Made by a program: the position numbers and the translations under genes. Below, piece by piece: positions 1 through 53,403 of a stretch of 53,403 nt of DNA (position 1 is its first letter; each line of letters begins with the position of its first letter). This DNA comes from Halomarina oriensis (GTDB lineage: Archaea; Halobacteriota; Halobacteria; Halobacteriales; Haloarculaceae): positions 1 to 53,403 of the forward strand of contig NZ_WSZK01000042.1 in NCBI RefSeq assembly GCF_009791395.1. The letters are read 5' to 3'. The notes under the pieces were generated by a model that was given only the letters and a program-made list of their open reading frames with translations, searched no databases and was not told the origin of the DNA.

Positions 1-374
1 GTTCCACGTGCGGAGCCGTTGCATCTTCTCGCGCTGGCGGGCTGGATCAGGGGAGTTGCCCGTAGGCGTCCTTGTCCTGCCAGCCGATTGTTCGTCGAGA
101 GCCCCCTTGTCGTGCATCATGTTCGTCGTCGGCGCACCGACGCGGGGACTTCTGGTCTTTTCTCCGCGGGATCGAACGCCCGCCACTCCGGACCGCGGTC
201 GACGGCGTCTTCCTCGACGACGAGGCCGCAGTCCTCACAGACCGTCTCGCCGTGCTCGCTGTCGTTCATCAGCGAGCCACCACACTCCGGACAGGTGACT
301 GCGGACTCGCTACTCTCCTCTCCTCGGGTTCGCTCCTCCTCGCTCGTCCGTTGGCGGATGCTGGAATCTGTCAT
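1..374 (-). pseudogene. tfb: Transcription initiation factor B (TFB), 5' part, broken by indels, cut by window edge
   Basis: TFB recruits RNA polymerase to TATA-bound TBP. From the ATG at 374 the reading frame gives an intact N-terminal zinc ribbon (CPECGG, then [19 protein letters not shown]). After FDPAEK the family's reader/linker motifs are all present but scattered over three frames: [12 protein letters not shown] in one, IGWQDKDAYG in another, ARQREKMQRLRTWN in the next. Lining these up needs about five single-base insertions within roughly 110 bases, each extending or repeating a neighbouring base. The first stop met is at 117. The cyclin-fold domains would lie left of base 1. An upstream TTG or GTG start at 419 is possible, but MTDSS is the usual beginning. 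The insertion-only pattern at a window edge suggests read error rather than a decayed gene. Confidence 0.85.
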
Positions 375-533
375 TTGATGTGGGGTAGCCGACGCCCGAA
401 AACCTGTGCTGGCTACCAATTAGTTGGGTCTCGCAGGACTTAAAACTGTTGAACGAAGAACCGGCAGACGCGGCCGCTGCCTCCCGATTCTGCCTATCGA
501 AACCCTTAGTGTAGCGCCGTGGTAGGACGGGTT
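375..533. promoter_or_regulatory. Divergent promoter region between tfb and gatC
   Basis: No gene is visible here. A cttaaaa element near 438-446 reads on the minus strand as an A/T-rich TATA-like box upstream of tfb. A ccttag element near 504-509 lies about 28 bases before the gatC ATG at 534, the spacing of leaderless haloarchaeal promoters. Transcript starts are inferred only from spacing. Confidence 0.4.
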
Positions 534-809
534 ATGAGCGAATCCGTCGACCCCGAGGAGGTCCGGCACGTCGCCGACCTCGCACGGGTCGCACTCGACG
601 ACGACGAGGTGGCCCGCTTCGCCGAGCAGTTCGGCGACATCCTCGCGTACTTCGACGCGCTGGACGAGGTCCCCGAGGTCGACCGGGAGGCCGACCTGAC
701 CAACGTGATGCGCACCGACGAGGTCCGCGACAGTCTCTCCCAGGAGGCGGCGCTGGAGAACGCCTCCGAACGCGTCGACGGCTACTTCAAAGGGCCACGG
801 GTGTCGTAG
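534..809 (+). CDS. gatC: Asp-tRNA(Asn)/Glu-tRNA(Gln) amidotransferase subunit C
   Basis: GatC is the small belt subunit that stabilises GatA-GatB in the transamidase making Asn-tRNA and Gln-tRNA from mischarged precursors. The 91-residue protein has the family pattern: DPEEVRHVADLARVAL near the start, a central FGDILAYFDALDEV helix, then the loop with MRTDEV before a basic tail (GYFKGPRVS). I chose the ATG at 534 because it begins the conserved MSESVDPEEV and sits about 28 bases after a TATA-like element; an in-frame ATG 15 bases upstream adds nothing conserved. The TAG stop is directly abutted by the gatA ATG, so the two are one operon. gatB is not in this window. Confidence 0.95.
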   Translation: MSESVDPEEVRHVADLARVALDDDEVARFAEQFGDILAYFDALDEVPEVDREADLTNVMRTDEVRDSLSQEAALENASERVDGYFKGPRVS

Positions 810-2132
810 ATGGCCGACGAGAACGTCTTCATCACCGAGGCGACCATCGAGGGCGCGGAGGACGGGCCGCTCGCCGGCAAACGCGTCGCCGTCAAGGACA
901 ACATCTCCACGGAGGGCGTCCGCACGACCTGTGGGTCGGACATGCTCGCCGACTACGTTCCGCCCTACGACGCGACGGTCGTCCAGCGACTGAAAGCGGC
1001 CGGCGCGACCATCGTCGGCAAGACCAACATGGACGAGTTCGGCATGGGGTCGACCACCGAGACGTCGGCGTTCGGCCCGACCGACAACCCCGCGGCTCCC
1101 GGCCACGTCCCCGGCGGTTCGTCGGGTGGTTCGGCGGCCGCCGTCGCCGGCGACTACGCCGACCTCGCGCTCGGAACCGACACCGGTGGGTCGATTCGGA
1201 ACCCGGCGGCGTTCTGTGGCGTCGTCGGCATCAAGCCGACCTACGGACTGGTCTCCCGGTACGGGCTGGTCGCGTACGCCAACTCGCTGGAGCAGATCGG
1301 GCCGCTCGCGCCGACCGTCGAGGAGGCCGCCGCGCTGCTCGACGTCGTCGCCGGCCCCGACGACAACGACGCGACGACGCGACAGGAGAGCGAGGCGCGA
1401 CGCGCCTCGGACAGTCGAGCGGGCGACGCCCGCGAGACGGGCGCGAACTCGAACTACGCCGACGCCGCCGACGGCGACGTCGAGGGACTGACCGTCGGGG
1501 TTCCGACCGAACTCGTCGAGGGAGTCGACGAGGGCGTCCGCGAGTCGTTCGAGGCCGCCCTCGACGACCTGCGCGACCAGGGTGTCGAGACGGTCGACGT
1601 GTCTCTCCCCTCGGTCGAGACGGCCGTTCAGGCGTACTACGTCGTCGCCATGTCCGAGGCCTCCTCGAACCTCGCCCGCTACGACGGCGTTCGCTACGGC
1701 GTCTCCGGCGGGTACGAGGGCAACTGGAACGAGTCGTTCGCCGACTCGCGCGAGGAGGGCTTCGGCGAGGAGGTCAAGCGCCGCGTCCTGCTCGGCACCT
1801 ACGCGCTCTCGGCGGGCTACCACGACAAGTACTACGCGAAGGCCCAGGACGCTCGTGCGTGGATTCAACGGGACTTCGACGCGGCGTTCGACGAGGCCGA
1901 CGTGCTCGCCTCGCCGACGATGCCCGTCCCGCCGTTCGAACTCGGCGAGAGCCTCGACGACCCGCTCCAGCTCTACCTCGCGGACGCCAACACCGTCCCC
2001 GTCAACCTCGCCAACCTCCCGGCCATCTCGGTGCCCGCGGGAGAGACCGACGGCCTTCCGGTCGGGATGCAGTTCGTCGGCCCGGCGTTCGGCGAACACG
2101 CCATCGTTCGAGCGGCCAGTGCACTGGAGTAG
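810..2132 (+). CDS. gatA: Asp-tRNA(Asn)/Glu-tRNA(Gln) amidotransferase subunit A
   Basis: GatA is the amidase-signature subunit that releases ammonia from glutamine or asparagine for the transamidation done with GatB. The 440-residue protein shows the full Ser-cisSer-Lys triad: Lys29 in VAVKDN, cis-Ser104 in PGGSSGGSAA and nucleophile Ser128 in TDTGGSIRNPA. It abuts gatC without a gap. An unusual hydrophilic stretch of about 25 residues, around 191-216 (QESEARRASDSRAGDARETG region), sits between conserved parts and is encoded by two perfect palindromes, so it looks like a repeat inserted in frame into a surface loop. The remaining protein matches the usual archaeal length. The function call is firm; only the effect of the insert is unknown. 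Confidence 0.96.
   Translation: MADENVFITEATIEGAEDGPLAGKRVAVKDNISTEGVRTTCGSDMLADYVPPYDATVVQRLKAAGATIVGKTNMDEFGMGSTTETSAFGPTDNPAAPGHVPGGSSGGSAAAVAGDYADLALGTDTGGSIRNPAAFCGVVGIKPTYGLVSRYGLVAYANSLEQIGPLAPTVEEAAALLDVVAGPDDNDATTRQESEARRASDSRAGDARETGANSNYADAADGDVEGLTVGVPTELVEGVDEGVRESFEAALDDLRDQGVETVDVSLPSVETAVQAYYVVAMSEASSNLARYDGVRYGVSGGYEGNWNESFADSREEGFGEEVKRRVLLGTYALSAGYHDKYYAKAQDARAWIQRDFDAAFDEADVLASPTMPVPPFELGESLDDPLQLYLADANTVPVNLANLPAISVPAGETDGLPVGMQFVGPAFGEHAIVRAASALE
1392..1433. repeat. Paired palindromic repeats inside gatA
   Basis: Two perfect palindromes occur in the gatA coding sequence: GAGGCGCG-A-CGCGCCTC at 1392-1408 and GCGGGCG-A-CGCCCGC at 1419-1433, each with a single A at the centre. 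They encode the Arg/Ala/Ser/Asp-rich loop that interrupts an otherwise conserved region. The same style of GC-rich palindrome appears between genes elsewhere in the window (around 5780-5880, 15802-15860 and 17490-17508), so this is probably an insertion of a dispersed haloarchaeal repeat in a tolerant, in-frame position. Confidence 0.7.
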
Positions 2133-2257
2133 CCTCGACAACGAGTCGTCAGTTTCGAGACCAGTTCCGGCTGAATCAACCGCGAACAGCTCCACGAGAT
2201 CACCGGTATCGGGGAAACAGATTAGCCGTCGGCCCCGAAACAACCGACCGATAGTTC

Positions 2258-3850
2258 ATGAAGGTTGAGATGCGGACCACGGACTTCCTCGACCGGGCGC
2301 TCGACCTGTACTCCGACGTCGTCGGCGTCGTCGCTGACGACGGGACGGAGTACACCTACGCCGAGTTCGGGGACCGGGTGAACCGACTGTCGAACGTGCT
2401 GGCCGACCACGGCGTCGAACAGGGGGACAGAGTGGCGCTGCTCGCCGGGAACACCCACTACTTCCTCGAATCGCTCTACGCGACGAACCAGCTCGGCGCG
2501 GTGTTCGTCCCGATGAACTACCGCCTCGTCGGCGAGGAGTTCGAGTACATCCTCAACGACTGTGCGGCCGACACCGTCATCGCGGACTACGAGTACGCCG
2601 CCGAAATCGAGTCGGTGCGCGACTCGGTCCCCGCCGAGCACTTCATCGGCTACCAGGCCGACGACATCGAGGGCGACTGGATGGACTACGAGGACCTGCT
2701 CGCGGACGCCTCGGCGGAGGCCCCCGAACGCCTCGACATCTCCGAGGACGACGACGCCTCCATCAACTACACCTCGGGGACGACCGGCGACCCGAAGGGC
2801 GTCGTCCGGACCCACCGCACCGAACACTACCACGCGCTGGTGCTCAACCAGCACCACGAGATAGAGGACGACGACGTCTACCTCTGGACCCTGCCGATGT
2901 TCCACTGCAACGGCTGGGGGCACACCTACGCCATCACCGGGACCGGTGGCACACACGTCTGTCAACGAGGATTCGACGCCGCGGAGACCTTCCGTCGCGT
3001 CCGCGAGTACGACGTCTCGTTCCTCTGTGGTGCGCCGACGGTGCTCAACATGCTCATCCAGTTCCACGAGGAGAACCCGGACGTCGAGACGACGGGGGAC
3101 CGGGAGGTCCGTCTCGCGACTGCCGGTTCCGCGCCCCCGAAGGCGTCGCTCGAAGCCATCGAGGACGACATCGGGTGGCGCATCATCCACCTCTACGGGC
3201 TGACCGAGACCGCACCCATCATCACCACCTCGAACTCGCCGCGCCGCCTCGCCGAGCGGGGCCAAGGCCTCAAGACCTTCCAGGGCAGCGAGACGCTCTG
3301 TACCGACGTCCGCGTCGTCGACGAGGACGGCAACGACGTCCCCCGCGACAACATGAGCATGGGAGAAATCGTCGTCAAGGGCAACCAGGTGATGGACCGC
3401 TACCTGAACAAAGAAGCGGAGACCCACGAGGCGTTCAACGCCCGCCTCCCCGGCTACTTCCACACCGGTGACCTCGCCACGATGGACGAAGACGGGATGA
3501 TTTCGATTCAGGACCGCAAGAAGGACATCATCATCTCCGGCGGGGAGAACGTCTCCTCCATCGAAGTCGAGGACAAACTCTACGACCACCCGGACGTCCT
3601 CAAGGTGGCGGTCATTCCCACCCCGAGCGACGAGTGGGGTGAGATGGTGACGGCACTCGTCGTCCCCAAGCAGGGCGTCGACCTCACCGCCGACAGCATC
3701 CAGTCGTTCGCCCGCGAGCACATGGCGGCGTACAAGATTCCACGCCGCATCGAGTTCGTCGACGACCTGCCCGAGACGGCGACGGGCAAGGTCCAGAAGT
3801 ACCAACTCAGACAGGAGTACTGGGAGGACGAGGAACGGTTGATAGGATAG
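2258..3850 (+). CDS. Acyl-CoA synthetase (AMP-forming), fatty-acid CoA ligase type
   Basis: This 530-residue ANL-superfamily enzyme should activate a carboxylic acid through an acyl-adenylate and transfer it to CoA. Visible motifs: the P-loop YTSGTTGDPKG at 171-181, YGLTETAP in the middle, TGDLATMDEDG and DRKKDIIISGGENV at the hinge, and the A10 catalytic lysine K511 in ETATGKVQKYQL. MFHCNGWG is typical of the medium/long-chain (AlkK-like) group, so a fatty acid is the likely substrate, but chain length cannot be read from the sequence. The ATG at 2258 is used; a second ATG at 2270 is possible. It is transcribed alone, after gatCA and before a convergent small membrane gene. Confidence 0.9.
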   Translation: MKVEMRTTDFLDRALDLYSDVVGVVADDGTEYTYAEFGDRVNRLSNVLADHGVEQGDRVALLAGNTHYFLESLYATNQLGAVFVPMNYRLVGEEFEYILNDCAADTVIADYEYAAEIESVRDSVPAEHFIGYQADDIEGDWMDYEDLLADASAEAPERLDISEDDDASINYTSGTTGDPKGVVRTHRTEHYHALVLNQHHEIEDDDVYLWTLPMFHCNGWGHTYAITGTGGTHVCQRGFDAAETFRRVREYDVSFLCGAPTVLNMLIQFHEENPDVETTGDREVRLATAGSAPPKASLEAIEDDIGWRIIHLYGLTETAPIITTSNSPRRLAERGQGLKTFQGSETLCTDVRVVDEDGNDVPRDNMSMGEIVVKGNQVMDRYLNKEAETHEAFNARLPGYFHTGDLATMDEDGMISIQDRKKDIIISGGENVSSIEVEDKLYDHPDVLKVAVIPTPSDEWGEMVTALVVPKQGVDLTADSIQSFAREHMAAYKIPRRIEFVDDLPETATGKVQKYQLRQEYWEDEERLIG

Positions 3851-3867
3851 ACAGACCGACGCTTCGG

Positions 3868-4119
3868 TCAGGAACTTCGGAGGGACAGCACCGTCCGTTC
3901 CACGAGCACCGAGACACTCACGACGACGAGCGACGCCACGACGAACAGACCGACCATCGACACCGATTCGAGCGGTGTCGCTCGACCGCTCGCGAGGAAG
4001 AAGAACAGCAGTATCGCGCCCATCAGCACGATTGGAAGCGCGAAAAAGCGGACCGCGGTGTGCTCGCGGAGGTACAGGCGGACACGGTGGATTCGGTCGT
4101 GTGTACGCTGGGAGGGCAT
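3868..4119 (-). CDS. Small two-helix membrane protein, unknown function
   Basis: The 83-residue product begins with a basic cytoplasmic segment (QRTHDRIHRVRLYLREH) followed by two hydrophobic stretches, about residues 23-44 and 51-73, giving a short hairpin in the membrane. I recognise no family. The ATG at 4119 is preferred over one at 4134 because an aacttaac TATA-like box lies near 4145-4153 on the minus strand, which predicts a leaderless start close to 4119. It converges with the acyl-CoA synthetase, 17 bases away. The two hydrophobic segments and the promoter make a real gene likely, but nothing indicates its role. Confidence 0.6.
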   Translation of the reverse strand: MPSQRTHDRIHRVRLYLREHTAVRFFALPIVLMGAILLFFFLASGRATPLESVSMVGLFVVASLVVVSVSVLVERTVLSLRSS

Positions 4120-4134
4120 GTCTGAAAGAGTCAC

Positions 4135-4460
4135 ACCGGCGTCAGGTTAAGTTTTGCCGGGGTTGTTGGACGTGTGCCGCGAGTCTAACACCGGACACTT
4201 CCTCAATCGAGACGAAGCCAGATGAACTGGTGAACGGGTTGCAATCGCCGTTCGCATTTCAGTTCGCCTGGAACCCCATCGTCCATCGCTCAGCAGAGCC
4301 ACTGCGATTCACCATCGTGGAGCGTCCCGTGTTCAGGGACAATCCCACAGAGTAACTACAAATTCTGAACCATCGTACGTTCGTTCATGTCTCATCGAAA
4401 GAGGCTGATGGCGACGAATCGTCACGTAACAACCGTAGCGAGTACGCGAGGAGTCGAGCA
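4135..4460. other. Intergenic region of 326 bases without a recognisable gene
   Basis: Apart from the minus-strand promoter at 4145-4153 I see no gene or RNA here. Base composition is clearly lower in GC than in the neighbours, and the plus-strand open frame that crosses it (to about 4355) has no family resemblance. The phrase gtgccgcgagtct near 4172-4184 recurs near 15931-15943 in the same orientation, which may be a shared repeat fragment. A purine-rich gaggag just before 4461 may serve the next gene as a ribosome binding site. Confidence 0.4.
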
Positions 4461-4766
4461 ATGAGCGATCAAGAACTGACGGATTATCTCATCCTTCGTG
4501 AGATCGATCCACCGGTGACACATGCCGAGCGTGAACGTGCCAGCGAACGGTCGACCGCCGCCCTGGAAACGGTGCGAGATGAGGGTGCGGACATCGATTG
4601 GGTGCAATCGGAGATTATGACCAACGAGGACGACATGGTGATAGGAACGTTCTGTCACTTCAGGGCAGACTCGGAAGAAACACTCTACGACCACGCTGAC
4701 TGTGCGGGGATCCCGGTGTCACGGGTCTTTCATCGTGGGCCGTTCGTAGATGGCCCGGATCAGTGA
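4461..4766 (+). CDS. DUF4242 (nickel-responsive-type ferredoxin-fold) small protein
   Basis: This 101-residue protein matches the DUF4242 pattern: a first strand (TDYLILREID), a helix (AERERASERSTAALETVRDEG), then DIDWVQSEI, a central strand and a C-terminal helix ending in CAGIPVSRVFH. Family members are small alpha-beta barrel-like proteins; some bacterial ones bind nickel, but a general role is not established. It converges with the FilR1-type regulator gene, with a hairpin between them. The region is lower in GC than its surroundings, which hints at recent acquisition. Family assignment is moderately sure; function is unknown. Confidence 0.7.
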   Translation: MSDQELTDYLILREIDPPVTHAERERASERSTAALETVRDEGADIDWVQSEIMTNEDDMVIGTFCHFRADSEETLYDHADCAGIPVSRVFHRGPFVDGPDQ

Positions 4767-4786
4767 GCGAGGTCATGGACTCACTG
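4761..4786. terminator. Hairpin between convergent genes, possible bidirectional terminator
   Basis: CAGTGAG at 4761-4767 and CTCACTG at 4780-4786 form a perfect 7-base-pair stem with a 12-base loop. It overlaps the stop codon of the DUF4242 gene (4764-4766) and lies just past the stop of the convergent regulator gene at 4792. No clear run of T follows, so a terminator role is only suggested by position. Confidence 0.4.
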
Positions 4787-4791
4787 CAGTC

Positions 4792-5610
4792 CTAGGTGTC
4801 AGCGTCGATTGCCTCCCGAAGCGCCTTCGGATGGAATCGATTCAATCGGGTCGCCTCGCTCCAGTACGATTCGAAGATCGTCTCGGCCCAGGTACGTGCC
4901 GCTGGTGTGTCGGTATCAATAAACGCTCGGGGGACACCCGACTCTCGGTCTCGAACCCCGATGCCGATGCGGGAGTCGAAGATAACGAGTCCGAAGGGGA
5001 GAGAATCGTGCAACCGCATCCGTAGGAACTCGCTCGCGCAGAGTTCGACGCACTTCCGCGGGTAGTTCTCCATGATGTCCAACGCGATGTCCGGTTGCTC
5101 TATGACCTCCGTCACCAACCCGTCGAGAACTCGGCCGTGAATGTCGTCCATGTACGTCGGGGCGACGGCGTACGAATCGTACATGCGTAGTGTCTCGGTC
5201 TCTTCGACCAGTGAGACGAATCGAGCCAGCGGGCCGAACGGGTCGCCTCGCTCCGCTGTCGTGACGGTCGCACCAGAGAACGCCTCGACCGGGCACTGTG
5301 GTTGGACGCCAGAGACGACCTCGAACAATGGGGTGAGGCGGTGAGCGGTCTGCATATCCGCTTCGAACGTTGCGACGATCTCTGCGACCACCTCGCCGAA
5401 CTCGGTCAGTTTGTAACTCCCCTCGACTCGCTCGAGGAGGCCCCACTCGGCAAGTGTGGTGGTGTTTCGATGAGCAGTCGATTTCGATACGTCGAGTCGG
5501 TGCTGCAAGGTGCGTCGGTCCAGCGCGCCCTCACGCAAGGCCGCGATCATCGGTGCTTGCTTTACGACCTCGAGCAGGAGGTCGGACCCGTTCGGGAGAT
5601 CTCCTCTCAT
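4792..5610 (-). CDS. Winged-helix transcriptional regulator, FilR1-middle-domain (HVO_A0261) type
   Basis: The N-terminal winged helix-turn-helix is at about residues 9-70 (ALREGALDRRTLQHRLDVS, then STAHRNTTTLAEWGLLERV). The remainder, from about 115 to 255, matches the middle domain seen in haloarchaeal HVO_A0261-like regulators and methanogen FilR1: MYDSYAVAPTYMDD, a central region with PRKCVELCASEFLR, then LPFGLVIFDSRIGIGVRD and a C-terminal WAETIFESYWSEA helix. Such proteins are DNA-binding regulators with an unknown ligand in the middle domain. The ATG at 5610 (MRGDLP) is preferred; one at 5631 adds seven residues. No target is evident; the convergent DUF4242 gene is the only close neighbour. 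Confidence 0.8.
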   Translation of the reverse strand: MRGDLPNGSDLLLEVVKQAPMIAALREGALDRRTLQHRLDVSKSTAHRNTTTLAEWGLLERVEGSYKLTEFGEVVAEIVATFEADMQTAHRLTPLFEVVSGVQPQCPVEAFSGATVTTAERGDPFGPLARFVSLVEETETLRMYDSYAVAPTYMDDIHGRVLDGLVTEVIEQPDIALDIMENYPRKCVELCASEFLRMRLHDSLPFGLVIFDSRIGIGVRDRESGVPRAFIDTDTPAARTWAETIFESYWSEATRLNRFHPKALREAIDADT

Positions 5611-5761
5611 AGGTGTGGTTGTTGGTAGCACGGTACAATATATCTACATGCGATGGCCCAGCCTCTGGTGAGGCCCCCGACCTCTCGCTCGGTCGTAGTT
5701 CGATGTGCTTGATAGATCTACGCTCTCTGTCTAACAGTTGATTCGGTGAAATTTCAGTGAA
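5611..5761. promoter_or_regulatory. Upstream region of the FilR1-type regulator; holds one copy of an 18-base repeat
   Basis: A tacaatatatc sequence near 5634-5644 is a good TATA-like box for the minus-strand regulator, about 28 bases before its ATG at 5610. Further out, acgctctctgtctaacag at 5720-5737 is identical to 17427-17444 in the same orientation. No gene is visible. Confidence 0.5.
5720..5737 (+). repeat. Copy 1 of an 18-base direct repeat (partner at 17427)
   Basis: The 18 bases acgctctctgtctaacag match 17427-17444 exactly. Similarity continues more weakly on both sides: tgatagatct against tgttagactc before it, and attcggtg against gttcagtg after it. This suggests two relatives of a roughly 45-base element rather than chance, perhaps the end of a small non-autonomous element. 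In this copy the inverted partner of GTCTAACAG is degraded. Confidence 0.55.
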
Positions 5762-5945
5762 ACCAACTCGTAGTTGGTGTCCGCGCGAACGAAGTGAGCG
5801 CGGTTCACCGCGAGTGAGCGCTAGCGAACGAGCGGGGTGACTGAACCGTCGAGCGAAGCGAGGCGGTGAGGGAATCCTTTTGGTTCAGCTTTTGGCCTCC
5901 GGGGGTGAGTGAGCGCAACGAACGAACCTCCGGTCGGGTACAAAA
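5762..5945. repeat. Cluster of palindromic GAGCGAAGCGAGC-type repeats
   Basis: This gene-free block is nearly all inverted repeats. ACCAACT-CGT-AGTTGGT lies at 5762-5778, followed by ccgcgcgaacgaagtgagcg with its GCGCGG partner, a CACCGCGAG...GGGGTG arrangement around 5805-5840, ACCG...CGGT around 5843-5866, and CCTCCGG repeated around 5895 and 5930. The ccttttgg near 5875 and caaaagg near 5940 can also pair. Blocks like this are common between haloarchaeal genes. It follows the menB stop and may serve as its transcript end. The same word family occurs inside menB. Confidence 0.65.
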
Positions 5946-5955
5946 GGTGGTGGTT

Positions 5956-6885
5956 CTAGTAGTGCCAGGGGAACTCGTCGAAATCCGGCTCTCGGCCCTC
6001 GACGAACGCGTCTCGCCCCTCGGCAGCCTCGTCGGTCATGTAGCCCAGCCGAGTCGCCTCGCCCGCGAACACCTGTTGGCCCACCAGTCCGTCCGAGTCC
6101 ATGTTGAACGCGTACTTCAGCATCCGCATCGCGGTGGGTGACTTGGAGTTGATTCGCTCGCCCCACTCCAGGGCCGTCTCCTCCAGTTCGTCGTGGGGGA
6201 CGGCTTCGTTGACCATCCCCATGTCGGCGGCTTCCTCGGCGGAGTAGGTCTTCCCGAGGAAGAACACCTCGCGGGCCTTCTTCTGGCCGACCTGTTGAGC
6301 GAGATACGCCGAGCCGAATCCGGCGTCGAAACTCGCCACGTCGGGGTCGGTCTGGAGGAACTTCGCGTGCTCCTCCGAGGCGAGCGTCATGTCACAGACG
6401 ACGTGCAGCGAGTGGCCGCCACCGACCGCCCACCCCGGAACCACGGCGACGACGGGTTTCGGCATGAACCGGATGGCCCGCTGGACTTCGAGGATGTGGA
6501 GTCGTCCCGTCGAACTGGCACGGCCTCGCGGTTCGCTTCGCTCTCCGCTCGGCTGGTCCGCGCGCTCCTCGTCTTCTTCGTACTGGTAGCCGTCCGGGCC
6601 GCGGATACGCTGGTCGCCGCCCGACGAAAAGGCCCAGCCACCGTCCTTCGAGGAGGGGCCGTTGCCGGTGAGGAGGACACAGCCGACGTCGGTCTGGCGT
6701 TTGGCGTGGTCGAGCGCGGTGGCGAGTTCGTCGACGGTTCGGGGGCGAAAGGCGTTGCGAACGTCCGGCCGGTCGAACGCGATACGCACCGTGCCCTGCT
6801 CGCGGGCGCGGTGGTAGGTCACGTCCCGGAAGTCGAAGCCCTCGACGGGGTCCCAGCGGTCGGGGTCGAAGATGGCAGAAACCAT
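5956..6885 (-). CDS. menB: 1,4-dihydroxy-2-naphthoyl-CoA synthase
   Basis: MenB closes the second ring of the naphthoquinone from o-succinylbenzoyl-CoA. The 309-residue crotonase-fold protein shows the MenB signatures FSSGGDQRIRG near 87-96, VVAVVPGWAVGGGHSLHVVCD at 145-165 (oxyanion-hole glycines), TDPDVASFDAGFGSAYLA and the C-terminal LGYMTDEAAEGRDAF. Residues about 103-128 are an extra Glu/Arg/Ser-rich loop (RADQPSGERSEPRGRASSTG) encoded by a repeat resembling the palindromic block downstream. It is separated from the other men genes by the osmoprotectant transporter on the opposite strand. An Asp-rich hydratase with another substrate is unlikely given the MenB-specific motifs. Confidence 0.95.
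   Translation of the reverse strand: MVSAIFDPDRWDPVEGFDFRDVTYHRAREQGTVRIAFDRPDVRNAFRPRTVDELATALDHAKRQTDVGCVLLTGNGPSSKDGGWAFSSGGDQRIRGPDGYQYEEDEERADQPSGERSEPRGRASSTGRLHILEVQRAIRFMPKPVVAVVPGWAVGGGHSLHVVCDMTLASEEHAKFLQTDPDVASFDAGFGSAYLAQQVGQKKAREVFFLGKTYSAEEAADMGMVNEAVPHDELEETALEWGERINSKSPTAMRMLKYAFNMDSDGLVGQQVFAGEATRLGYMTDEAAEGRDAFVEGREPDFDEFPWHY
6515..6580. repeat. Repeat-derived insert inside menB
   Basis: The plus-strand text cctcgcggttcgcttcgctc followed by tccgctcggctggtccgcgcg belongs to the same word family as the intergenic palindromes at 5780-5870: GCGCGG and CCGCG arms around GAGCGAAGCGAA. It encodes the Arg/Ser/Glu-rich loop at MenB residues about 103-128, where other MenB proteins have a short connection. 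The insert keeps the frame. Confidence 0.6.
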
Positions 6886-7166
6886 ACCCCGCGTGCGCCC
6901 GGAGCGGCGAAAAAGCTTGTCAGTCGTGACCTTCCGTCGGTAACGCTATGTGAACGCGAGCGGCGAGCGACGCCAGCACTCACCGGCCGCATCGGTGAAC
7001 CTACCGACGACTGAGAAGGGATGCCTGCTTGAGCAGGCACTGCCGGTAATCGGGACGCTGCACTGTACCTGTTAGACGTTCGATGACAGTACGCCGTCCA
7101 CTCGAACGACACCCACTCGCACTGTATCGCTCGGACAGCACTCCAGCGGGTCGAACGAGGTAGCCC
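6886..7166. promoter_or_regulatory. Divergent intergenic region between menB and the osmoprotectant operon
   Basis: No gene is visible in these 281 bases. A perfect hairpin TGCCTGC-TTGA-GCAGGCA lies at 7022-7039. Upstream of the transporter operon are tgcactgtacctgttag near 7060-7076 and cactgtatcgctc near 7119-7131; neither is a strong TATA box. For menB, an A/T-rich cgaaaaagctt lies at about 6909-6919, near the expected promoter distance. Confidence 0.4.
7022..7039. other. Perfect hairpin upstream of the osmoprotectant operon
   Basis: TGCCTGC and GCAGGCA pair perfectly over 7 bases around a TTGA loop. It lies 127 bases before the substrate-protein start. As a palindrome of 18 bases in a divergent promoter region, it could be an operator or a transcript-end hairpin. 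Nothing else in the sequence decides between these. Confidence 0.4.
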
Positions 7167-8114
7167 GTGGAGCACACCCGCCGCGACTTCTTGAAGCTCG
7201 GTGGTGCGACCGTAGCGACGGCCGGTATCGGTTCGACAGCGGGCTGTACCGGCGCGCTGGGGGCCGTCGCACCGAACGCCGTGAAGGTCAGTTCGATGCG
7301 CTTCACCGAGGACATCGTCCTCGCGTACATGGCCATCGAGTCGCTGAAGGCGAACACCGACCTCACCGTCCTCGACGAGACCGGCCTCGGTGGAACGACG
7401 ATGAACCTCCGGGCCGTCGAGAACGGTGAGACGGACCTGTTCTGGTACTACTCCGGGGGTGCGTGGCTCAGCGTGCCGCCGAAAAAAGAGCGCGTCATCC
7501 CCGACGCCGAGAAACTCTACGAGGCGGTCAAGGGGAAACTCGCGGAACACTACGGCGTCGCCTACCTCAACCGCGCACCGTTCAACAACACCTACGCCAT
7601 CGCGGTCACGCCGGAGTGGTCGGCGGAGACCGGCGTCGAGACCCTGAGCGACTTCGCGAGCTACGTCAAGTCGGGGAACACCGACCTCACCGGCGTCCTC
7701 GGCCCCGAGTTCATCAACCGCGAGGACGGCTGGCCGGGGATGGTCAACGCCTACGAGTTCGAGCAGGCGGCGGGCCAGCTCGAACTCCGGAGCATCAGCG
7801 CCGCGCTCTGCTATCAGATCATCGCCGAGACGGACGCGGACTTCGGGATGGTGTTCAGCACCAACCCGAAGGTGGCGAAGTACGACCTCCAGACCCTGGA
7901 GGACGACCGTGATTACTTCCCGATCTACAACCCCGCGCCAGCGGTCAACCAGGAGGCGCTCGACGCACATCCGTCGATGCGCGAACCGCTGAACGCCATC
8001 GGGCCGACGCTGAACACCGAGAAGATAATCCGCCTCAACGAGCGTGTCGCCATCGACGGCGAGGACGCACAGGCCGTCGCCCGTGACTACCTCGAATCGG
8101 AGGGGCTGGTGTGA
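7167..8114 (+). CDS. osmX: Osmoprotectant (glycine betaine/choline) ABC transporter substrate-binding lipoprotein
   Basis: This 315-residue protein binds a quaternary amine outside the membrane and hands it to the permease pair. The N-terminus has a twin-arginine motif (RRDFLK at 5-10), a hydrophobic segment and a lipobox Cys27 (STAGC), so it is a Tat-exported lipoprotein. The mature part is an OpuAC/OsmX-like fold: VKVSSMRFTEDIVLAYMAIE, DLFWYYSGGAWL and NNTYAIAV fit the aromatic-rich ligand-binding lobes. The GTG start at 7167 directly precedes EHTRRDF; no better start exists. Its stop overlaps the first permease by 4 bases. Glycine betaine is the usual ligand in the family; the exact one is not determined here. 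Confidence 0.88.
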   Translation: MEHTRRDFLKLGGATVATAGIGSTAGCTGALGAVAPNAVKVSSMRFTEDIVLAYMAIESLKANTDLTVLDETGLGGTTMNLRAVENGETDLFWYYSGGAWLSVPPKKERVIPDAEKLYEAVKGKLAEHYGVAYLNRAPFNNTYAIAVTPEWSAETGVETLSDFASYVKSGNTDLTGVLGPEFINREDGWPGMVNAYEFEQAAGQLELRSISAALCYQIIAETDADFGMVFSTNPKVAKYDLQTLEDDRDYFPIYNPAPAVNQEALDAHPSMREPLNAIGPTLNTEKIIRLNERVAIDGEDAQAVARDYLESEGLV

Positions 8115-8809
8115 GCGTCGTGCTCGACCCGTTCGTCCAGTTCGCCGTCGAGAACCAGTCCCGGCTGGCGCGGATGCTCGTCGAACACGTCGTGCTCGTG
8201 CTCCAGACGCTGGCCATCGCCCTCCCCATCGGCGTCGGGGCGGGCGTGTTCGTCAGTCTCTACGACCGCGCGTCGACGCCGGTGTTGTGGTTCGCCGGCG
8301 TACTCCTGACGATTCCGAGCATCGCCCTCTTCGGCGTGCTGGTCCCGGTGTTGGGTATCGGCGCACCGCCGGTCATCGCGGCGCTGGTGGCGTACTCGCT
8401 GTTGCCCATCATCAGGAACACGTACGTCGGTCTCGACCGGGCCGACGCCTCGACCGTCGAAGCCGGGACCGGTCTCGGGATGACGCGCTGGCAGCGACTT
8501 CGCCGGGTCCGTCTGCCCGTCGCCTTACCGGTCGTGATGGCCGGCGTCCGCAACGCGGTGGTCATCGTCGTCGGCCTCGCCGCCATCGGTGCGTTCATCG
8601 GCGGCCCGGGGCTGGGCGACTTCATCTTCTACGGCATCAGCGACGGCAACACGCCGATGATCGTCGTGACGACGGTCGTGCTGTCGGCACTGGCGCTCAC
8701 GTTCGACTACGGTATCGCCGCCGTCGAGGAGTTACTCAGGCTCCGCAACGGCGAGGACATCGACCCGACGCTCGCGACCAAGACGCTCCGACTGCTTCGC
8801 CCCCTATGA
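8111..8809 (+). CDS. osmW: Osmoprotectant ABC transporter permease
   Basis: A 232-residue membrane protein of the OpuAB/ProW (BPD_transp_1) type with about five to six hydrophobic segments. The EAA loop that docks the ATPase is visible as EAGTGLGMTRWQRLRRVRLPVALP, around residues 117-140. It starts with GTG overlapping the TGA of the substrate-protein gene (GTGA) and ends overlapping the ATPase ATG (ATGA), so translation is coupled. A second, paralogous permease follows the ATPase, giving the X-W-V-Y order typical of osmoprotectant uptake systems. Confidence 0.88.
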   Translation: MSVVLDPFVQFAVENQSRLARMLVEHVVLVLQTLAIALPIGVGAGVFVSLYDRASTPVLWFAGVLLTIPSIALFGVLVPVLGIGAPPVIAALVAYSLLPIIRNTYVGLDRADASTVEAGTGLGMTRWQRLRRVRLPVALPVVMAGVRNAVVIVVGLAAIGAFIGGPGLGDFIFYGISDGNTPMIVVTTVVLSALALTFDYGIAAVEELLRLRNGEDIDPTLATKTLRLLRPL

Positions 8810-9808
8810 TAGAGTTCGAGAACATCCACAAACGCTACGACGACGGAACGCACGCGGTCCGCGGCCTCGACTTCGAGGTCGGCGAAGGGACGACGACGGT
8901 GCTCGTCGGCCCCTCGGGCTGTGGGAAGACGACGACGATGAAGCTCGTCAACCGACTCGAAGAGTCGACCGAGGGGACGGTCCACTACGACGGCACCGAC
9001 GTTCGAGACCTGGAGGCGACGGAACTGCGCCGGCAGGTCGGCTACGTCATCCAGGACGTCGGCCTGTTCGACCACATGACCGTCGGCGAGAACGTGGCGA
9101 CGGTCCCCGAACTGAAGGGCTGGTCCGACGACCGCATCGACGACCGAGTCGACGAACTGCTCTCGCTCGTCGACCTCCCGCCCGAGGAGTTCCGCGACCG
9201 CAGTCCGACGGAGCTCTCGGGGGGGGCAACAACAGCGCGTCGGGGTCGCGCGGGCGCTGGCTGCCGACCCCGACGTGATGCTGATGGACGAGCCGTTCGG
9301 TGCGCTCGACCCCATCACGCGCGAGGAGCTACAGGACGAGTTCCTGAGCATCCAGGACGACATCGACACCACCATCATCTTCGTCACCCACAGCATCGAC
9401 GAGGCGCTGAAGATGGGCGACCACATCGCCGTGATGAACGACGGTGAGGTCGTCCAGTACGACACGCCGAAGGCGCTGCTCGACCGACCGAAGACGAAGT
9501 TCGTCGAGGACTTCATCGGCCCCGACCGGACGCTCAAGCGACTGCGTGTGCTTCGCGTCGGCGAGGTGATGCGAGAGGAGGTCCCGGCCGAACACGAGGA
9601 CGTCGTCGAGGCGTTCCGCTCCGACGAGGGCGTGATGGCCGACGGTGGGGAACTCATCCCCGTCGAACCGGGCGACAGCGCACAGATAGCGCTCTCGCGG
9701 TGCATCCAGGCGAGCGTCGACGCACTCCCGGTCGTCGAGGACGCGTCGGTCGTCGGAATCGTCACGGAGTCCGACATCCGTAACCGTCAGCGCGGGGGCC
9801 CGGACTGA
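8806..9808 (+). CDS. osmV: Osmoprotectant ABC transporter ATPase with CBS domains, frameshifted at a G run
   Basis: The ATP-hydrolysing subunit: Walker A GPSGCGKTTTMKLV near residues 37-50, Q-loop VIQDVGLFDHMTV, signature ELSGGQQQRVGVARALAADP, Walker B VMLMDEPFGALDP and switch FVTHSIDEAL. The C-terminal part (VLRVGEVMREEVP ... VGIVTESDIRNR) holds CBS-type motifs, which in relatives sense ionic strength. The signature motif is split between two frames at an 8-G run (9219-9226); removing one G restores an uninterrupted 333-residue protein. As written, translation from 8806 would leave the frame inside the signature motif. Start and stop overlap the flanking permease genes by 4 bases and 1 base. 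The coordinates span the whole corrected gene. Confidence 0.88.
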
Positions 9809-10479
9809 TGGTCCTCGGCGTGCTCGTCGATGCCGGCGAGTACCTCATCGCCAACTGGCCGCGGTTCACCGAACTGCTGACCGAGCACCTGCAACTGGTG
9901 CTCGTCTCCGAACTCGTCGCCATCGGTATCGCCCTCCCGCTGGGCGTCGCCGCCACCTGGAACGACCGGGCGTCGTCGGTCATCACGACCCTCGGGAACG
10001 TCGCCCAGACCATCCCGACGCTCGCGGTCATCGCGCTCGTCTTCCCCATCCTCGGACTGGGGTTCCGGCCGGCGTTGGTCGGCCTCGCGGTGTACGCCCT
10101 GCTCCCGATACTGACCAACACCGTCGCCGGGTTGGAGAGCGTCGACGACGGAACCGTCGAGGCGGCCCGAGGGATGGGTATGACGCGCTGGGAGGTGCTG
10201 AAGAACGTCCGGTTCCCGCAGGCGGTGCCGGTCATCTTCGCGGGCATCCGGACCTCCGTCGTGCTCAACGTCGGGACGGCCTACCTCGCGTTCTTCATCG
10301 GTGGGGGCGGCCTCGGCGTCTGGGTCATCGGCGGCATCAAACTGTTCAGCACCGCGCAGTTGCTCGCGGGTGCGATTCCGGGGGCGCTGCTCGCCGTCGC
10401 GCTCGACGCGGGACTGGCGCTCGTCGAACGGCGGGTCGGAGCGACCGAGACGCCTGACGGCGTCGCCGCTGCCGGGTAG
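9808..10479 (+). CDS. osmY: Osmoprotectant ABC transporter permease, second subunit
   Basis: A 223-residue membrane protein paralogous to the permease two genes upstream. It has about five to six hydrophobic spans and the ATPase-docking loop EAARGMGMTRWEVLKNVRFPQA near residues 117-138. Its ATG overlaps the last base of the ATPase TGA. It is the last gene of the four-gene operon; the next gene is convergent. It should form a heterodimeric channel with the first permease. Confidence 0.88.
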   Translation: MVLGVLVDAGEYLIANWPRFTELLTEHLQLVLVSELVAIGIALPLGVAATWNDRASSVITTLGNVAQTIPTLAVIALVFPILGLGFRPALVGLAVYALLPILTNTVAGLESVDDGTVEAARGMGMTRWEVLKNVRFPQAVPVIFAGIRTSVVLNVGTAYLAFFIGGGGLGVWVIGGIKLFSTAQLLAGAIPGALLAVALDAGLALVERRVGATETPDGVAAAG

Positions 10480-10506
10480 TCGGCGTCGTCGGTCCACGGT
10501 GTCGAA

Positions 10507-10977
10507 CTACCGCTCGCGGTCGTGTTCTCGCTCGTCGTTCCGGTCCTCGGTGCGCCCTCGGAACTGCGACTCGACGTCCACTCGTGACTGCTCTGTGGGC
10601 GCTGGCTGCTGGCGGTCCTGCGCGAGGACGAGTCCCAGCGCCGTCCCAACACCGAGGATGAGGACACACGCGACGAGACCGAGCAGCACCGCCCCCTCGA
10701 TGACGAACGAGTAGACGAGTACCAGTACGGAGAGGACGCCGGCCGCGGTCAGCGGCCCCGAGCGGAACGGGACGTTCGACCGACCCACGAGTCGGGAGCC
10801 GCCCCACACGCCGAGTCCGACGAGGACGACGAACGGGAGGACGATGGTGGCGATGAGAATCGCCCCCTCGATGACGACGAGCCAGAGTCCCAGCAGCGAG
10901 AGGACGACGCCGAGGGTCGTCCAGAACGCTCGTCCCGGCCGACCGAGACGCGGTTGCGAGTGACTGTCGGAGGACAT
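10507..10977 (-). CDS. Four-helix membrane protein, unknown function
   Basis: The 156-residue protein has two pairs of hydrophobic segments, roughly residues 15-36, 40-62, 69-90 and 92-113, followed by a charged cytoplasmic tail rich in Arg, Glu and Gln that ends in DDEREHDRER-like sequence. The first two helices resemble the second two (FWTTLGVVLSLLGLWLVVIEG against GVLSVLVLVYSFVIEG), suggesting an internal duplication. It lies 44 bases after menD on the same strand and may be read with menF-menD. I recognise no family. Confidence 0.65.
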   Translation of the reverse strand: MSSDSHSQPRLGRPGRAFWTTLGVVLSLLGLWLVVIEGAILIATIVLPFVVLVGLGVWGGSRLVGRSNVPFRSGPLTAAGVLSVLVLVYSFVIEGAVLLGLVACVLILGVGTALGLVLAQDRQQPAPTEQSRVDVESQFRGRTEDRNDEREHDRER

Positions 10978-11021
10978 ACGAACTACATCTCTGCGGACGA
11001 CAAAAACGCTTCGCGGCGCGC

Positions 11022-12776
11022 TCAGCCCAGCGTCTCGTGGACGCGCTCGTGCAGTCGCTCGCGGTGGCGGTGGCTGGCTTCGCTGTCGGTCCGCACCTCG
11101 ACGATCTGCGTGCCCGGCGAATCGAGAGAGGCGCGGTACGCGTCGAGGAAGCCCTCGCGCGTGTCGGTGCTGACGAACTCCAGGCCGTAGAGGTCGGCGA
11201 CGGGCGAGAACTCCAGGCCGTGTGGCGTCCGGAAGTAGTCGGTGAACGGCGGGTCGAACCGTTCGATGGGGAGGACGCGGAAGATGCCGCCGCCGTCGTT
11301 GTTGACGAGCACGACGGTGGCGTCCACGGCCGCGCGGCCACACGCGAGGAGACCGTTCAGGTCGTGGTAGAACGCGAGGTCACCGACGACGAGGACGAGC
11401 GGGTCGTCGGTACCGTGGCCCGCACCGAGCGCCGAGGAGACGATTCCGTCGATCCCCGACGCCCCGCGATTGCCGAGTGCGGTGACGTTCGCCCCACGCG
11501 GTTCGCCGAACCGGTCGAGGTCACGCGGCGGCATCGAGTTCGAGACGAACAGCGTGGCGGGGTCGGGCAGGTTCGCCACCGTCTCGCGGAGTATCGCCCC
11601 TTCGAACCAGGCCCCGTCTTCGGCGACGAGGCTCCAGTACTCGCGTTCGAGCGCGGCGATACGGTCGTGCCACGCGCCCGCCTCACGGTCGACCCGGTCG
11701 GCGAGGTCCGCGGCGAGTCGGGTCGGGTCGGCGGTCACGAGGTCCGTCGCGCTGAACGTCGCCTCGCGCCACCCACCGGCCGGGTCGACGACGACCTGCC
11801 GCGCTCCCGACTCGCGGAGGTAGTGGCGGAGCGGTTTCGAGGTCGGTGACGCGCCGAATCGGAGGACGAAGTCGGGCGCTTCCGTGGGGTCGGTCGAACC
11901 GAACGCGCCGAGCCACGAGTCGTAGCCGCCACAGACGAGCACGCCGCCGGCGTCGATGTGGTCGCCGAATCGGACGCCGGAGAGCGGGTCCGCGAGGACC
12001 GGGAACCCCGTCGAGAGCGCGAGACCGCACAGTGCGTCCGAGTCGAGGCCGCTGTCGGGACCGGCGACGACCAGGCCCCGGTCGGCGTCCTCGACCGCCC
12101 GTGCGAGTCGGTCGCGTCGGTCGTCCGAGAGCGCCATCCGACCGACCGTCACCTCTACCCAGGGACCGTCACGTCCCTTGACCACGTCGGCGTGTTCGGC
12201 GAGGAACTCGTCGCTCACGTCGCCCGCCACCGGCGTCGGTTCCAGCGGTTTCTCGAACGGGCAGTTCAGGTGGACCGGGCCGGGGTGGCTCCCCGTCGCG
12301 GTACCGACCGCCCGCGAGAGCGCCGTCCGGAGCGCCCGGAGTTTCCGGTCGTCTGCCGCCGGTTCCGGGAGCGTCCGGTAGTGCCTGACGGCGTCGCCGT
12401 AGAGCTTCTCCTGGTCGATGGTCTGGTTCGCGCCGCTGTCTTGGAGGACGCGCGGACGGTCGGCGGTCAACAGGAGCATCGGGACGCGCGCCTGGTTCGC
12501 CTCGATGACCGCGGGGTGGACGTTCGCCAGCGCGGTTCCGGAGGTACTGACTAGCGGAACGGGCACTCCCGTCCGTTTCGCTCGCCCGAGTGCGAAGAAC
12601 GCCGCCGACCGCTCGTCCAACTGTGAGACGGTCTCGATACCGTCGTGTGCGGCGAACGCCACCGTGAGCGGCGTGCTCCGACTGCCCGGTGCGAGGACGG
12701 CCGTGTCGACGCCGGCCTTGGCGAGTTCGTCGGCGACGACCCGGCCCCACAGCGTGTTCCGGTTCGGAACGCTCAT
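11022..12776 (-). CDS. menD: 2-succinyl-5-enolpyruvyl-6-hydroxy-3-cyclohexene-1-carboxylate synthase
   Basis: MenD is the thiamine-diphosphate enzyme that joins 2-oxoglutarate to isochorismate. The 584-residue protein shows AKAGVDTAVLAPGSRSTPL at the N-terminus, the activating glutamate region SQLDERSAAFFALG, STSGTALANVHPAV, the central RFGASPTSKPL, and the ThDP/Mg motif GDLAFYHDLNGLL with NNDGGGIFRVLP. The ATG at 12776 overlaps the menF stop (ATGA), which fixes the start and shows translational coupling. Length is as expected. The substrate isochorismate comes from the gene immediately upstream. Confidence 0.96.
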   Translation of the reverse strand: MSVPNRNTLWGRVVADELAKAGVDTAVLAPGSRSTPLTVAFAAHDGIETVSQLDERSAAFFALGRAKRTGVPVPLVSTSGTALANVHPAVIEANQARVPMLLLTADRPRVLQDSGANQTIDQEKLYGDAVRHYRTLPEPAADDRKLRALRTALSRAVGTATGSHPGPVHLNCPFEKPLEPTPVAGDVSDEFLAEHADVVKGRDGPWVEVTVGRMALSDDRRDRLARAVEDADRGLVVAGPDSGLDSDALCGLALSTGFPVLADPLSGVRFGDHIDAGGVLVCGGYDSWLGAFGSTDPTEAPDFVLRFGASPTSKPLRHYLRESGARQVVVDPAGGWREATFSATDLVTADPTRLAADLADRVDREAGAWHDRIAALEREYWSLVAEDGAWFEGAILRETVANLPDPATLFVSNSMPPRDLDRFGEPRGANVTALGNRGASGIDGIVSSALGAGHGTDDPLVLVVGDLAFYHDLNGLLACGRAAVDATVVLVNNDGGGIFRVLPIERFDPPFTDYFRTPHGLEFSPVADLYGLEFVSTDTREGFLDAYRASLDSPGTQIVEVRTDSEASHRHRERLHERVHETLG

Positions 12777-14194
12777 TCGGCAGTCGAGTCGTCGCCGGTC
12801 GCTCGCTCCGTCCGTTCGACGGCCTCGGCGGGGTCGTCGGTGTCGGCCGTCACGTCGTCGCCGTGCCCGAGTTCGTCGAGGATGGGACGATACTTCAGTC
12901 GGACCTCGTCCCACTCCGCGGCCGGGTCGGAGTCCGCGACGATGCCGTTCCCGGCGAACAGCGTCGCCTCCCGGCCGCCGGCGACGCCCGACCGGATGGC
13001 GACGGCGAACTCGCCGTCCCCGCCGGCGTCGAACCAGCCGACGGGGGCGGCGTACCAGCCACGGTCGAACGACTCCGTCTCGTGGATGACGCGCTGGGCG
13101 ACGTCCGGCGGGAGGCCGCCGACGGCGGGCGTCGGGTGGAGTGCGCTGACGATGTCGAGAACGTGTCGGTCGTCGTCGAGCGTCGCCTCGATGGGCGTCC
13201 GCAGGTGCTGGATGGTGGCGAGCCTGTGGACGTGCTGGTCACCGACCGCGACCGCTCCCAGCGGTTCGAGCTGGTCACGAATCGCGTCGACGACCAGCCC
13301 CTGCTCGTGCTGTATCTTCTCGCTCTCGACGAGTTCCGCCGCGAGGTCGGCGTCCGCCTCTGGGGTGTCGCCGCGGGCGGCCGACCCCGCCAGCGCCTCC
13401 GTCTCCACGGCACGGTCACGGAGCCTGACGAGGCGTTCCGGCGGTGCGCCGAAGAAGCCCGCCGCGTCGGTCGGCTGGACGAGGAACCGGTAGCACTCGG
13501 GGTAGGTCCGTCGCAGTCGTTCGAGCACGCTCGGGACGTCGACGGGCGCGTCGAGGTCGACGGTGAGTGCGAGCGCGAGGACGACCTTCCGGAGGTCGCC
13601 CGACTCGATGCGGTCGACGGCCGTCTCGACCATCCCGTGCCACTCCTCGCGGGTGGTGAGGTGGGCCGTCCCGACGACGCCCGGTGGGTCGCCGCTCGGG
13701 ACCATCGCGGGGAGCACGGCGACGTCTTCTCGGGCCGCGTCGAGTGCGGCTTCGACCGACTCGGCGGTGACGTCCGGGCCGTAGCGAGAGACCGTCAGGA
13801 ACGTCGTCTCGTCGGTGCGTGTCAGCTGTCGCTCCGGGAGGAGGAACTGTGCGGCGGGGAAGCCCGACCACGGCGGAGCGGCCCCGTGGTCCGGTGAGAA
13901 CGCCACCCCGCCGAGCATCCGAGGCCGGGCCGGCCCGGACGCGTCGGCGTCCATCGCGTCGAAGACGCTCCCAGCCCGCTCGCGGACCGTCTCGAACCGT
14001 CCCTCGCCGGTCCCCGTCACGGCGACGGCTGCACCGCTCCCGACGACTTCGACGCCGTCCGGCGTGCTCCAGTGGACGTGTGGCGTCCCGTGGGCGGAGA
14101 GGAACGCGCGATAGGAGACGTCCGGTACCTCACAGGTGCGGGTGACGAGCGTCCCGTCGAGCGACGTCGCCGCGCTACTGTGGGCGAATTCCAT
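12773..14194 (-). CDS. menF: Isochorismate synthase
   Basis: MenF converts chorismate to isochorismate, the first committed step to menaquinone. The 473-residue protein carries the chorismate-utilising domain in its second half: DLRKVVLALAL with the catalytic-base lysine, AARGDTPEADADL, SEKIQHEQGLVVDAI, LHPTPAVGG and GWYAAPVGWFDAGGDGEFAVAIRSG with the Mg-binding glutamates (EKIQHE and DEVRLKY). The ATG at 14194 is chosen over a TTG six bases upstream. The stop overlaps the menD start by 4 bases. Anthranilate or salicylate synthases share the fold, but coupling to menD supports MenF. Confidence 0.95.
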   Translation of the reverse strand: MEFAHSSAATSLDGTLVTRTCEVPDVSYRAFLSAHGTPHVHWSTPDGVEVVGSGAAVAVTGTGEGRFETVRERAGSVFDAMDADASGPARPRMLGGVAFSPDHGAAPPWSGFPAAQFLLPERQLTRTDETTFLTVSRYGPDVTAESVEAALDAAREDVAVLPAMVPSGDPPGVVGTAHLTTREEWHGMVETAVDRIESGDLRKVVLALALTVDLDAPVDVPSVLERLRRTYPECYRFLVQPTDAAGFFGAPPERLVRLRDRAVETEALAGSAARGDTPEADADLAAELVESEKIQHEQGLVVDAIRDQLEPLGAVAVGDQHVHRLATIQHLRTPIEATLDDDRHVLDIVSALHPTPAVGGLPPDVAQRVIHETESFDRGWYAAPVGWFDAGGDGEFAVAIRSGVAGGREATLFAGNGIVADSDPAAEWDEVRLKYRPILDELGHGDDVTADTDDPAEAVERTERATGDDSTAE

Positions 14195-14333
14195 TGTCAA
14201 AAATTAGGGCGGGCGACCCTTGAGGCTATCCATCCCGGCCGCTCCGACGACCGGCCGTTCGTCGCCCGACGGTGCGCGTTCCGGTTCCTCGGGCCGTCAC
14301 ACCACGAGCGACCGAGGCATCCGGACGCCGGCG

Positions 14334-14930
14334 TCAGCTGTACCGTTCCTCGTTCCACGGGTTCGCGGTGTCGGAGTACCCCCGTCGCTCCCAGTAGCCC
14401 AGTTCCGCCTCGGTGAGGAACTCCACGCCACTGACCCACTTCGCGCCCTTGTAGGCGTACTTGTGTGGCGTGACGACGCGGACGGGTCCGCCGTGGTCGT
14501 CCGGGAGCGGTTCGCCGTCGAGTTCCCACGTGAACAGCACCTCCTCGCGCATACACTCGTCGAGCGGGAGGTCGGTCGTGTAGTCGTCGAAGCCGTAGAA
14601 CATGACGTGGCTCGCGTCGTCGTGGACGCCCGCCAGTTCGGCCAGCGTCGGGAAACTGACGCCCGTGAACTCGTTGTCGTAGCGACTCCACCCCGTCACG
14701 CAGTGAAAGTCCTGTCGCTGGGTCTCGCCGGGCAGGTCACGGAACTCCTCTACGGAGAACTCCAGCGGTTCGTCGACGGCCCCCCACACCTCGAAGCTCC
14801 ACGTCTCGGGCGACCACGACGGCGTCCCACTCTTCGAGAGGACGGGGAACCGTTCGGTCTCGCGCTGTCCCGGTGGCAGTCGCTCACCGTCGAACTCCTC
14901 GTGGAGGTCGGTGACGTCACGAACGCTCAT
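14334..14930 (-). CDS. Molybdopterin-dependent oxidoreductase, sulfite-oxidase-like (YuiH type)
   Basis: The 198-residue protein is a single sulfite-oxidase-type molybdopterin domain. The conserved cysteine ligand of molybdenum is in HCVTGWSRYDNEFTGVSF, and the cofactor-binding FYGFDDYTTDLPL, LDGEPLPDDHGGPVRVVTP and KGAKWVSGVEFL motifs follow in order. It has no signal peptide, no haem domain and no dimerisation domain, like the short cytoplasmic relatives of YedY. The ATG at 14930 starts the recognisable MSVRDVTDL; the longer frame to 15239 is not conserved. Substrate unknown. It sits alone upstream of menF on the same strand, 139 bases away. Confidence 0.85.
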   Translation of the reverse strand: MSVRDVTDLHEEFDGERLPPGQRETERFPVLSKSGTPSWSPETWSFEVWGAVDEPLEFSVEEFRDLPGETQRQDFHCVTGWSRYDNEFTGVSFPTLAELAGVHDDASHVMFYGFDDYTTDLPLDECMREEVLFTWELDGEPLPDDHGGPVRVVTPHKYAYKGAKWVSGVEFLTEAELGYWERRGYSDTANPWNEERYS

Positions 14931-15159
14931 GGGGTCTCTCGGTGAGCCGTGGAGGTATGCCTGCCGTTCTCCCGACGGGCCGGACGACACCCGCGAAGGG
15001 TGCGTGACGCCCCGCGTGCGACGTGTCTGCCGATTGCATAATTGAAAAGGCACTGCTTGCTTCGGAAAAGATAATTGTTCCGGTCCAAAAGCGGATTTTG
15101 TGCTGGGCCAAGATTCCCCGTCAGAATTAAATAGCCCACTATCAAATCGGGGTGTAACG

Positions 15160-15375
15160 ATGCCAAAAGTCGAGCTAAACATCCCCGAGCACCTCGAGAT
15201 GCAGATGACCCAGATGATCGAGCAGGGCGAGTTCGTCAACCGCGAGGAGGCCGTCGAGGACCTGTTGGCGGCCGGACTGCGGGCCTACCGAACGGGCGGT
15301 GCGGTGGACGACGACGACCCCGGTGCCTTCGAGGACGACGGCATGATGGGTCACGACGACGAGTACGTCTTCTGA
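15160..15375 (+). CDS. Ribbon-helix-helix (CopG-like) small protein
   Basis: A 71-residue protein with a strand (PKVELNIPEHLE), a helix (MQMTQMIEQGE) and a second helix after FVNREEAVEDLLAAGLRAY: the ribbon-helix-helix arrangement of CopG/Arc-type DNA-binding proteins, followed by an acidic tail. The ATG at 15160 is about 31 bases after an attaaatag TATA-like box at 15126-15134, fitting a leaderless transcript. No toxin partner gene is adjacent; the next gene is UPF0058 with its own promoter. Confidence 0.75.
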   Translation: MPKVELNIPEHLEMQMTQMIEQGEFVNREEAVEDLLAAGLRAYRTGGAVDDDDPGAFEDDGMMGHDDEYVF

Positions 15376-15502
15376 CCGACGCTCTCCTCTCGATTCCCGC
15401 CGCCGTCGAGCGTCGGCCACCGACGACGGCGCGACCGTTCCCCACGAGACGGGATAGCGTGAAGCGCGTAACGTTTACCAACTCCTCGAAGATAGCTTGA
15501 GT

Positions 15503-15781
15503 ATGCACAAAGACGAACTTCTCGAACTGCACGAGCAGATGGTCGCCATCATGGAGTACTTCCGCGCACAGGAAGACGTCGACAGCACCCTCTTCGACCC
15601 CTACGACCAACTCGACGTCTCGCCCGACGACGTCCACAAGTCGAAATCCGAACACAAACACGCCGTCTTCGTCCTCGGGAACGCCCTCGCCAGCGCGATG
15701 AGCGAGGACGAGTTCTCGGACGCCGGACGCATCTCCAAGCGGATGGAGGAACTCGCCGACGACGCCGAGTCGAAGCTGTAA
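15503..15781 (+). CDS. UPF0058 family protein
   Basis: A 92-residue, mostly helical protein that matches the archaeal UPF0058 family: MHKDELLELHEQMVAIMEYF at the start, then KSEHKHAVFVLGNALASAMS and RISKRMEELADDAESKL. The function is unknown. The ATG at 15503 is 28 bases after a cgtttacc TATA-like box (15472-15479), so a leaderless message is expected; a TTG six bases upstream is less likely. Confidence 0.85.
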   Translation: MHKDELLELHEQMVAIMEYFRAQEDVDSTLFDPYDQLDVSPDDVHKSKSEHKHAVFVLGNALASAMSEDEFSDAGRISKRMEELADDAESKL

Positions 15782-16056
15782 ACCCACGTTTTTACGCCTC
15801 GGGTCGCGCACGGCGCGACCGCTCAGCGCAAAAACCTGGACTGAAAAAGACCGCTCGCTCGGCGCGAAGCGCCTCGCTCGCGGTACAACGTACGAGCATA
15901 CCGCACCGCACAGCGTGCCGGTAGTGGTAGACCCGTGCCGCGAGTCTCACAGCAGCCGCCTCTCAGGTCAACCGCTCGGTGAGTCCGCCCCGTCGAACCA
16001 CTGTGGTGGGGTGGCTGCCCCGTGAGTTAACCTCCCGCGCCTCCGTACCGGAGATA
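15782..16056. repeat. Gene-free region with palindromic repeats
   Basis: No gene is seen in these 275 bases. GGTCGCGC-ACG-GCGCGACC is a perfect 8-base-pair hairpin at 15802-15820, following a gtttttac T-run after the UPF0058 stop, so it may help end that transcript. A second arrangement around 15850-15885 has GACCGC and GCGGTAC flanking GGCGC-GAA-GCGCC and clustered cgctcg words, like the repeats at 5780-5870. The gtgccgcgagtct near 15931-15943 also occurs near 4172. Confidence 0.55.
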
Positions 16057-17391
16057 ATGGCTACTGGAATCCGACAGAGTGCTGAGCACGGCTGGTACTG
16101 GTCGTACGACGGCGAGCCGGTGGTACTCTTGGGGGGAAGTGAGAAAGACAACCTCTTCCAGTGGACCGGGACCCGGTTACAGGACCAACTCGATGATCTC
16201 GTCGAGGCTGGTGGGAATTTCGTCCGTAATACGATGTCCGACCGCGGCGAAGAGGACGTCTCACCGTTCGAGACGAGCGACGACGGCAGCTACGACCTCG
16301 ACCGGTGGAACGAATCGTACTGGACCCGCCTGTCGTCGTTCCTCGACGCGACTGCAACGCGTGACGTCATCGTCGGACTGACGCTATGGGATCAGCACGA
16401 TTTCAACGGGGCGAAGTGGAATACCCACGCGTGGAATCCGGCCAACAACAGGACCCTTCCGGCGGACGCTCTGCCCACCTCAGGAGGTGACCACTGGCAG
16501 GACAGAATCGAGTTCTTCCGCACGGTCGAGGACGGGAACGAGACCGTTCTCGACTATCAAGAGCGGTTCGTCGACGAGGTTCTCGACTACACGCTCGAGT
16601 ACGACCACGTCATCTACAACGCGACGAACGAGGGGTGGGCCGGTATCGAATGGGAACTCCACTGGGCAGAGTACGTCTTAGAACGGGCTCAGCACGAAGG
16701 CGTCAAGGTCGATGTCGGGAATATGAACTTGGACCCGGAAGACTCCGTAAGGAAGGCAATCGAGTACCCGGACACGTTCTCCTACGTCGAGCTGTCCCAG
16801 CACAACCAGGACGCTGCTGGGTCGAGCGGGCCGGAACACTACAAGAAACTGCAGGAATGGCGCACGGAGGTCGAAGAGGCCGTCGGACCCCGACCGTTCA
16901 ACAACGTGAAAATCTATGGTGGGTTCGACGGCGGGAACGAGAACGCTGGCACTGCAGATGAAGCGGTCAGGCGATTCTGGCGGAACGTGCTCGGTGGCTG
17001 TGCCGCCTGTCGATTCCACCGACAAGTTGCGGCTGGCGAAGCCACCTGGGGCATCGGCAGCAGTGAGCGAGCTCGTCGACAGATTCGGTCAGTTCGTATG
17101 GTAGAGGAGGTCGTCGACCTCTGTCGAGCGGTTCCTCGACAGGAAGCGCTCCTCGACAGGACGGCCGACGAAGCGTACTGCGCTGGCGTTCCCGAAGACT
17201 CGTATGTCGTCTACCTGCCAGACGGTGGTGACGTGACGCTCTCTCTCGGTGAGGGGCCTCACGACGTTCGATATCTCGACCCGGAGACGGCGACGTGGAC
17301 TGATGATGCGACTATCGACGGTGTGGGGAGTCAGACGATCTCGCCGTCACGCACACAGTGCCTCTTAGTCGTGACCCAACCACCGTCGTAG
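16057..17391 (+). CDS. Glycoside-hydrolase-like TIM-barrel protein with C-terminal collagen-binding-like domain
   Basis: The 444-residue protein begins without a signal peptide: SAEHGWYWSYDGEPVVLLGGSEKDNLFQW is the opening strand typical of DUF4038/GH140-like hydrolases. A barrel-like region follows, with GGNFVRNTMSD, VGLTLWDQHDFNGAKW, and YNATNEGWAG near residues 188-197; the NE pair is a candidate acid/base of clan GH-A. The last about 80 residues (EDSYVVYLPDGGDVTLSL ... VRYLDPETATW) resemble the putative collagen-binding domain that ends such proteins. The substrate is unknown. The ATG at 16057 is chosen because the upstream codons are not conserved. It stands alone among haloarchaeal core genes and may be acquired. 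Confidence 0.65.
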   Translation: MATGIRQSAEHGWYWSYDGEPVVLLGGSEKDNLFQWTGTRLQDQLDDLVEAGGNFVRNTMSDRGEEDVSPFETSDDGSYDLDRWNESYWTRLSSFLDATATRDVIVGLTLWDQHDFNGAKWNTHAWNPANNRTLPADALPTSGGDHWQDRIEFFRTVEDGNETVLDYQERFVDEVLDYTLEYDHVIYNATNEGWAGIEWELHWAEYVLERAQHEGVKVDVGNMNLDPEDSVRKAIEYPDTFSYVELSQHNQDAAGSSGPEHYKKLQEWRTEVEEAVGPRPFNNVKIYGGFDGGNENAGTADEAVRRFWRNVLGGCAACRFHRQVAAGEATWGIGSSERARRQIRSVRMVEEVVDLCRAVPRQEALLDRTADEAYCAGVPEDSYVVYLPDGGDVTLSLGEGPHDVRYLDPETATWTDDATIDGVGSQTISPSRTQCLLVVTQPPS

Positions 17392-17416
17392 CGGAGACAC
17401 GATAGAGCCGAGCTAC

Positions 17417-17444
17417 TGTTAGACTCACGCTCTCTGTCTAACAG
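17417..17444 (+). repeat. Copy 2 of the 18-base repeat, here forming a perfect hairpin
   Basis: The bases ctgttagac at about 17416-17424 and gtctaacag at 17436-17444 are perfect inverted copies of 9 bases around an 11-base loop. The right part, acgctctctgtctaacag (17427-17444), is identical to 5720-5737. It lies between convergent genes, so it may work as a terminator as well as being part of a dispersed element. Confidence 0.6.
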
Positions 17445-17489
17445 CAGGTTCAGTGGAAGGTGCTTGAAAGAACGTGCAGTAGTACCGCA

Positions 17490-17508
17490 GCAGACGCGAA
17501 GCGTCTGC
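17490..17508. terminator. Hairpin GCAGACGC-GAA-GCGTCTGC between convergent genes
   Basis: A perfect 8-base-pair stem with a GAA loop, placed 99 bases after the glycoside-hydrolase-like gene and 27 bases from the stop of the convergent winged-helix gene. Position suggests a bidirectional transcript end. Its GCGAAGCG centre is the same as in the palindromic repeats elsewhere, so it may be another copy of that family. Confidence 0.45.
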
Positions 17509-17534
17509 GAGGACACCCGACGAAGAAACCGGCG

Positions 17535-17876
17535 CTACTGATAGGCCAACCGCATGACCCACTGGGAGAAGGCGTCGGACTGCTCGTCGAGTTCGTCGTC
17601 GGCGACAAACGGCGAGAGCATGTCGCCGGCCATCAGGAGTTGGAAGTCGAGGTCCATCGCCGTCGGGGAGAGGAGGTAGGTGTTGTGGCCCTCGTAGACC
17701 GTCTCCTCGCGGTCGATGAGGTCCTTCTCGGCGAGCGACTCGACGATACGACTGCCCTTCCGCGAGGAGACGTCGAGTTCCTTCCAGAACTCGCTCTGGT
17801 GGATGCCGCCGGTCCGGCGGACGAGGTCCAAGCCGGCACGCTCGTCCTCCGTGAGGTCGGCCTCAGCAGTGCTCAT
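17535..17876 (-). CDS. Winged-helix transcriptional regulator (DUF7343/TrmB-like)
   Basis: A 113-residue protein whose first 75 residues form a winged helix: TEDERAGLDLVRRTGGIHQSEF, then the recognition-helix region SSRKGSRIVESLAEKDLIDREE and a wing ending in YLLSP. A short C-terminal helical part (DFQLLMAGDMLSPF) follows. It should bind DNA; its targets are unknown. A gattaaatc TATA-like box at about 17899-17908 sits 28 bases before the ATG, so it has its own leaderless promoter. The next gene upstream on the same strand is the NRDE protein, 89 bases away. Confidence 0.75.
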   Translation of the reverse strand: MSTAEADLTEDERAGLDLVRRTGGIHQSEFWKELDVSSRKGSRIVESLAEKDLIDREETVYEGHNTYLLSPTAMDLDFQLLMAGDMLSPFVADDELDEQSDAFSQWVMRLAYQ

Positions 17877-17965
17877 ACAGTGGCTACGAACGCACGCCGG
17901 ATTAAATCTGACTGTCTCCTTGCGTCTGCCTGCCTGTGGCCCGAAGCGGACGGGCCACGGAGCGC

Positions 17966-18772
17966 TCAGACCGACGCGTCGACGCGCTCGAAGGGCGTCT
18001 CACACGGCGGGCCGTCGGCGTACCAGAATCGGCTGTCGCCGCTCGCGTCGACGGTGACCAGCGAGGAGGACTTCGTGCCGAACCCCTCGGGGGCGCGGTC
18101 CGGGTTGGCGTCGTCGTCCGGGTCGCCGTTCGTCTCGACCGGTTGGCCGCCGTGGATGCAGACGCCGAACTCGTGGTCGCCCAGTGCGTCACCCGCCCGC
18201 GTCCGCCACGCCTCGGGAGTCTCGCCCGGTTCGGGTTGGAGATACTCGAACAGTCGCCGACCGTTCGCTGCCTGACGCTTCGCGGGGGCGGGACGAACCT
18301 CCGGAACGAAGTACGACGTGTCGTAGCCGACGTTCATCACGACGTGGACGCCGGGGTCGAACTGGTGGATGGAGCCACCGCCCTCGTCGGAGACCAGGAA
18401 ACAGCCGGCGGCGTCGGCGACGAGCAGGAAGAACCCCTCGTAGCGACGTCGGTCGAGTTCACGCTCGATGCCGCGGACGGCCTCCTCGGCGCTCGGCGAG
18501 TCGAGGGCGTCGAGGACCAACCGGCCGCGCGAGCGCTCGCCCGGCGGCGTCTCGACCCAGCGGTTCGTGATGGCGACGAAGACGCCCTCGTCGTTGTAAC
18601 CCATCCACGTCCCGCCCGCCTCCTCGTCGCGGGGGGCGACGACCCGTCGGCCGGAGTCGAGCGTTCGAGCCGCGGGGGGTGACGACTCGCGGGCGTAGGC
18701 CTCGTCGCGGTTGGCGGCGACCACCAGCGGGTGCTCCTCGAACGTCTGCCAGGCGAACGTGAGCGTACACAC
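17966..18772 (-). CDS. NRDE family protein (TANGO2-like)
   Basis: The 268-residue protein begins MCTLTFAWQTF with the N-terminal cysteine and the diagnostic NRDE motif in VVAANRDEAYARESSPP (residues 17-33), followed by GGTWMGYNDEGVFVAITNR, typical of the NRDE/TANGO2 family. The conserved Cys2 suggests an Ntn-hydrolase-like fold, but the biochemical role is not settled. A ggattaagc TATA-like box near 18794-18802 lies 27 bases before the ATG. It lies 51 bases downstream of menE on the same strand, though a separate promoter makes a link to quinone synthesis doubtful. Confidence 0.88.
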   Translation of the reverse strand: MCTLTFAWQTFEEHPLVVAANRDEAYARESSPPAARTLDSGRRVVAPRDEEAGGTWMGYNDEGVFVAITNRWVETPPGERSRGRLVLDALDSPSAEEAVRGIERELDRRRYEGFFLLVADAAGCFLVSDEGGGSIHQFDPGVHVVMNVGYDTSYFVPEVRPAPAKRQAANGRRLFEYLQPEPGETPEAWRTRAGDALGDHEFGVCIHGGQPVETNGDPDDDANPDRAPEGFGTKSSSLVTVDASGDSRFWYADGPPCETPFERVDASV

Positions 18773-18823
18773 GAGTCGACGTAGGCGCCCGCGCGGATTA
18801 AGCGTTGAGCGCGGCTCGCGGAC

Positions 18824-20389
18824 TCACGGCCGCTCCCCGGCCAGTCGCTCGCGGACGGCGTCGCGTCCGGCGGTCCCCGACTCGGTGCGTGGGATGTCGT
18901 CGAACGCCAGCACACGCGGGAGTTTGTAGCCCGCCAGCCGGTCCCGACAGTGTGCCTCGACGGTCCCGGCGTCGAGAGCGACTCCCGGTTGTGGTTCGAC
19001 GAGCGCGGCCACGCGCTGGCCCCACTCCTCGTCGGGGAGGCCGACGACGACGGCGTCCCGGACCGTCGGCAGTTCCCGGAGGACGGCCGCCACCTCGCCG
19101 GGGTCGACGTTCTGCCCGCCGGTGACGATACGGTCGTCCTTCCGGTTGTGGACGTAGAGGCGGCCCGCCTCGTCGCGGTGGCCGACGTCGCCGGTCAGCA
19201 GGCCGCTCGTCCCGAACGCCGCCCGCGTCGCGGCCGGGTCCTCGTAGTACCCCGGCGTCACCGTCGGGCCGCTGACGGCGAGTTCGCCGGGCGTCCCCGT
19301 CGGAACGACGTCGCCGTGGTCGTCGACGACGGTCACGTCGGTGAACAGCAGCGGTCGACCGACGGAGTTCGGGGCCGCGGGGGCCTCGCCGGGGGCCGCC
19401 GTGGCTATCTGCGAGGCCGTCTCTGTCATGCCGTACGTCGGACAGACCGGGACGCCGCGGTCGGCACAGCGCTCGACGAGTTCCGGCGGCGTCGGCGCGC
19501 CACCGACGAGGACGAACCGCAGCGAGTCGGGCGGGTCGCCCGCGTCGAGCAGTCGGCGGAGCATCGTCGGGACGACGGAGACGCCCGTCGCTCCGTGGTC
19601 GGTCATCGCCGCGAGCAGGCCCTCGGCGTCCGTCGGACAGCGGACGAGGGTCGCCCCGTAGAGCGTCGTCCGGTAGACCGGCGCGAGCCCGCCCATCGAA
19701 CTCGGGGCGAGCGGCGACGCCCAGCGGTCGCCCGGCAGCGTGCCGAGGCGGAACGCGCTCGCCGCCGCACTCGCCAGCACGTTCTTGACCGTGAGGACGA
19801 CGAGTTTCGGGCGGCCGGTCGTCCCCGAGGTGAACAGCATCACGAGCGGGTCCTCCGGGTCCCACTCCGGGAGGTCGAACGGTCGTGGGTCGGTCGCCGC
19901 GAGCGGGTCGGCTCGCGTGTCTCCCCGTCCGTTCTCCTCCGGGTCGTCCCCGTCCGGTTCGTCGTCGGGCGACTCTTCGGGAGGGTCCGACAGCGACCGG
20001 ACCGGTACGTCCCCGGCACTCGCCAGCGAACGCTCGGCGGTCGACCCGTCACAGAGCAGGACGTCGAGGTCCGCCCGGTCGATGCGTGGGGTGAGTTCGT
20101 TGGTCGTCAGTCGCGCCGAGAAGGGGACGAGACACGCGCCGACCCGCATCGTCGCGTGGACGGCCGCGACGGCCTCGACGCCCGGTTCGACGAGCAGGCC
20201 GACGTGGTGGTCGACGCAGACGCCCTCGGCTGCGAGTCGGCCGGCGAGGCGCTCGACGGTCCGGTCGAGTTCGCGGTAGGTGACGGTCCGGCCGCTCGTG
20301 GCGTCGGCGACGGCGGTCGACGACGGCGAGAGTCGTGCTCGTTGGCCGAACCAGTCACGCACTGTCCGAGGTGCTACTGCGAGGTACAT
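18824..20389 (-). CDS. menE: o-succinylbenzoate--CoA ligase, with unusual A10 motif
   Basis: MenE activates o-succinylbenzoate as its CoA ester. The 521-residue ANL enzyme has the P-loop [16 protein letters not shown] near residues 184-199, [37 protein letters not shown] and [17 protein letters not shown]. In the A10 motif, where most relatives have a catalytic Lys, the sequence is [13 protein letters not shown], with Thr in the Lys position. An acidic insert ([19 protein letters not shown]) near 135-153 is a haloarchaeal-style surface loop. Its start overlaps the end of menC by 35 bases, and menA-menC-menE form one operon, which is the main support for MenE over other acyl-CoA ligases. Confidence 0.9.
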
Positions 20390-21419
20390 TTCCCTTTCCC
20401 TCCGGAACGGCGATGCGACCGGCGCTGACGGGAGCAGGGTCGGCCGTCAGGTCCGCCGCGAGCAGGTCGGCGGTCGCCAGTCCACAGGCCCGGACGGTCG
20501 GGAGCGAGGCGGCGAGGTGGACGGTCGCGGTCCGGGCGTAGACGGCGTCGATGGTCGTCGTCACCACGACGTCGACGCCGCGCTCGATGGCGTCGAGCGC
20601 GACCGTTCGCGCCCGGTCGACGCCGCCGAGCGCCATCGGTTTCAGGACGAGCACGTCGGCGGCACCCGCGTCGACGACCACCTCGGGTGCGGTCGACGCC
20701 AGCGACTCGTCGAGCGCGACACCGACGCTCCCGCCGACCTCGGCGACGTACGCCCGGAGGTCGGCGTGGCCCGCCACGTCCGTCGCGGGGAGTGGCTGTT
20801 CGAGGTATGCCAGTTCACAGTCGGCCAGCGCGTCGACGGCCTCGCGGGCCGTGTCGCGGTCCCACGCCCCGTTGCAGTCAGCCCGCAGTTCGACGTCGGG
20901 GCAGGCCTCGCGGACTGCCCGGAGTCGCGCCACGTCCTCCTCGAGCGGGCGGGCACCGACTTTCACCTTCAGGCAGTCGAACCCCTCGGCGACGGCGTCG
21001 GTCGCCTCGGTCACGGTCGCTTCGACCCCACCGTCACCGACCGTCGCGTTGACGGGGACGTGCTCGACGCCACCGGCCCCACCGAGCCACCGGGACAGCG
21101 GGAGTCGGTCACGGTTGGCGGCGGCGTCGGCCAGCGCGAGCGCCACACCGTGACGGGCCGCCGGCGTGCCCGCGAACGCCTCGTCGCCACGCGGGGCGAG
21201 CGCCCGTCTGGGGTCGGGAAACCGCGAGACACGGGCGAGCGCGGACGCACACTGGTCGAGCGACTCTGTCCACCCCGCCAGCGGCGTCGCCTCGCCGACA
21301 CCGCGCTGACCGGCCACCTCGACGACGACGACGAACCCCTCGCGCTCGGTCAGTTCGCCGTTCGCGGTTCCCAGTGGCTCGACCAGCGGGAGCGAGAACG
21401 GCTCGAAGCCGAGCCTCAT
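20355..21419 (-). CDS. menC: o-succinylbenzoate synthase
   Basis: MenC dehydrates SHCHC to o-succinylbenzoate. The 354-residue enolase-superfamily protein has the lysine pair [15 protein letters not shown], metal ligands in [18 protein letters not shown] and VALDESLAS, and a second-half lysine in [12 protein letters not shown], with the MenC-like end [12 protein letters not shown]. The ATG at 21419 overlaps the menA TGA (ATGA). Members of this superfamily can be racemases, but the operon position between menA and menE fixes the role. The long open frame upstream of 21419 is the antisense-free shadow of menA, not part of this protein. Confidence 0.93.
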
Positions 21420-22393
21420 AGCCCGACCCCGAGCGCGTCGGGCACCACGAGTCCGGCCGCGAACAGCACGGAGTGGGCCGCGAGCAGCTTTCCCGTCGTC
21501 TCCAGCGCCGGGTTGAGCGCCTCGCCGGTCGTCTCGGTCAGGACGGTTCGGGTCAGCGAGGCGGCGACGGGCAGGGTCAGGAGCGGCAGGAGGACGAGCG
21601 GCGAGTAGCCCGTCAGCGCGAACACGACGGGGACGACGTAGGCCATCCCGACCATCACGAGGAACTCGGCGCGACTGAACTCGTAGCCGAACACGACCGC
21701 GAGCGTCCGCTTTCCGGTCGCGGCGTCGGTCTCCCTGTCCCGGGCGTTGTTGACCACGAGGATGCACGTCGAGAGGCCGGCGGCGGGGAGACTGGCGACG
21801 ACGGCCGCGAGCGTGACGGTCCCCTCGGGTGGGAGGAGCGCGAGCGGCGAGTCGAGCAGGACGGAGCCGAACTCGGTGGCGGCGGCTTGGACGTAGTAGG
21901 TGCCGGTCACCGCGACGAGGCCGAAGTAGACGAAGACGAAGAGGTCGCCGAGGCCGCGGTAGCCGTAGGGGTAGGGACCGCCGGTGTAGAGGATGCCGGC
22001 GGCGACGGAGGTGAGGCCGACGACGACGATAGGGAGGCCGCCGACGTAGACGAGGTAGGTGCCGAGGACGACGGCGACGGCGTAGGTGAGGTACATCGCC
22101 CGTTTGACCGCCGCGGCGTCGATGAGACCGCCGGCGGTGACGCGGGTGAACCCCTCGCGGTCCTCGGTGTCGGCCCCGTTGACGGCGTCGTAGTAGTCGT
22201 TGGCGAAGTTCGTCCCGACCTGCAGGAGGAGCGCACCGACCAGCGCGGCGAACGCCGGGAGCGCGCTGAACACGCCGGCGTGGACGGCGACGCCCGCGCC
22301 GACGACGACGGGCGCGGCCCCCGCCGGGAGCGTCTGTGGACGCGCGGCCATCAGCCACGCTCTGGTCCGTGAGACGGACTCGGTCTCTGCCAT
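21416..22393 (-). CDS. menA: 1,4-dihydroxy-2-naphthoate polyprenyltransferase
   Basis: MenA attaches the isoprenoid tail to the naphthoate ring in the membrane. The 325-residue UbiA-family protein has about nine hydrophobic helices. The first prenyl-diphosphate site is [20 protein letters not shown] (about residues 60-79), with the two Asp clusters, and the second is [20 protein letters not shown] at 22393 (MAETES) is chosen because a tatcaatct TATA-like box lies about 28 bases upstream; a frame extension to 22423 is unlikely. It is the first gene of menA-menC-menE. Confidence 0.94.
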
Positions 22394-22507
22394 TGGTCGG
22401 GAGTCGAGCGCGGCGAGTATCAATCTCCGCGTTTCGTCGCGGCGGGTCGGCGTCCCGTGGGTCGACCCGACCGCCCGGAGGACCGGTCTTCGGGGCGGTC
22501 CCGTGGT

Positions 22508-23005
22508 TCAGTTCGACCCCGACGTCCCACCACGGAGCGACCGGTCGCCCCACGGCGGATCGGTGTGCCAGTCGAAGGCGGCGGCGACGAAGCCGACACC
22601 GACCAGTCCCCAACCGACGACGGCGACGGCGGGGACGGTGCTCGCGGTACAGCGGTAGTTCGCACCGTCGAGGTTCTCGCCGAAGCGGAGTTCGCCGCTC
22701 TCGAAGGTGACGCCGTAGCCGCCGCTGTTCGGATAGCTCGCCTCGTCGTTACAGGTCACCGACGACCCGTAGACGCCGACGGAGAAGACGAGCGCACCGA
22801 GGAGGACGACGCCGATGATGGGGCCGGCACGGGTGTCGAGCGGGCGGAGCACCGCGACGGTCGGAATGACGACGACCACCCCGGCGTACACCAGCAGCGG
22901 GAGGTCGGGGAGCAGTCGGGTGCCGAGGAGGACGTAGGTCAGGCCGAAGAGGAGCACCGCCGCGGCGACGACGAGCACGGCGGCACGGGCCAGCGCACGG
23001 AGCAT
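22508..23005 (-). CDS. Haloarchaeal membrane protein, unknown function
   Basis: A 165-residue protein with four hydrophobic segments (about 5-26, 33-52, 60-80 and 120-142). Between the third and fourth lies an outward-looking loop with two cysteines ([19 protein letters not shown] and GANYRCTAS) that could form a disulfide. The ATG at 23005 is 28 bases after a catacactt TATA-like box, so it is leaderless with its own promoter. It sits between purA and menA. I recognise no named family. Confidence 0.65.
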
Positions 23006-23089
23006 GCGTATCACACCACACGGACCCACAAGTGTATGCCGGTGAACCGGTTCCGAAAACGGGGTCCGGAAGGGTGATGACCCGGTGGT

Positions 23090-24466
23090 CTACCAGGGCT
23101 GTTCGACGACGACGGTCTCGTCGCGGTCCGGGCCGACGCCGACGGCGTAGACCGGTGCGTCGAGTTCCTCGGCGACGTACGCCAGATACGTCCGTGCGTT
23201 CTCGGGGATGGCGTCGTAGCCCTCCTCGGCGACGGCCGACCAGTCGGGGTCCGCCCAGCCGTCGAACTCACGGAAGACGGCCTCGCACTCGCCCCACTTC
23301 TCGGTGGTCGCGGGCATCGTCGGCGTCTCCTCGCCGCGGAACTCGTAGGCGTGGCCGACCTTCACGGTGTCCAGGCCCGCCAGCACGTCGAGGTGGTTGA
23401 CCGCGAGGCCGGTGAACCCGTTGGCGCGTGCGGCGTGGCGCAGCATCGGCATGTCGAGCCAGCCGACCCGACGTGGTCGGCCGGTGACGGTGCCGTACTC
23501 GCCGCCCTCGTCGCGGATGTACGTCGCCAGTTCCTCGGCGTCCGCGGAGGTGTCGCCGCCGTCGTCGGGGGTCTGCCCCTCGACGTGGCCGAGTTCGGTC
23601 GGGAGCGGGCCGGTCCCGACCCGCGAGAGGTACGCCTTGACGACGCCGACGACCTCGCTCCCGTCGCCACCGACGACGGTCGGGCCGAGCCCGGTGCCGG
23701 TCGCCGCCCCACCCGAGGTCGGGTTCGAGGACGTGACGTACGGGTAGACGCCGTGGTCGATGTCCAGCGAGGTGCCCTGTGCGCCTTCGAGCATCACGTT
23801 CTCGTCGCCCGTGACGTGGTCGGCGAGGAACGACCCACAGTCGACGGCCATGTCCTCGTCGGCGAGACGCTCGCCGAACGCGCGGGCGTGCTCGAACATC
23901 GCCTCGATATCGAACGCGCCGTCGAGGTCGGGGTGGTCGGCGTCGCCGCCGAAGACGTCCTCGTAGAGTGCGCGTTTCTGCGGGACGACGTACTCCAGTC
24001 GTTCGCGCAGGACCGTCTCGTCGAGCAGGTCACCGATACGGACGCCCCGACGACCCGCCTTGTCCTCGTAGGTCGGACCGATACCGCGACCCGTCGTGCC
24101 GGCCGCGAGGTCCTCCTTCTCGGTCTCCTCGATACCGTCGAGAACGCGGTGGTACGGCATGATGACGTGCGCGCGTTCGGCGACGCGCACGTCGGGGTCC
24201 ATCCCGCGCTCGCGCAGGGCGTCGATCTCCGAGAACAGCGTCTCGGGATTGACGACACAGCCGTTGCCGAGCACGCCGACCGTTCCGCGAACGACGCCGC
24301 TGGGGACCAGCGACAGTTTGTACTCCTCGCCGCCGTGGACGACGGTGTGGCCGGCGTTGTCCCCACCCTGATAGCGGGCGACGACGTCGGCGTCCGCGCC
24401 GTAGAGGTCCACGACGCGGCCTTTCCCTTCGTCGCCGAGCTGTGACCCGACGATAGTGACAGTCAT
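23090..24466 (-). CDS. purA: Adenylosuccinate synthetase
   Basis: PurA joins IMP and aspartate using GTP in the first step from IMP to AMP. The 458-residue protein starts with VGSQLGDEGKGRVVD, containing the catalytic Asp12, and has His40 in GGDNAGHT, GTTGRGIGPTYEDKAGRRG, LEGAQGTSLDIDHGVYPYVT, and GRPRRVGWLD near the C-terminus. An acidic hydrophilic stretch (PDDGGDTSADAEE) near 300-315 is a likely surface loop. It is a single gene with its own promoter region, divergent from the winged-helix gene. Confidence 0.96.
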   Translation of the reverse strand: MTVTIVGSQLGDEGKGRVVDLYGADADVVARYQGGDNAGHTVVHGGEEYKLSLVPSGVVRGTVGVLGNGCVVNPETLFSEIDALRERGMDPDVRVAERAHVIMPYHRVLDGIEETEKEDLAAGTTGRGIGPTYEDKAGRRGVRIGDLLDETVLRERLEYVVPQKRALYEDVFGGDADHPDLDGAFDIEAMFEHARAFGERLADEDMAVDCGSFLADHVTGDENVMLEGAQGTSLDIDHGVYPYVTSSNPTSGGAATGTGLGPTVVGGDGSEVVGVVKAYLSRVGTGPLPTELGHVEGQTPDDGGDTSADAEELATYIRDEGGEYGTVTGRPRRVGWLDMPMLRHAARANGFTGLAVNHLDVLAGLDTVKVGHAYEFRGEETPTMPATTEKWGECEAVFREFDGWADPDWSAVAEEGYDAIPENARTYLAYVAEELDAPVYAVGVGPDRDETVVVEQPW

Positions 24467-24663
24467 CGAGTGACGCTTCCGGAGGCCGTACCAAACCGAT
24501 TACGGTCCCCCGTCGGCCCGACCGACCGAACGGTCACGGTCGTCCGGGCATGTTGGCATCTGCCACAACCGTTATACGTCACCCCTCAGAAGAGGGTGAC
24601 AGCGATAGAATCGGCCGACGGACAGCAACACTTAAAGGTTGCAAACACAAGTTAACAATTGCC
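24467..24663. promoter_or_regulatory. Divergent promoter region between purA and a winged-helix gene
   Basis: An inverted repeat GTCACCC-ctcagaaga-GGGTGAC at 24578-24600 has a perfect 7-base stem and lies between the two divergent starts. An acttaaa TATA-like box at 24630-24636 lies about 30 bases before the winged-helix ATG at 24664. On the other side, gattacgg near 24499-24506 may serve purA. The palindrome could be the operator of the winged-helix protein itself; this is inference from position. Confidence 0.5.
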
Positions 24664-24969
24664 ATGATAGATAGGCTTGAGAAGGAAGTCGACATGCTCG
24701 AACGCCATCTGCAGGTCCTCAAGATGGTCATCGAGAACGAGCCCATCGGTATCGTCAAGATGTCTAACGAGACGGGGTACCCGCACCACAAGGTGCGCTA
24801 CTCCCTCCGGGTCCTCGAAGAGGAAGACCTCATCGAGCCCTCCAGCCAGGGTGCGATTACGACCGAGACGACGGCGGAGTTCGTCGCCGACCTCGACGAC
24901 AAGGTCGACGAGATCGTCGACAAACTCGACGGTATGAAGATCGACGAGATGCCCGAGATCGAGAGCTGA
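24664..24969 (+). CDS. Winged-helix protein, small conserved euryarchaeal type
   Basis: A 101-residue protein: a charged helix (MIDRLEKEVDMLERHLQVLKM), then a winged helix (IGIVKMSNETGYPHHKVRYSL, RVLEEEDLIEPS, GAITTETTAEF), then an acidic helix (DLDDKVDEIVDKLDGM). It is likely a DNA-binding regulator. ATG at 24664 is about 30 bases from a TATA-like box, while the upstream codons are not protein-like. It is divergent from purA and convergent with the coiled-coil protein gene. Its regulon is unknown. Confidence 0.75.
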   Translation: MIDRLEKEVDMLERHLQVLKMVIENEPIGIVKMSNETGYPHHKVRYSLRVLEEEDLIEPSSQGAITTETTAEFVADLDDKVDEIVDKLDGMKIDEMPEIES

Positions 24970-24991
24970 ACGAGCGATAGTTTTCTGCGGG

Positions 24992-27293
24992 CTACAGGTC
25001 GGGAAGCGTCAGGTGGAACCGACGGTCTCTCGCCTCCACCAGACAGAGGTGGTAGCCACGCTTCCGTGAGAGCTTCACGAACCCCTCGCGTTTGCCACCA
25101 CCGAACAGTCCACCGCTCGCGGTCCGCTCGGTGGCGAGTTCGAGCGCGCTCGGCTCGAAGAACGACGAGGTGACGAGGAAGGCACACGCGAACTCGTCGT
25201 GTTCCTCGCCGACGCGGCCGCTCTTCTCCAGGACCGACTCCATCTCGTCTCCTGTGGCTGGGTCCCGCGAGTCGTGGACGTCCACGCAGACCAGCGGGTT
25301 CCCGAGGCGGTCCCGACAGACCACGTCGAACGCGACGGTGCTCTCGCCGCCGAGCACCTCGACCTCGCCGTAGAGGTCCGCCCGGTCGATACGCGGGAGT
25401 GCGTCGTACAGCGGTCGGAGCCCCTCGACGTGGCCCGTGTCCCGAATCTCGTACAGCAGGTCACCGACCAGCCACGTCACGAGTTCGTGTTCGAGCGTCG
25501 TCGGGAGGAACTGCTCGTACTCCTCGTCCCCGACGGCCGTCCGTGCGGCGTCGAACCGGGTGTGGTGTTCGAGGTCGAGGTTCCCCCGGACGGCGTCGCG
25601 GTTGTCCGCACCCTCGTGGGCGTCGTCGAGCGTCTCCGCGCTCTTCGACTGGTAGCGGACGAACAGGTCCGTCGCCTTCAGCGCGGCCTCCGGGCCGACC
25701 TGCTCGAAGTCCGCGGGCGGCTTGCCGGCGGCGACCTCCGTCTCCAGTTCGGCCACGCGGGACTGCAACCGGTCGCGTTCGTCGGCGAGTTCCTCGCGTT
25801 CCTCGTCGAGTCGGCGACGCTCGGCTTCGAGCGACTCCAGTTTCGACTCCAGTTCGGCGAGTCGCTCGTCCTCGACGGTCGACTCGGCCGACCCGCTCGC
25901 GGGAACGGCGAACTCCTCGTCGAGTCGCTCGCCCTCCCCCTCGGAGAACAGGTCGTCGAGTTCCGACGCGTCCTCCGTCGACGTGTCGCCCGTCGATTCT
26001 TCGGGTGGCGACTCGTCGGCCGACTGCGGTTCGGTGGTCGAGGGCGTCTCGGTGCTCGGTTCGGCCCCGGCCGAGGCGTCGTCGGCATCGGTGTCGGTCG
26101 AGGTGTCGAACCCGGTCGGCTGGGACGGTATCGCGGCTGAGGGGTCGGCCGGCGTCTCCTCGCGTTCGGTGGCGTCGTCCACCGCCGACGTCAGGTCGTC
26201 GTCCGGGTCGGCCGGCGGGGCCGGTGGTTCGGTTCCGGCCTCGGGTCCAGTCTCGCCCTCGGCTTCGGCGTCGTCCAGTTCGACCTCGTCGAGCGAGGCA
26301 GCGACCGCCTCGTCCGTCGAGTCGCCCTCGGGCGACCGGGCGGAGTCGTCGGCCGGCCCCGTCGGCCCCTCGGCCGTGTCGTCGCTCGCCTCGTCGGCGT
26401 CGGGGGCCGCCTCCGGTCGCTCCGGTGTCGCGGTGTCGTCGAGCGGCACGTCGGCCTCCGGTGGGGGTGACGGCGTACTCCCGTCGTCGGCCGCCTCGCT
26501 CGTGTCGCCCGTGAGCGTCGATTCGAGGTCCAGGTCGTCCGGGGCCGTCGACTCGGTGGCCTCGGGCCGGCCGGCAGGTCGGTCGCCGGTCTCTGCCGTC
26601 TCCGTCGTCTGTTCGTCGATGGGTCGCTCGTTCGCCGTCCCGTTCGCGGCGTTCGCGTCGGTCGGTCCGGTCGAATCGGGACTCTCGGAGTCGGCCGGCG
26701 TGGTGTCGCTCCCGATGACGGCCGTGTTCGTGTCCGCGTTCGCCGGGTCGGACGGGGTCGGCAGGTCGAGAATCGAGAGGTCGACGGCGACGACGTCGTA
26801 CAGTCCCACTTCGTCGTTCGTACGCTCTCCTGCCTCCTCGCCGGTGAGCAGTCGCTCGGACTGGCCGACGAACGCGGCGTGCATCGGCGTCCCGCCGTAG
26901 TAGACGACGTAGTAGTCGCCGCTGAGGACGTTCTCCGAGAGTTCGACGTAGCCGGTGAACCCCCCCCTGCGCGAGCGTCCTGTCGACCTCCGAGAGCGGC
27001 GTGCGTTCGGTGTAGTACTGGCCGCGTTTCTCCCCGCCCCGTTCGAGCATGGCGAACAGGAGTGGGAGCGCGTCGTCGGGTGCGCTGTAGGCGGTGCCGC
27101 TCGCGTCCTCGAACGTCTCGACGGTCCCATCGACGACGCCGATGGCGTGGCCGTTGAGCATGAACAGCCACGCCCCGTCGGCCGACACCGCTCCCGAGAA
27201 GCCCCCGGCGGCGAGTTCGTGGAGGCCGCCGTCTCCCCCGGAGAACGGTTGGGACGACCAGCCCCGTATCCGGTCGGCGGTTCGTGTTTGCAT
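24992..27293 (-). CDS. Large acidic coiled-coil protein (DUF7527-like), frameshifted at a C/G run
   Basis: From the ATG at 27293 (MQTRTADRIRGW) a conserved N-terminal domain of about 150 residues (FSGAVSADGAWLFMLNG, LPLLFAMLERGG, FTGYVELSENVLSGDYYVVYYGG) leads to a 270-residue acidic, Thr/Ser/Pro-rich linker. Next come a coiled coil (LAELESKLESLEAERRRLDE region) and a C-terminal domain ending GYHLCLVEARDRRFHLTLPDL. The frame breaks in the N-terminal domain at eight C (26960-26967); removing one base joins ...TLAQGG to FTGYVELS... and gives about 766 residues. I recall this as a haloarchaeal DUF7527 protein of unknown function. No signal peptide, so cytoplasmic. A nucleic-acid or scaffold role would be speculation. 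Confidence 0.8.
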
Positions 27294-27473
27294 ACCGGGC
27301 GATTGGACTGCCCGGTGATATAACTTCGACCTTTCGTCACTCCGACCGATTCGGTCCGTCGCGTCCGGTGCGGTCCCGGTCGGTCCGGACACGACTGCGG
27401 CCGAGTGTCTTCCGTTCACGACGACCCGACCCGCTCACAAGACTTATTCTGAGACCGACACAACTCCCGAGAG
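27294..27473. promoter_or_regulatory. Divergent promoter region
   Basis: On the minus strand, a tgatataac TATA-like box near 27315-27323 lies about 27 bases before the coiled-coil gene start at 27293. On the plus strand, gacttattc near 27440-27448 lies about 30 bases before the ATG of the PQQ-propeller lipoprotein. Nothing else is visible. Confidence 0.55.
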
Positions 27474-28685
27474 ATGCCCTCCCGCAGAACGTTGCTCGCC
27501 GGTCTGGGTACCGCCGGAGTGACCGCGCTCGCCGGGTGCCTCGGCAGCGAGACGCCGTCGTACGAACCGGGGACGGAGACGGATACCGACTGGCCGATGC
27601 CCCGCTACGACGTCGAGCACACCGGGTACAGTCCGAACGCGCTCGGTCCACGCGAGTCGGTCCGCGAGCGGTGGTCCGTCTCGGAGTGGGTGGCCAGCGG
27701 GACGCCGGCCATCGTCGACGGGACGGTCTACTTCCCGACGGCCGAGAGCCTTCTCGCCCTCGACGCCGAGACGGGCGAACGGGTGTGGGAGTACGCCCCC
27801 GAGAGCCAACCGTGGCCCTCCTCGCCGAGCGTCCACGACGGCCTCGTCTACGTCAGTGCGGTCGACGAAGGCACCGTCGCGGCCCTCGACGCGGAGACGG
27901 GCGAGGAGGTCTGGCGCGACACCAACACGACGGGCGTGGCCGCGCCGCCGTACCTCTGGGTCGGCGAGCACGTCGGCACGCCGAGCGTCGTCGTCGGTGG
28001 CGAGGACGGCGTGCTGGCGTTCCTCGACCCGACGACCGGCGAGACGGTGTGGGAGACGGACCTCTTCGGAGCTATCACGACCATCGCCTACCACCGCACC
28101 CAACACTACGTCGGCACGCGCGGCGGCGATGTGTACGCGTTCACGAGCTGGGGTGACGTGAGCGCCGAGCACCCGCCGACCGAGGAGTGGCGACGGCGGG
28201 TCGGCGGGATGGTCGAGGGACTCCTCCCCCACGACAACGGCGTCCTCGTCTCGACGTTCGGCGGCCCGCTCACCAACCTCCGAGTCGGCGCGAACGCGGG
28301 CACGACGGACTGGACGATGGGCAAGGGAGGGGCGCGGACCATCCCCACGAACGCCGGTGGCACCGTCGTCGCGGGCGGCTACGACGAACTCACGGCGTTC
28401 CGCGCCTCCGACGAGCGGACCCACTGGACCGCGGACGGCGACTACGGGGGCGTCCCGCCCGTCGCGGCGGGCGACACGGTGTACGCGAGCGCCGGCGACA
28501 CCGTCCGCGCGTTCGCGCTCGACAGTGAGGGTGGACTGCTCGGCGGGGGAGCGGCCGAACGCTGGTCGTTCGAGACCCACGAGGGGTCGGACGTGGGCCT
28601 CGCCGTCGCCGACGGGGCGCTCTTCGTCTCCTGTCAGGACACGCAGGGCGACGGCACGACGCTGTTCTGTCTGGAGTCGGCCTGA
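27474..28685 (+). CDS. PQQ-type beta-propeller lipoprotein
   Basis: The 403-residue protein has a Tat signal (SRRTLLAGLG at 3-12) with a lipobox (TALAGC, Cys22), so it is exported folded and anchored by lipid. The mature part has repeated blades of the PQQ/YncE kind: LLALDAETGERVWEY, VAALDAETGEEVWRD, LAFLDPTTGETVWE, GDVYAFTSWGD and more, about seven in all. Such propellers bind proteins or sugars, and a cofactor or enzymatic role is not implied. It is transcribed alone. Confidence 0.85.
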   Translation: MPSRRTLLAGLGTAGVTALAGCLGSETPSYEPGTETDTDWPMPRYDVEHTGYSPNALGPRESVRERWSVSEWVASGTPAIVDGTVYFPTAESLLALDAETGERVWEYAPESQPWPSSPSVHDGLVYVSAVDEGTVAALDAETGEEVWRDTNTTGVAAPPYLWVGEHVGTPSVVVGGEDGVLAFLDPTTGETVWETDLFGAITTIAYHRTQHYVGTRGGDVYAFTSWGDVSAEHPPTEEWRRRVGGMVEGLLPHDNGVLVSTFGGPLTNLRVGANAGTTDWTMGKGGARTIPTNAGGTVVAGGYDELTAFRASDERTHWTADGDYGGVPPVAAGDTVYASAGDTVRAFALDSEGGLLGGGAAERWSFETHEGSDVGLAVADGALFVSCQDTQGDGTTLFCLESA

Positions 28686-28795
28686 GCGGGGCGGGTCGGA
28701 CCGACGGCACACCTCCCGGCCGCCGACGAATCGACGCGCTCCTCGGTCGGTGCGACGTCGCTCGCTCGTCGATGTCGGTCGCAAAGAGCGTGGGT

Positions 28796-29622
28796 CTACC
28801 GGTGAGTAGCCCCATCGGTCACTGCTCCCGATGGGTGACTTCGTATCGGGGCCGGTGTACTCTCGTTTCGAGCGGTCGGAACCCACGCAGGGGGGTCGAC
28901 GGTCGTCTCGCCGACTGCCGAGAACTCTCGACTGTAGTGGCCCTCGACGGTGATCTCGGGAGATTGGACGAGCCTCCCGGTGTAGTCGACGCTGTACCGT
29001 TCGACCCGGCCACTCTCCGAGAGTCGCGCGGTGACCGTCCCGTCGGTGATGTTCACTCCCGGATACTGCCCCGCCTCGAACGTGCCGGAGAGGTTCGCCG
29101 AGAGGTGAACCGACCCGTCGTCCGTCCCAACGGTCACGTCGGTCACGTTCCGGTAGAAGAGCAGGAGCAGCTGCTGGCCGGTCCGGTCGCTCCCCGCCCA
29201 CAGATACGCTTCGTACTGGGGGTCGGTCGGTCCGCCGATTCGGTAGTACGTGGCGGTCCCGTTCGACCACGCGTCGACTGCCGTGGTCGGGCCGTCGAAC
29301 GGACGCTGAGGAACACCGTATTCGGTCGTTCCCCGCCAGACCGAGTGATTCGCTGCGACCCGTTGTCGTCCGGTCCGGTCGAGTAGCGACGTCCCGTTCT
29401 CCGCCACGATGGTCTCGGTGAACCGGGTCGTGAAACCGACGCCCGTCAGCGACGAATCGTGAGCAGACGCCAGTCTGCTGGCGTTCTCGACACCGTCGTC
29501 GGAGAGTCCGGGAGGGACGCTCGCGGCGTGTTCGTCGGCCCCGGCAGAGGACTGCCGAGGCCACTACAACCGGCGAGGAGCACCACGACACACAGGACGA
29601 GCGGGAGTGACCGAGAGGGCAT
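28796..29622 (-). CDS. Lipoprotein (DUF7537-like), frameshifted near the N-terminus
   Basis: The main frame, open from the stop at 28796 up to about 29570, encodes PPGLSDDGVENASRLASAHDS, then a long beta-rich domain (ETIVAENGTSLLDRTGRQRV, SVWRGTTEYGVPQRPF, QLLLLFYRNVTDVTV) typical of haloarchaeal DUF7537 lipoproteins. The matching signal peptide, MPSRSLPLVLCVVVLLAGCSG with lipobox Cys19, starts at the ATG at 29622 but in another frame. One base is missing, or two are extra, in the linker somewhere around 29520-29570. Corrected length is about 275 residues. Function unknown; probably a surface-anchored protein. If the indel is real, only an internal GTG start at 29407 would remain. Confidence 0.65.
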
Positions 29623-29857
29623 TCGGTACGAATGTTCGGTTCACCAATACTAATATACGGGGGTGTCGGTCGAGAAGGCCTCCCCGACGTCCGGCCGTGA
29701 CCCATCACACGCGCGACACGGGTCGAAGGGAGCGACGAACGAACACGAGCGGAACTCTGCTGACTACCTACCGGTGTGTCAGATCCGGAGGGTGGGTGTA
29801 TCGTCGACGGCTATCGCCCGTCCGAATATTTATTCTCCGATTCGTGTGACAGAGAGT

Positions 29858-30337
29858 ATGAGAGACCCCCTCCGACGACGCGTTCTGCTCGCTGGACTCT
29901 CCACGGGCGTGGCCTCGGCGCTCGCTGGCTGTTCTGCACTCGGCGACGACGACACCTCGAAACCGGAGCCGTACCGTATCGGGGGTATCAGTCTGCTGAA
30001 CGACGACTCGACGTCACACACCGTCGACCTACTGGTCGAACGCGATCGCGAGATCGTTCACTGGGAAGCGTACGACCTCGCGGAGCGAAGCGGTGACGGG
30101 GCTTCGGCGGACGCGGTCGAGAGCTCTTCGTTCGGTGGGTGCACACCCGGCCGGTATTCGGTCGCCGTCCGAGTCGACGACACGGCCACACGGGTACTCG
30201 AAGCGGCCGACGAGGGTGCGAGGAGAGAGAACGCGTGGCGAACGCTGCTCATCGAAGACGGTGGAACGCTGCGGTGGGCGGTGACGGTCCTGTCCGACGA
30301 CGAAGAGAACTGTCCGACCACCACACAGCAGGGGTAG
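29858..30337 (+). CDS. Tat lipoprotein, unknown function
   Basis: The 159-residue product has a Tat signal (RRRVLLAGLSTGVASALAGC, lipobox Cys25) and a small mature domain beginning YRIGGISLLNDDSTSHTVDL, a beta-sandwich-like pattern seen in many haloarchaeal lipoproteins, with two Cys (FGGCTPG and EENCPTT) that could pair. The ATG at 29858 is about 28 bases after aatatttatt at 29826-29835, a clear TATA-like box, so it is leaderless. No family name is recognised. Confidence 0.75.
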   Translation: MRDPLRRRVLLAGLSTGVASALAGCSALGDDDTSKPEPYRIGGISLLNDDSTSHTVDLLVERDREIVHWEAYDLAERSGDGASADAVESSSFGGCTPGRYSVAVRVDDTATRVLEAADEGARRENAWRTLLIEDGGTLRWAVTVLSDDEENCPTTTQQG

Positions 30338-30453
30338 TCACGACTCGCGCCCGCCTGTTCGGGAGGATGCTCCCGTGTCGGTCGCGCTGTCACGACCTGC
30401 GGCGTGAGACGTGGGTCGGCACGCTTTTGGCCCACTCCCTCGATTCGACGGGT

Positions 30454-30648
30454 ATGAACGAATCCCTGATGGACATCCTCTGTTGTCCGCTCGACAAGCA
30501 GGACCTCGAACTGGAGGTCGTGCGCCGTGACGACGACGAGGTGCTCGACGGCCGCCTCGTCTGTACGGAGTGTGGTGAGGAGTACCCCATCGAGGAGGGC
30601 ATCCCGAACCTCCTCCCGCCGGACATGCGAGAGGGCGCACCGGCGTAA
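30454..30648 (+). CDS. Trm112-like methyltransferase activator
   Basis: A 64-residue zinc-ribbon-like protein with CCPLDKQDLEL near residues 10-20 and CTECGEEYPIEEGIPNLLP at 36-54, the Trm112/UPF0434 pattern. Archaeal Trm112 binds and activates several tRNA, rRNA and protein methyltransferases. The ATG at 30454 lies 28 bases after a cgcttttgg element; the longer frame upstream is not related. It is followed after 33 bases by a gene on the same strand starting with GTG. Confidence 0.88.
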   Translation: MNESLMDILCCPLDKQDLELEVVRRDDDEVLDGRLVCTECGEEYPIEEGIPNLLPPDMREGAPA

Positions 30649-30681
30649 CGGTTTTCTACCCACACACCGACTGGCTACGCC

Positions 30682-31251
30682 GTGAACGAGAGCCTCGTCG
30701 TCGACGTCAACCACGACGGGATGCACACGCTCGGCGTCCCATCGGAGTTCACCACGCCCGGTAGCTTCGACGTTCGTCTCCAGAACCACGGCGAGGCCAC
30801 CCACGTCCACCTGAAACTCGACGACGACCTCTCGACGAACGCCACGCTCGAAGAGGGCCACCACTACGTCGAGAAGGGTGACACGCAGGTCGTCCGCGTG
30901 ACCGTCGCGGACGGAGCGACCGGTCGGGGAGTCCTCGAGGTGACGACGGCACACGGCGGCACCACCGAGGAGGTGAGCGTCGAACTCGGCGCGGCCCCGG
31001 AGAAACCCCCCGTCGAAATCGACGAGTCGCTGGCCGACCCCGCCACCCGAACCGAGGAGCGACCGCTCGACACCGACGAGGTCCTGACGGCCGAACTCGT
31101 CCCGGCGCTCGCGCTCGGCGGCGTCGCCATCCTGCTGGCCGCCTCGACACTCCTCACCGGCGGAACCGTCGCCATCGTCCTCGGCGTGCTGGCCGCCGTG
31201 AGCGCACTGGGGGCGGCCGCGTACGTCTACTCGAACCGCTCGGCCGTCTGA
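30682..31251 (+). CDS. Membrane-anchored conserved haloarchaeal protein (DUF7524-like)
   Basis: The 189-residue product has an N-terminal beta domain of about 110 residues (SLVVDVNHDGMHTLGVPSEF, FDVRLQNHGEATHVHLKL, GVLEVTTAHGGTTEEVSVEL), an acidic linker, then two hydrophobic helices at the C-terminus (about 136-156 and 160-183). The domain probably faces one side of the membrane as an immunoglobulin-like fold. The GTG at 30682 begins the conserved NESLVVDV. It lies 33 bases after the Trm112-like gene and may share its transcript. Function unknown. Confidence 0.75.
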   Translation: MNESLVVDVNHDGMHTLGVPSEFTTPGSFDVRLQNHGEATHVHLKLDDDLSTNATLEEGHHYVEKGDTQVVRVTVADGATGRGVLEVTTAHGGTTEEVSVELGAAPEKPPVEIDESLADPATRTEERPLDTDEVLTAELVPALALGGVAILLAASTLLTGGTVAIVLGVLAAVSALGAAAYVYSNRSAV

Positions 31252-31294
31252 CCGGGCGCGCGGCGCTCGTGGGTCGTCCGTGCCCGCTCAGGTC

Positions 31295-32278
31295 TCACTC
31301 GTCGTCGGCCGCGTCGCCCCCGGCGAGGCCTCCCTCCTCGTCGAAGCGTTTCGCCCGGAGCCAGCGCGCCCGATAGCGGTTCGCCCCGTCGTAGACGTCG
31401 GCTTCGCGTATCTCGTCGGTTCGACCGTCGGCGACGGCCTCGATGATGTCCTCCAGTTGGTTCTTCTCGCTGGGCGTCAGCGTGAGCGTGTACTCGCGTT
31501 CGGTCTCGCCTTCGAGGACCGCCCAGTTGCGGGCGGCGGCGACGACGACCGAACACGGCTCTCGACAGGGGAACTCGCCGTCGCCGCGGGGTACGTCGAG
31601 TTCGGTGTCCGCGTCCTCGTCCCACTGGCGGCGCTTGAGACACTGTGAGTCGACACAGCAGGATTCGGCCAGCCACTCGACTTGCTCGCCCGACAGTTCG
31701 TCGACGATGTCGTAGATGCCGGTCTGTCGCTCGGCCGTCTCGCGCCAGTGGGTGACGTCGAGGTCGCCCTGCTGCTCGCGGTGCCAGTTGGCGACCGTCG
31801 CGGGGTAGAAGAAGTCGACGGCCTGCACCAACTGCTCGCCCGAGAGGTCGGGGAACACCCACCCGGTCCGGAGCGTCGGAGCGGTCTTCAGCGGGCGGTA
31901 GTCGCCGTCGTCGGTCTCGGTGGCGAGGTGTCGGGCCGCCAGCGGGTCGGTGTAGACGCTCAGGTCGTCGAGCGACCCGTCGGCGTCGGCCTCGTGACGC
32001 AGGTCGTAGCGACGACGGCCGTCGCTGGCGAGTCTGGTCGTGACGAGCAGTTGCCCCCAGGTCCGACTGATGCCGCCGTCGACGAGCATCGCGTAGCGCT
32101 CTCCGAGGCCGCGTTCGTCGCTCCCTTCGACCCACTGCAGGAACGCACGGCGGGTCTCGGGGAGGTCACGCCAGGTCGTCCGTTCGTGGTAGAGACCGGC
32201 CCCGGCGTGGACGAGACTGACGACGCTCCGTGCGTAGGTGGCTGCCCCGCGCAGCGACTCGGACAGGGATGCCTTCAT
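31295..32278 (-). CDS. DR2241-family protein with a cysteine cluster
   Basis: The 327-residue protein matches the DR2241 family associated with CbiX in haloarchaea. It has an N-terminal helical part (FLQWVEGSDERGLGERYAML, WGQLLVTTR), a central PLKTAPTLRTGWVF region, and a Cys cluster: AESCCVDSQCLKRRQW near 212-227 and FPCREPCSVVVAAARNW near 244-260. The cysteine spacing suggests an iron-sulfur cluster. It lies 72 bases after cbiX on the same strand, with a cgcttttatc TATA-like box near 32303-32313 also available. A role in cobalt insertion or corrin handling is inferred from the neighbour. Confidence 0.8.
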   Translation of the reverse strand: MKASLSESLRGAATYARSVVSLVHAGAGLYHERTTWRDLPETRRAFLQWVEGSDERGLGERYAMLVDGGISRTWGQLLVTTRLASDGRRRYDLRHEADADGSLDDLSVYTDPLAARHLATETDDGDYRPLKTAPTLRTGWVFPDLSGEQLVQAVDFFYPATVANWHREQQGDLDVTHWRETAERQTGIYDIVDELSGEQVEWLAESCCVDSQCLKRRQWDEDADTELDVPRGDGEFPCREPCSVVVAAARNWAVLEGETEREYTLTLTPSEKNQLEDIIEAVADGRTDEIREADVYDGANRYRARWLRAKRFDEEGGLAGGDAADDE

Positions 32279-32350
32279 ACCGGAACCGATGGGTGGGAGA
32301 GCGATAAAAGCGGGCCGTTCGGCGTCGCCGGCCCGTGGGGGACGACGGTC

Positions 32351-33226
32351 TCAGTCGCCCACCACGCCGCCCGTCTCCGCGCGGACGCGGGAGATGGCGT
32401 TGCCGACGTTCGCACCGGCCTCGGCGGCGCGTTCGAGCACCACGTCGGCCATGAGCGGTTCGGTCCCCACCGCACCCGCGTACCAGACGTTCGTCCCGTC
32501 GACGGTCGCCGGCACGTCGTAGCCCTCGCGGTAGTCGTCGGTGATGCCCATGTCCTCGGGGATGTCCTCCTGGGTGTGGAAGCCGTCGGCGATGAACAGC
32601 GGGACGACGACCACGTCGTCGCTCTCGAAGAACTCGGCGACGTCGTCGACTTCGGGCTCTTCGTCCATGAACAGCGCCTCCACCTCGTCGAACCGGCCCG
32701 TCTCGCGGATGCGGTCGGTGTGGTAGTGGATGGCCTTCGCGGAGTTCTCGTTGCGCTCGGTGCCGTGGCCGACGACGGCCAGACCGAACCCCTCGCCTAC
32801 CTCGGGGTCGCCGGTCACAGACTCCGCCCGCTGGACGATGACGTCGCTCATCGCGTCGTGCGTGCCGACCGGCCCGCAGTAGTGGACCGTCTTGCCCGCG
32901 ACGTCCGTCGCGGTGAGCGTCGTGTGACTCGCGCTGGTCCCGTCGGAGTCCCACTGCTCGACGTCCCAGCCCTCCAGACGGAGTTCGCGGGGGATGACCT
33001 GCTCGGTGAAGTAGCCCTCCGAGACGAACAGCGGGACGACGTACACCTCGTCGGCCTCGACGGTCCGGAGCACCTCGCGGAACGACGGTTCCTCCTTCCA
33101 GAACGCCTCGCGGACCTCGTCGAACGCCCCCGACGCGCGGATGGTGTCGGCGTGGTCGAACGTCGGGGTGCTCGAATCGGGGTTGAGGTGCGACCCGTGG
33201 GCGACGATGACGAGCGCCTGTGACAT
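32351..33226 (-). CDS. cbiX: Sirohydrochlorin cobaltochelatase, double-domain form
   Basis: CbiX inserts cobalt into sirohydrochlorin in the anaerobic cobalamin route. The 291-residue protein has two chelatase repeats: the first with VIVAHGSHLNP (His10) and VYVVPLFVSEGYFTEQVIP, the second with LAVVGHGTERNE and VVVPLFIADGFHTQEDIP. Each repeat thus keeps a His and an acidic/His metal site. The ATG at 33226 fits a cttaggg-type TATA box near 33249-33256. It is followed by the DR2241-family gene. A ferrochelatase for sirohaem is a possible alternative within this family. Confidence 0.88.
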   Translation of the reverse strand: MSQALVIVAHGSHLNPDSSTPTFDHADTIRASGAFDEVREAFWKEEPSFREVLRTVEADEVYVVPLFVSEGYFTEQVIPRELRLEGWDVEQWDSDGTSASHTTLTATDVAGKTVHYCGPVGTHDAMSDVIVQRAESVTGDPEVGEGFGLAVVGHGTERNENSAKAIHYHTDRIRETGRFDEVEALFMDEEPEVDDVAEFFESDDVVVVPLFIADGFHTQEDIPEDMGITDDYREGYDVPATVDGTNVWYAGAVGTEPLMADVVLERAAEAGANVGNAISRVRAETGGVVGD

Positions 33227-33354
33227 GGACGAAGTTAGGGACGTCGGCCGCTTAGGGGCTTCGCTCTCGGGTGTTCGTCGCGTACCGTGCGTGTTCTCAC
33301 GACGTGAAAACACCGCTCTCGACTTATGTCCGGTGCGTGGATACGTCCACTCGC

Positions 33355-34431
33355 ATGGTCCCCAGCAACCTTCGGTCCTCCCTCGCCGCGGTCTGTCTCG
33401 CCGCACTGCTCGTCACGAGCGGGTGCATGGCGACCGGTCCGGTCGAGGACGACACGGTACAGAGCTACGCCCAGCAGTTCGAACAGGAGATGAACGACCT
33501 CGACGGGTTCACCGCGACGCGGACGACGACGGTGACGTACGACGGTGAGAACACCACCTCGACCGACGAGGTGTGGGTCCGCCCGGGAACCGGCGAGATG
33601 CGCGCGGAGACCGTCGCGCCCGACGAACGAACGGGTGACGTGGTCGTCCGGACGATGAACACCTCGTGGAGCTACGACGCCAGCGAGAACAGCGCGTACA
33701 GCATCGACTTCTCGGAGAGCGACCTCCCGCGGACGAACGGCTTCGGCTACCGCCTCGACGACATCGCCGAGCAGTCGAACGTCTCGTACGCGGGCACGGA
33801 GGAACTCGACGGTGAGACGGTCCACCGCATCGAGTTCGCGGCCACCAACACCGGGGTGGCGAACTCGAACGTCACCGTCTGGGTCGACGCCGACACCCGC
33901 TTCCCGGTGAAACTCCACCAGACCGTCGAGAGCGACGACGTCGACATGGCGATCACGATTCGCTACGACGACGTCGAACTCAACCCCGGTATCGACGACG
34001 ACCGGTTCACCTTCGAGCCACCGGCGAACGCGACGGTCGAGGAGACGGAACTCCCGCCGATGGAACGCTACGAGTCGCTCGACGCGCTCCGCGAGAACGC
34101 GTCGATGACCGTCCCCGACCCCGCGCTCCCCGAGGGGTTCGAACTGGAGCAGGCCGTCGTCACCCACCTCGACGAGGGTGAGTCCCTCTCGATGACGTTC
34201 TCCAACGGGACGGCGATGGTCTCCGTCGGCGTGCAGGACGCCGGCGTCTACGGGAACCGCTCGCTCGACGGCGGCGAGACGGTGCCCGTCGGCGAGACGA
34301 CGGGCACCTACCGGACGTTCGCCGACACCGGCACCGTCCAGTGGACCTGTGACGACCACCGACACAGCGTCGGTGGGGCGCTGTCGAAGGCCGCCCTGCT
34401 CGACGTCGCCGAGTCGATGGGCTGCGAGTAA
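33355..34431 (+). CDS. LolA-like lipoprotein, first of a tandem pair
   Basis: A 358-residue lipoprotein with a Sec signal and lipobox (LLVTSGC, Cys24). The mature domain has the pattern of LolA/LppX-like haloarchaeal lipoproteins: YAQQFEQEMNDLDGFTATRT, TGEMRAETVAPDERTGD, NTSWSYDASENSAY, then the strand-rich VTVWVDADTRFPVKLHQTV and DRFTFEPPANA. A C-terminal domain with TVPVGETTGTYRTFAD follows. The ATG at 33355 is about 29 bases after a gacttatg TATA-like box. A highly similar gene follows immediately. In bacteria such folds carry lipids, but a lipid-binding role is not shown here. Confidence 0.8.
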   Translation: MVPSNLRSSLAAVCLAALLVTSGCMATGPVEDDTVQSYAQQFEQEMNDLDGFTATRTTTVTYDGENTTSTDEVWVRPGTGEMRAETVAPDERTGDVVVRTMNTSWSYDASENSAYSIDFSESDLPRTNGFGYRLDDIAEQSNVSYAGTEELDGETVHRIEFAATNTGVANSNVTVWVDADTRFPVKLHQTVESDDVDMAITIRYDDVELNPGIDDDRFTFEPPANATVEETELPPMERYESLDALRENASMTVPDPALPEGFELEQAVVTHLDEGESLSMTFSNGTAMVSVGVQDAGVYGNRSLDGGETVPVGETTGTYRTFADTGTVQWTCDDHRHSVGGALSKAALLDVAESMGCE

Positions 34432-34505
34432 TCTCCGTCCCGCGATTGCGAACACGGACACGGAACCGTTTTTCTGCCTCCGTTCCGGGAGTACGAACGA
34501 CCCCA

Positions 34506-35735
34506 ATGAGTCGCACCCTCCGACCGGCCCTCGTTGCCGTGCTGTGCTGTCTCCTGCTCGTGACGAGCGGGTGTAGCGCCGTCACCGACCTCACCGGCGA
34601 GCGAACCGCCACGCCGCCGAGTGCCGCGGACGCGGCGGCTAGCTACCGTGGGTTCGACGCCCTCGAAGCCACCGTCGTCACCGAAGTCGACGGCGAGACC
34701 GAGACACGAGCGCACGTCGTCCAGCGCCCCTCGACGGGCGAGACGTGGCGCGAGACGCTCGCACCCGCCGAACGGGCGGACGACCGGGTCGTCTCCAACC
34801 GGTCGGTGACGTGGAGTTACGACGCCAGCGAGAACGACGCGACCCGTATCGACACCTCGCGGTTCGAGGCCGCCAACGACAGCTACCCCGAGTACCTCCG
34901 TCGAGTGTTCGCGGCGCTCGACCGCACCGAGGACAGCGAGGTGTCGGTCGGTGTCTCCCCGCTTCCGGTCGTCCCCGCGACCCCCACACCACAGCCACCG
35001 GGGGACGCGACGGTCGGCCAGCAGACCGTCGAGTACGCCGGCACGGCGACGGTGGACGGCCGCGAAACCCACGTCGTCCGGTTGGTCACCGAGGACACCG
35101 ACGGTGAGTTCGCCGTCCGCAACCAGACCGTCTACCTCGACGCCGAGCACTTCTTCCCGATTCGCCAGCGGATGGCGTTCCGGATGGACGGCAACGTGAC
35201 CCGTTACGACGTGACCTACCGGAACGTCACGTTCGACCCGAACGTCTCGACGGACCGGTTCCGGTTCGACCCGCCGGAGGGGACCACCGTCAGCGAGACG
35301 TCGCTCCCGGAGTCGACGACCTACGACTCCGTCGAGGCGCTCCGAGCGGAGACCAACGCCTCGGTCGGGGACCCGACCGTTCCCGACGGGTTCTCGTTGC
35401 GCGAGGCTCGCTACACCGTCTCGACGGAGCGGAACTACACGACGGTGACACGGACCTACGAGAACGAGACGGGCGTCCTCTCGGTGGCCGTCCGCAACAG
35501 GACGGACCTGTTCTCCGGCGTGGGCGAGAGCGAGAACGTCAGTCTCGGGCCGGTTACCGGACAGTACCGCGAGTTCGGTGCGTCCAGGTCGGTGTCGTGG
35601 ACGGCGAACGGGAGCTACTACAGCGTGAGTAGCAACGTCGTGTCGAGAGCGACCCTCCTCGACGTGGCTCGGTCGCTGGTCCGGGCGGACGCGGTGGAGC
35701 GACGGCGCGACTACGGCCGGGCGTACAGCGAGTAG
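34506..35735 (+). CDS. LolA-like lipoprotein, second of a tandem pair
   Basis: A 409-residue paralogue of the preceding protein: signal and lipobox (LLVTSGC, Cys23), EATVVTEVDGETETRAHVV, VTWSYDASENDATR, HFFPIRQRMAF, STDRFRFDPPEGT, and a C-terminal domain with GPVTGQYREFGASRSVSW. The SWSYDASEN and DRFxFxPP blocks are shared between the two. An extra linker near residues 150-165 (VVPATPTPQPPGD) is specific to this copy. The ATG at 34506 starts 74 bases after the first copy's stop. Duplication is clear; function is unknown. Confidence 0.8.
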   Translation: MSRTLRPALVAVLCCLLLVTSGCSAVTDLTGERTATPPSAADAAASYRGFDALEATVVTEVDGETETRAHVVQRPSTGETWRETLAPAERADDRVVSNRSVTWSYDASENDATRIDTSRFEAANDSYPEYLRRVFAALDRTEDSEVSVGVSPLPVVPATPTPQPPGDATVGQQTVEYAGTATVDGRETHVVRLVTEDTDGEFAVRNQTVYLDAEHFFPIRQRMAFRMDGNVTRYDVTYRNVTFDPNVSTDRFRFDPPEGTTVSETSLPESTTYDSVEALRAETNASVGDPTVPDGFSLREARYTVSTERNYTTVTRTYENETGVLSVAVRNRTDLFSGVGESENVSLGPVTGQYREFGASRSVSWTANGSYYSVSSNVVSRATLLDVARSLVRADAVERRRDYGRAYSE

Positions 35736-36037
35736 GCGATGAACGCGAGGCCGACGAACTGGAGCGACCTGACGACGAGGGTGAACGGGCCACGCAGGGA
35801 CGCATCGAGCAGTCCGTAGCGCAGGAGGGCGCTCCCCACGAACGCCGCGCTGAACGTCACCGCGGTCAGCAACACCAGTCCGACGGAGAGATAGCGCATC
35901 GAACGGCTGGCGTTGCGTCGGAAGCCACGATACGCCTGCCAGCCGATGAACAGACCGAGCAGCGTCGACGCGCCGGCCAGTACGACGGTGGCGACCCAGA
36001 CGAGGTCGAGGGTCGCCGGGAACTGTATCGCCGTCAT
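35711..36037 (-). CDS. Small multi-helix membrane protein (DUF7521-like)
   Basis: A 108-residue protein with three to four hydrophobic segments (about 12-32, 48-70, 83-105). It belongs with the haloarchaeal DUF7521 proteins that are usually paired with an ArsR-type regulator, and here its ATG overlaps the regulator's TGA (ATGA). It also overlaps the end of the convergent lipoprotein gene by 25 bases. A sensing role for the pair is often guessed but not established. Confidence 0.75.
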   Translation of the reverse strand: MTAIQFPATLDLVWVATVVLAGASTLLGLFIGWQAYRGFRRNASRSMRYLSVGLVLLTAVTFSAAFVGSALLRYGLLDASLRGPFTLVVRSLQFVGLAFIAYSLYARP

Positions 36038-36390
36038 CACAGGTCCTCCCACATGCGAGTGAAGCGGTCGGCGACGTCGTCCGCCCGTCCGTCGACACGT
36101 TCGAGGGTCGCCGTGAACTCCCCGTCGTCGAGGGCGACGGCGAACCGCTGGAGTCGAGCGGTGTAGACGCTGGTGTGGTTGCCGTCACGTCGCGGCCGGG
36201 TCCGTTCGTCGAGGAGACCGCAGTCGGTGAGTTGGTCGATACGACGGTAGACGGTGGGGAGGGAGGCGTCGCACCGTTCGCTGAGTGTCTTCGCGGACAT
36301 TGGTTCTACGCTCGTCTCGGTGAGGATGGCTCGGGCGTGCTCGTCGCTGAGCAGGTCGAGCACCGTCGGCAGCGGCGACTCCTCACACAC
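36037..36390 (-). CDS. ArsR-like winged-helix regulator
   Basis: The 117-residue protein is a winged helix: VLDLLSDEHARAILTETSVEPMSAKTL, recognition helix SLPTVYRRIDQLTDCGLL, wing DERTRPRRDGNHTSVYTARL, then a short C-terminal helical segment. A cacttaatag TATA-like box near 36412-36420 sits 27 bases before the ATG, a leaderless start. Its stop overlaps the small membrane gene, so the two are translated together. The target genes are unknown. Confidence 0.8.
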   Translation of the reverse strand: MCEESPLPTVLDLLSDEHARAILTETSVEPMSAKTLSERCDASLPTVYRRIDQLTDCGLLDERTRPRRDGNHTSVYTARLQRFAVALDDGEFTATLERVDGRADDVADRFTRMWEDL

Positions 36391-36494
36391 ACGATGACTC
36401 TGCAGCGTCCCGACTATTAAGTGGCCGATACCGATTTCACGCCGAGAGAACGGGGTCCGGGGCGCTTATGTCCACGTCCCCCTCCGCTTCGGCC

Positions 36495-36992
36495 ATGTCC
36501 CTCGCCGCAGCGACCCGCGACGCCGTCCGTGCCCGACCGTTCCTCGCCGACGCGCTCCGGGCAGGGGTGCTCAACTACGCCGCCGCCGCCCGCCTCTTAC
36601 GTGAGGAGGTCGACGCGCTCGCCGACGCCGACGAGGACACCGTGACCGCCGCACTGCGTCGGTTCGGTGACGACCTCGCACCCTACGAACCGGCGACCGG
36701 CGACGCTCGGGTGTCGATGCGGAGCGGTGTCGGCCCCGTCGAGAACGCCGCCGACGAGGTGGACGAGCCGCTCCTCCGGGTCGGCGGGACGGCGCTCGCC
36801 GCCGGCGGCACGGGGACGGCCATCGTCGTGGAGGGGACGGTCGACGCCGGCGTCCTCGCCGGCATCCTCGACCGCCTTCGGACGGCGGCGGTGGCGGTCG
36901 AGGCGGCGGGCGTCGCGGGCGACGCGCTGGTCGTCGTCGTGCCGCGGCGGTCCGGCCCGGACGCGCTCCGAATCGTCGAGGACTGCGTCTGA
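36495..36992 (+). CDS. Conserved haloarchaeal protein (DUF7523-like)
   Basis: A 165-residue protein: an N-terminal helical part (AAATRDAVRARPFLADALRAG, NYAAAARLLREEVDALAD) that resembles a helix-turn-helix, and a C-terminal part of ACT-like alternation (ALAAGGTGTAIVVEGTVDA, VAVEAAGVAGDALVVVVP). The gcgcttatg element near 36459-36467 places a leaderless start near 36491, so the ATG at 36495 is preferred; an upstream ATG at 36468 would add nine Ser/Ala-rich residues. It is convergent with the PAP2 gene. Function unknown. Confidence 0.75.
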   Translation: MSLAAATRDAVRARPFLADALRAGVLNYAAAARLLREEVDALADADEDTVTAALRRFGDDLAPYEPATGDARVSMRSGVGPVENAADEVDEPLLRVGGTALAAGGTGTAIVVEGTVDAGVLAGILDRLRTAAVAVEAAGVAGDALVVVVPRRSGPDALRIVEDCV

Positions 36993-37011
36993 GGCGTCGG
37001 CCGGAGGGTCG

Positions 37012-37926
37012 TTACGACGCCTCCACTCGCCGCGCGAGACGGTGCCCGACGTCGGGAACGCCGACGACGAGCGCCGCCGCGAGGACGCTCACGCCGAACA
37101 TCAGCGGCAACGGGGGCTGGACGACGTACAGGACTCCGAAGCCGACGACGGTGACGAGGAACACCGTCAGACTGAGCGCGACGGTCGTCCGCGTCACCGA
37201 GAACGACACCTCGTTGTCGACCAGTCCGTACCACCCGAGGGCCGCCCCGGCCGCCCCGCCCAGCGCGATGACGCTGTCGAACGACTGCTGGGTGAGGACG
37301 GCGACGACCCCGACGGCGACGGCGACGACGAACACCCGACCGGGTTCGGTCCCGCGCGCCGAGAGCCAGTAGAGGCCGAAGAGGACGCCCAGACCGATGG
37401 CCGTCCCGGCGACCACGTCGACGAAGTAGTGGACGCCGAGCGCGAGTCGTGAGAACGCGACGAGGCCGACGACGCCGGCGACCAGCGCGGTCCGGTAGCC
37501 ACGCGGCCGCCGGTCGAGGACGAGGCCGACACCGCCCCAGACGAGCGTCGTCCCGATGGCGTGCCCGCTCGGGAAGCCGTAGCCCGTCGCGGTCGCGGTG
37601 TTCTCGAACACCGGGACGAAGAACGTGGGGAGCCACGGGATGGTCGGGGCGACACCCGCCCGAGGCGGCCGCGGGAGTTCGAACGCCCCCTTCATCGCCG
37701 AGACGAGGACGATGTAGACGATGGGCAACGCGAGGACGAACGCGCCGCGTCGTCGTCTCGCCGGTGACGTACTCGTACTGAACGCGACGTAACAGCCCCC
37801 CGCGAGCAGGAACAGGAACCAGACGTCGCCTAGCTGTGTGAGTAGCGCCAGCGGTAGCTCCCCGACCCCGGCGAAGAGGTCACGGAGCCACTCGGTGACG
37901 CCGATACTGCGGCCCGGCTGGGTCAT
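37012..37926 (-). CDS. PAP2-family membrane phosphatase
   Basis: The 304-residue protein has about eight hydrophobic segments and the three PAP2 phosphatase signatures: KGAFELPRPPR at 79-89, PSGHAIGT at 119-126 (catalytic His) and SRLALGVHYFVD at 159-170. Relatives dephosphorylate lipid phosphates such as polyprenyl diphosphate or phosphatidic acid. A role in dolichol-phosphate recycling is possible but not shown. It is a single gene with its start at ATG 37926. Confidence 0.85.
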   Translation of the reverse strand: MTQPGRSIGVTEWLRDLFAGVGELPLALLTQLGDVWFLFLLAGGCYVAFSTSTSPARRRRGAFVLALPIVYIVLVSAMKGAFELPRPPRAGVAPTIPWLPTFFVPVFENTATATGYGFPSGHAIGTTLVWGGVGLVLDRRPRGYRTALVAGVVGLVAFSRLALGVHYFVDVVAGTAIGLGVLFGLYWLSARGTEPGRVFVVAVAVGVVAVLTQQSFDSVIALGGAAGAALGWYGLVDNEVSFSVTRTTVALSLTVFLVTVVGFGVLYVVQPPLPLMFGVSVLAAALVVGVPDVGHRLARRVEAS

Positions 37927-38025
37927 CGACCCTCCGCGCTCGGGCGAGACGCTCGGTCGGTCGGACGGTTCGTGACGGGGGCCACTGCCGTGGGACTACT
38001 GCCGTGTCGTTCTTTAGTCGTGGGG

Positions 38026-38379
38026 TTACCCTCCCGTCTCTCCGGAGTCCGCTCGGTCGTCGCCGGGAAGCCCGCCGAGGACGCCGTACCGGAGACGGTA
38101 GAGCACGAACCCGGCCAACTGGCCGAGGCCGAACGCCTGCTGGTCGGCCTCCCGGTCGCCGAAGACCAGTCGACGGCCGGTGTTCTGGAGCGCCATGAGC
38201 AGGATGCGTCGGCGCTTGTTCGTCCGCACGCCGTGCCAGTCGGTGTCGGTGGCCCAGCCGTAGGCGACGCCGGCGAAGAGGCCGCCGAGCGTCCACGGCG
38301 AGGTCCACTCCGGCACCTCGAGGGACTCGTGGTCGTCAGGGTCGACACGGCGGCGGAGGGCGTCAAGGAGGGCGAGCAT
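38026..38379 (-). CDS. Conserved haloarchaeal protein, unknown function
   Basis: A 117-residue protein with MLALLDALRRRVDPDDHESL, then the weakly hydrophobic TSPWTLGGLFAGVAYGWATD, NKRRRILLMALQNTGRRL and AFGLGQLAGFVLYRLRYGVLGG. The last segment could lie at or in the membrane. No family is recognised. It lies 99 bases upstream of the PAP2 gene on the same strand. It could equally be a peripheral membrane protein. Coding is supported by the conserved-looking composition and the lack of a better frame. Confidence 0.55.
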   Translation of the reverse strand: MLALLDALRRRVDPDDHESLEVPEWTSPWTLGGLFAGVAYGWATDTDWHGVRTNKRRRILLMALQNTGRRLVFGDREADQQAFGLGQLAGFVLYRLRYGVLGGLPGDDRADSGETGG

Positions 38380-38563
38380 CGTCGCGCGCGACGAACTCGG
38401 CGATCGCCTGTCTGCGTCGGGACATACCGTCCGGTCACACGGCCGTCACATCAATCTCGCCCCCGTTCGCAACCCCGTCCCTGGTCGGTGCGTCCCGCGC
38501 CCCACGTCGCACGCCGTCTCACGGTTCCGATGCGTTGAAACCGACGCCGGCGGTATCGCGGCC

Positions 38564-40051
<1,488 letters not shown>

Positions 40052-40080
40052 CGCGAACCCGCCACCCCACCCACACCCCC

Positions 40081-41304
40081 TCAGAGCGCTAGCGGTCCGA
40101 CGAGCACGCCCATCAGGTGTGCCCGCTTCACGCCGAGGCGCGGCGGGAGCAGACCGACGACGCCCGCGGCGACGAGCAGACCCACACCGAGGACGCCGGC
40201 GAACAGCCACGCGAACACGCAGAGCAGGCCGAGGACGGCCACCGACAGTCGAGTCGGGTCGACGCTACCGACGAGTCGGAGGTACGACGGCCCGAGCGTC
40301 CCGACGAGGGCGAACCCCGCGAGCGCCGCCCCGAGGACCGCGAGGACCGACAGCGGTAGCGACGGCGTCCCGACGGTGTCGTCGACGGCGACGAGGACGC
40401 CAGTCCGTGGGGTTCCGAGCGCGAACAGTGCGAACAGCGCGAAGACCGTATTCGCTGTGTTGACGCCGCTAGTCGCCACGACGAACCCACGTGCGCCGTA
40501 CCTCCCAGGGACGGCCGTCAGCGCCAGCGTCGCGGCGACGGCACTGGAGACGCCCGGCAGGTAGCCAACCGCCGCCCCCGAGAGCGTTCCGACGCCACCC
40601 AGTCCGGCGACGGAGCGCTTCGAGAGCGCGAGCGTCGCGTCGTCCTGTTCGGGGACGCCCGCCCCGTCCATCGCGTCGAGGAGGACGGGGACGCCGAACA
40701 GGCCGGCGAACAGCGGCATCAGCGTCGACCCGCCGAGCGGTCCCGACACGGGTGCGTCGAGCGTCAGGAGTCCCAGACCGCCGCTCGCGCCGACGGCGAT
40801 GGTCGCGCCGAGACGGCCGGTCCACGTCGGTTCCGTCAGGACCATCGCCAGCGCGATACCGCCGAGCACGAACGAGAGGTTGGCGACGACGTGCGGGTAG
40901 AGCGCCGTCATCGCCGAGGTGATGGGCACAGCGAGCGGGACGGCGAGCGCAACGGCGAGGACGCTCCCCAGCGCCGACAGTCGGAGCGCCTCCTCGCCAC
41001 GCCCTTCGACGACGAGTCGGTGACCGGGGAGTGCGCTCGCCGCCATCGCCGGATCGGGAACGCCGAGTGCGAGCGCCGGCACCACGTCGAGGAACGTGTG
41101 GACGACGCCCGCCGCGAGCATCGCACAGGCGACGAGCGTCGGCGGACCGGGTGCGGCGGCCGCTCCAGCCGCCAGCAGGAGCGCCACGTTGTTCGCGTGG
41201 AGGCCGGGGACGAGGCCGCTCAGCGTCCCCAGCGCGATACCGCCGAGGACGGACCCACAGACGGCGAGGGCGAACTCCGGTGCGACGACCACATCGGGGA
41301 CCAT
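40081..41304 (-). CDS. TctA-like (DUF112) membrane protein
   Basis: The 407-residue protein has about ten to eleven hydrophobic segments. GTLSGLVPGLHANNVALLLAAG near 27-48 and GYLPGVSSAVAATLALTAVPG near 245-265 are the paired glycine-proline signatures of the TctA/DUF112 family, repeated once in each half. In bacteria TctA is the large permease of tripartite tricarboxylate transporters. No small permease (TctB) or binding protein is next to it here, so a tricarboxylate role is uncertain. Confidence 0.82.
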   Translation of the reverse strand: MVPDVVVAPEFALAVCGSVLGGIALGTLSGLVPGLHANNVALLLAAGAAAAPGPPTLVACAMLAAGVVHTFLDVVPALALGVPDPAMAASALPGHRLVVEGRGEEALRLSALGSVLAVALAVPLAVPITSAMTALYPHVVANLSFVLGGIALAMVLTEPTWTGRLGATIAVGASGGLGLLTLDAPVSGPLGGSTLMPLFAGLFGVPVLLDAMDGAGVPEQDDATLALSKRSVAGLGGVGTLSGAAVGYLPGVSSAVAATLALTAVPGRYGARGFVVATSGVNTANTVFALFALFALGTPRTGVLVAVDDTVGTPSLPLSVLAVLGAALAGFALVGTLGPSYLRLVGSVDPTRLSVAVLGLLCVFAWLFAGVLGVGLLVAAGVVGLLPPRLGVKRAHLMGVLVGPLAL

Positions 41305-41395
41305 CGCTCGGGAGTGGCCCCGCTCTCACTGATGAACGTTCGGAGCGACGGGGGCCACACGGCCGTTCGGTCGGGAGCGCCGCCGCTGGCCGCCG

Positions 41396-41401
41396 TGAAA
41401 A
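41396..41401 (-). terminator. Possible end of the ribosomal P1 operon
   Basis: About 50 bases past the P1 stop on the minus strand, the sequence tcgatttttcacgg gives a run of five T in the RNA sense. Archaeal transcription often ends at such runs. No strong stem precedes it, so this is only a weak call. Confidence 0.3.
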
Positions 41402-41452
41402 ATCGAAGGAGATTGGCGTGTCGAGTCGACTGCGAGGTGACCCGTCGAGCAG

Positions 41453-41800
41453 TTAGCCGAACAGCTCGCCGAGACCTTCGCCGGAGTTGTCGTCCTCCTC
41501 TTCCTCGTCGTCGTCGCCACCCTCGTCGGCGTCGGCCTCCTCGGCCTCGTCGGCGTCGTCGTCGCCGCCGTCGTCGGACTCGCCACCGGCGGCACCGCCC
41601 GCGGCCCCACCTGCGGCGGGGACGGCGGCGGCCGTGTCGATGGCCTCCTCGATGTCGACGTCCTCGAGTGCGGCGACGAGCGCCTTCACACGGGACTCCT
41701 CGACGTCGACGCCCGCGGCCTCGAGGACCGCGGTGATGTTGTCTTCGTTGAGCTCTTCGTCGGTCTCGTTCAGGATGAGTGCTGCGTAGATGTATTCCAT
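41453..41800 (-). CDS. rpl12: Ribosomal protein P1 (aL12, L7/L12 equivalent)
   Basis: The 115-residue protein is the flexible stalk component that recruits translation factors. The N-terminal helices ([40 protein letters not shown]) form the dimerisation domain that binds P0; an Ala/Gly hinge ([16 protein letters not shown]) and a highly acidic stretch follow; the end GEGLGELFG is the conserved factor-binding tail. It is last in the L1-P0-P1 operon, 18 bases after P0. Confidence 0.96.
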
Positions 41801-41818
41801 TGTTCTAAGGGTGTGTGA

Positions 41819-42880
41819 TTAGCCGAACAGCGCGCCCATGGCGTCGCCACCGTCGTCGTCATCGTCGTCGTCGGTGTCGTCTGCCTCGGCGTCCGCGTCG
41901 GCGGATTGGTCGTCGGTCGATTCGTCCTCGGCGGTGTCGGCCTCGTCGGCCTCGTCGCCGCCGTCGTCCGTGGCGGGGGCGGCGAGGTCACCGCGCAGTT
42001 CCTCGGGGAGCGCCTCCTCGTCGTCGATGAGGGCGGCGAGCGCGCGCATCTGTGCGTCGGCCTTCCCGACGAGGTCGTCGGCGATGGCCGGGCTCTCGAC
42101 GGCCGCCGAGATACCGACGGCGCGAGCGTCGTTGCTCGCCGTGCCGAGCAGGAGTCCCGCGGTCTGGGCCGTCGGGTAGACGGCGTTGACCGAGACGTTG
42201 CGAGCGGCGCTGGCGGCCGCCTGCACGTCGGCGCGGTACTCGTCGATGTCGATGGCGAGGTCCTCGGGGTCGAACAGGACGCCGTCGGAGTAGACGCCAC
42301 GGAGGTCGAGGCCGACCTCCTTCGGTTCGATCTCGAGTTCGCTCAGGACGTTGGCGAGCTGCGCGCTGACCTCCTCGCCTTCTTCGAGGACGGTGGAGTC
42401 GGACAGCACCTGGATGGAGCCGTCCTGGATGCGCGCGTCCGCGCCGACCTGCTGGAGTTCGCCGACGAACGGACCCGGGTCGATACCGGTGTCACCCTCG
42501 GGGATGACGATGTCGTTCGGGGCGACCTCTCCGGCGTTGATGGGTGCGGGCGTCTTCGACGCTTCGAGTTCGCGGTAGAGGCCGAACGGGTTGTCGTTCG
42601 TCCCGATGAGACCCACCTGTCCCTCGACGAGGTCCTCGAGCTGACCGAGGTCCTGTTCGGCCTCGTCCAGCGCCCGAATCATCAGCGTGTTGCGCGAGAC
42701 ACGAAGCTGGGCGGTGCCGTGCAGGTCACGGCGCATCGCCTGTAGCTGCCGCGAGGGGATGCCGGCGAGGTTGACGACGCCGACGCTCTCGTAGCTGTCG
42801 AGGATGGCGACGACGGTGTCGACCTCCTCCTGTTTCCACTGTGGGATTACCTCGGTCTTGCGTTCGGACTCTGCGGACAT
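41819..42880 (-). CDS. rplP0: Ribosomal protein P0 (aL10, acidic stalk base)
   Basis: The 353-residue protein is the base of the stalk, contacting 23S rRNA through its N-terminal half ([51 protein letters not shown]) and binding P1 dimers through helices near 230-310. It ends with a long acidic, Asp-rich hinge and the tail DAMGALFG, which matches the P1 tail. It abuts L1: the P0 ATG at 42880 directly follows the L1 stop. The length is normal for haloarchaea. Confidence 0.97.
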
Positions 42881-43519
42881 TTAGGCCACCTCCACGGAGG
42901 GGCCCATCGTCGTCTTGACGTAGACGGAGTCGATGTTGAGCGGCCCCTTCTCGAGGTCTGCTTCGATACGACGCAGGATGACGTCCACGTTGTCGGCTAT
43001 CTCCTCGGCCGACATGTCGGCCGCACCGACGCGGGTGTGGAACGTGCGGCGGTCGCGCGAGCGGACCTGCACCGTGTTCTTCATCCGTTCGACGACTTCG
43101 ACGACGTCGTCGTCGGGCTGAAGCGGTGTCGGCATCTTCCCACGGGGACCGAGGACGGTCCCGAGGTAGCGACCGATGTCCTGCATCATGCTCGCCTCGG
43201 CGACGAAGAAGTCCGTCTCGCCGGCCAGGTCTTTGGCGGCGTCGGAGTCGTCACCGAGGTCTTCGAGGTCGTCTCCGTCCATGACTTGGTCGGCGACGTC
43301 CCGTGCTCGGAGGGCTGTCTCACCCTCTGCGAACACGACGATACGTGTGTCTTGGCCCGTTCCGTTCGGAAGGACGATGCCCTCGTCGACACGGTTAGAC
43401 GGGTCGTTGAGATCCAGGTCTCGCAGGTTGATAGCGAGGTCCACGGTCTCCCGGAAGTTCCGGGGCGGGGCGTCCTCTAGTGCGAGAGAGACTGCATCTT
43501 CTATTTCCTGATCTGCCAT
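42881..43519 (-). CDS. rpl1: Ribosomal protein L1 (uL1)
   Basis: The 212-residue protein forms the L1 stalk on 23S rRNA and in archaea also represses its own mRNA. Visible motifs are [51 protein letters not shown] (the conserved rRNA-binding loop) and [18 protein letters not shown], then GPSVEVA at the end. It is first in the L1-P0-P1 operon. A ggaggtga ribosome binding site in the leader, six bases before the ATG, is unusually strong for this mostly leaderless genome and indicates a leadered message. Confidence 0.97.
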
Positions 43520-43611
43520 TGTTCACCTCCGTAGTGCGCCGTGAGGCTACTACGGCGTGAAACAGGCTACGCCTGTCTCGTTTCACGTCACTAACTTCGC
43601 GGACTTAAATA
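43520..43611 (-). promoter_or_regulatory. Promoter and structured leader of the L1-P0-P1 operon
   Basis: On the minus strand a tatttaagt TATA box occupies about 43603-43611. The transcript should start near 43581-43586. The leader holds an irregular hairpin (43557-43586): GTGAA pairs with TTCAC and ACAGGC pairs with GCCTGT around a GTA loop, with an unpaired ACGAG on one side. This helix-asymmetric loop-helix shape is like the known L1-binding site. A second hairpin, CGCCGT...ACGGCG, follows, then GGAGGTGA before the ATG. Negative autoregulation by L1 is established in other archaea; here it is inferred. Confidence 0.65.
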
Positions 43612-43794
43612 CGTCGAACCCGCGACGAGGTGAATCAGAGCGAGGAAGTGCCGAGACGTGCGCTCACCACCCTCACCGGTCGGCTCCGGGCTCCGACCGG
43701 TTCGAGGCGACGGTCCGTTCGACGACGTGACTCTCTTCGTCGCAACCCGTTTGTGTCGGGGGTTATACCACTTCCGAGAGTACGCTCGACCGAG

Positions 43795-44769
43795 ATGTCC
43801 GACGAGAGCCACGGTGAGACCGAACAGTCAGTGTCGAACGAGTCCGGTGGCGTCGCACGACGCCGATACCTCGCCCTGCTCGGTGCGGGGACGATGGGGG
43901 TGGGTGCGGGGTTCGGGAGCCTGCCGACCGCCGCGGCGGCGACCGGTGGGGAGCGGGCGAACTGCCCGGGACCGACCGGTGCCGTCTCGTACTATCAGGT
44001 CGACTTCGTCGTCGGGACCCCGGAGCAGCGACTGGGTGAGACGCCAGACGACTTCTACGCGCGACAGGGGCGACTGATCCAGTTCCTCCACGGGAGCGAG
44101 GAGACGCCCGTGACCCGTCGCTCCCCGCCACTGGCGTTCGCCGACGAGGAGGCCCGACGCTGTCTGGAGAGCGACGGTATCGCCGTCGAGGACGGGGAGG
44201 CACGTGTCACGTTCACCGTCGCCGAGGACTGCTCGCTCGACCTCTCGCTGGTCAGTTACGAGAAGTCGGGGCCGGGGTTCGACCGTGACCGGGCGAGCGA
44301 ACAGGTGCTCGTGGACGCGACGTCGGGGACGTTCGAGGCCGGCACGCACGAACTCTCCGTCTCGGTCGCCGAACGCCCCGTTCCAGGGTTCGTCACCGAG
44401 TCCGTCGACGACTCGGTCGACGCGGTGGTCGACCGCATCACGAGCGCCATCGAGGCCGGCCCGTTCACGCTCGTCACGACCGTCGACCACGCCGCGAGCG
44501 CCGCGGACGTGGGTCTGGAGCTTCGACCGACCACGCTCCTCGTCTTCGGGAACCCGGCCGTCGGGACGCTGTTGATGCAGTCCGCACAGACGACGGCCAT
44601 CGACCTGCCACAGAAACTGCTCGTCTGGGAGGCCGCGGACGGGACGGTCAACGTGAGCTACAACGACCCACAGTATCTCGCGGTCCGCCACGGTATCGAG
44701 GACCGCAAAGAGGTGCTGTCGAAGGTTTCGGGGGCGCTCTCCTCACTGGTGGACGCCGGACGGCCGTAG
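43795..44769 (+). CDS. Tat-exported DUF302 protein
   Basis: The 324-residue protein begins with a hydrophilic lead and then a Tat signal (RRRYLALLGAGTMGVGAGFG, about 22-41), ending near TAAAATGG, so it should be secreted. A beta-rich domain of about 150 residues follows (SYYQVDFVVGTPEQRL, VTFTVAEDCSLDLSLVSYEK), then a DUF302 domain (VVDRITSAIEAGPFTLVTTV, TTLLVFGNPAVGTLLMQSAQ, IDLPQKLLVWEAADGTVNVSY). It sits on the opposite strand between L1 and L11. A gttatacc TATA-like box near 43762-43769 gives it its own leaderless promoter. Function unknown. Confidence 0.85.
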   Translation: MSDESHGETEQSVSNESGGVARRRYLALLGAGTMGVGAGFGSLPTAAAATGGERANCPGPTGAVSYYQVDFVVGTPEQRLGETPDDFYARQGRLIQFLHGSEETPVTRRSPPLAFADEEARRCLESDGIAVEDGEARVTFTVAEDCSLDLSLVSYEKSGPGFDRDRASEQVLVDATSGTFEAGTHELSVSVAERPVPGFVTESVDDSVDAVVDRITSAIEAGPFTLVTTVDHAASAADVGLELRPTTLLVFGNPAVGTLLMQSAQTTAIDLPQKLLVWEAADGTVNVSYNDPQYLAVRHGIEDRKEVLSKVSGALSSLVDAGRP

Positions 44770-44834
44770 GCCGACCGCGCGAAGGCGGACCTCTCGGTCC
44801 TCGTGGCGTGGAACGACGGAAAGAGAGAAAGCGA

Positions 44835-45314
44835 CTACGCCGAGCCGAGCTGTTCGTCGAACTCGCCGTCCTCGACGCGCTGTTTGAACGTTCGTGCGTC
44901 CTCGCCTTCGATGGTCACACCGAGCGAGACGCAGGTGCCTGCGACTTCCTTCGCTGCGCCGCGCGTGTCGTACGCGAGCAGGTCGGGCAGTTTCTGGTCC
45001 GCGACCGTGACGAGCTGGTCGATGGACATGTCGGCGACGAACTCCGCCTGCGGGCGACCGCTGCCCGTCTCGAAGCCGAGTTCGTCCTTGACGAGCGCGG
45101 CCGTCGGCGGCACACCGACGTCGATGTCGAAGCTCCCGTCGTCGTCGTAGGTGACGGTGACGGGCACTTCGGTGCCGTCGAACGCAGCGGTCTGTTCGTT
45201 TATCTCACTGACGACTGCCTGCACGTCGACCGGCGTCGGGCCGAGCTCCGGCCCGAGCGGTGGCCCCGGATTGGCCTGTCCGCCGGGGACGAGCACTTCG
45301 ATGGTACCTCCCAT
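44835..45314 (-). CDS. rpl11: Ribosomal protein L11 (uL11)
   Basis: The 159-residue protein binds the GTPase-associated region of 23S rRNA. Motifs are VLVPGGQANPGPPLGPELGP at the N-terminus, VDVQAVVSEINEQT, then the C-terminal RNA-binding domain with AALVKDELGFETGSGRP and AKEVAGTCVSLGVTIEG. A cttaaaa TATA-like box near 45341-45347 lies about 28 bases from the ATG, so L11 has its own leaderless promoter, separate from the L1 operon. Confidence 0.97.
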   Translation of the reverse strand: MGGTIEVLVPGGQANPGPPLGPELGPTPVDVQAVVSEINEQTAAFDGTEVPVTVTYDDDGSFDIDVGVPPTAALVKDELGFETGSGRPQAEFVADMSIDQLVTVADQKLPDLLAYDTRGAAKEVAGTCVSLGVTIEGEDARTFKQRVEDGEFDEQLGSA

Positions 45315-45430
45315 ATCGGTTCAATTCCGCGCTCGCGGTTTTAAGAGTTGTCTTGTTTCCCGCGCCACGGGTCTGGTTCACACGGGCTGCCGAGCGAGGG
45401 GGAGAGACGTGTCCGGAGGCGCGGCGGTAC

Positions 45431-45679
45431 TCAGGGGACGAACACGCCGTGGCGAGTGAGCCACTCGCTGGCGTCTTTGATCTCGGCCGGACTGCCGATG
45501 ATGCGGACGGTGTCGTCACGGTCGTCGGTCCCGACCCGGTCCCTCGACGACCCTCTCGTCGCTTCGCCGTCGACGAACGTCAGCGTGAACTCACGCCCGA
45601 GGTCCGTGCGCAGGTCCTCGATGGCGTCGCTGGGGAGGATTATCTGCGTGCTGTCACGGTACCGGGCGGCGTCACTCAT
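45431..45679 (-). CDS. VNG_1110C-family conserved haloarchaeal protein
   Basis: The 82-residue protein (DAARYRDSTQIILPSDAIED, then REFTLTFVDGEATRG, VRIIGSPAEIKDASEWLTRHGVFV) looks like a small alpha-beta domain, and I recall it as the VNG_1110C family that neighbours L11 in haloarchaea. A gttaataca TATA-like box near 45704-45712 places the leaderless start at 45679. It is transcribed towards L11, 116 bases away. Function unknown; a KH-like RNA-binding fold has a similar pattern but cannot be claimed. Confidence 0.75.
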   Translation of the reverse strand: MSDAARYRDSTQIILPSDAIEDLRTDLGREFTLTFVDGEATRGSSRDRVGTDDRDDTVRIIGSPAEIKDASEWLTRHGVFVP

Positions 45680-45781
45680 CGTTCGCCGTTGCTCGGCCCC
45701 GTGTATTAACGTACTGAAACACGCTCACCGAGCGGCCGCCACCTCCCGACTGCGCCCACCGAGCCGTCGTCTTCCGTGGGC

Positions 45782-45943
45782 TCAGAGGTTGACGACGAGC
45801 AGTCCCACGAAGACGACGATGAGAATCGCGGCTCCGACGATGGCGAGGTTCGTGTCGAAGTAGAAGCTGAGCGCCGTGTGCAACACCGCGACGAATCCGA
45901 GACCGACGAGCGCGAGGTTCTTCGCCAACGTGCGCTTGTCCAT
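45782..45943 (-). CDS. Small two-helix membrane protein
   Basis: A 53-residue product: MDKRTLAKNLALVGLGFVAV, then a hydrophobic hairpin of two segments (about 9-27 and 32-52). The ggtatagg element at about 45966-45973 on the minus strand is a TATA-like box 28 bases before the ATG, so it is probably leaderless and real. It is divergent from the DRG gene. Family unknown. Confidence 0.65.
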   Translation of the reverse strand: MDKRTLAKNLALVGLGFVAVLHTALSFYFDTNLAIVGAAILIVVFVGLLVVNL

Positions 45944-46049
45944 GTCGTCGCTACGCTCCCGTTCGGTATAGGCGTGTGCGTCGGGCGATTCCTCCCGTCG
46001 CGGCGACGGAAGGACACCCTTTTCGTACCCGGTGGCCGAAGGCAGGACA

Positions 46050-47162
46050 ATGGGACTTGAGGAGGAGATAGAGGCCATCGAAGAGGAGATCGCCAACACT
46101 CCGTACAACAAGTCCACCGAGGCCCACATCGGTCGGCTGAAATCGAAGCTCGCACAGAAAAAAGAGAAGCTGCAGAACCAGTCGTCTGCGGGCGGCGGGC
46201 AGGGCTACGCCGTCGAGAAGACCGGTGACGCCACCGTCGCGCTGGTCGGGTTCCCCTCCGTCGGGAAGTCGACGCTGCTCAACGCCCTCACGAACGCGGA
46301 GAGCGAGGTCGGGAGCTACGAGTTCACGACGCTCGACGTCAACCCCGGCATGCTCCAGTATCGCGGCGCGAACATCCAGTTGCTCGACGTGCCGGGGCTC
46401 ATCGAGGGGGCGGCAGACGGCCGCGGCGGTGGGCGCGAGGTGCTCTCGGTCGTGCGGACCGCCGACCTCGTCCTGTTCGTCCTCTCGGTGTTCGATATCG
46501 ACCAGTACGACCGCCTGCGCGAGGAACTGTACAAGAACAAGGTCCGCCTCGACAGTCGGCCGGCGAGCGTCAGCGTCTCGAAGAACATCAAGGGTGGACT
46601 GAAGGTGACGACGAGCGGTGACGTGGGACTCGACGAGGGAACCATCAAGGAGGTGCTCCGGGAGTACGACTACATCAACGCCGACGTCACGGTCCGCGAA
46701 CAGTTGACCATCGACCGACTGGTCGACGCGCTGATGGACAACCGCGTCTACCTCCCGTCGCTCGTCTCGGTCAACAAGGCCGACCTCATCGAACCGGACT
46801 ACCTGGAGACGGTCAACGAACAGCTCCGTGAGCGCGACGTCGACCCGGAGACGGCGGTGTTCATCAGCGCCGAGAAAGAGCGGGGGCTGGAGTCGCTCAA
46901 GGAGTCCATCTGGGAGTCACTCGGTCTCATCCGCGTCTACATGGACAAACCCGGCCGTGGCGTCGACTACGAGGAACCGCTCGTCGTTCGGAAGGGGGCG
47001 AGCACCATCGACGACGTGCTCGACAAACTCGGGAGCGACTTCCGGCAACGCTTCCGGTTCGCACGGGTCTCGGGGCCGAGCGCCAAACACGACGAACAGC
47101 AGGTCGGCATGGAGCACGAACTCCAGGACGAGGACGTGCTGCGACTCATCATGCGCCGATAG
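46050..47162 (+). CDS. drg: DRG-family GTPase (Obg/HflX-related)
   Basis: The 370-residue GTPase has an N-terminal helical region (EEEIEAIEEEIANTPYNKST), then G1 GFPSVGKST at 67-75, a switch-like NAESEVGSYEFTTLDVNPG, G3 LLDVPGLIEGA, an NIKGGLKVTT insert and G4-like VNKADL. The C-terminus is a TGS domain (RVYMDKPGRGVDYEEPLVV, ASTIDDVLDKLGSDF, LQDEDVLRLIMRR). DRG proteins bind translating ribosomes. A distance of 2 bases to the next gene suggests cotranscription. ATG at 46050 matches the family start. Confidence 0.95.
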   Translation: MGLEEEIEAIEEEIANTPYNKSTEAHIGRLKSKLAQKKEKLQNQSSAGGGQGYAVEKTGDATVALVGFPSVGKSTLLNALTNAESEVGSYEFTTLDVNPGMLQYRGANIQLLDVPGLIEGAADGRGGGREVLSVVRTADLVLFVLSVFDIDQYDRLREELYKNKVRLDSRPASVSVSKNIKGGLKVTTSGDVGLDEGTIKEVLREYDYINADVTVREQLTIDRLVDALMDNRVYLPSLVSVNKADLIEPDYLETVNEQLRERDVDPETAVFISAEKERGLESLKESIWESLGLIRVYMDKPGRGVDYEEPLVVRKGASTIDDVLDKLGSDFRQRFRFARVSGPSAKHDEQQVGMEHELQDEDVLRLIMRR

Positions 47163-47164
47163 AC

Positions 47165-47704
47165 GTGGCGGACGCGAGCGGCCCGGACGACGATTCGCCA
47201 CACGCTCACCAACGGGACGTTCTCGGAGACGGGCCGGGTTCGTCTCCGCGTACGCGCACGCGAGGGCGACCCGCCCGTCGCCGGGTGCTGGTCGTGCTCG
47301 CGCTGGGGGTGGTGCCGTGGACCGTCGTCGCCGGCCGGGACCTCACCGTCGTGTTCGCGTTCGGGTTGCTCAACGACGACCCGTGGTCGCTCGTCTGGCT
47401 CCCGGACTACCTGCGGTTCTCCTCGTACGGCCGCTCGGCGGCCATCGAGGCGTGGCTCGTCGGTGTCGGCATCTACGCCGCGGCGGTCGTGAGCGCCCTC
47501 GCCGGCGTCGTCGGGTGGGACGACCGCCGACTGACCGGCGGGCTGCTCGTGCTCGCGGGCGTCAGTCAGTTCCCGTTGGCGTGGTCGTTCACGCGACGGC
47601 CCGACACGCTCGGCCTGCCCGTGGGGAGTCTCCTCTTGCTCGTCGCGGCGTGGTGGTACTACTGGCCCGCGTTCACGACGTGGCTCGACGAACGGGCCGA
47701 CTGA
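47165..47704 (+). CDS. TIGR04206-family membrane protein
   Basis: The 179-residue protein has a hydrophilic, Arg-rich N-terminus of about 40 residues and then four hydrophobic segments (about 41-60, 94-115, 120-142 and 150-170). The conserved text LLNDDPWSLVWLPDYLRFSS between them is what I recall from the haloarchaeal TIGR04206 proteins. It starts with GTG two bases after the DRG stop, so it is probably in the same transcript. Function unknown. Confidence 0.75.
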   Translation: MADASGPDDDSPHAHQRDVLGDGPGSSPRTRTRGRPARRRVLVVLALGVVPWTVVAGRDLTVVFAFGLLNDDPWSLVWLPDYLRFSSYGRSAAIEAWLVGVGIYAAAVVSALAGVVGWDDRRLTGGLLVLAGVSQFPLAWSFTRRPDTLGLPVGSLLLLVAAWWYYWPAFTTWLDERAD

Positions 47705-47766
47705 CCCGACGGCGCGTCACACACGGGCACCGAACGTTTATCGCTCGTCCGCGAGTGGAGTTCGGC

Positions 47767-48534
47767 GTGAACGCCATTCTCGACCACACGATGATGCGCG
47801 TCGAAGACCTCGACGCCGCACTGGAGTTCTACACGGAAGCCATCGACTACGAAGAGAAGGGTCGCTGGGAGGCCGACACGTTCACCAACGTCTTCCTCGG
47901 CCCCGAGGACGTCCACGAGGAGGGCGCGCTGCTCGAACTCACGTACAACCACGATGGGCGTTCCTACGACGTGGGGGATGCGTGGGGTCACATCGCCGTC
48001 CGCGTCCCCGAGGACGGTCTCCAGGACGCCTACGACGAACTGATGGACGCGGGCGTCGAGGACTACCGCGACCCCGAGTCCTGTGACAACCGCTACGCGT
48101 TCGTCAAGGACCCCGACGGCCACGAGATAGAACTCGTCAAGCGCGACTACGGCGCGAAGTGGAGCCTCGACCACACGATGATGCGCGTCGAGGACGCCGA
48201 CAGCACCATCGGCTGGTACGCGCGCAAACTGGAGTACGAGACCCTCCCGGACTACAAGTGGGAAGCCGACTCCTTCGCCAACTACTTCGTCGCGCCACGG
48301 GGGGCCGCCCAGGAGGCGATGAGCGTCGAGTTGACGTACAACTACGACGGGCGCTCCTACGAGATGGGCGACGCCTGGGGCCACGTCGCCGTCCGCTGTG
48401 ACGACCTCGACGACGCCTGGGAGACGCTGATGGAACGCGAGGCCGAGGACTACCGCGACCCCGAGTCCTGTGATCACAACTACGCCTTCACGAAGACGAA
48501 CGACGGTCACGAGGTCGAAGTCGTCACCCGCTGA
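47767..48534 (+). CDS. Tandem VOC-fold (glyoxalase-like) protein
   Basis: The 255-residue protein is two copies of one glyoxalase-type unit: LDHTMMRVEDLDAALEFYTE and LDHTMMRVEDADSTIGWYAR begin them, and each contains LELTYNHDGRSYDVGDAWGH or VELTYNYDGRSYEMGDAWGH, with metal-ligand-like His and Glu, and RDPESCDNRYAF or RDPESCDHNYAF. It resembles haloarchaeal GloA2-like lactoylglutathione lyases, though haloarchaea use thiols other than glutathione, so the substrate is open. The GTG at 47767 is used as the start. A separate transcript is likely. Confidence 0.85.
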   Translation: MNAILDHTMMRVEDLDAALEFYTEAIDYEEKGRWEADTFTNVFLGPEDVHEEGALLELTYNHDGRSYDVGDAWGHIAVRVPEDGLQDAYDELMDAGVEDYRDPESCDNRYAFVKDPDGHEIELVKRDYGAKWSLDHTMMRVEDADSTIGWYARKLEYETLPDYKWEADSFANYFVAPRGAAQEAMSVELTYNYDGRSYEMGDAWGHVAVRCDDLDDAWETLMEREAEDYRDPESCDHNYAFTKTNDGHEVEVVTR

Positions 48535-49004
48535 GGGCGGTGCCATCACGGGCCGAGGAGGGACCATAGTGAGTCAGACCGACTCGCGCGCGAGCCTCGC
48601 GGCCCGCGCGTGCCGACTCTACTATTTAAACGGACATCGTTTCGAGGGGGTATCGGGCGATTGTTACTCGCCGGATGAGTAACTCTCGAGCCTCTCGATA
48701 GGGTGACTACCCCGGTGTCGTGACCAGGCAGGTTCCTGACGATTGTCGTCCCAGACGGCGGTTTGGCCGACTCTCGTCAGACGCCCGTCGGCCGCTGGGC
48801 CGACATTGCCACAAAGCGTATATCCCATGAATTCGGCAGTGTGGCGCGTTCACACGCGTCTGACATCACCAGAAAGCATTTATAATACCGAGCGTTCGTT
48901 TCGGGTGTACCCCTACCCATGGTGACAGTACGAAGTACCGACCAATCTGGTGGCCCTCTGGTCATCGGTCGTGAACCGTGCTCGACCCGACAGGTACGAT
49001 AACC
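48535..49004 (+). promoter_or_regulatory. Long upstream region of the S-layer gene with several promoters
   Basis: These 470 bases have no gene. There are three TATA-like elements: ctatttaaac near 48620-48629, cgtatatccc near 48817-48826 and tttataata near 48879-48887. The last two are inside duplicated blocks, gacattgccacaaagcgtat (48802-48821) and gacatcaccagaaagcattt (48862-48881), exactly 60 bases apart. From the last box a start near 48912 would leave a leader of about 93 bases before the ATG at 49005. A hairpin GTTACTC-gccggat-GAGTAAC sits at 48663-48683. Strong, multi-promoter control suits a very abundant protein. Confidence 0.6.
48663..48683. other. Hairpin GTTACTC/GAGTAAC upstream of the S-layer gene
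   Basis: A perfect 7-base-pair stem with a 7-base loop, located about 35-55 bases after the ctatttaaac box. It could end a short transcript from that promoter, be an operator, or fold in the S-layer leader if the far promoter is used. There is no clear T run after it. Confidence 0.4.
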
Positions 49005-51710
49005 ATGACAGGAAACAACAAAGTCCGCAGCCTCTTCCTGGCTGCGCTCGTGGTCTTCTCGGTCTTCGCCGGAGCCACAGCGCTCGCAGGGAGCGGTGCT
49101 GCTCAATCAGCCAACGAGTCCTCCGAGACGATCGACACGCTCGTCGACGGGGACGTCGTCTTCGTTGGCCAGACAGTAACGTACGAAGACAGTGGCGCGA
49201 ACGGCTACACGCTCGTCGACAGTGACGGCCAGTTCGTTCAGGAATACGGCGCTGGTCAGATCACTATCGACGTCGCCGACCTCGAGCCCGGTACGTACAC
49301 CCTCCGCACGCAGGGTAGCGATACCGAGATCGACTTCACCGTCGCCGAGCAGACCATCTCTGCTTCCTTCGACGGCGAGGACAGCCTCGAGCTGAACTCG
49401 AACCGTGGTAACTACTTCGTCGAGATCACGTCGAGCGACGTCGACGACGTCTCGAGCGTCTTCGCCGCCGAGGACGCTCTCGACGCCGAGGGCTTCCAGG
49501 TGGAAGTCGACAACACCGGTAGCCTCGACCTCGCCGACGACCTCAATCTCGAGGGCGGCGAGTACGACTTCGACATCGAAGTCGTCGACACCGGTGCAGA
49601 GGCGAACGCGACGCTCGGCGTGGGCGTCACGCCCGACGCTGACGCCGAGTTCGAGCAGTCCGTCTACGAGGGCACGCGCGGTGACCTCGTCATGATTCCG
49701 CTCGACTTCTCCGGCGCAACGGACCAGGCGACCGTCACCCTCGGTTCCGAGGACGTCAACTATCAGGTTGACCTCCTCGTCGAGGACACCGACGGCGACG
49801 GCAACGCGACCATCGTCTTCAACACCTACCAGACGCTTGAGGGCGAGGACACCGCGTTCTCCGGCGCTGAAGGCGCGTCCGTCACCGTTGTCAACGACAA
49901 CGGCAACGCAGACCCGTCTGCAGAACCCAAGCTGAGCCAGATCCTCTCGGCTGACGCAGCGTACGACCTCTCGGCCTCCGTCGACGATGACGAGACCGAC
50001 GTCGCAACGCTCGCGATCAACGAGGGCTCGGTCGACTCCTTCGAGATCGGCACGGCTCCCGCCGCGTCCTTCGGTGACGCCGAGTCCGTCAGCGACGTCG
50101 AGAACGTCTCTGTCGACTCCGACACCGTCGCAGCGGGCGACGTCGTCACGCACCGCCTCGAAGCGACCGGCATCTTCGGCGCAGTCACGGCCAACGGTGG
50201 CCTCAGCGAGTTCCTCTCGCAGACTGATGCCGAGATCACGATCTCGGAAGTCGACGCCGGCCCGAACGCCGACGCTGACTCCATCAGCCTCGAGGACGAC
50301 CTCGACGAGAACGACTACAACGTCGTCACCGACGGCGAGGGTGTCGTCTACGTCAACGTCGACTCCAGCGCTGGCGCGCTCGAGGACTTCAGCGGCGAGC
50401 TTCAGACGACGCTGACGCTCACCGAGGACACGGGTCTCGTCGACGAGGAGACCTCGCTGAACGACACGTTCACTGTCGTTCCGCGCACGGCATCCTTCGA
50501 CACTGAGGAGATTGACGACGTCGACACCGTCGTCGTCAGCGCCGAGAACGGCTCGACCATCACGGGCGAGACGTCCGTCGCACCCGGCACGACGTTCAAC
50601 GTCCGTGTCCGCGCGACTGGCGACAGTCCGTTCCTCCTCAGCGACCAGGTCGAAGCGGACGAGAACGGTACGTTCTCGGCCGAGTTCGACTTCTCGGGCA
50701 TCAGCCCGAACACGACGTTCGAGGCCTCCATCATCGGTGGCGACTTCGACCAGGCTGACACCGACGTTCCCGGTGTCGTCCAGCCTGCACCGTCGGCTGA
50801 AGTCTCCATCAGCGACCAGGAATCCGACGGCTCCACTGTCACGGTCGACAGTGCGACGCTCTCGGACGGTGGCTTCGTCACCATCCACGACAGCACGCTG
50901 CAGGACGGCGAGGTCCTCGGTTCGGTCCGGGGCACCTCCGACTACCTCGAATCGGGCGAGAGCTCGGACATCGAGATCTCCCTCGACGCACCGTACAACG
51001 AGTCCGGCACGGCCATCGCGATGGCCCACATGGACACGAACGGTAACGAGGAGTACGACTTCGTCACCTCGGAAGGCTCCGAGGACGGTCCGTACACCGA
51101 TGACGGTTCGCCCGTCGTCGACTCGGCTGAGATCACCGTGAGCAACCAGTCGACGTCGGCCTCCGTCACCGTCGAGGACCAGACGACTGACGGCTCGGTC
51201 GTCACCATCGCGAGCGCCTCCCTCCCCGAGGGTGGCTTCGTGACCATCCACGACGACACGCTGCAGGACGGCGCAGTCATCGAGTCCGTCCGCGGTACGT
51301 CCGAGTACCAGGAAGCCGGTAACGTGACCGACCTCAACGTGACGCTCGACACCGCGTTCGAGAACACGTCCACGGTCATCGCGATGCCGCACATGGACAC
51401 GAACGACAACCAGCAGTACGACTTCGTCACGAGCGAGGGCTCGGACGACGGTCCGTACACGAACGAGGACGGCTCCCCGGTCACCGACAGCGCAGAGCTG
51501 ACGGTCGGCGGAGAGGGTGACGGCACGACCGGCACCCCGACGGACACGACGGAGGAGACTCCGACGCCGTCCGAGCCGACGACGACTGAGGGTGAGCAGA
51601 CCGACGACGGCACGCCGACGACTGACACCAGCCAGCCCGGCTTCGGTATCATCGTCGCGCTCGTCGCACTCGTCGCCGCCGCACTGCTCGCAGTGCGCCG
51701 CGACAACTAA
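49005..51710 (+). CDS. csg: Major cell surface (S-layer) glycoprotein with PGF-CTERM tail
   Basis: The 901-residue protein should form the S-layer. It has a Sec signal peptide (RSLFLAALVVFSVFAGATAL, cleaved near residue 34 after SGAAQ), a very acidic mature part with many N-glycosylation sequons (NES, NAT, NTT), two tandem DUF7282-like domains (about 595-712 and 719-836; both contain the motif GGFVTIHD), a Thr/Glu-rich stalk, and the end TSQPGFGIIVALVALVAAAL with PGF at 878-880 followed by an Arg-Arg pair. The PGF-CTERM tail is the substrate signal of archaeosortase A, encoded two genes downstream. The ATG at 49005 is fixed by the signal peptide. Confidence 0.93.
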   Translation: MTGNNKVRSLFLAALVVFSVFAGATALAGSGAAQSANESSETIDTLVDGDVVFVGQTVTYEDSGANGYTLVDSDGQFVQEYGAGQITIDVADLEPGTYTLRTQGSDTEIDFTVAEQTISASFDGEDSLELNSNRGNYFVEITSSDVDDVSSVFAAEDALDAEGFQVEVDNTGSLDLADDLNLEGGEYDFDIEVVDTGAEANATLGVGVTPDADAEFEQSVYEGTRGDLVMIPLDFSGATDQATVTLGSEDVNYQVDLLVEDTDGDGNATIVFNTYQTLEGEDTAFSGAEGASVTVVNDNGNADPSAEPKLSQILSADAAYDLSASVDDDETDVATLAINEGSVDSFEIGTAPAASFGDAESVSDVENVSVDSDTVAAGDVVTHRLEATGIFGAVTANGGLSEFLSQTDAEITISEVDAGPNADADSISLEDDLDENDYNVVTDGEGVVYVNVDSSAGALEDFSGELQTTLTLTEDTGLVDEETSLNDTFTVVPRTASFDTEEIDDVDTVVVSAENGSTITGETSVAPGTTFNVRVRATGDSPFLLSDQVEADENGTFSAEFDFSGISPNTTFEASIIGGDFDQADTDVPGVVQPAPSAEVSISDQESDGSTVTVDSATLSDGGFVTIHDSTLQDGEVLGSVRGTSDYLESGESSDIEISLDAPYNESGTAIAMAHMDTNGNEEYDFVTSEGSEDGPYTDDGSPVVDSAEITVSNQSTSASVTVEDQTTDGSVVTIASASLPEGGFVTIHDDTLQDGAVIESVRGTSEYQEAGNVTDLNVTLDTAFENTSTVIAMPHMDTNDNQQYDFVTSEGSDDGPYTNEDGSPVTDSAELTVGGEGDGTTGTPTDTTEETPTPSEPTTTEGEQTDDGTPTTDTSQPGFGIIVALVALVAAALLAVRRDN

Positions 51711-51721
51711 CTGGTAACACT

Positions 51722-51758
51722 ACCGGACCTCGCTCCGGTCACCCGCGATACTTTCTTT
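51722..51758 (+). terminator. Likely S-layer transcript terminator
   Basis: ACCGGA at 51722-51727 and TCCGGT at 51734-51739 pair perfectly around a 6-base loop just 12 bases after the S-layer stop. The T-rich actttctttc follows at 51749-51758. This combination fits a terminator. Confidence 0.5.
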
Positions 51759-51834
51759 CGGACGCTACACCAGCCAGCGACAGCGCCCCGACTCCTTCTG
51801 GAAGATACTTACCGGTCGCCGCACAGACACCACC

Positions 51835-52815
51835 ATGGACATCGGTCGCCGCCGCGCCCTCAAACTCCTCGGCGGGGGTGTCACGGCCCTCGCGGGGTTC
51901 AGAGCCCTCGACAACGTCGTGCTGGGCTACGGCGTGCTCGTCGGCACGAACCTCCACGACCAGGACCTCGCCAGCGTCGCGGGCGACGCCTTCGGTCCAC
52001 AGGCCGAGACGTTCGCCCTCGGTGACGCGACGGCCCGACTGGACGGGGCGGACCTCACCGTCAGTTCCGAGGCGGGCGAGCACACGTTCGGTCGGACGGA
52101 CGTCGAGCGAGCGCGGGCCGTCGACGCGGACCACGGACTCGACGGTGCGCTGGTCGCGTTCGTCCGTGATGCGGCCGCCATCGACGCCGGCGACGTTCGC
52201 TTCGAGTTCTCGACGGTCGACGCGTTCTTCGAGCGCTGCCGAGACGCCGAGCCACGGCCGGCCGTCGTCGAGGCGAGTCGTGGCCCGTGGTTCCGCGACG
52301 AACCGGCGGCGACCGTCGAGCGGTTCACCGAGGCGGACGCGACGGACCCCAAATCGGTGGTCCACGGGCTGACGGACGGCTTTCGGGAGTACGCGGACTA
52401 CGACGTCGAGCGGTATCTCGCGGGGTCGGTCGAGGACAACGTGCTGTTCGGTGCGGCTGACCTCCGGAGTTCGTTCGCGGACCCCGTCGCGTTCGACGCT
52501 CTGCTGGCGAACGGCGAGACGGGGATGTTCTGCTACGAGTTCGTCTTCCGCTCTATCGAGGCGTTCCACGCGCGGCCGGCACGCGAGCAGTCGGTCCCGG
52601 TCGTCGCCGGCTACGTCAGGGACGCGCGGCACAAACACGCCTACACGATACTCGCCAGCGTCGTCCGCGAGGACGGCGACCTCGTGGTTCCGGCGACGTT
52701 CGTCGACTACACGCACACGACGCTCTACGACGACCTCTACGTCCGCGGCGTGATGGGTGAGGGTCTCGAAGCGTACAACACGCGCCACCGGGCGACGGAG
52801 ATTCGCTGGTACTGA
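51835..52815 (+). CDS. Tat-exported protein with transglutaminase-like Cys-His-Asp pattern
   Basis: A 326-residue protein. Residues 1-22 hold a Tat-like signal (GRRRALKLLGGGVTALAG). The last third resembles a transglutaminase core: Cys233 in GETGMFCYEFVFRSIEAF, then VPVVAGYVRD, His268 in ARHKHAYTILASVV and Asp291 in PATFVDYTHTT. The order and rough spacing (35 and 23 residues) of C-H-D, with the GYV strand and the aromatic after His-Ala, fit the family, but this is inference by pattern only. A gatacttac TATA-like box about 27 bases before the ATG indicates its own leaderless promoter. It lies between the S-layer gene and archaeosortase A. If the fold is right, a protease or crosslinking role in the envelope is possible. 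Confidence 0.7.
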   Translation: MDIGRRRALKLLGGGVTALAGFRALDNVVLGYGVLVGTNLHDQDLASVAGDAFGPQAETFALGDATARLDGADLTVSSEAGEHTFGRTDVERARAVDADHGLDGALVAFVRDAAAIDAGDVRFEFSTVDAFFERCRDAEPRPAVVEASRGPWFRDEPAATVERFTEADATDPKSVVHGLTDGFREYADYDVERYLAGSVEDNVLFGAADLRSSFADPVAFDALLANGETGMFCYEFVFRSIEAFHARPAREQSVPVVAGYVRDARHKHAYTILASVVREDGDLVVPATFVDYTHTTLYDDLYVRGVMGEGLEAYNTRHRATEIRWY

Positions 52816-52871
52816 CCCGCCCGGACCACAGGAGACTTATCCACCCGCGCCAGAGGTACAGTCAGGATTTC

Positions 52872-53403
52872 ATGGCATCACCTACGACCGACCTGCTGGC
52901 GTGGCTCGTCGTCGGCCTGTTCACCGGTGGCTCGCTGCTGGTGACCGTCGACCGTCGCCTCGGCCGGTCGCTCTGTGTCCTCGCGTGGGGCGTCTTCGCC
53001 GTCTTCTGGGCGCTGCTGGTCCCCCACTTCACCTTCGTCGTCCAGAGCGCCATCGAGGGCGTCGCCGCCGCCGTCGCGGTTCCGGGCTGTCTCTACGCCG
53101 GCTACCTCCTCGCTCGCGGCCGTGACTCGTTGGCTGGTGACGTCATCGCGGGCCGTCGGCGTGATGGGGCTCATCTACCTCCCCTTCCTCACGAGCGACG
53201 CGCTCCGAGGCTGGCTCATCGAGACCGTCGCCGTCCAGACGCAGTGGGGTATCAATCTCCTGGGGTACTCCCCCGAACTGATGACCAGCGAGTCCGGTTA
53301 CGAGTCGCTGTTCGTCTTCCGGCGTCACGGCCTGGTCAACGCCACCGAAATCGTCCTGATGTGTACCGGTCTGGGAGCCTCACCATCTTCGGTGGTCTCA
53401 TCG
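52872..53403 (+). CDS. artA: Archaeosortase A, partial at the right edge and broken by two indels
   Basis: ArtA is a membrane transpeptidase that removes PGF-CTERM tails and is needed for lipid attachment of S-layer protein. From the ATG at 52872 the first about 87 residues are in one frame (LLAWLVVGLFTGGSLLVTVD, WALLVPHFTFVVQSAIEG, YLLARGRDSL). After an extra G near 53132-53133 the frame changes to VTSSRAVGVMGLIYLPFL, LIETVAVQTQWGINLLGY and EIVLMCTGLG, where Cys164 (codon at 53362) fits the catalytic cysteine. A second extra G near 53373-53375 shifts CTGLG-SLTIFGGLI. The Arg residues of the active site would lie right of the window. Confidence 0.85.
   Translation, partial: MASPTTDLLAWLVVGLFTGGSLLVTVDRRLGRSLCVLAWGVFAVFWALLVPHFTFVVQSAIEGVAAAVAVPGCLYAGYLLARGRDSLAGDVIAGRRRDGAHLPPLPHERRAPRLAHRDRRRPDAVGYQSPGVLPRTDDQRVRLRVAVRLPASRPGQRHRNRPDVYRSGSLTIFGGLI

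Follow-up and report, generated by a model that had tools for sequence, protein, structure and literature searches.

An in-frame insertion in the gatA gene of Halomarina oriensis is one copy of a short palindromic element which recurs in this and other haloarchaeal genomes, and whose fold is conserved through compensatory changes. Copies are inserted in many unrelated genes, are present in some congeneric species and absent from others, and read in one frame and on one strand in nearly all cases called as coding. Taken together, these observations are likely to be explained by a dispersed palindromic element without a transposase of its own, which occurs widely among haloarchaea and would be spread by mobility as well as by exchange between genomes. 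The window referred to below is the whole analysed stretch of 53,403 nt, and sites with and without the element are termed filled and empty, respectively.

The insertion in gatA

The gene, its upstream neighbour and the parts of the insert are, in window positions:

534..809, + strand: gene directly upstream of gatA, presumably gatC given the gatC-gatA gene order (open reading frame listed from 519; ATG start read by eye)
810..2132, + strand: gatA, Glu-tRNA(Gln)/Asp-tRNA(Asn) amidotransferase subunit A, 440 aa (NCBIfam TIGR00132, 545.6 bits)
1389..1439, + strand: inserted element, 51 nt or 17 codons, encoding SEARRASDSRAGDARET, GatA residues 194-210
1389-1438, + strand: match of the family covariance model, the window copy being a member of the model seed
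1391..1409, + strand: hairpin 1, 8 bp in the model and 9 in the perfect palindrome, loop GAC
1410..1413, + strand: linker GACA, 4 nt, one nt longer in several other coding copies
1414..1438, + strand: hairpin 2, loop GAC, from the minimum-free-energy fold and pair counts
1414-1416 with 1436-1438, + strand: outer 3 bp of hairpin 2, GTC/GAC
1417-1418 and 1434-1435, + strand: tandem GA/GA mismatch of hairpin 2
1419-1424 with 1428-1433, + strand: inner 6 bp of hairpin 2, GCGGGC/GCCCGC

The insert consists of AG, hairpin 1, the linker and hairpin 2 (1389-1438), plus one base, and its minimum-energy RNA fold is exactly this two-hairpin structure (-31.3 kcal/mol; z -3.1). The sister gatA genes of Halomarina rubra (L006) and of a congener locus (L171) read CGACAGGAG directly followed by GGTGCC, without an insert, where the window reads CGACAGGAG, the 51 nt and GGCGCG, with a left flank identical to that of both. 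At the protein level, the window GatA shares 92% identity with that of H. rubra (alignment A4; 87% in the best segment) and 92% with that of congener G055. Structure prediction (AlphaFold, 37 GatA sequences; mean pLDDT 86.6) places the only stretch of at least three residues with a predicted pLDDT below 50 at residues 195-213, where the insert lies. The catalytic triad, which we take to be Lys29, Ser104 and Ser128 (positions via alignment), is far in sequence from the insert at 194-210.

An earlier note on this DNA held that two perfect palindromes with single-A centres within gatA encode an extra in-frame loop. Both palindromes are present, at 1391-1409 (19 nt, arms of 9) and 1419-1433 (15 nt, arms of 7), and the 51 nt or 17 codons have no counterpart in H. 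rubra. Rather than two dispersed palindromes, as the note described them, they constitute the hairpins of a single 51-nt unit, the arms of which vary while pairing is kept. Among 59 aligned GatA rows (L006-L065), 56, including the closest named relative, lack the loop of the window and three contain a related one (L007, L017 and L027). Many GatA proteins without the loop read TTR-EE-GADSDY or similar, compared to TTRQE-SEARRASDSRAGDARET-GANSNY in the window and TTRQE directly followed by GADADY in H. rubra. A loop encoded by unrelated DNA in most haloarchaeal GatA proteins, which would have spoken against insertion, was not found; some lineages have unrelated longer loops. The two tests proposed for an in-frame repeat insertion, absence of the loop from relatives and similar palindromes elsewhere in the own genome, several of which are in frame inside other genes, turned out as predicted and support this reading.

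Taken alone, the gatA palindromes are only mildly unusual, and their significance comes from the element family. The window (68% GC) holds 12 odd palindromes with arms ≥7 and one with arms ≥9, where 200 order-3 Markov simulations average 13.6 and 1.4, respectively; a close pair of gatA quality arose in 4/200 simulated windows. Synonymous shuffling of gatA gave a loop containing a palindrome with arms ≥9 in 261/5000 cases, and such a palindrome together with a second one in the loop in 17/5000.

A dispersed family with a conserved fold

A covariance model (R1) was built from eleven copies with 3-nt loops (alignment A2), the seed being kept to such copies because MAFFT misaligned those with long loops (A1, 17 copies). 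Four loci judged to be chance matches in coding DNA (L087, L090, L097 and L102), as well as near-identical copies, were left out beforehand. A second model (R2) comprised 34 copies. Among the eleven seed copies 97.9% of cells are paired, with two-sided changes in 10/17 pairs, compared to 3.4 in shuffles. For the 34 copies (A3, which like A5 and A6 was fitted to the model and hence leans towards it) the corresponding values are 96.1% of cells paired and 75 two-sided cells, compared to 19.7 in shuffles; when the partners are slid by one to three columns, 28-47% of cells pair. Pairing is likewise kept among the gatA copies alone (n=18; 20 two-sided cells, 3.9 in shuffles), and 40 other copies (A6, from 39 loci picked as coding) contain 84 two-sided cells, compared to 26.1 in shuffles. 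The arms of hairpin 1 thus vary across the family with compensatory changes.

In the own genome, R1 detected eight non-seed matches (E 3.4e-8 to 3.4e-4) besides the seed gatA copy. With R2, some of whose seed copies are from the own genome, 76 matches at E≤0.05 were found in eight genomes of the genus (14, 19, 13, 1, 8, 5, 14 and 2), 14 of them in the own genome and 62 outside it, and at E≤1e-4 matches occur in 37/59 genomes of the order, with up to 34 in one genome; these copy numbers are lower bounds because 101-150 candidates were scored per genome. A single genome thus holds a dispersed family of similar palindromic repeats. The literal pattern of the gatA copy (≤2 mismatches) is present in 24/146 genomes of the taxonomic family, and its reversed control in 0/146. 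The stem-2 pattern is present in 107/117 genomes of the order and occurs 36 times in the own genome, where its reversed control occurs 10 times; in some genomes it is no commoner than the control (e.g. G234, 14 against 14). A literal 29-nt pattern of the gatA copy found only itself and one 3-mismatch match in the own genome, which suggested a unique import into gatA; this was ruled out by the variable-arm family that the covariance model recovered. No Pfam family was found for the 34-aa join of two insert peptides.

Chance, whereby GC-rich Ser, Glu, Ala and Arg codons would yield palindromes, is in keeping with the background level of single palindromes of this size in the window. It can be given next to no probability against the eight non-seed own-genome copies, the 24/146 genomes with the literal pattern and the covariation in the seed, 34-copy, gatA-only and other coding sets, and as an origin of the palindromes it is already refuted by the existence of the family.

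Copies are also found outside genes, among the loci of the genus and the order. The claim that the same repeat type lies between genes near gatA was not confirmed, because the only strong match in the window is the gatA copy and no second convincing copy was found there with the family model (filters off; next best E=0.034, 19.4 bits). In a related genus (g3), eight genomes have nearly identical copies that look intergenic, lie in similar surroundings and precede another strong hairpin (L088, L091, L092, L094, L095, L098, L099 and L101). At L110 a row of hairpins surrounds an apparently intergenic element (about 1480-1600, reverse strand), which suggests arrays of related hairpins between genes. 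The second-hairpin loop of the copy at L055 (17931-18026, - strand) is 48 nt larger than usual, perhaps with another small element nested inside it.

Copies in other genes of the genus

Element copies occur inside the leucine-, isoleucine-, glycine- and methionine-tRNA ligases, the carbamoyl-phosphate synthase large subunit, phosphopyruvate hydratase, tryptophan synthase alpha, hydroxymethylbilane synthase and chorismate synthase (all NCBIfam, over cut-off). Further copies are found in a helicase, for which the best match is an IGHMBP2-family model with a score of 302.3 bits, below the cut-off of 348.9, and in a DUF255 protein (one copy). Ten genes, a set outside which the methionine-tRNA ligase falls, were compared across three to eight congeners by protein alignment, and nine of them at the codon level. 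In leuS, carB, ileS, glyS, eno, trpA, hemC, aroC and the helicase gene the copies are in frame, and congeners, as different species and not isogenic strains, have empty sites or shorter loops. Compared to an empty congener, the filled protein has 15-18 additional residues in LeuRS, CarB, the helicase, enolase, TrpA, GlyRS and AroC; the difference is 11 residues for HemC and 26 for IleRS. The CarB and helicase inserts are 48 nt each. The cleanest pair is that of enolase, where G053 reads GTC GGC directly followed by GAC CGG ACG, and G051 reads GTG GGC, 51 nt and GAC CGG ACG, without target duplication and with the insert ends flush with the fold.

Among the congeners compared, the full insert occurs in one only for LeuRS, CarB, the helicase, enolase, HemC and GlyRS. 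In IleRS, TrpA, DUF255, LeuRS, HemC and AroC some congeners have loops that are incomplete or of another length, which would be expected from erosion of a copy or from loops of independent origin. At one aroC site G056 and G000 hold copies with different arm types. Among the 9 sites, whose loops are acidic, several insertions precede GA(C/G) or fall at (N)GCGAG codons, from which no target-site preference is claimed.

Reading frame and encoded peptide

Loci were called as coding where both 180-nt flanks had a codon score >8 and no stop, which applied to 35/65 loci; the seed contained coding copies and may favour finding these. In 33/35 coding-called copies the element has the same strand as the gene and starts on the first base of a codon (+ strand, phase 0). 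These include 15/17 in the genus set (31 loci, window copy included), 2/2 in five further own-genome loci and 16/16 in the order set (29 loci), and the two out-of-phase calls are the low-scoring L152 (32.0 bits) and L158 (27.1 bits). Among the thirty uncalled loci, six are by eye in phase 0 in genes (L118, L153, L313, L320, L328 and L332), and the remainder look intergenic, at gene ends or unclear. Stop codons do not explain the frame bias, because in a set of 40 copies taken from coding loci they are also absent from frames +1, -1 and -2, with seven in +2 and three in -0. The peptide of the used frame has a net 0.8 acidic residues per 17, whereas those of all other frames are net basic (-1.4 to -4.1); V, I, L, M, F, W and C make up 2% of its residues, compared to 8-26% in the other frames. 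The frame bias may reflect selection by the halophilic, acidic proteome, the alternative being a frame-specific insertion mechanism.

That the insert is not translated, through ribosome skipping or mRNA excision as for byp hairpins or an intron, might be considered for short GC-rich hairpins within important genes. Neither process would need the frame-keeping lengths (51 nt in enolase and GatA, 48 nt in CarB and the helicase), nor the single phase and hydrophilic, non-basic peptide of 33/35 coding calls, and this account appears very improbable beside translation of the insert.

Two copies on the - strand of L314 (1501-1551 and 1795-1845) lie 294 nt apart in one open frame and encode SAERSSADHTSGRSPRVD and SEALRASDSSSGQSPREE. 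From its sequence, this frame reads like GatE of the other archaeal Gln-tRNA amidotransferase, and a copy with matching sequence surroundings occurs in L315 and L322, from two other families. Three genomes of the genus (L117, L148 and L159) have copies that contribute to a C-terminal tail of about 25 residues, on a protein whose sequence reads like a thiolase.

Recurrence at the gatA site

The gatA site is filled in 17/124 sampled GatA sequences, some of whose loops were read among the matches listed, a biased subset sorted by similarity to the window GatA. On a quick maximum likelihood tree, computed without the loop columns and with 131 GatA sequences reduced to 124 rows, the filled tips are scattered. 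Of 21 names marked as filled 17 were kept, as three were redundant with kept rows and L108, whose gene is that of L180, was absent from the set; the filled L331 is outside the tree, and degenerate remnants (L198, L202 and L207) were scored as empty. The 17 filled tips need 17 changes, at least 11 of them forced by well-supported branches, which is no fewer than for random labels (mean 16.2). It follows that the site was filled or emptied many times, or that the loop is passed on in very short tracts. From one lineage to another, the point of insertion in gatA shifts by about two codons (after TTRE or after TTRxx). Unrelated, mostly longer loops occur at the same position in L039, L043, L052, L060, L190-L192, L201, L203-L206, L208, L209, L211, L215 and L216, and the gatA loop site is thus one that tolerates many insertions. 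The same sites in gatA, trpA, ileS, eno and merA are occupied in distant genera, those of trpA and ileS, as read from translations, being common to different families.

An ancestral mRNA structural element, kept for an RNA-hairpin function such as stability, pausing or processing and lost in most lineages, would agree with the compensatory changes that keep pairing inside coding DNA and with the wide distribution in the order. It is an improbable explanation, since the copies are in unrelated genes at unrelated positions, congeners lack the insert, copies also occur outside genes, and vertical retention would require at least 11 independent changes in gatA alone. Nor does any Rfam family match near the element in a search of seven loci; the two matches obtained there are at chance level (up to E 1) and lie away from it.

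Plasmid copies and gene exchange

Twenty of 23 plasmid records were listed in a blastn comparison; 12 match over the element and eight only over the flanking coding sequence of the query. Among the matches listed, 10/12 element matches are inside an annotated gene:

merA with element: plasmids of Halorussus vallis, H. aquaticus and Salinirubellus
ppc with element: plasmid of Haloterrigena salifodinae
cobN with element: plasmids of Natronococcus occultus and Halorubrum lacusprofundi
eno with element: plasmid of Haloterrigena sp. KLK7
P-type ATPases with element: plasmids of Halorussus vallis and Natrinema zhouii
mismatch-repair gene with element: plasmid of H. aquaticus

The four of these ten that were read (merA, ppc, eno and the Natrinema ATPase) have no internal stop and share the same strand and phase, and the merA and eno sites on plasmids are those of the genus, judged by the surrounding residues.

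It is possible, if rather doubtful, that a few old insertions move as alleles (gatA, trpA, ileS, eno and merA) by recombination and gene exchange, with little or no current transposition. The scattered filling of gatA (17/124 tips, 17 changes), the trpA, ileS, eno and merA sites common across genera (read from translations) and the plasmid location of the merA and eno copies would all be expected. However, the element of the window's best pair, with the metagenome-assembled genome SW_6_65_15, is 98% identical where the 240-nt flanks average 79%; this speaks for recency of the element, and any exchanged tracts would need to be very short. A point against recent spread is that, across all 136 pairs among the 17 gatA copies, the element is only slightly more alike than its flanks (81% compared to 78%, with the element higher in 93 pairs). 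The shifted gatA boundaries, the different arm types at one aroC site and the six proteins with a full insert in one compared congener only also argue against this account.

A proposal for movement

The mobile unit would be about 48-51 nt long and comprise two adjacent hairpins, with AG, stem 1, a linker of 4-5 nt and stem 2 with its GA/GA mismatch. The copies may represent a non-autonomous mobile element that is moved in trans, most likely in the form of a hairpin unit of single-stranded DNA, in the manner of the terminal-only palindrome-associated transposable elements (PATEs) left by IS605-type transposons, and would also be spread by gene exchange between haloarchaea. Genic copies would survive almost only on the coding strand and in the phase that encodes a tolerated peptide, namely one that is hydrophilic, non-basic, disordered, rich in Ser, Glu, Asp and Arg, and situated in permissive loops. 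The element would thereby be under a double constraint, to fold for propagation and to encode a harmless peptide in one frame. It is probably a non-autonomous mobile hairpin, retained solely at sites that can bear its peptide.

Among the filled and empty genomes, which are different species, neither transposition nor excision was observed, and no partner transposase came to light. Of the transposases that could mobilise a MITE in trans, the Y1 type (PF01797) was looked for and is lacking in the own genome, and a scan of 30 TnpA loci gave no convincing related ends, the only notable locus being L361 with two weak matches (25.9 and 19.6 bits); a link to IS200/IS605 is therefore weak or absent. 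A viral or phage vehicle was likewise rejected, as the four viral contigs found with one stem pattern score weakly (18.5-24.5 bits), the other stem pattern found none, and phage records gave no match.

Implications

Selfish DNA inserted in an essential coding sequence is expected to be lethal, with the Rickettsia and Wolbachia palindromic elements (RPE/WPE), from intracellular bacteria with small genomes, as exceptions. Confidence is about evenly balanced that the haloarchaeal element is a mobile hairpin under a double code, in which the fold serves propagation and one of the six frames encodes a halophile-compatible disordered peptide. Such a hairpin would enter essential genes repeatedly and without harm, even the same gatA site independently in many lineages, and would represent an independently evolved archaeal protein-coding palindromic element and a running source of new protein segments. 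If this is true for free-living archaea, in aminoacyl-tRNA synthetases, enolase, chorismate synthase and GatA, such insertions do not merely reflect weak selection in endosymbionts. Since congeners differ in whether the allele of a given enzyme is filled or empty, cost, benefit and mobility are directly testable. Caution is also warranted with surface-loop "adaptations" of halophile enzymes, which can be the remains of mobile elements.

Comparison with known systems

In the literature covered, largely outside subscription journals, no title or abstract opening points to such elements in haloarchaea. The REP/RAYT-associated hairpins of bacteria are short and dispersed, and REPs are by name extragenic; by contrast, at least 35/65 scored element loci are intragenic and the own genome has no Y1 transposase. 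The byps of yeast mitochondria are mobile short hairpins inside coding genes, from which the element differs in that its frame and peptide composition point to translation. The insertion peptides of haloarchaea, for example that of Halobacterium CysRS, are reportedly likewise extra peptides in halophile enzymes, a likeness by description.

The PATEs of Haloquadratum are described, in the accessible text, as transposase-free IS605-type relatives with near-terminal palindromes, without terminal inverted repeats or target duplication, and with terminal-only forms of 52 bp (PMC3119063). The element resembles them in being haloarchaeal and transposase-free, in a length close to that of their shortest form, in having near-terminal palindromes and in having neither target-site duplication nor terminal inverted repeats, as read from the enolase pair and the fold. 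It differs in being GC-rich and in its in-frame gene insertions, of which the accessible part of the PATE account makes no mention (PMC3119063). Membership of the PATEs is not claimed, because the own genome lacks Y1 and the TnpA loci, with 25.9 bits at best, share no convincing ends with the element; by analogy, PATEs could be the nearest haloarchaeal model for its movement.

RPE/WPE are families of short palindromic repeats that, according to the accessible text of two reports, have entered unrelated genes in frame and do not inactivate them (PMC10969869, PMC4224334), RPEs being given there a length of ~150 bp (PMC10969869). The haloarchaeal element is similarly in frame inside unrelated genes with orthologues that lack the insert. 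Unlike these alphaproteobacterial repeats, it is archaeal, consists of two GC-rich hairpins, has 48-51 nt in place of the ~150 bp of RPEs proper, is nearly restricted to a single phase and strand and occurs in many genera of one order. On the best reading, by analogy of description and not by sequence homology, the element would be the archaeal counterpart in kind of RPE/WPE.
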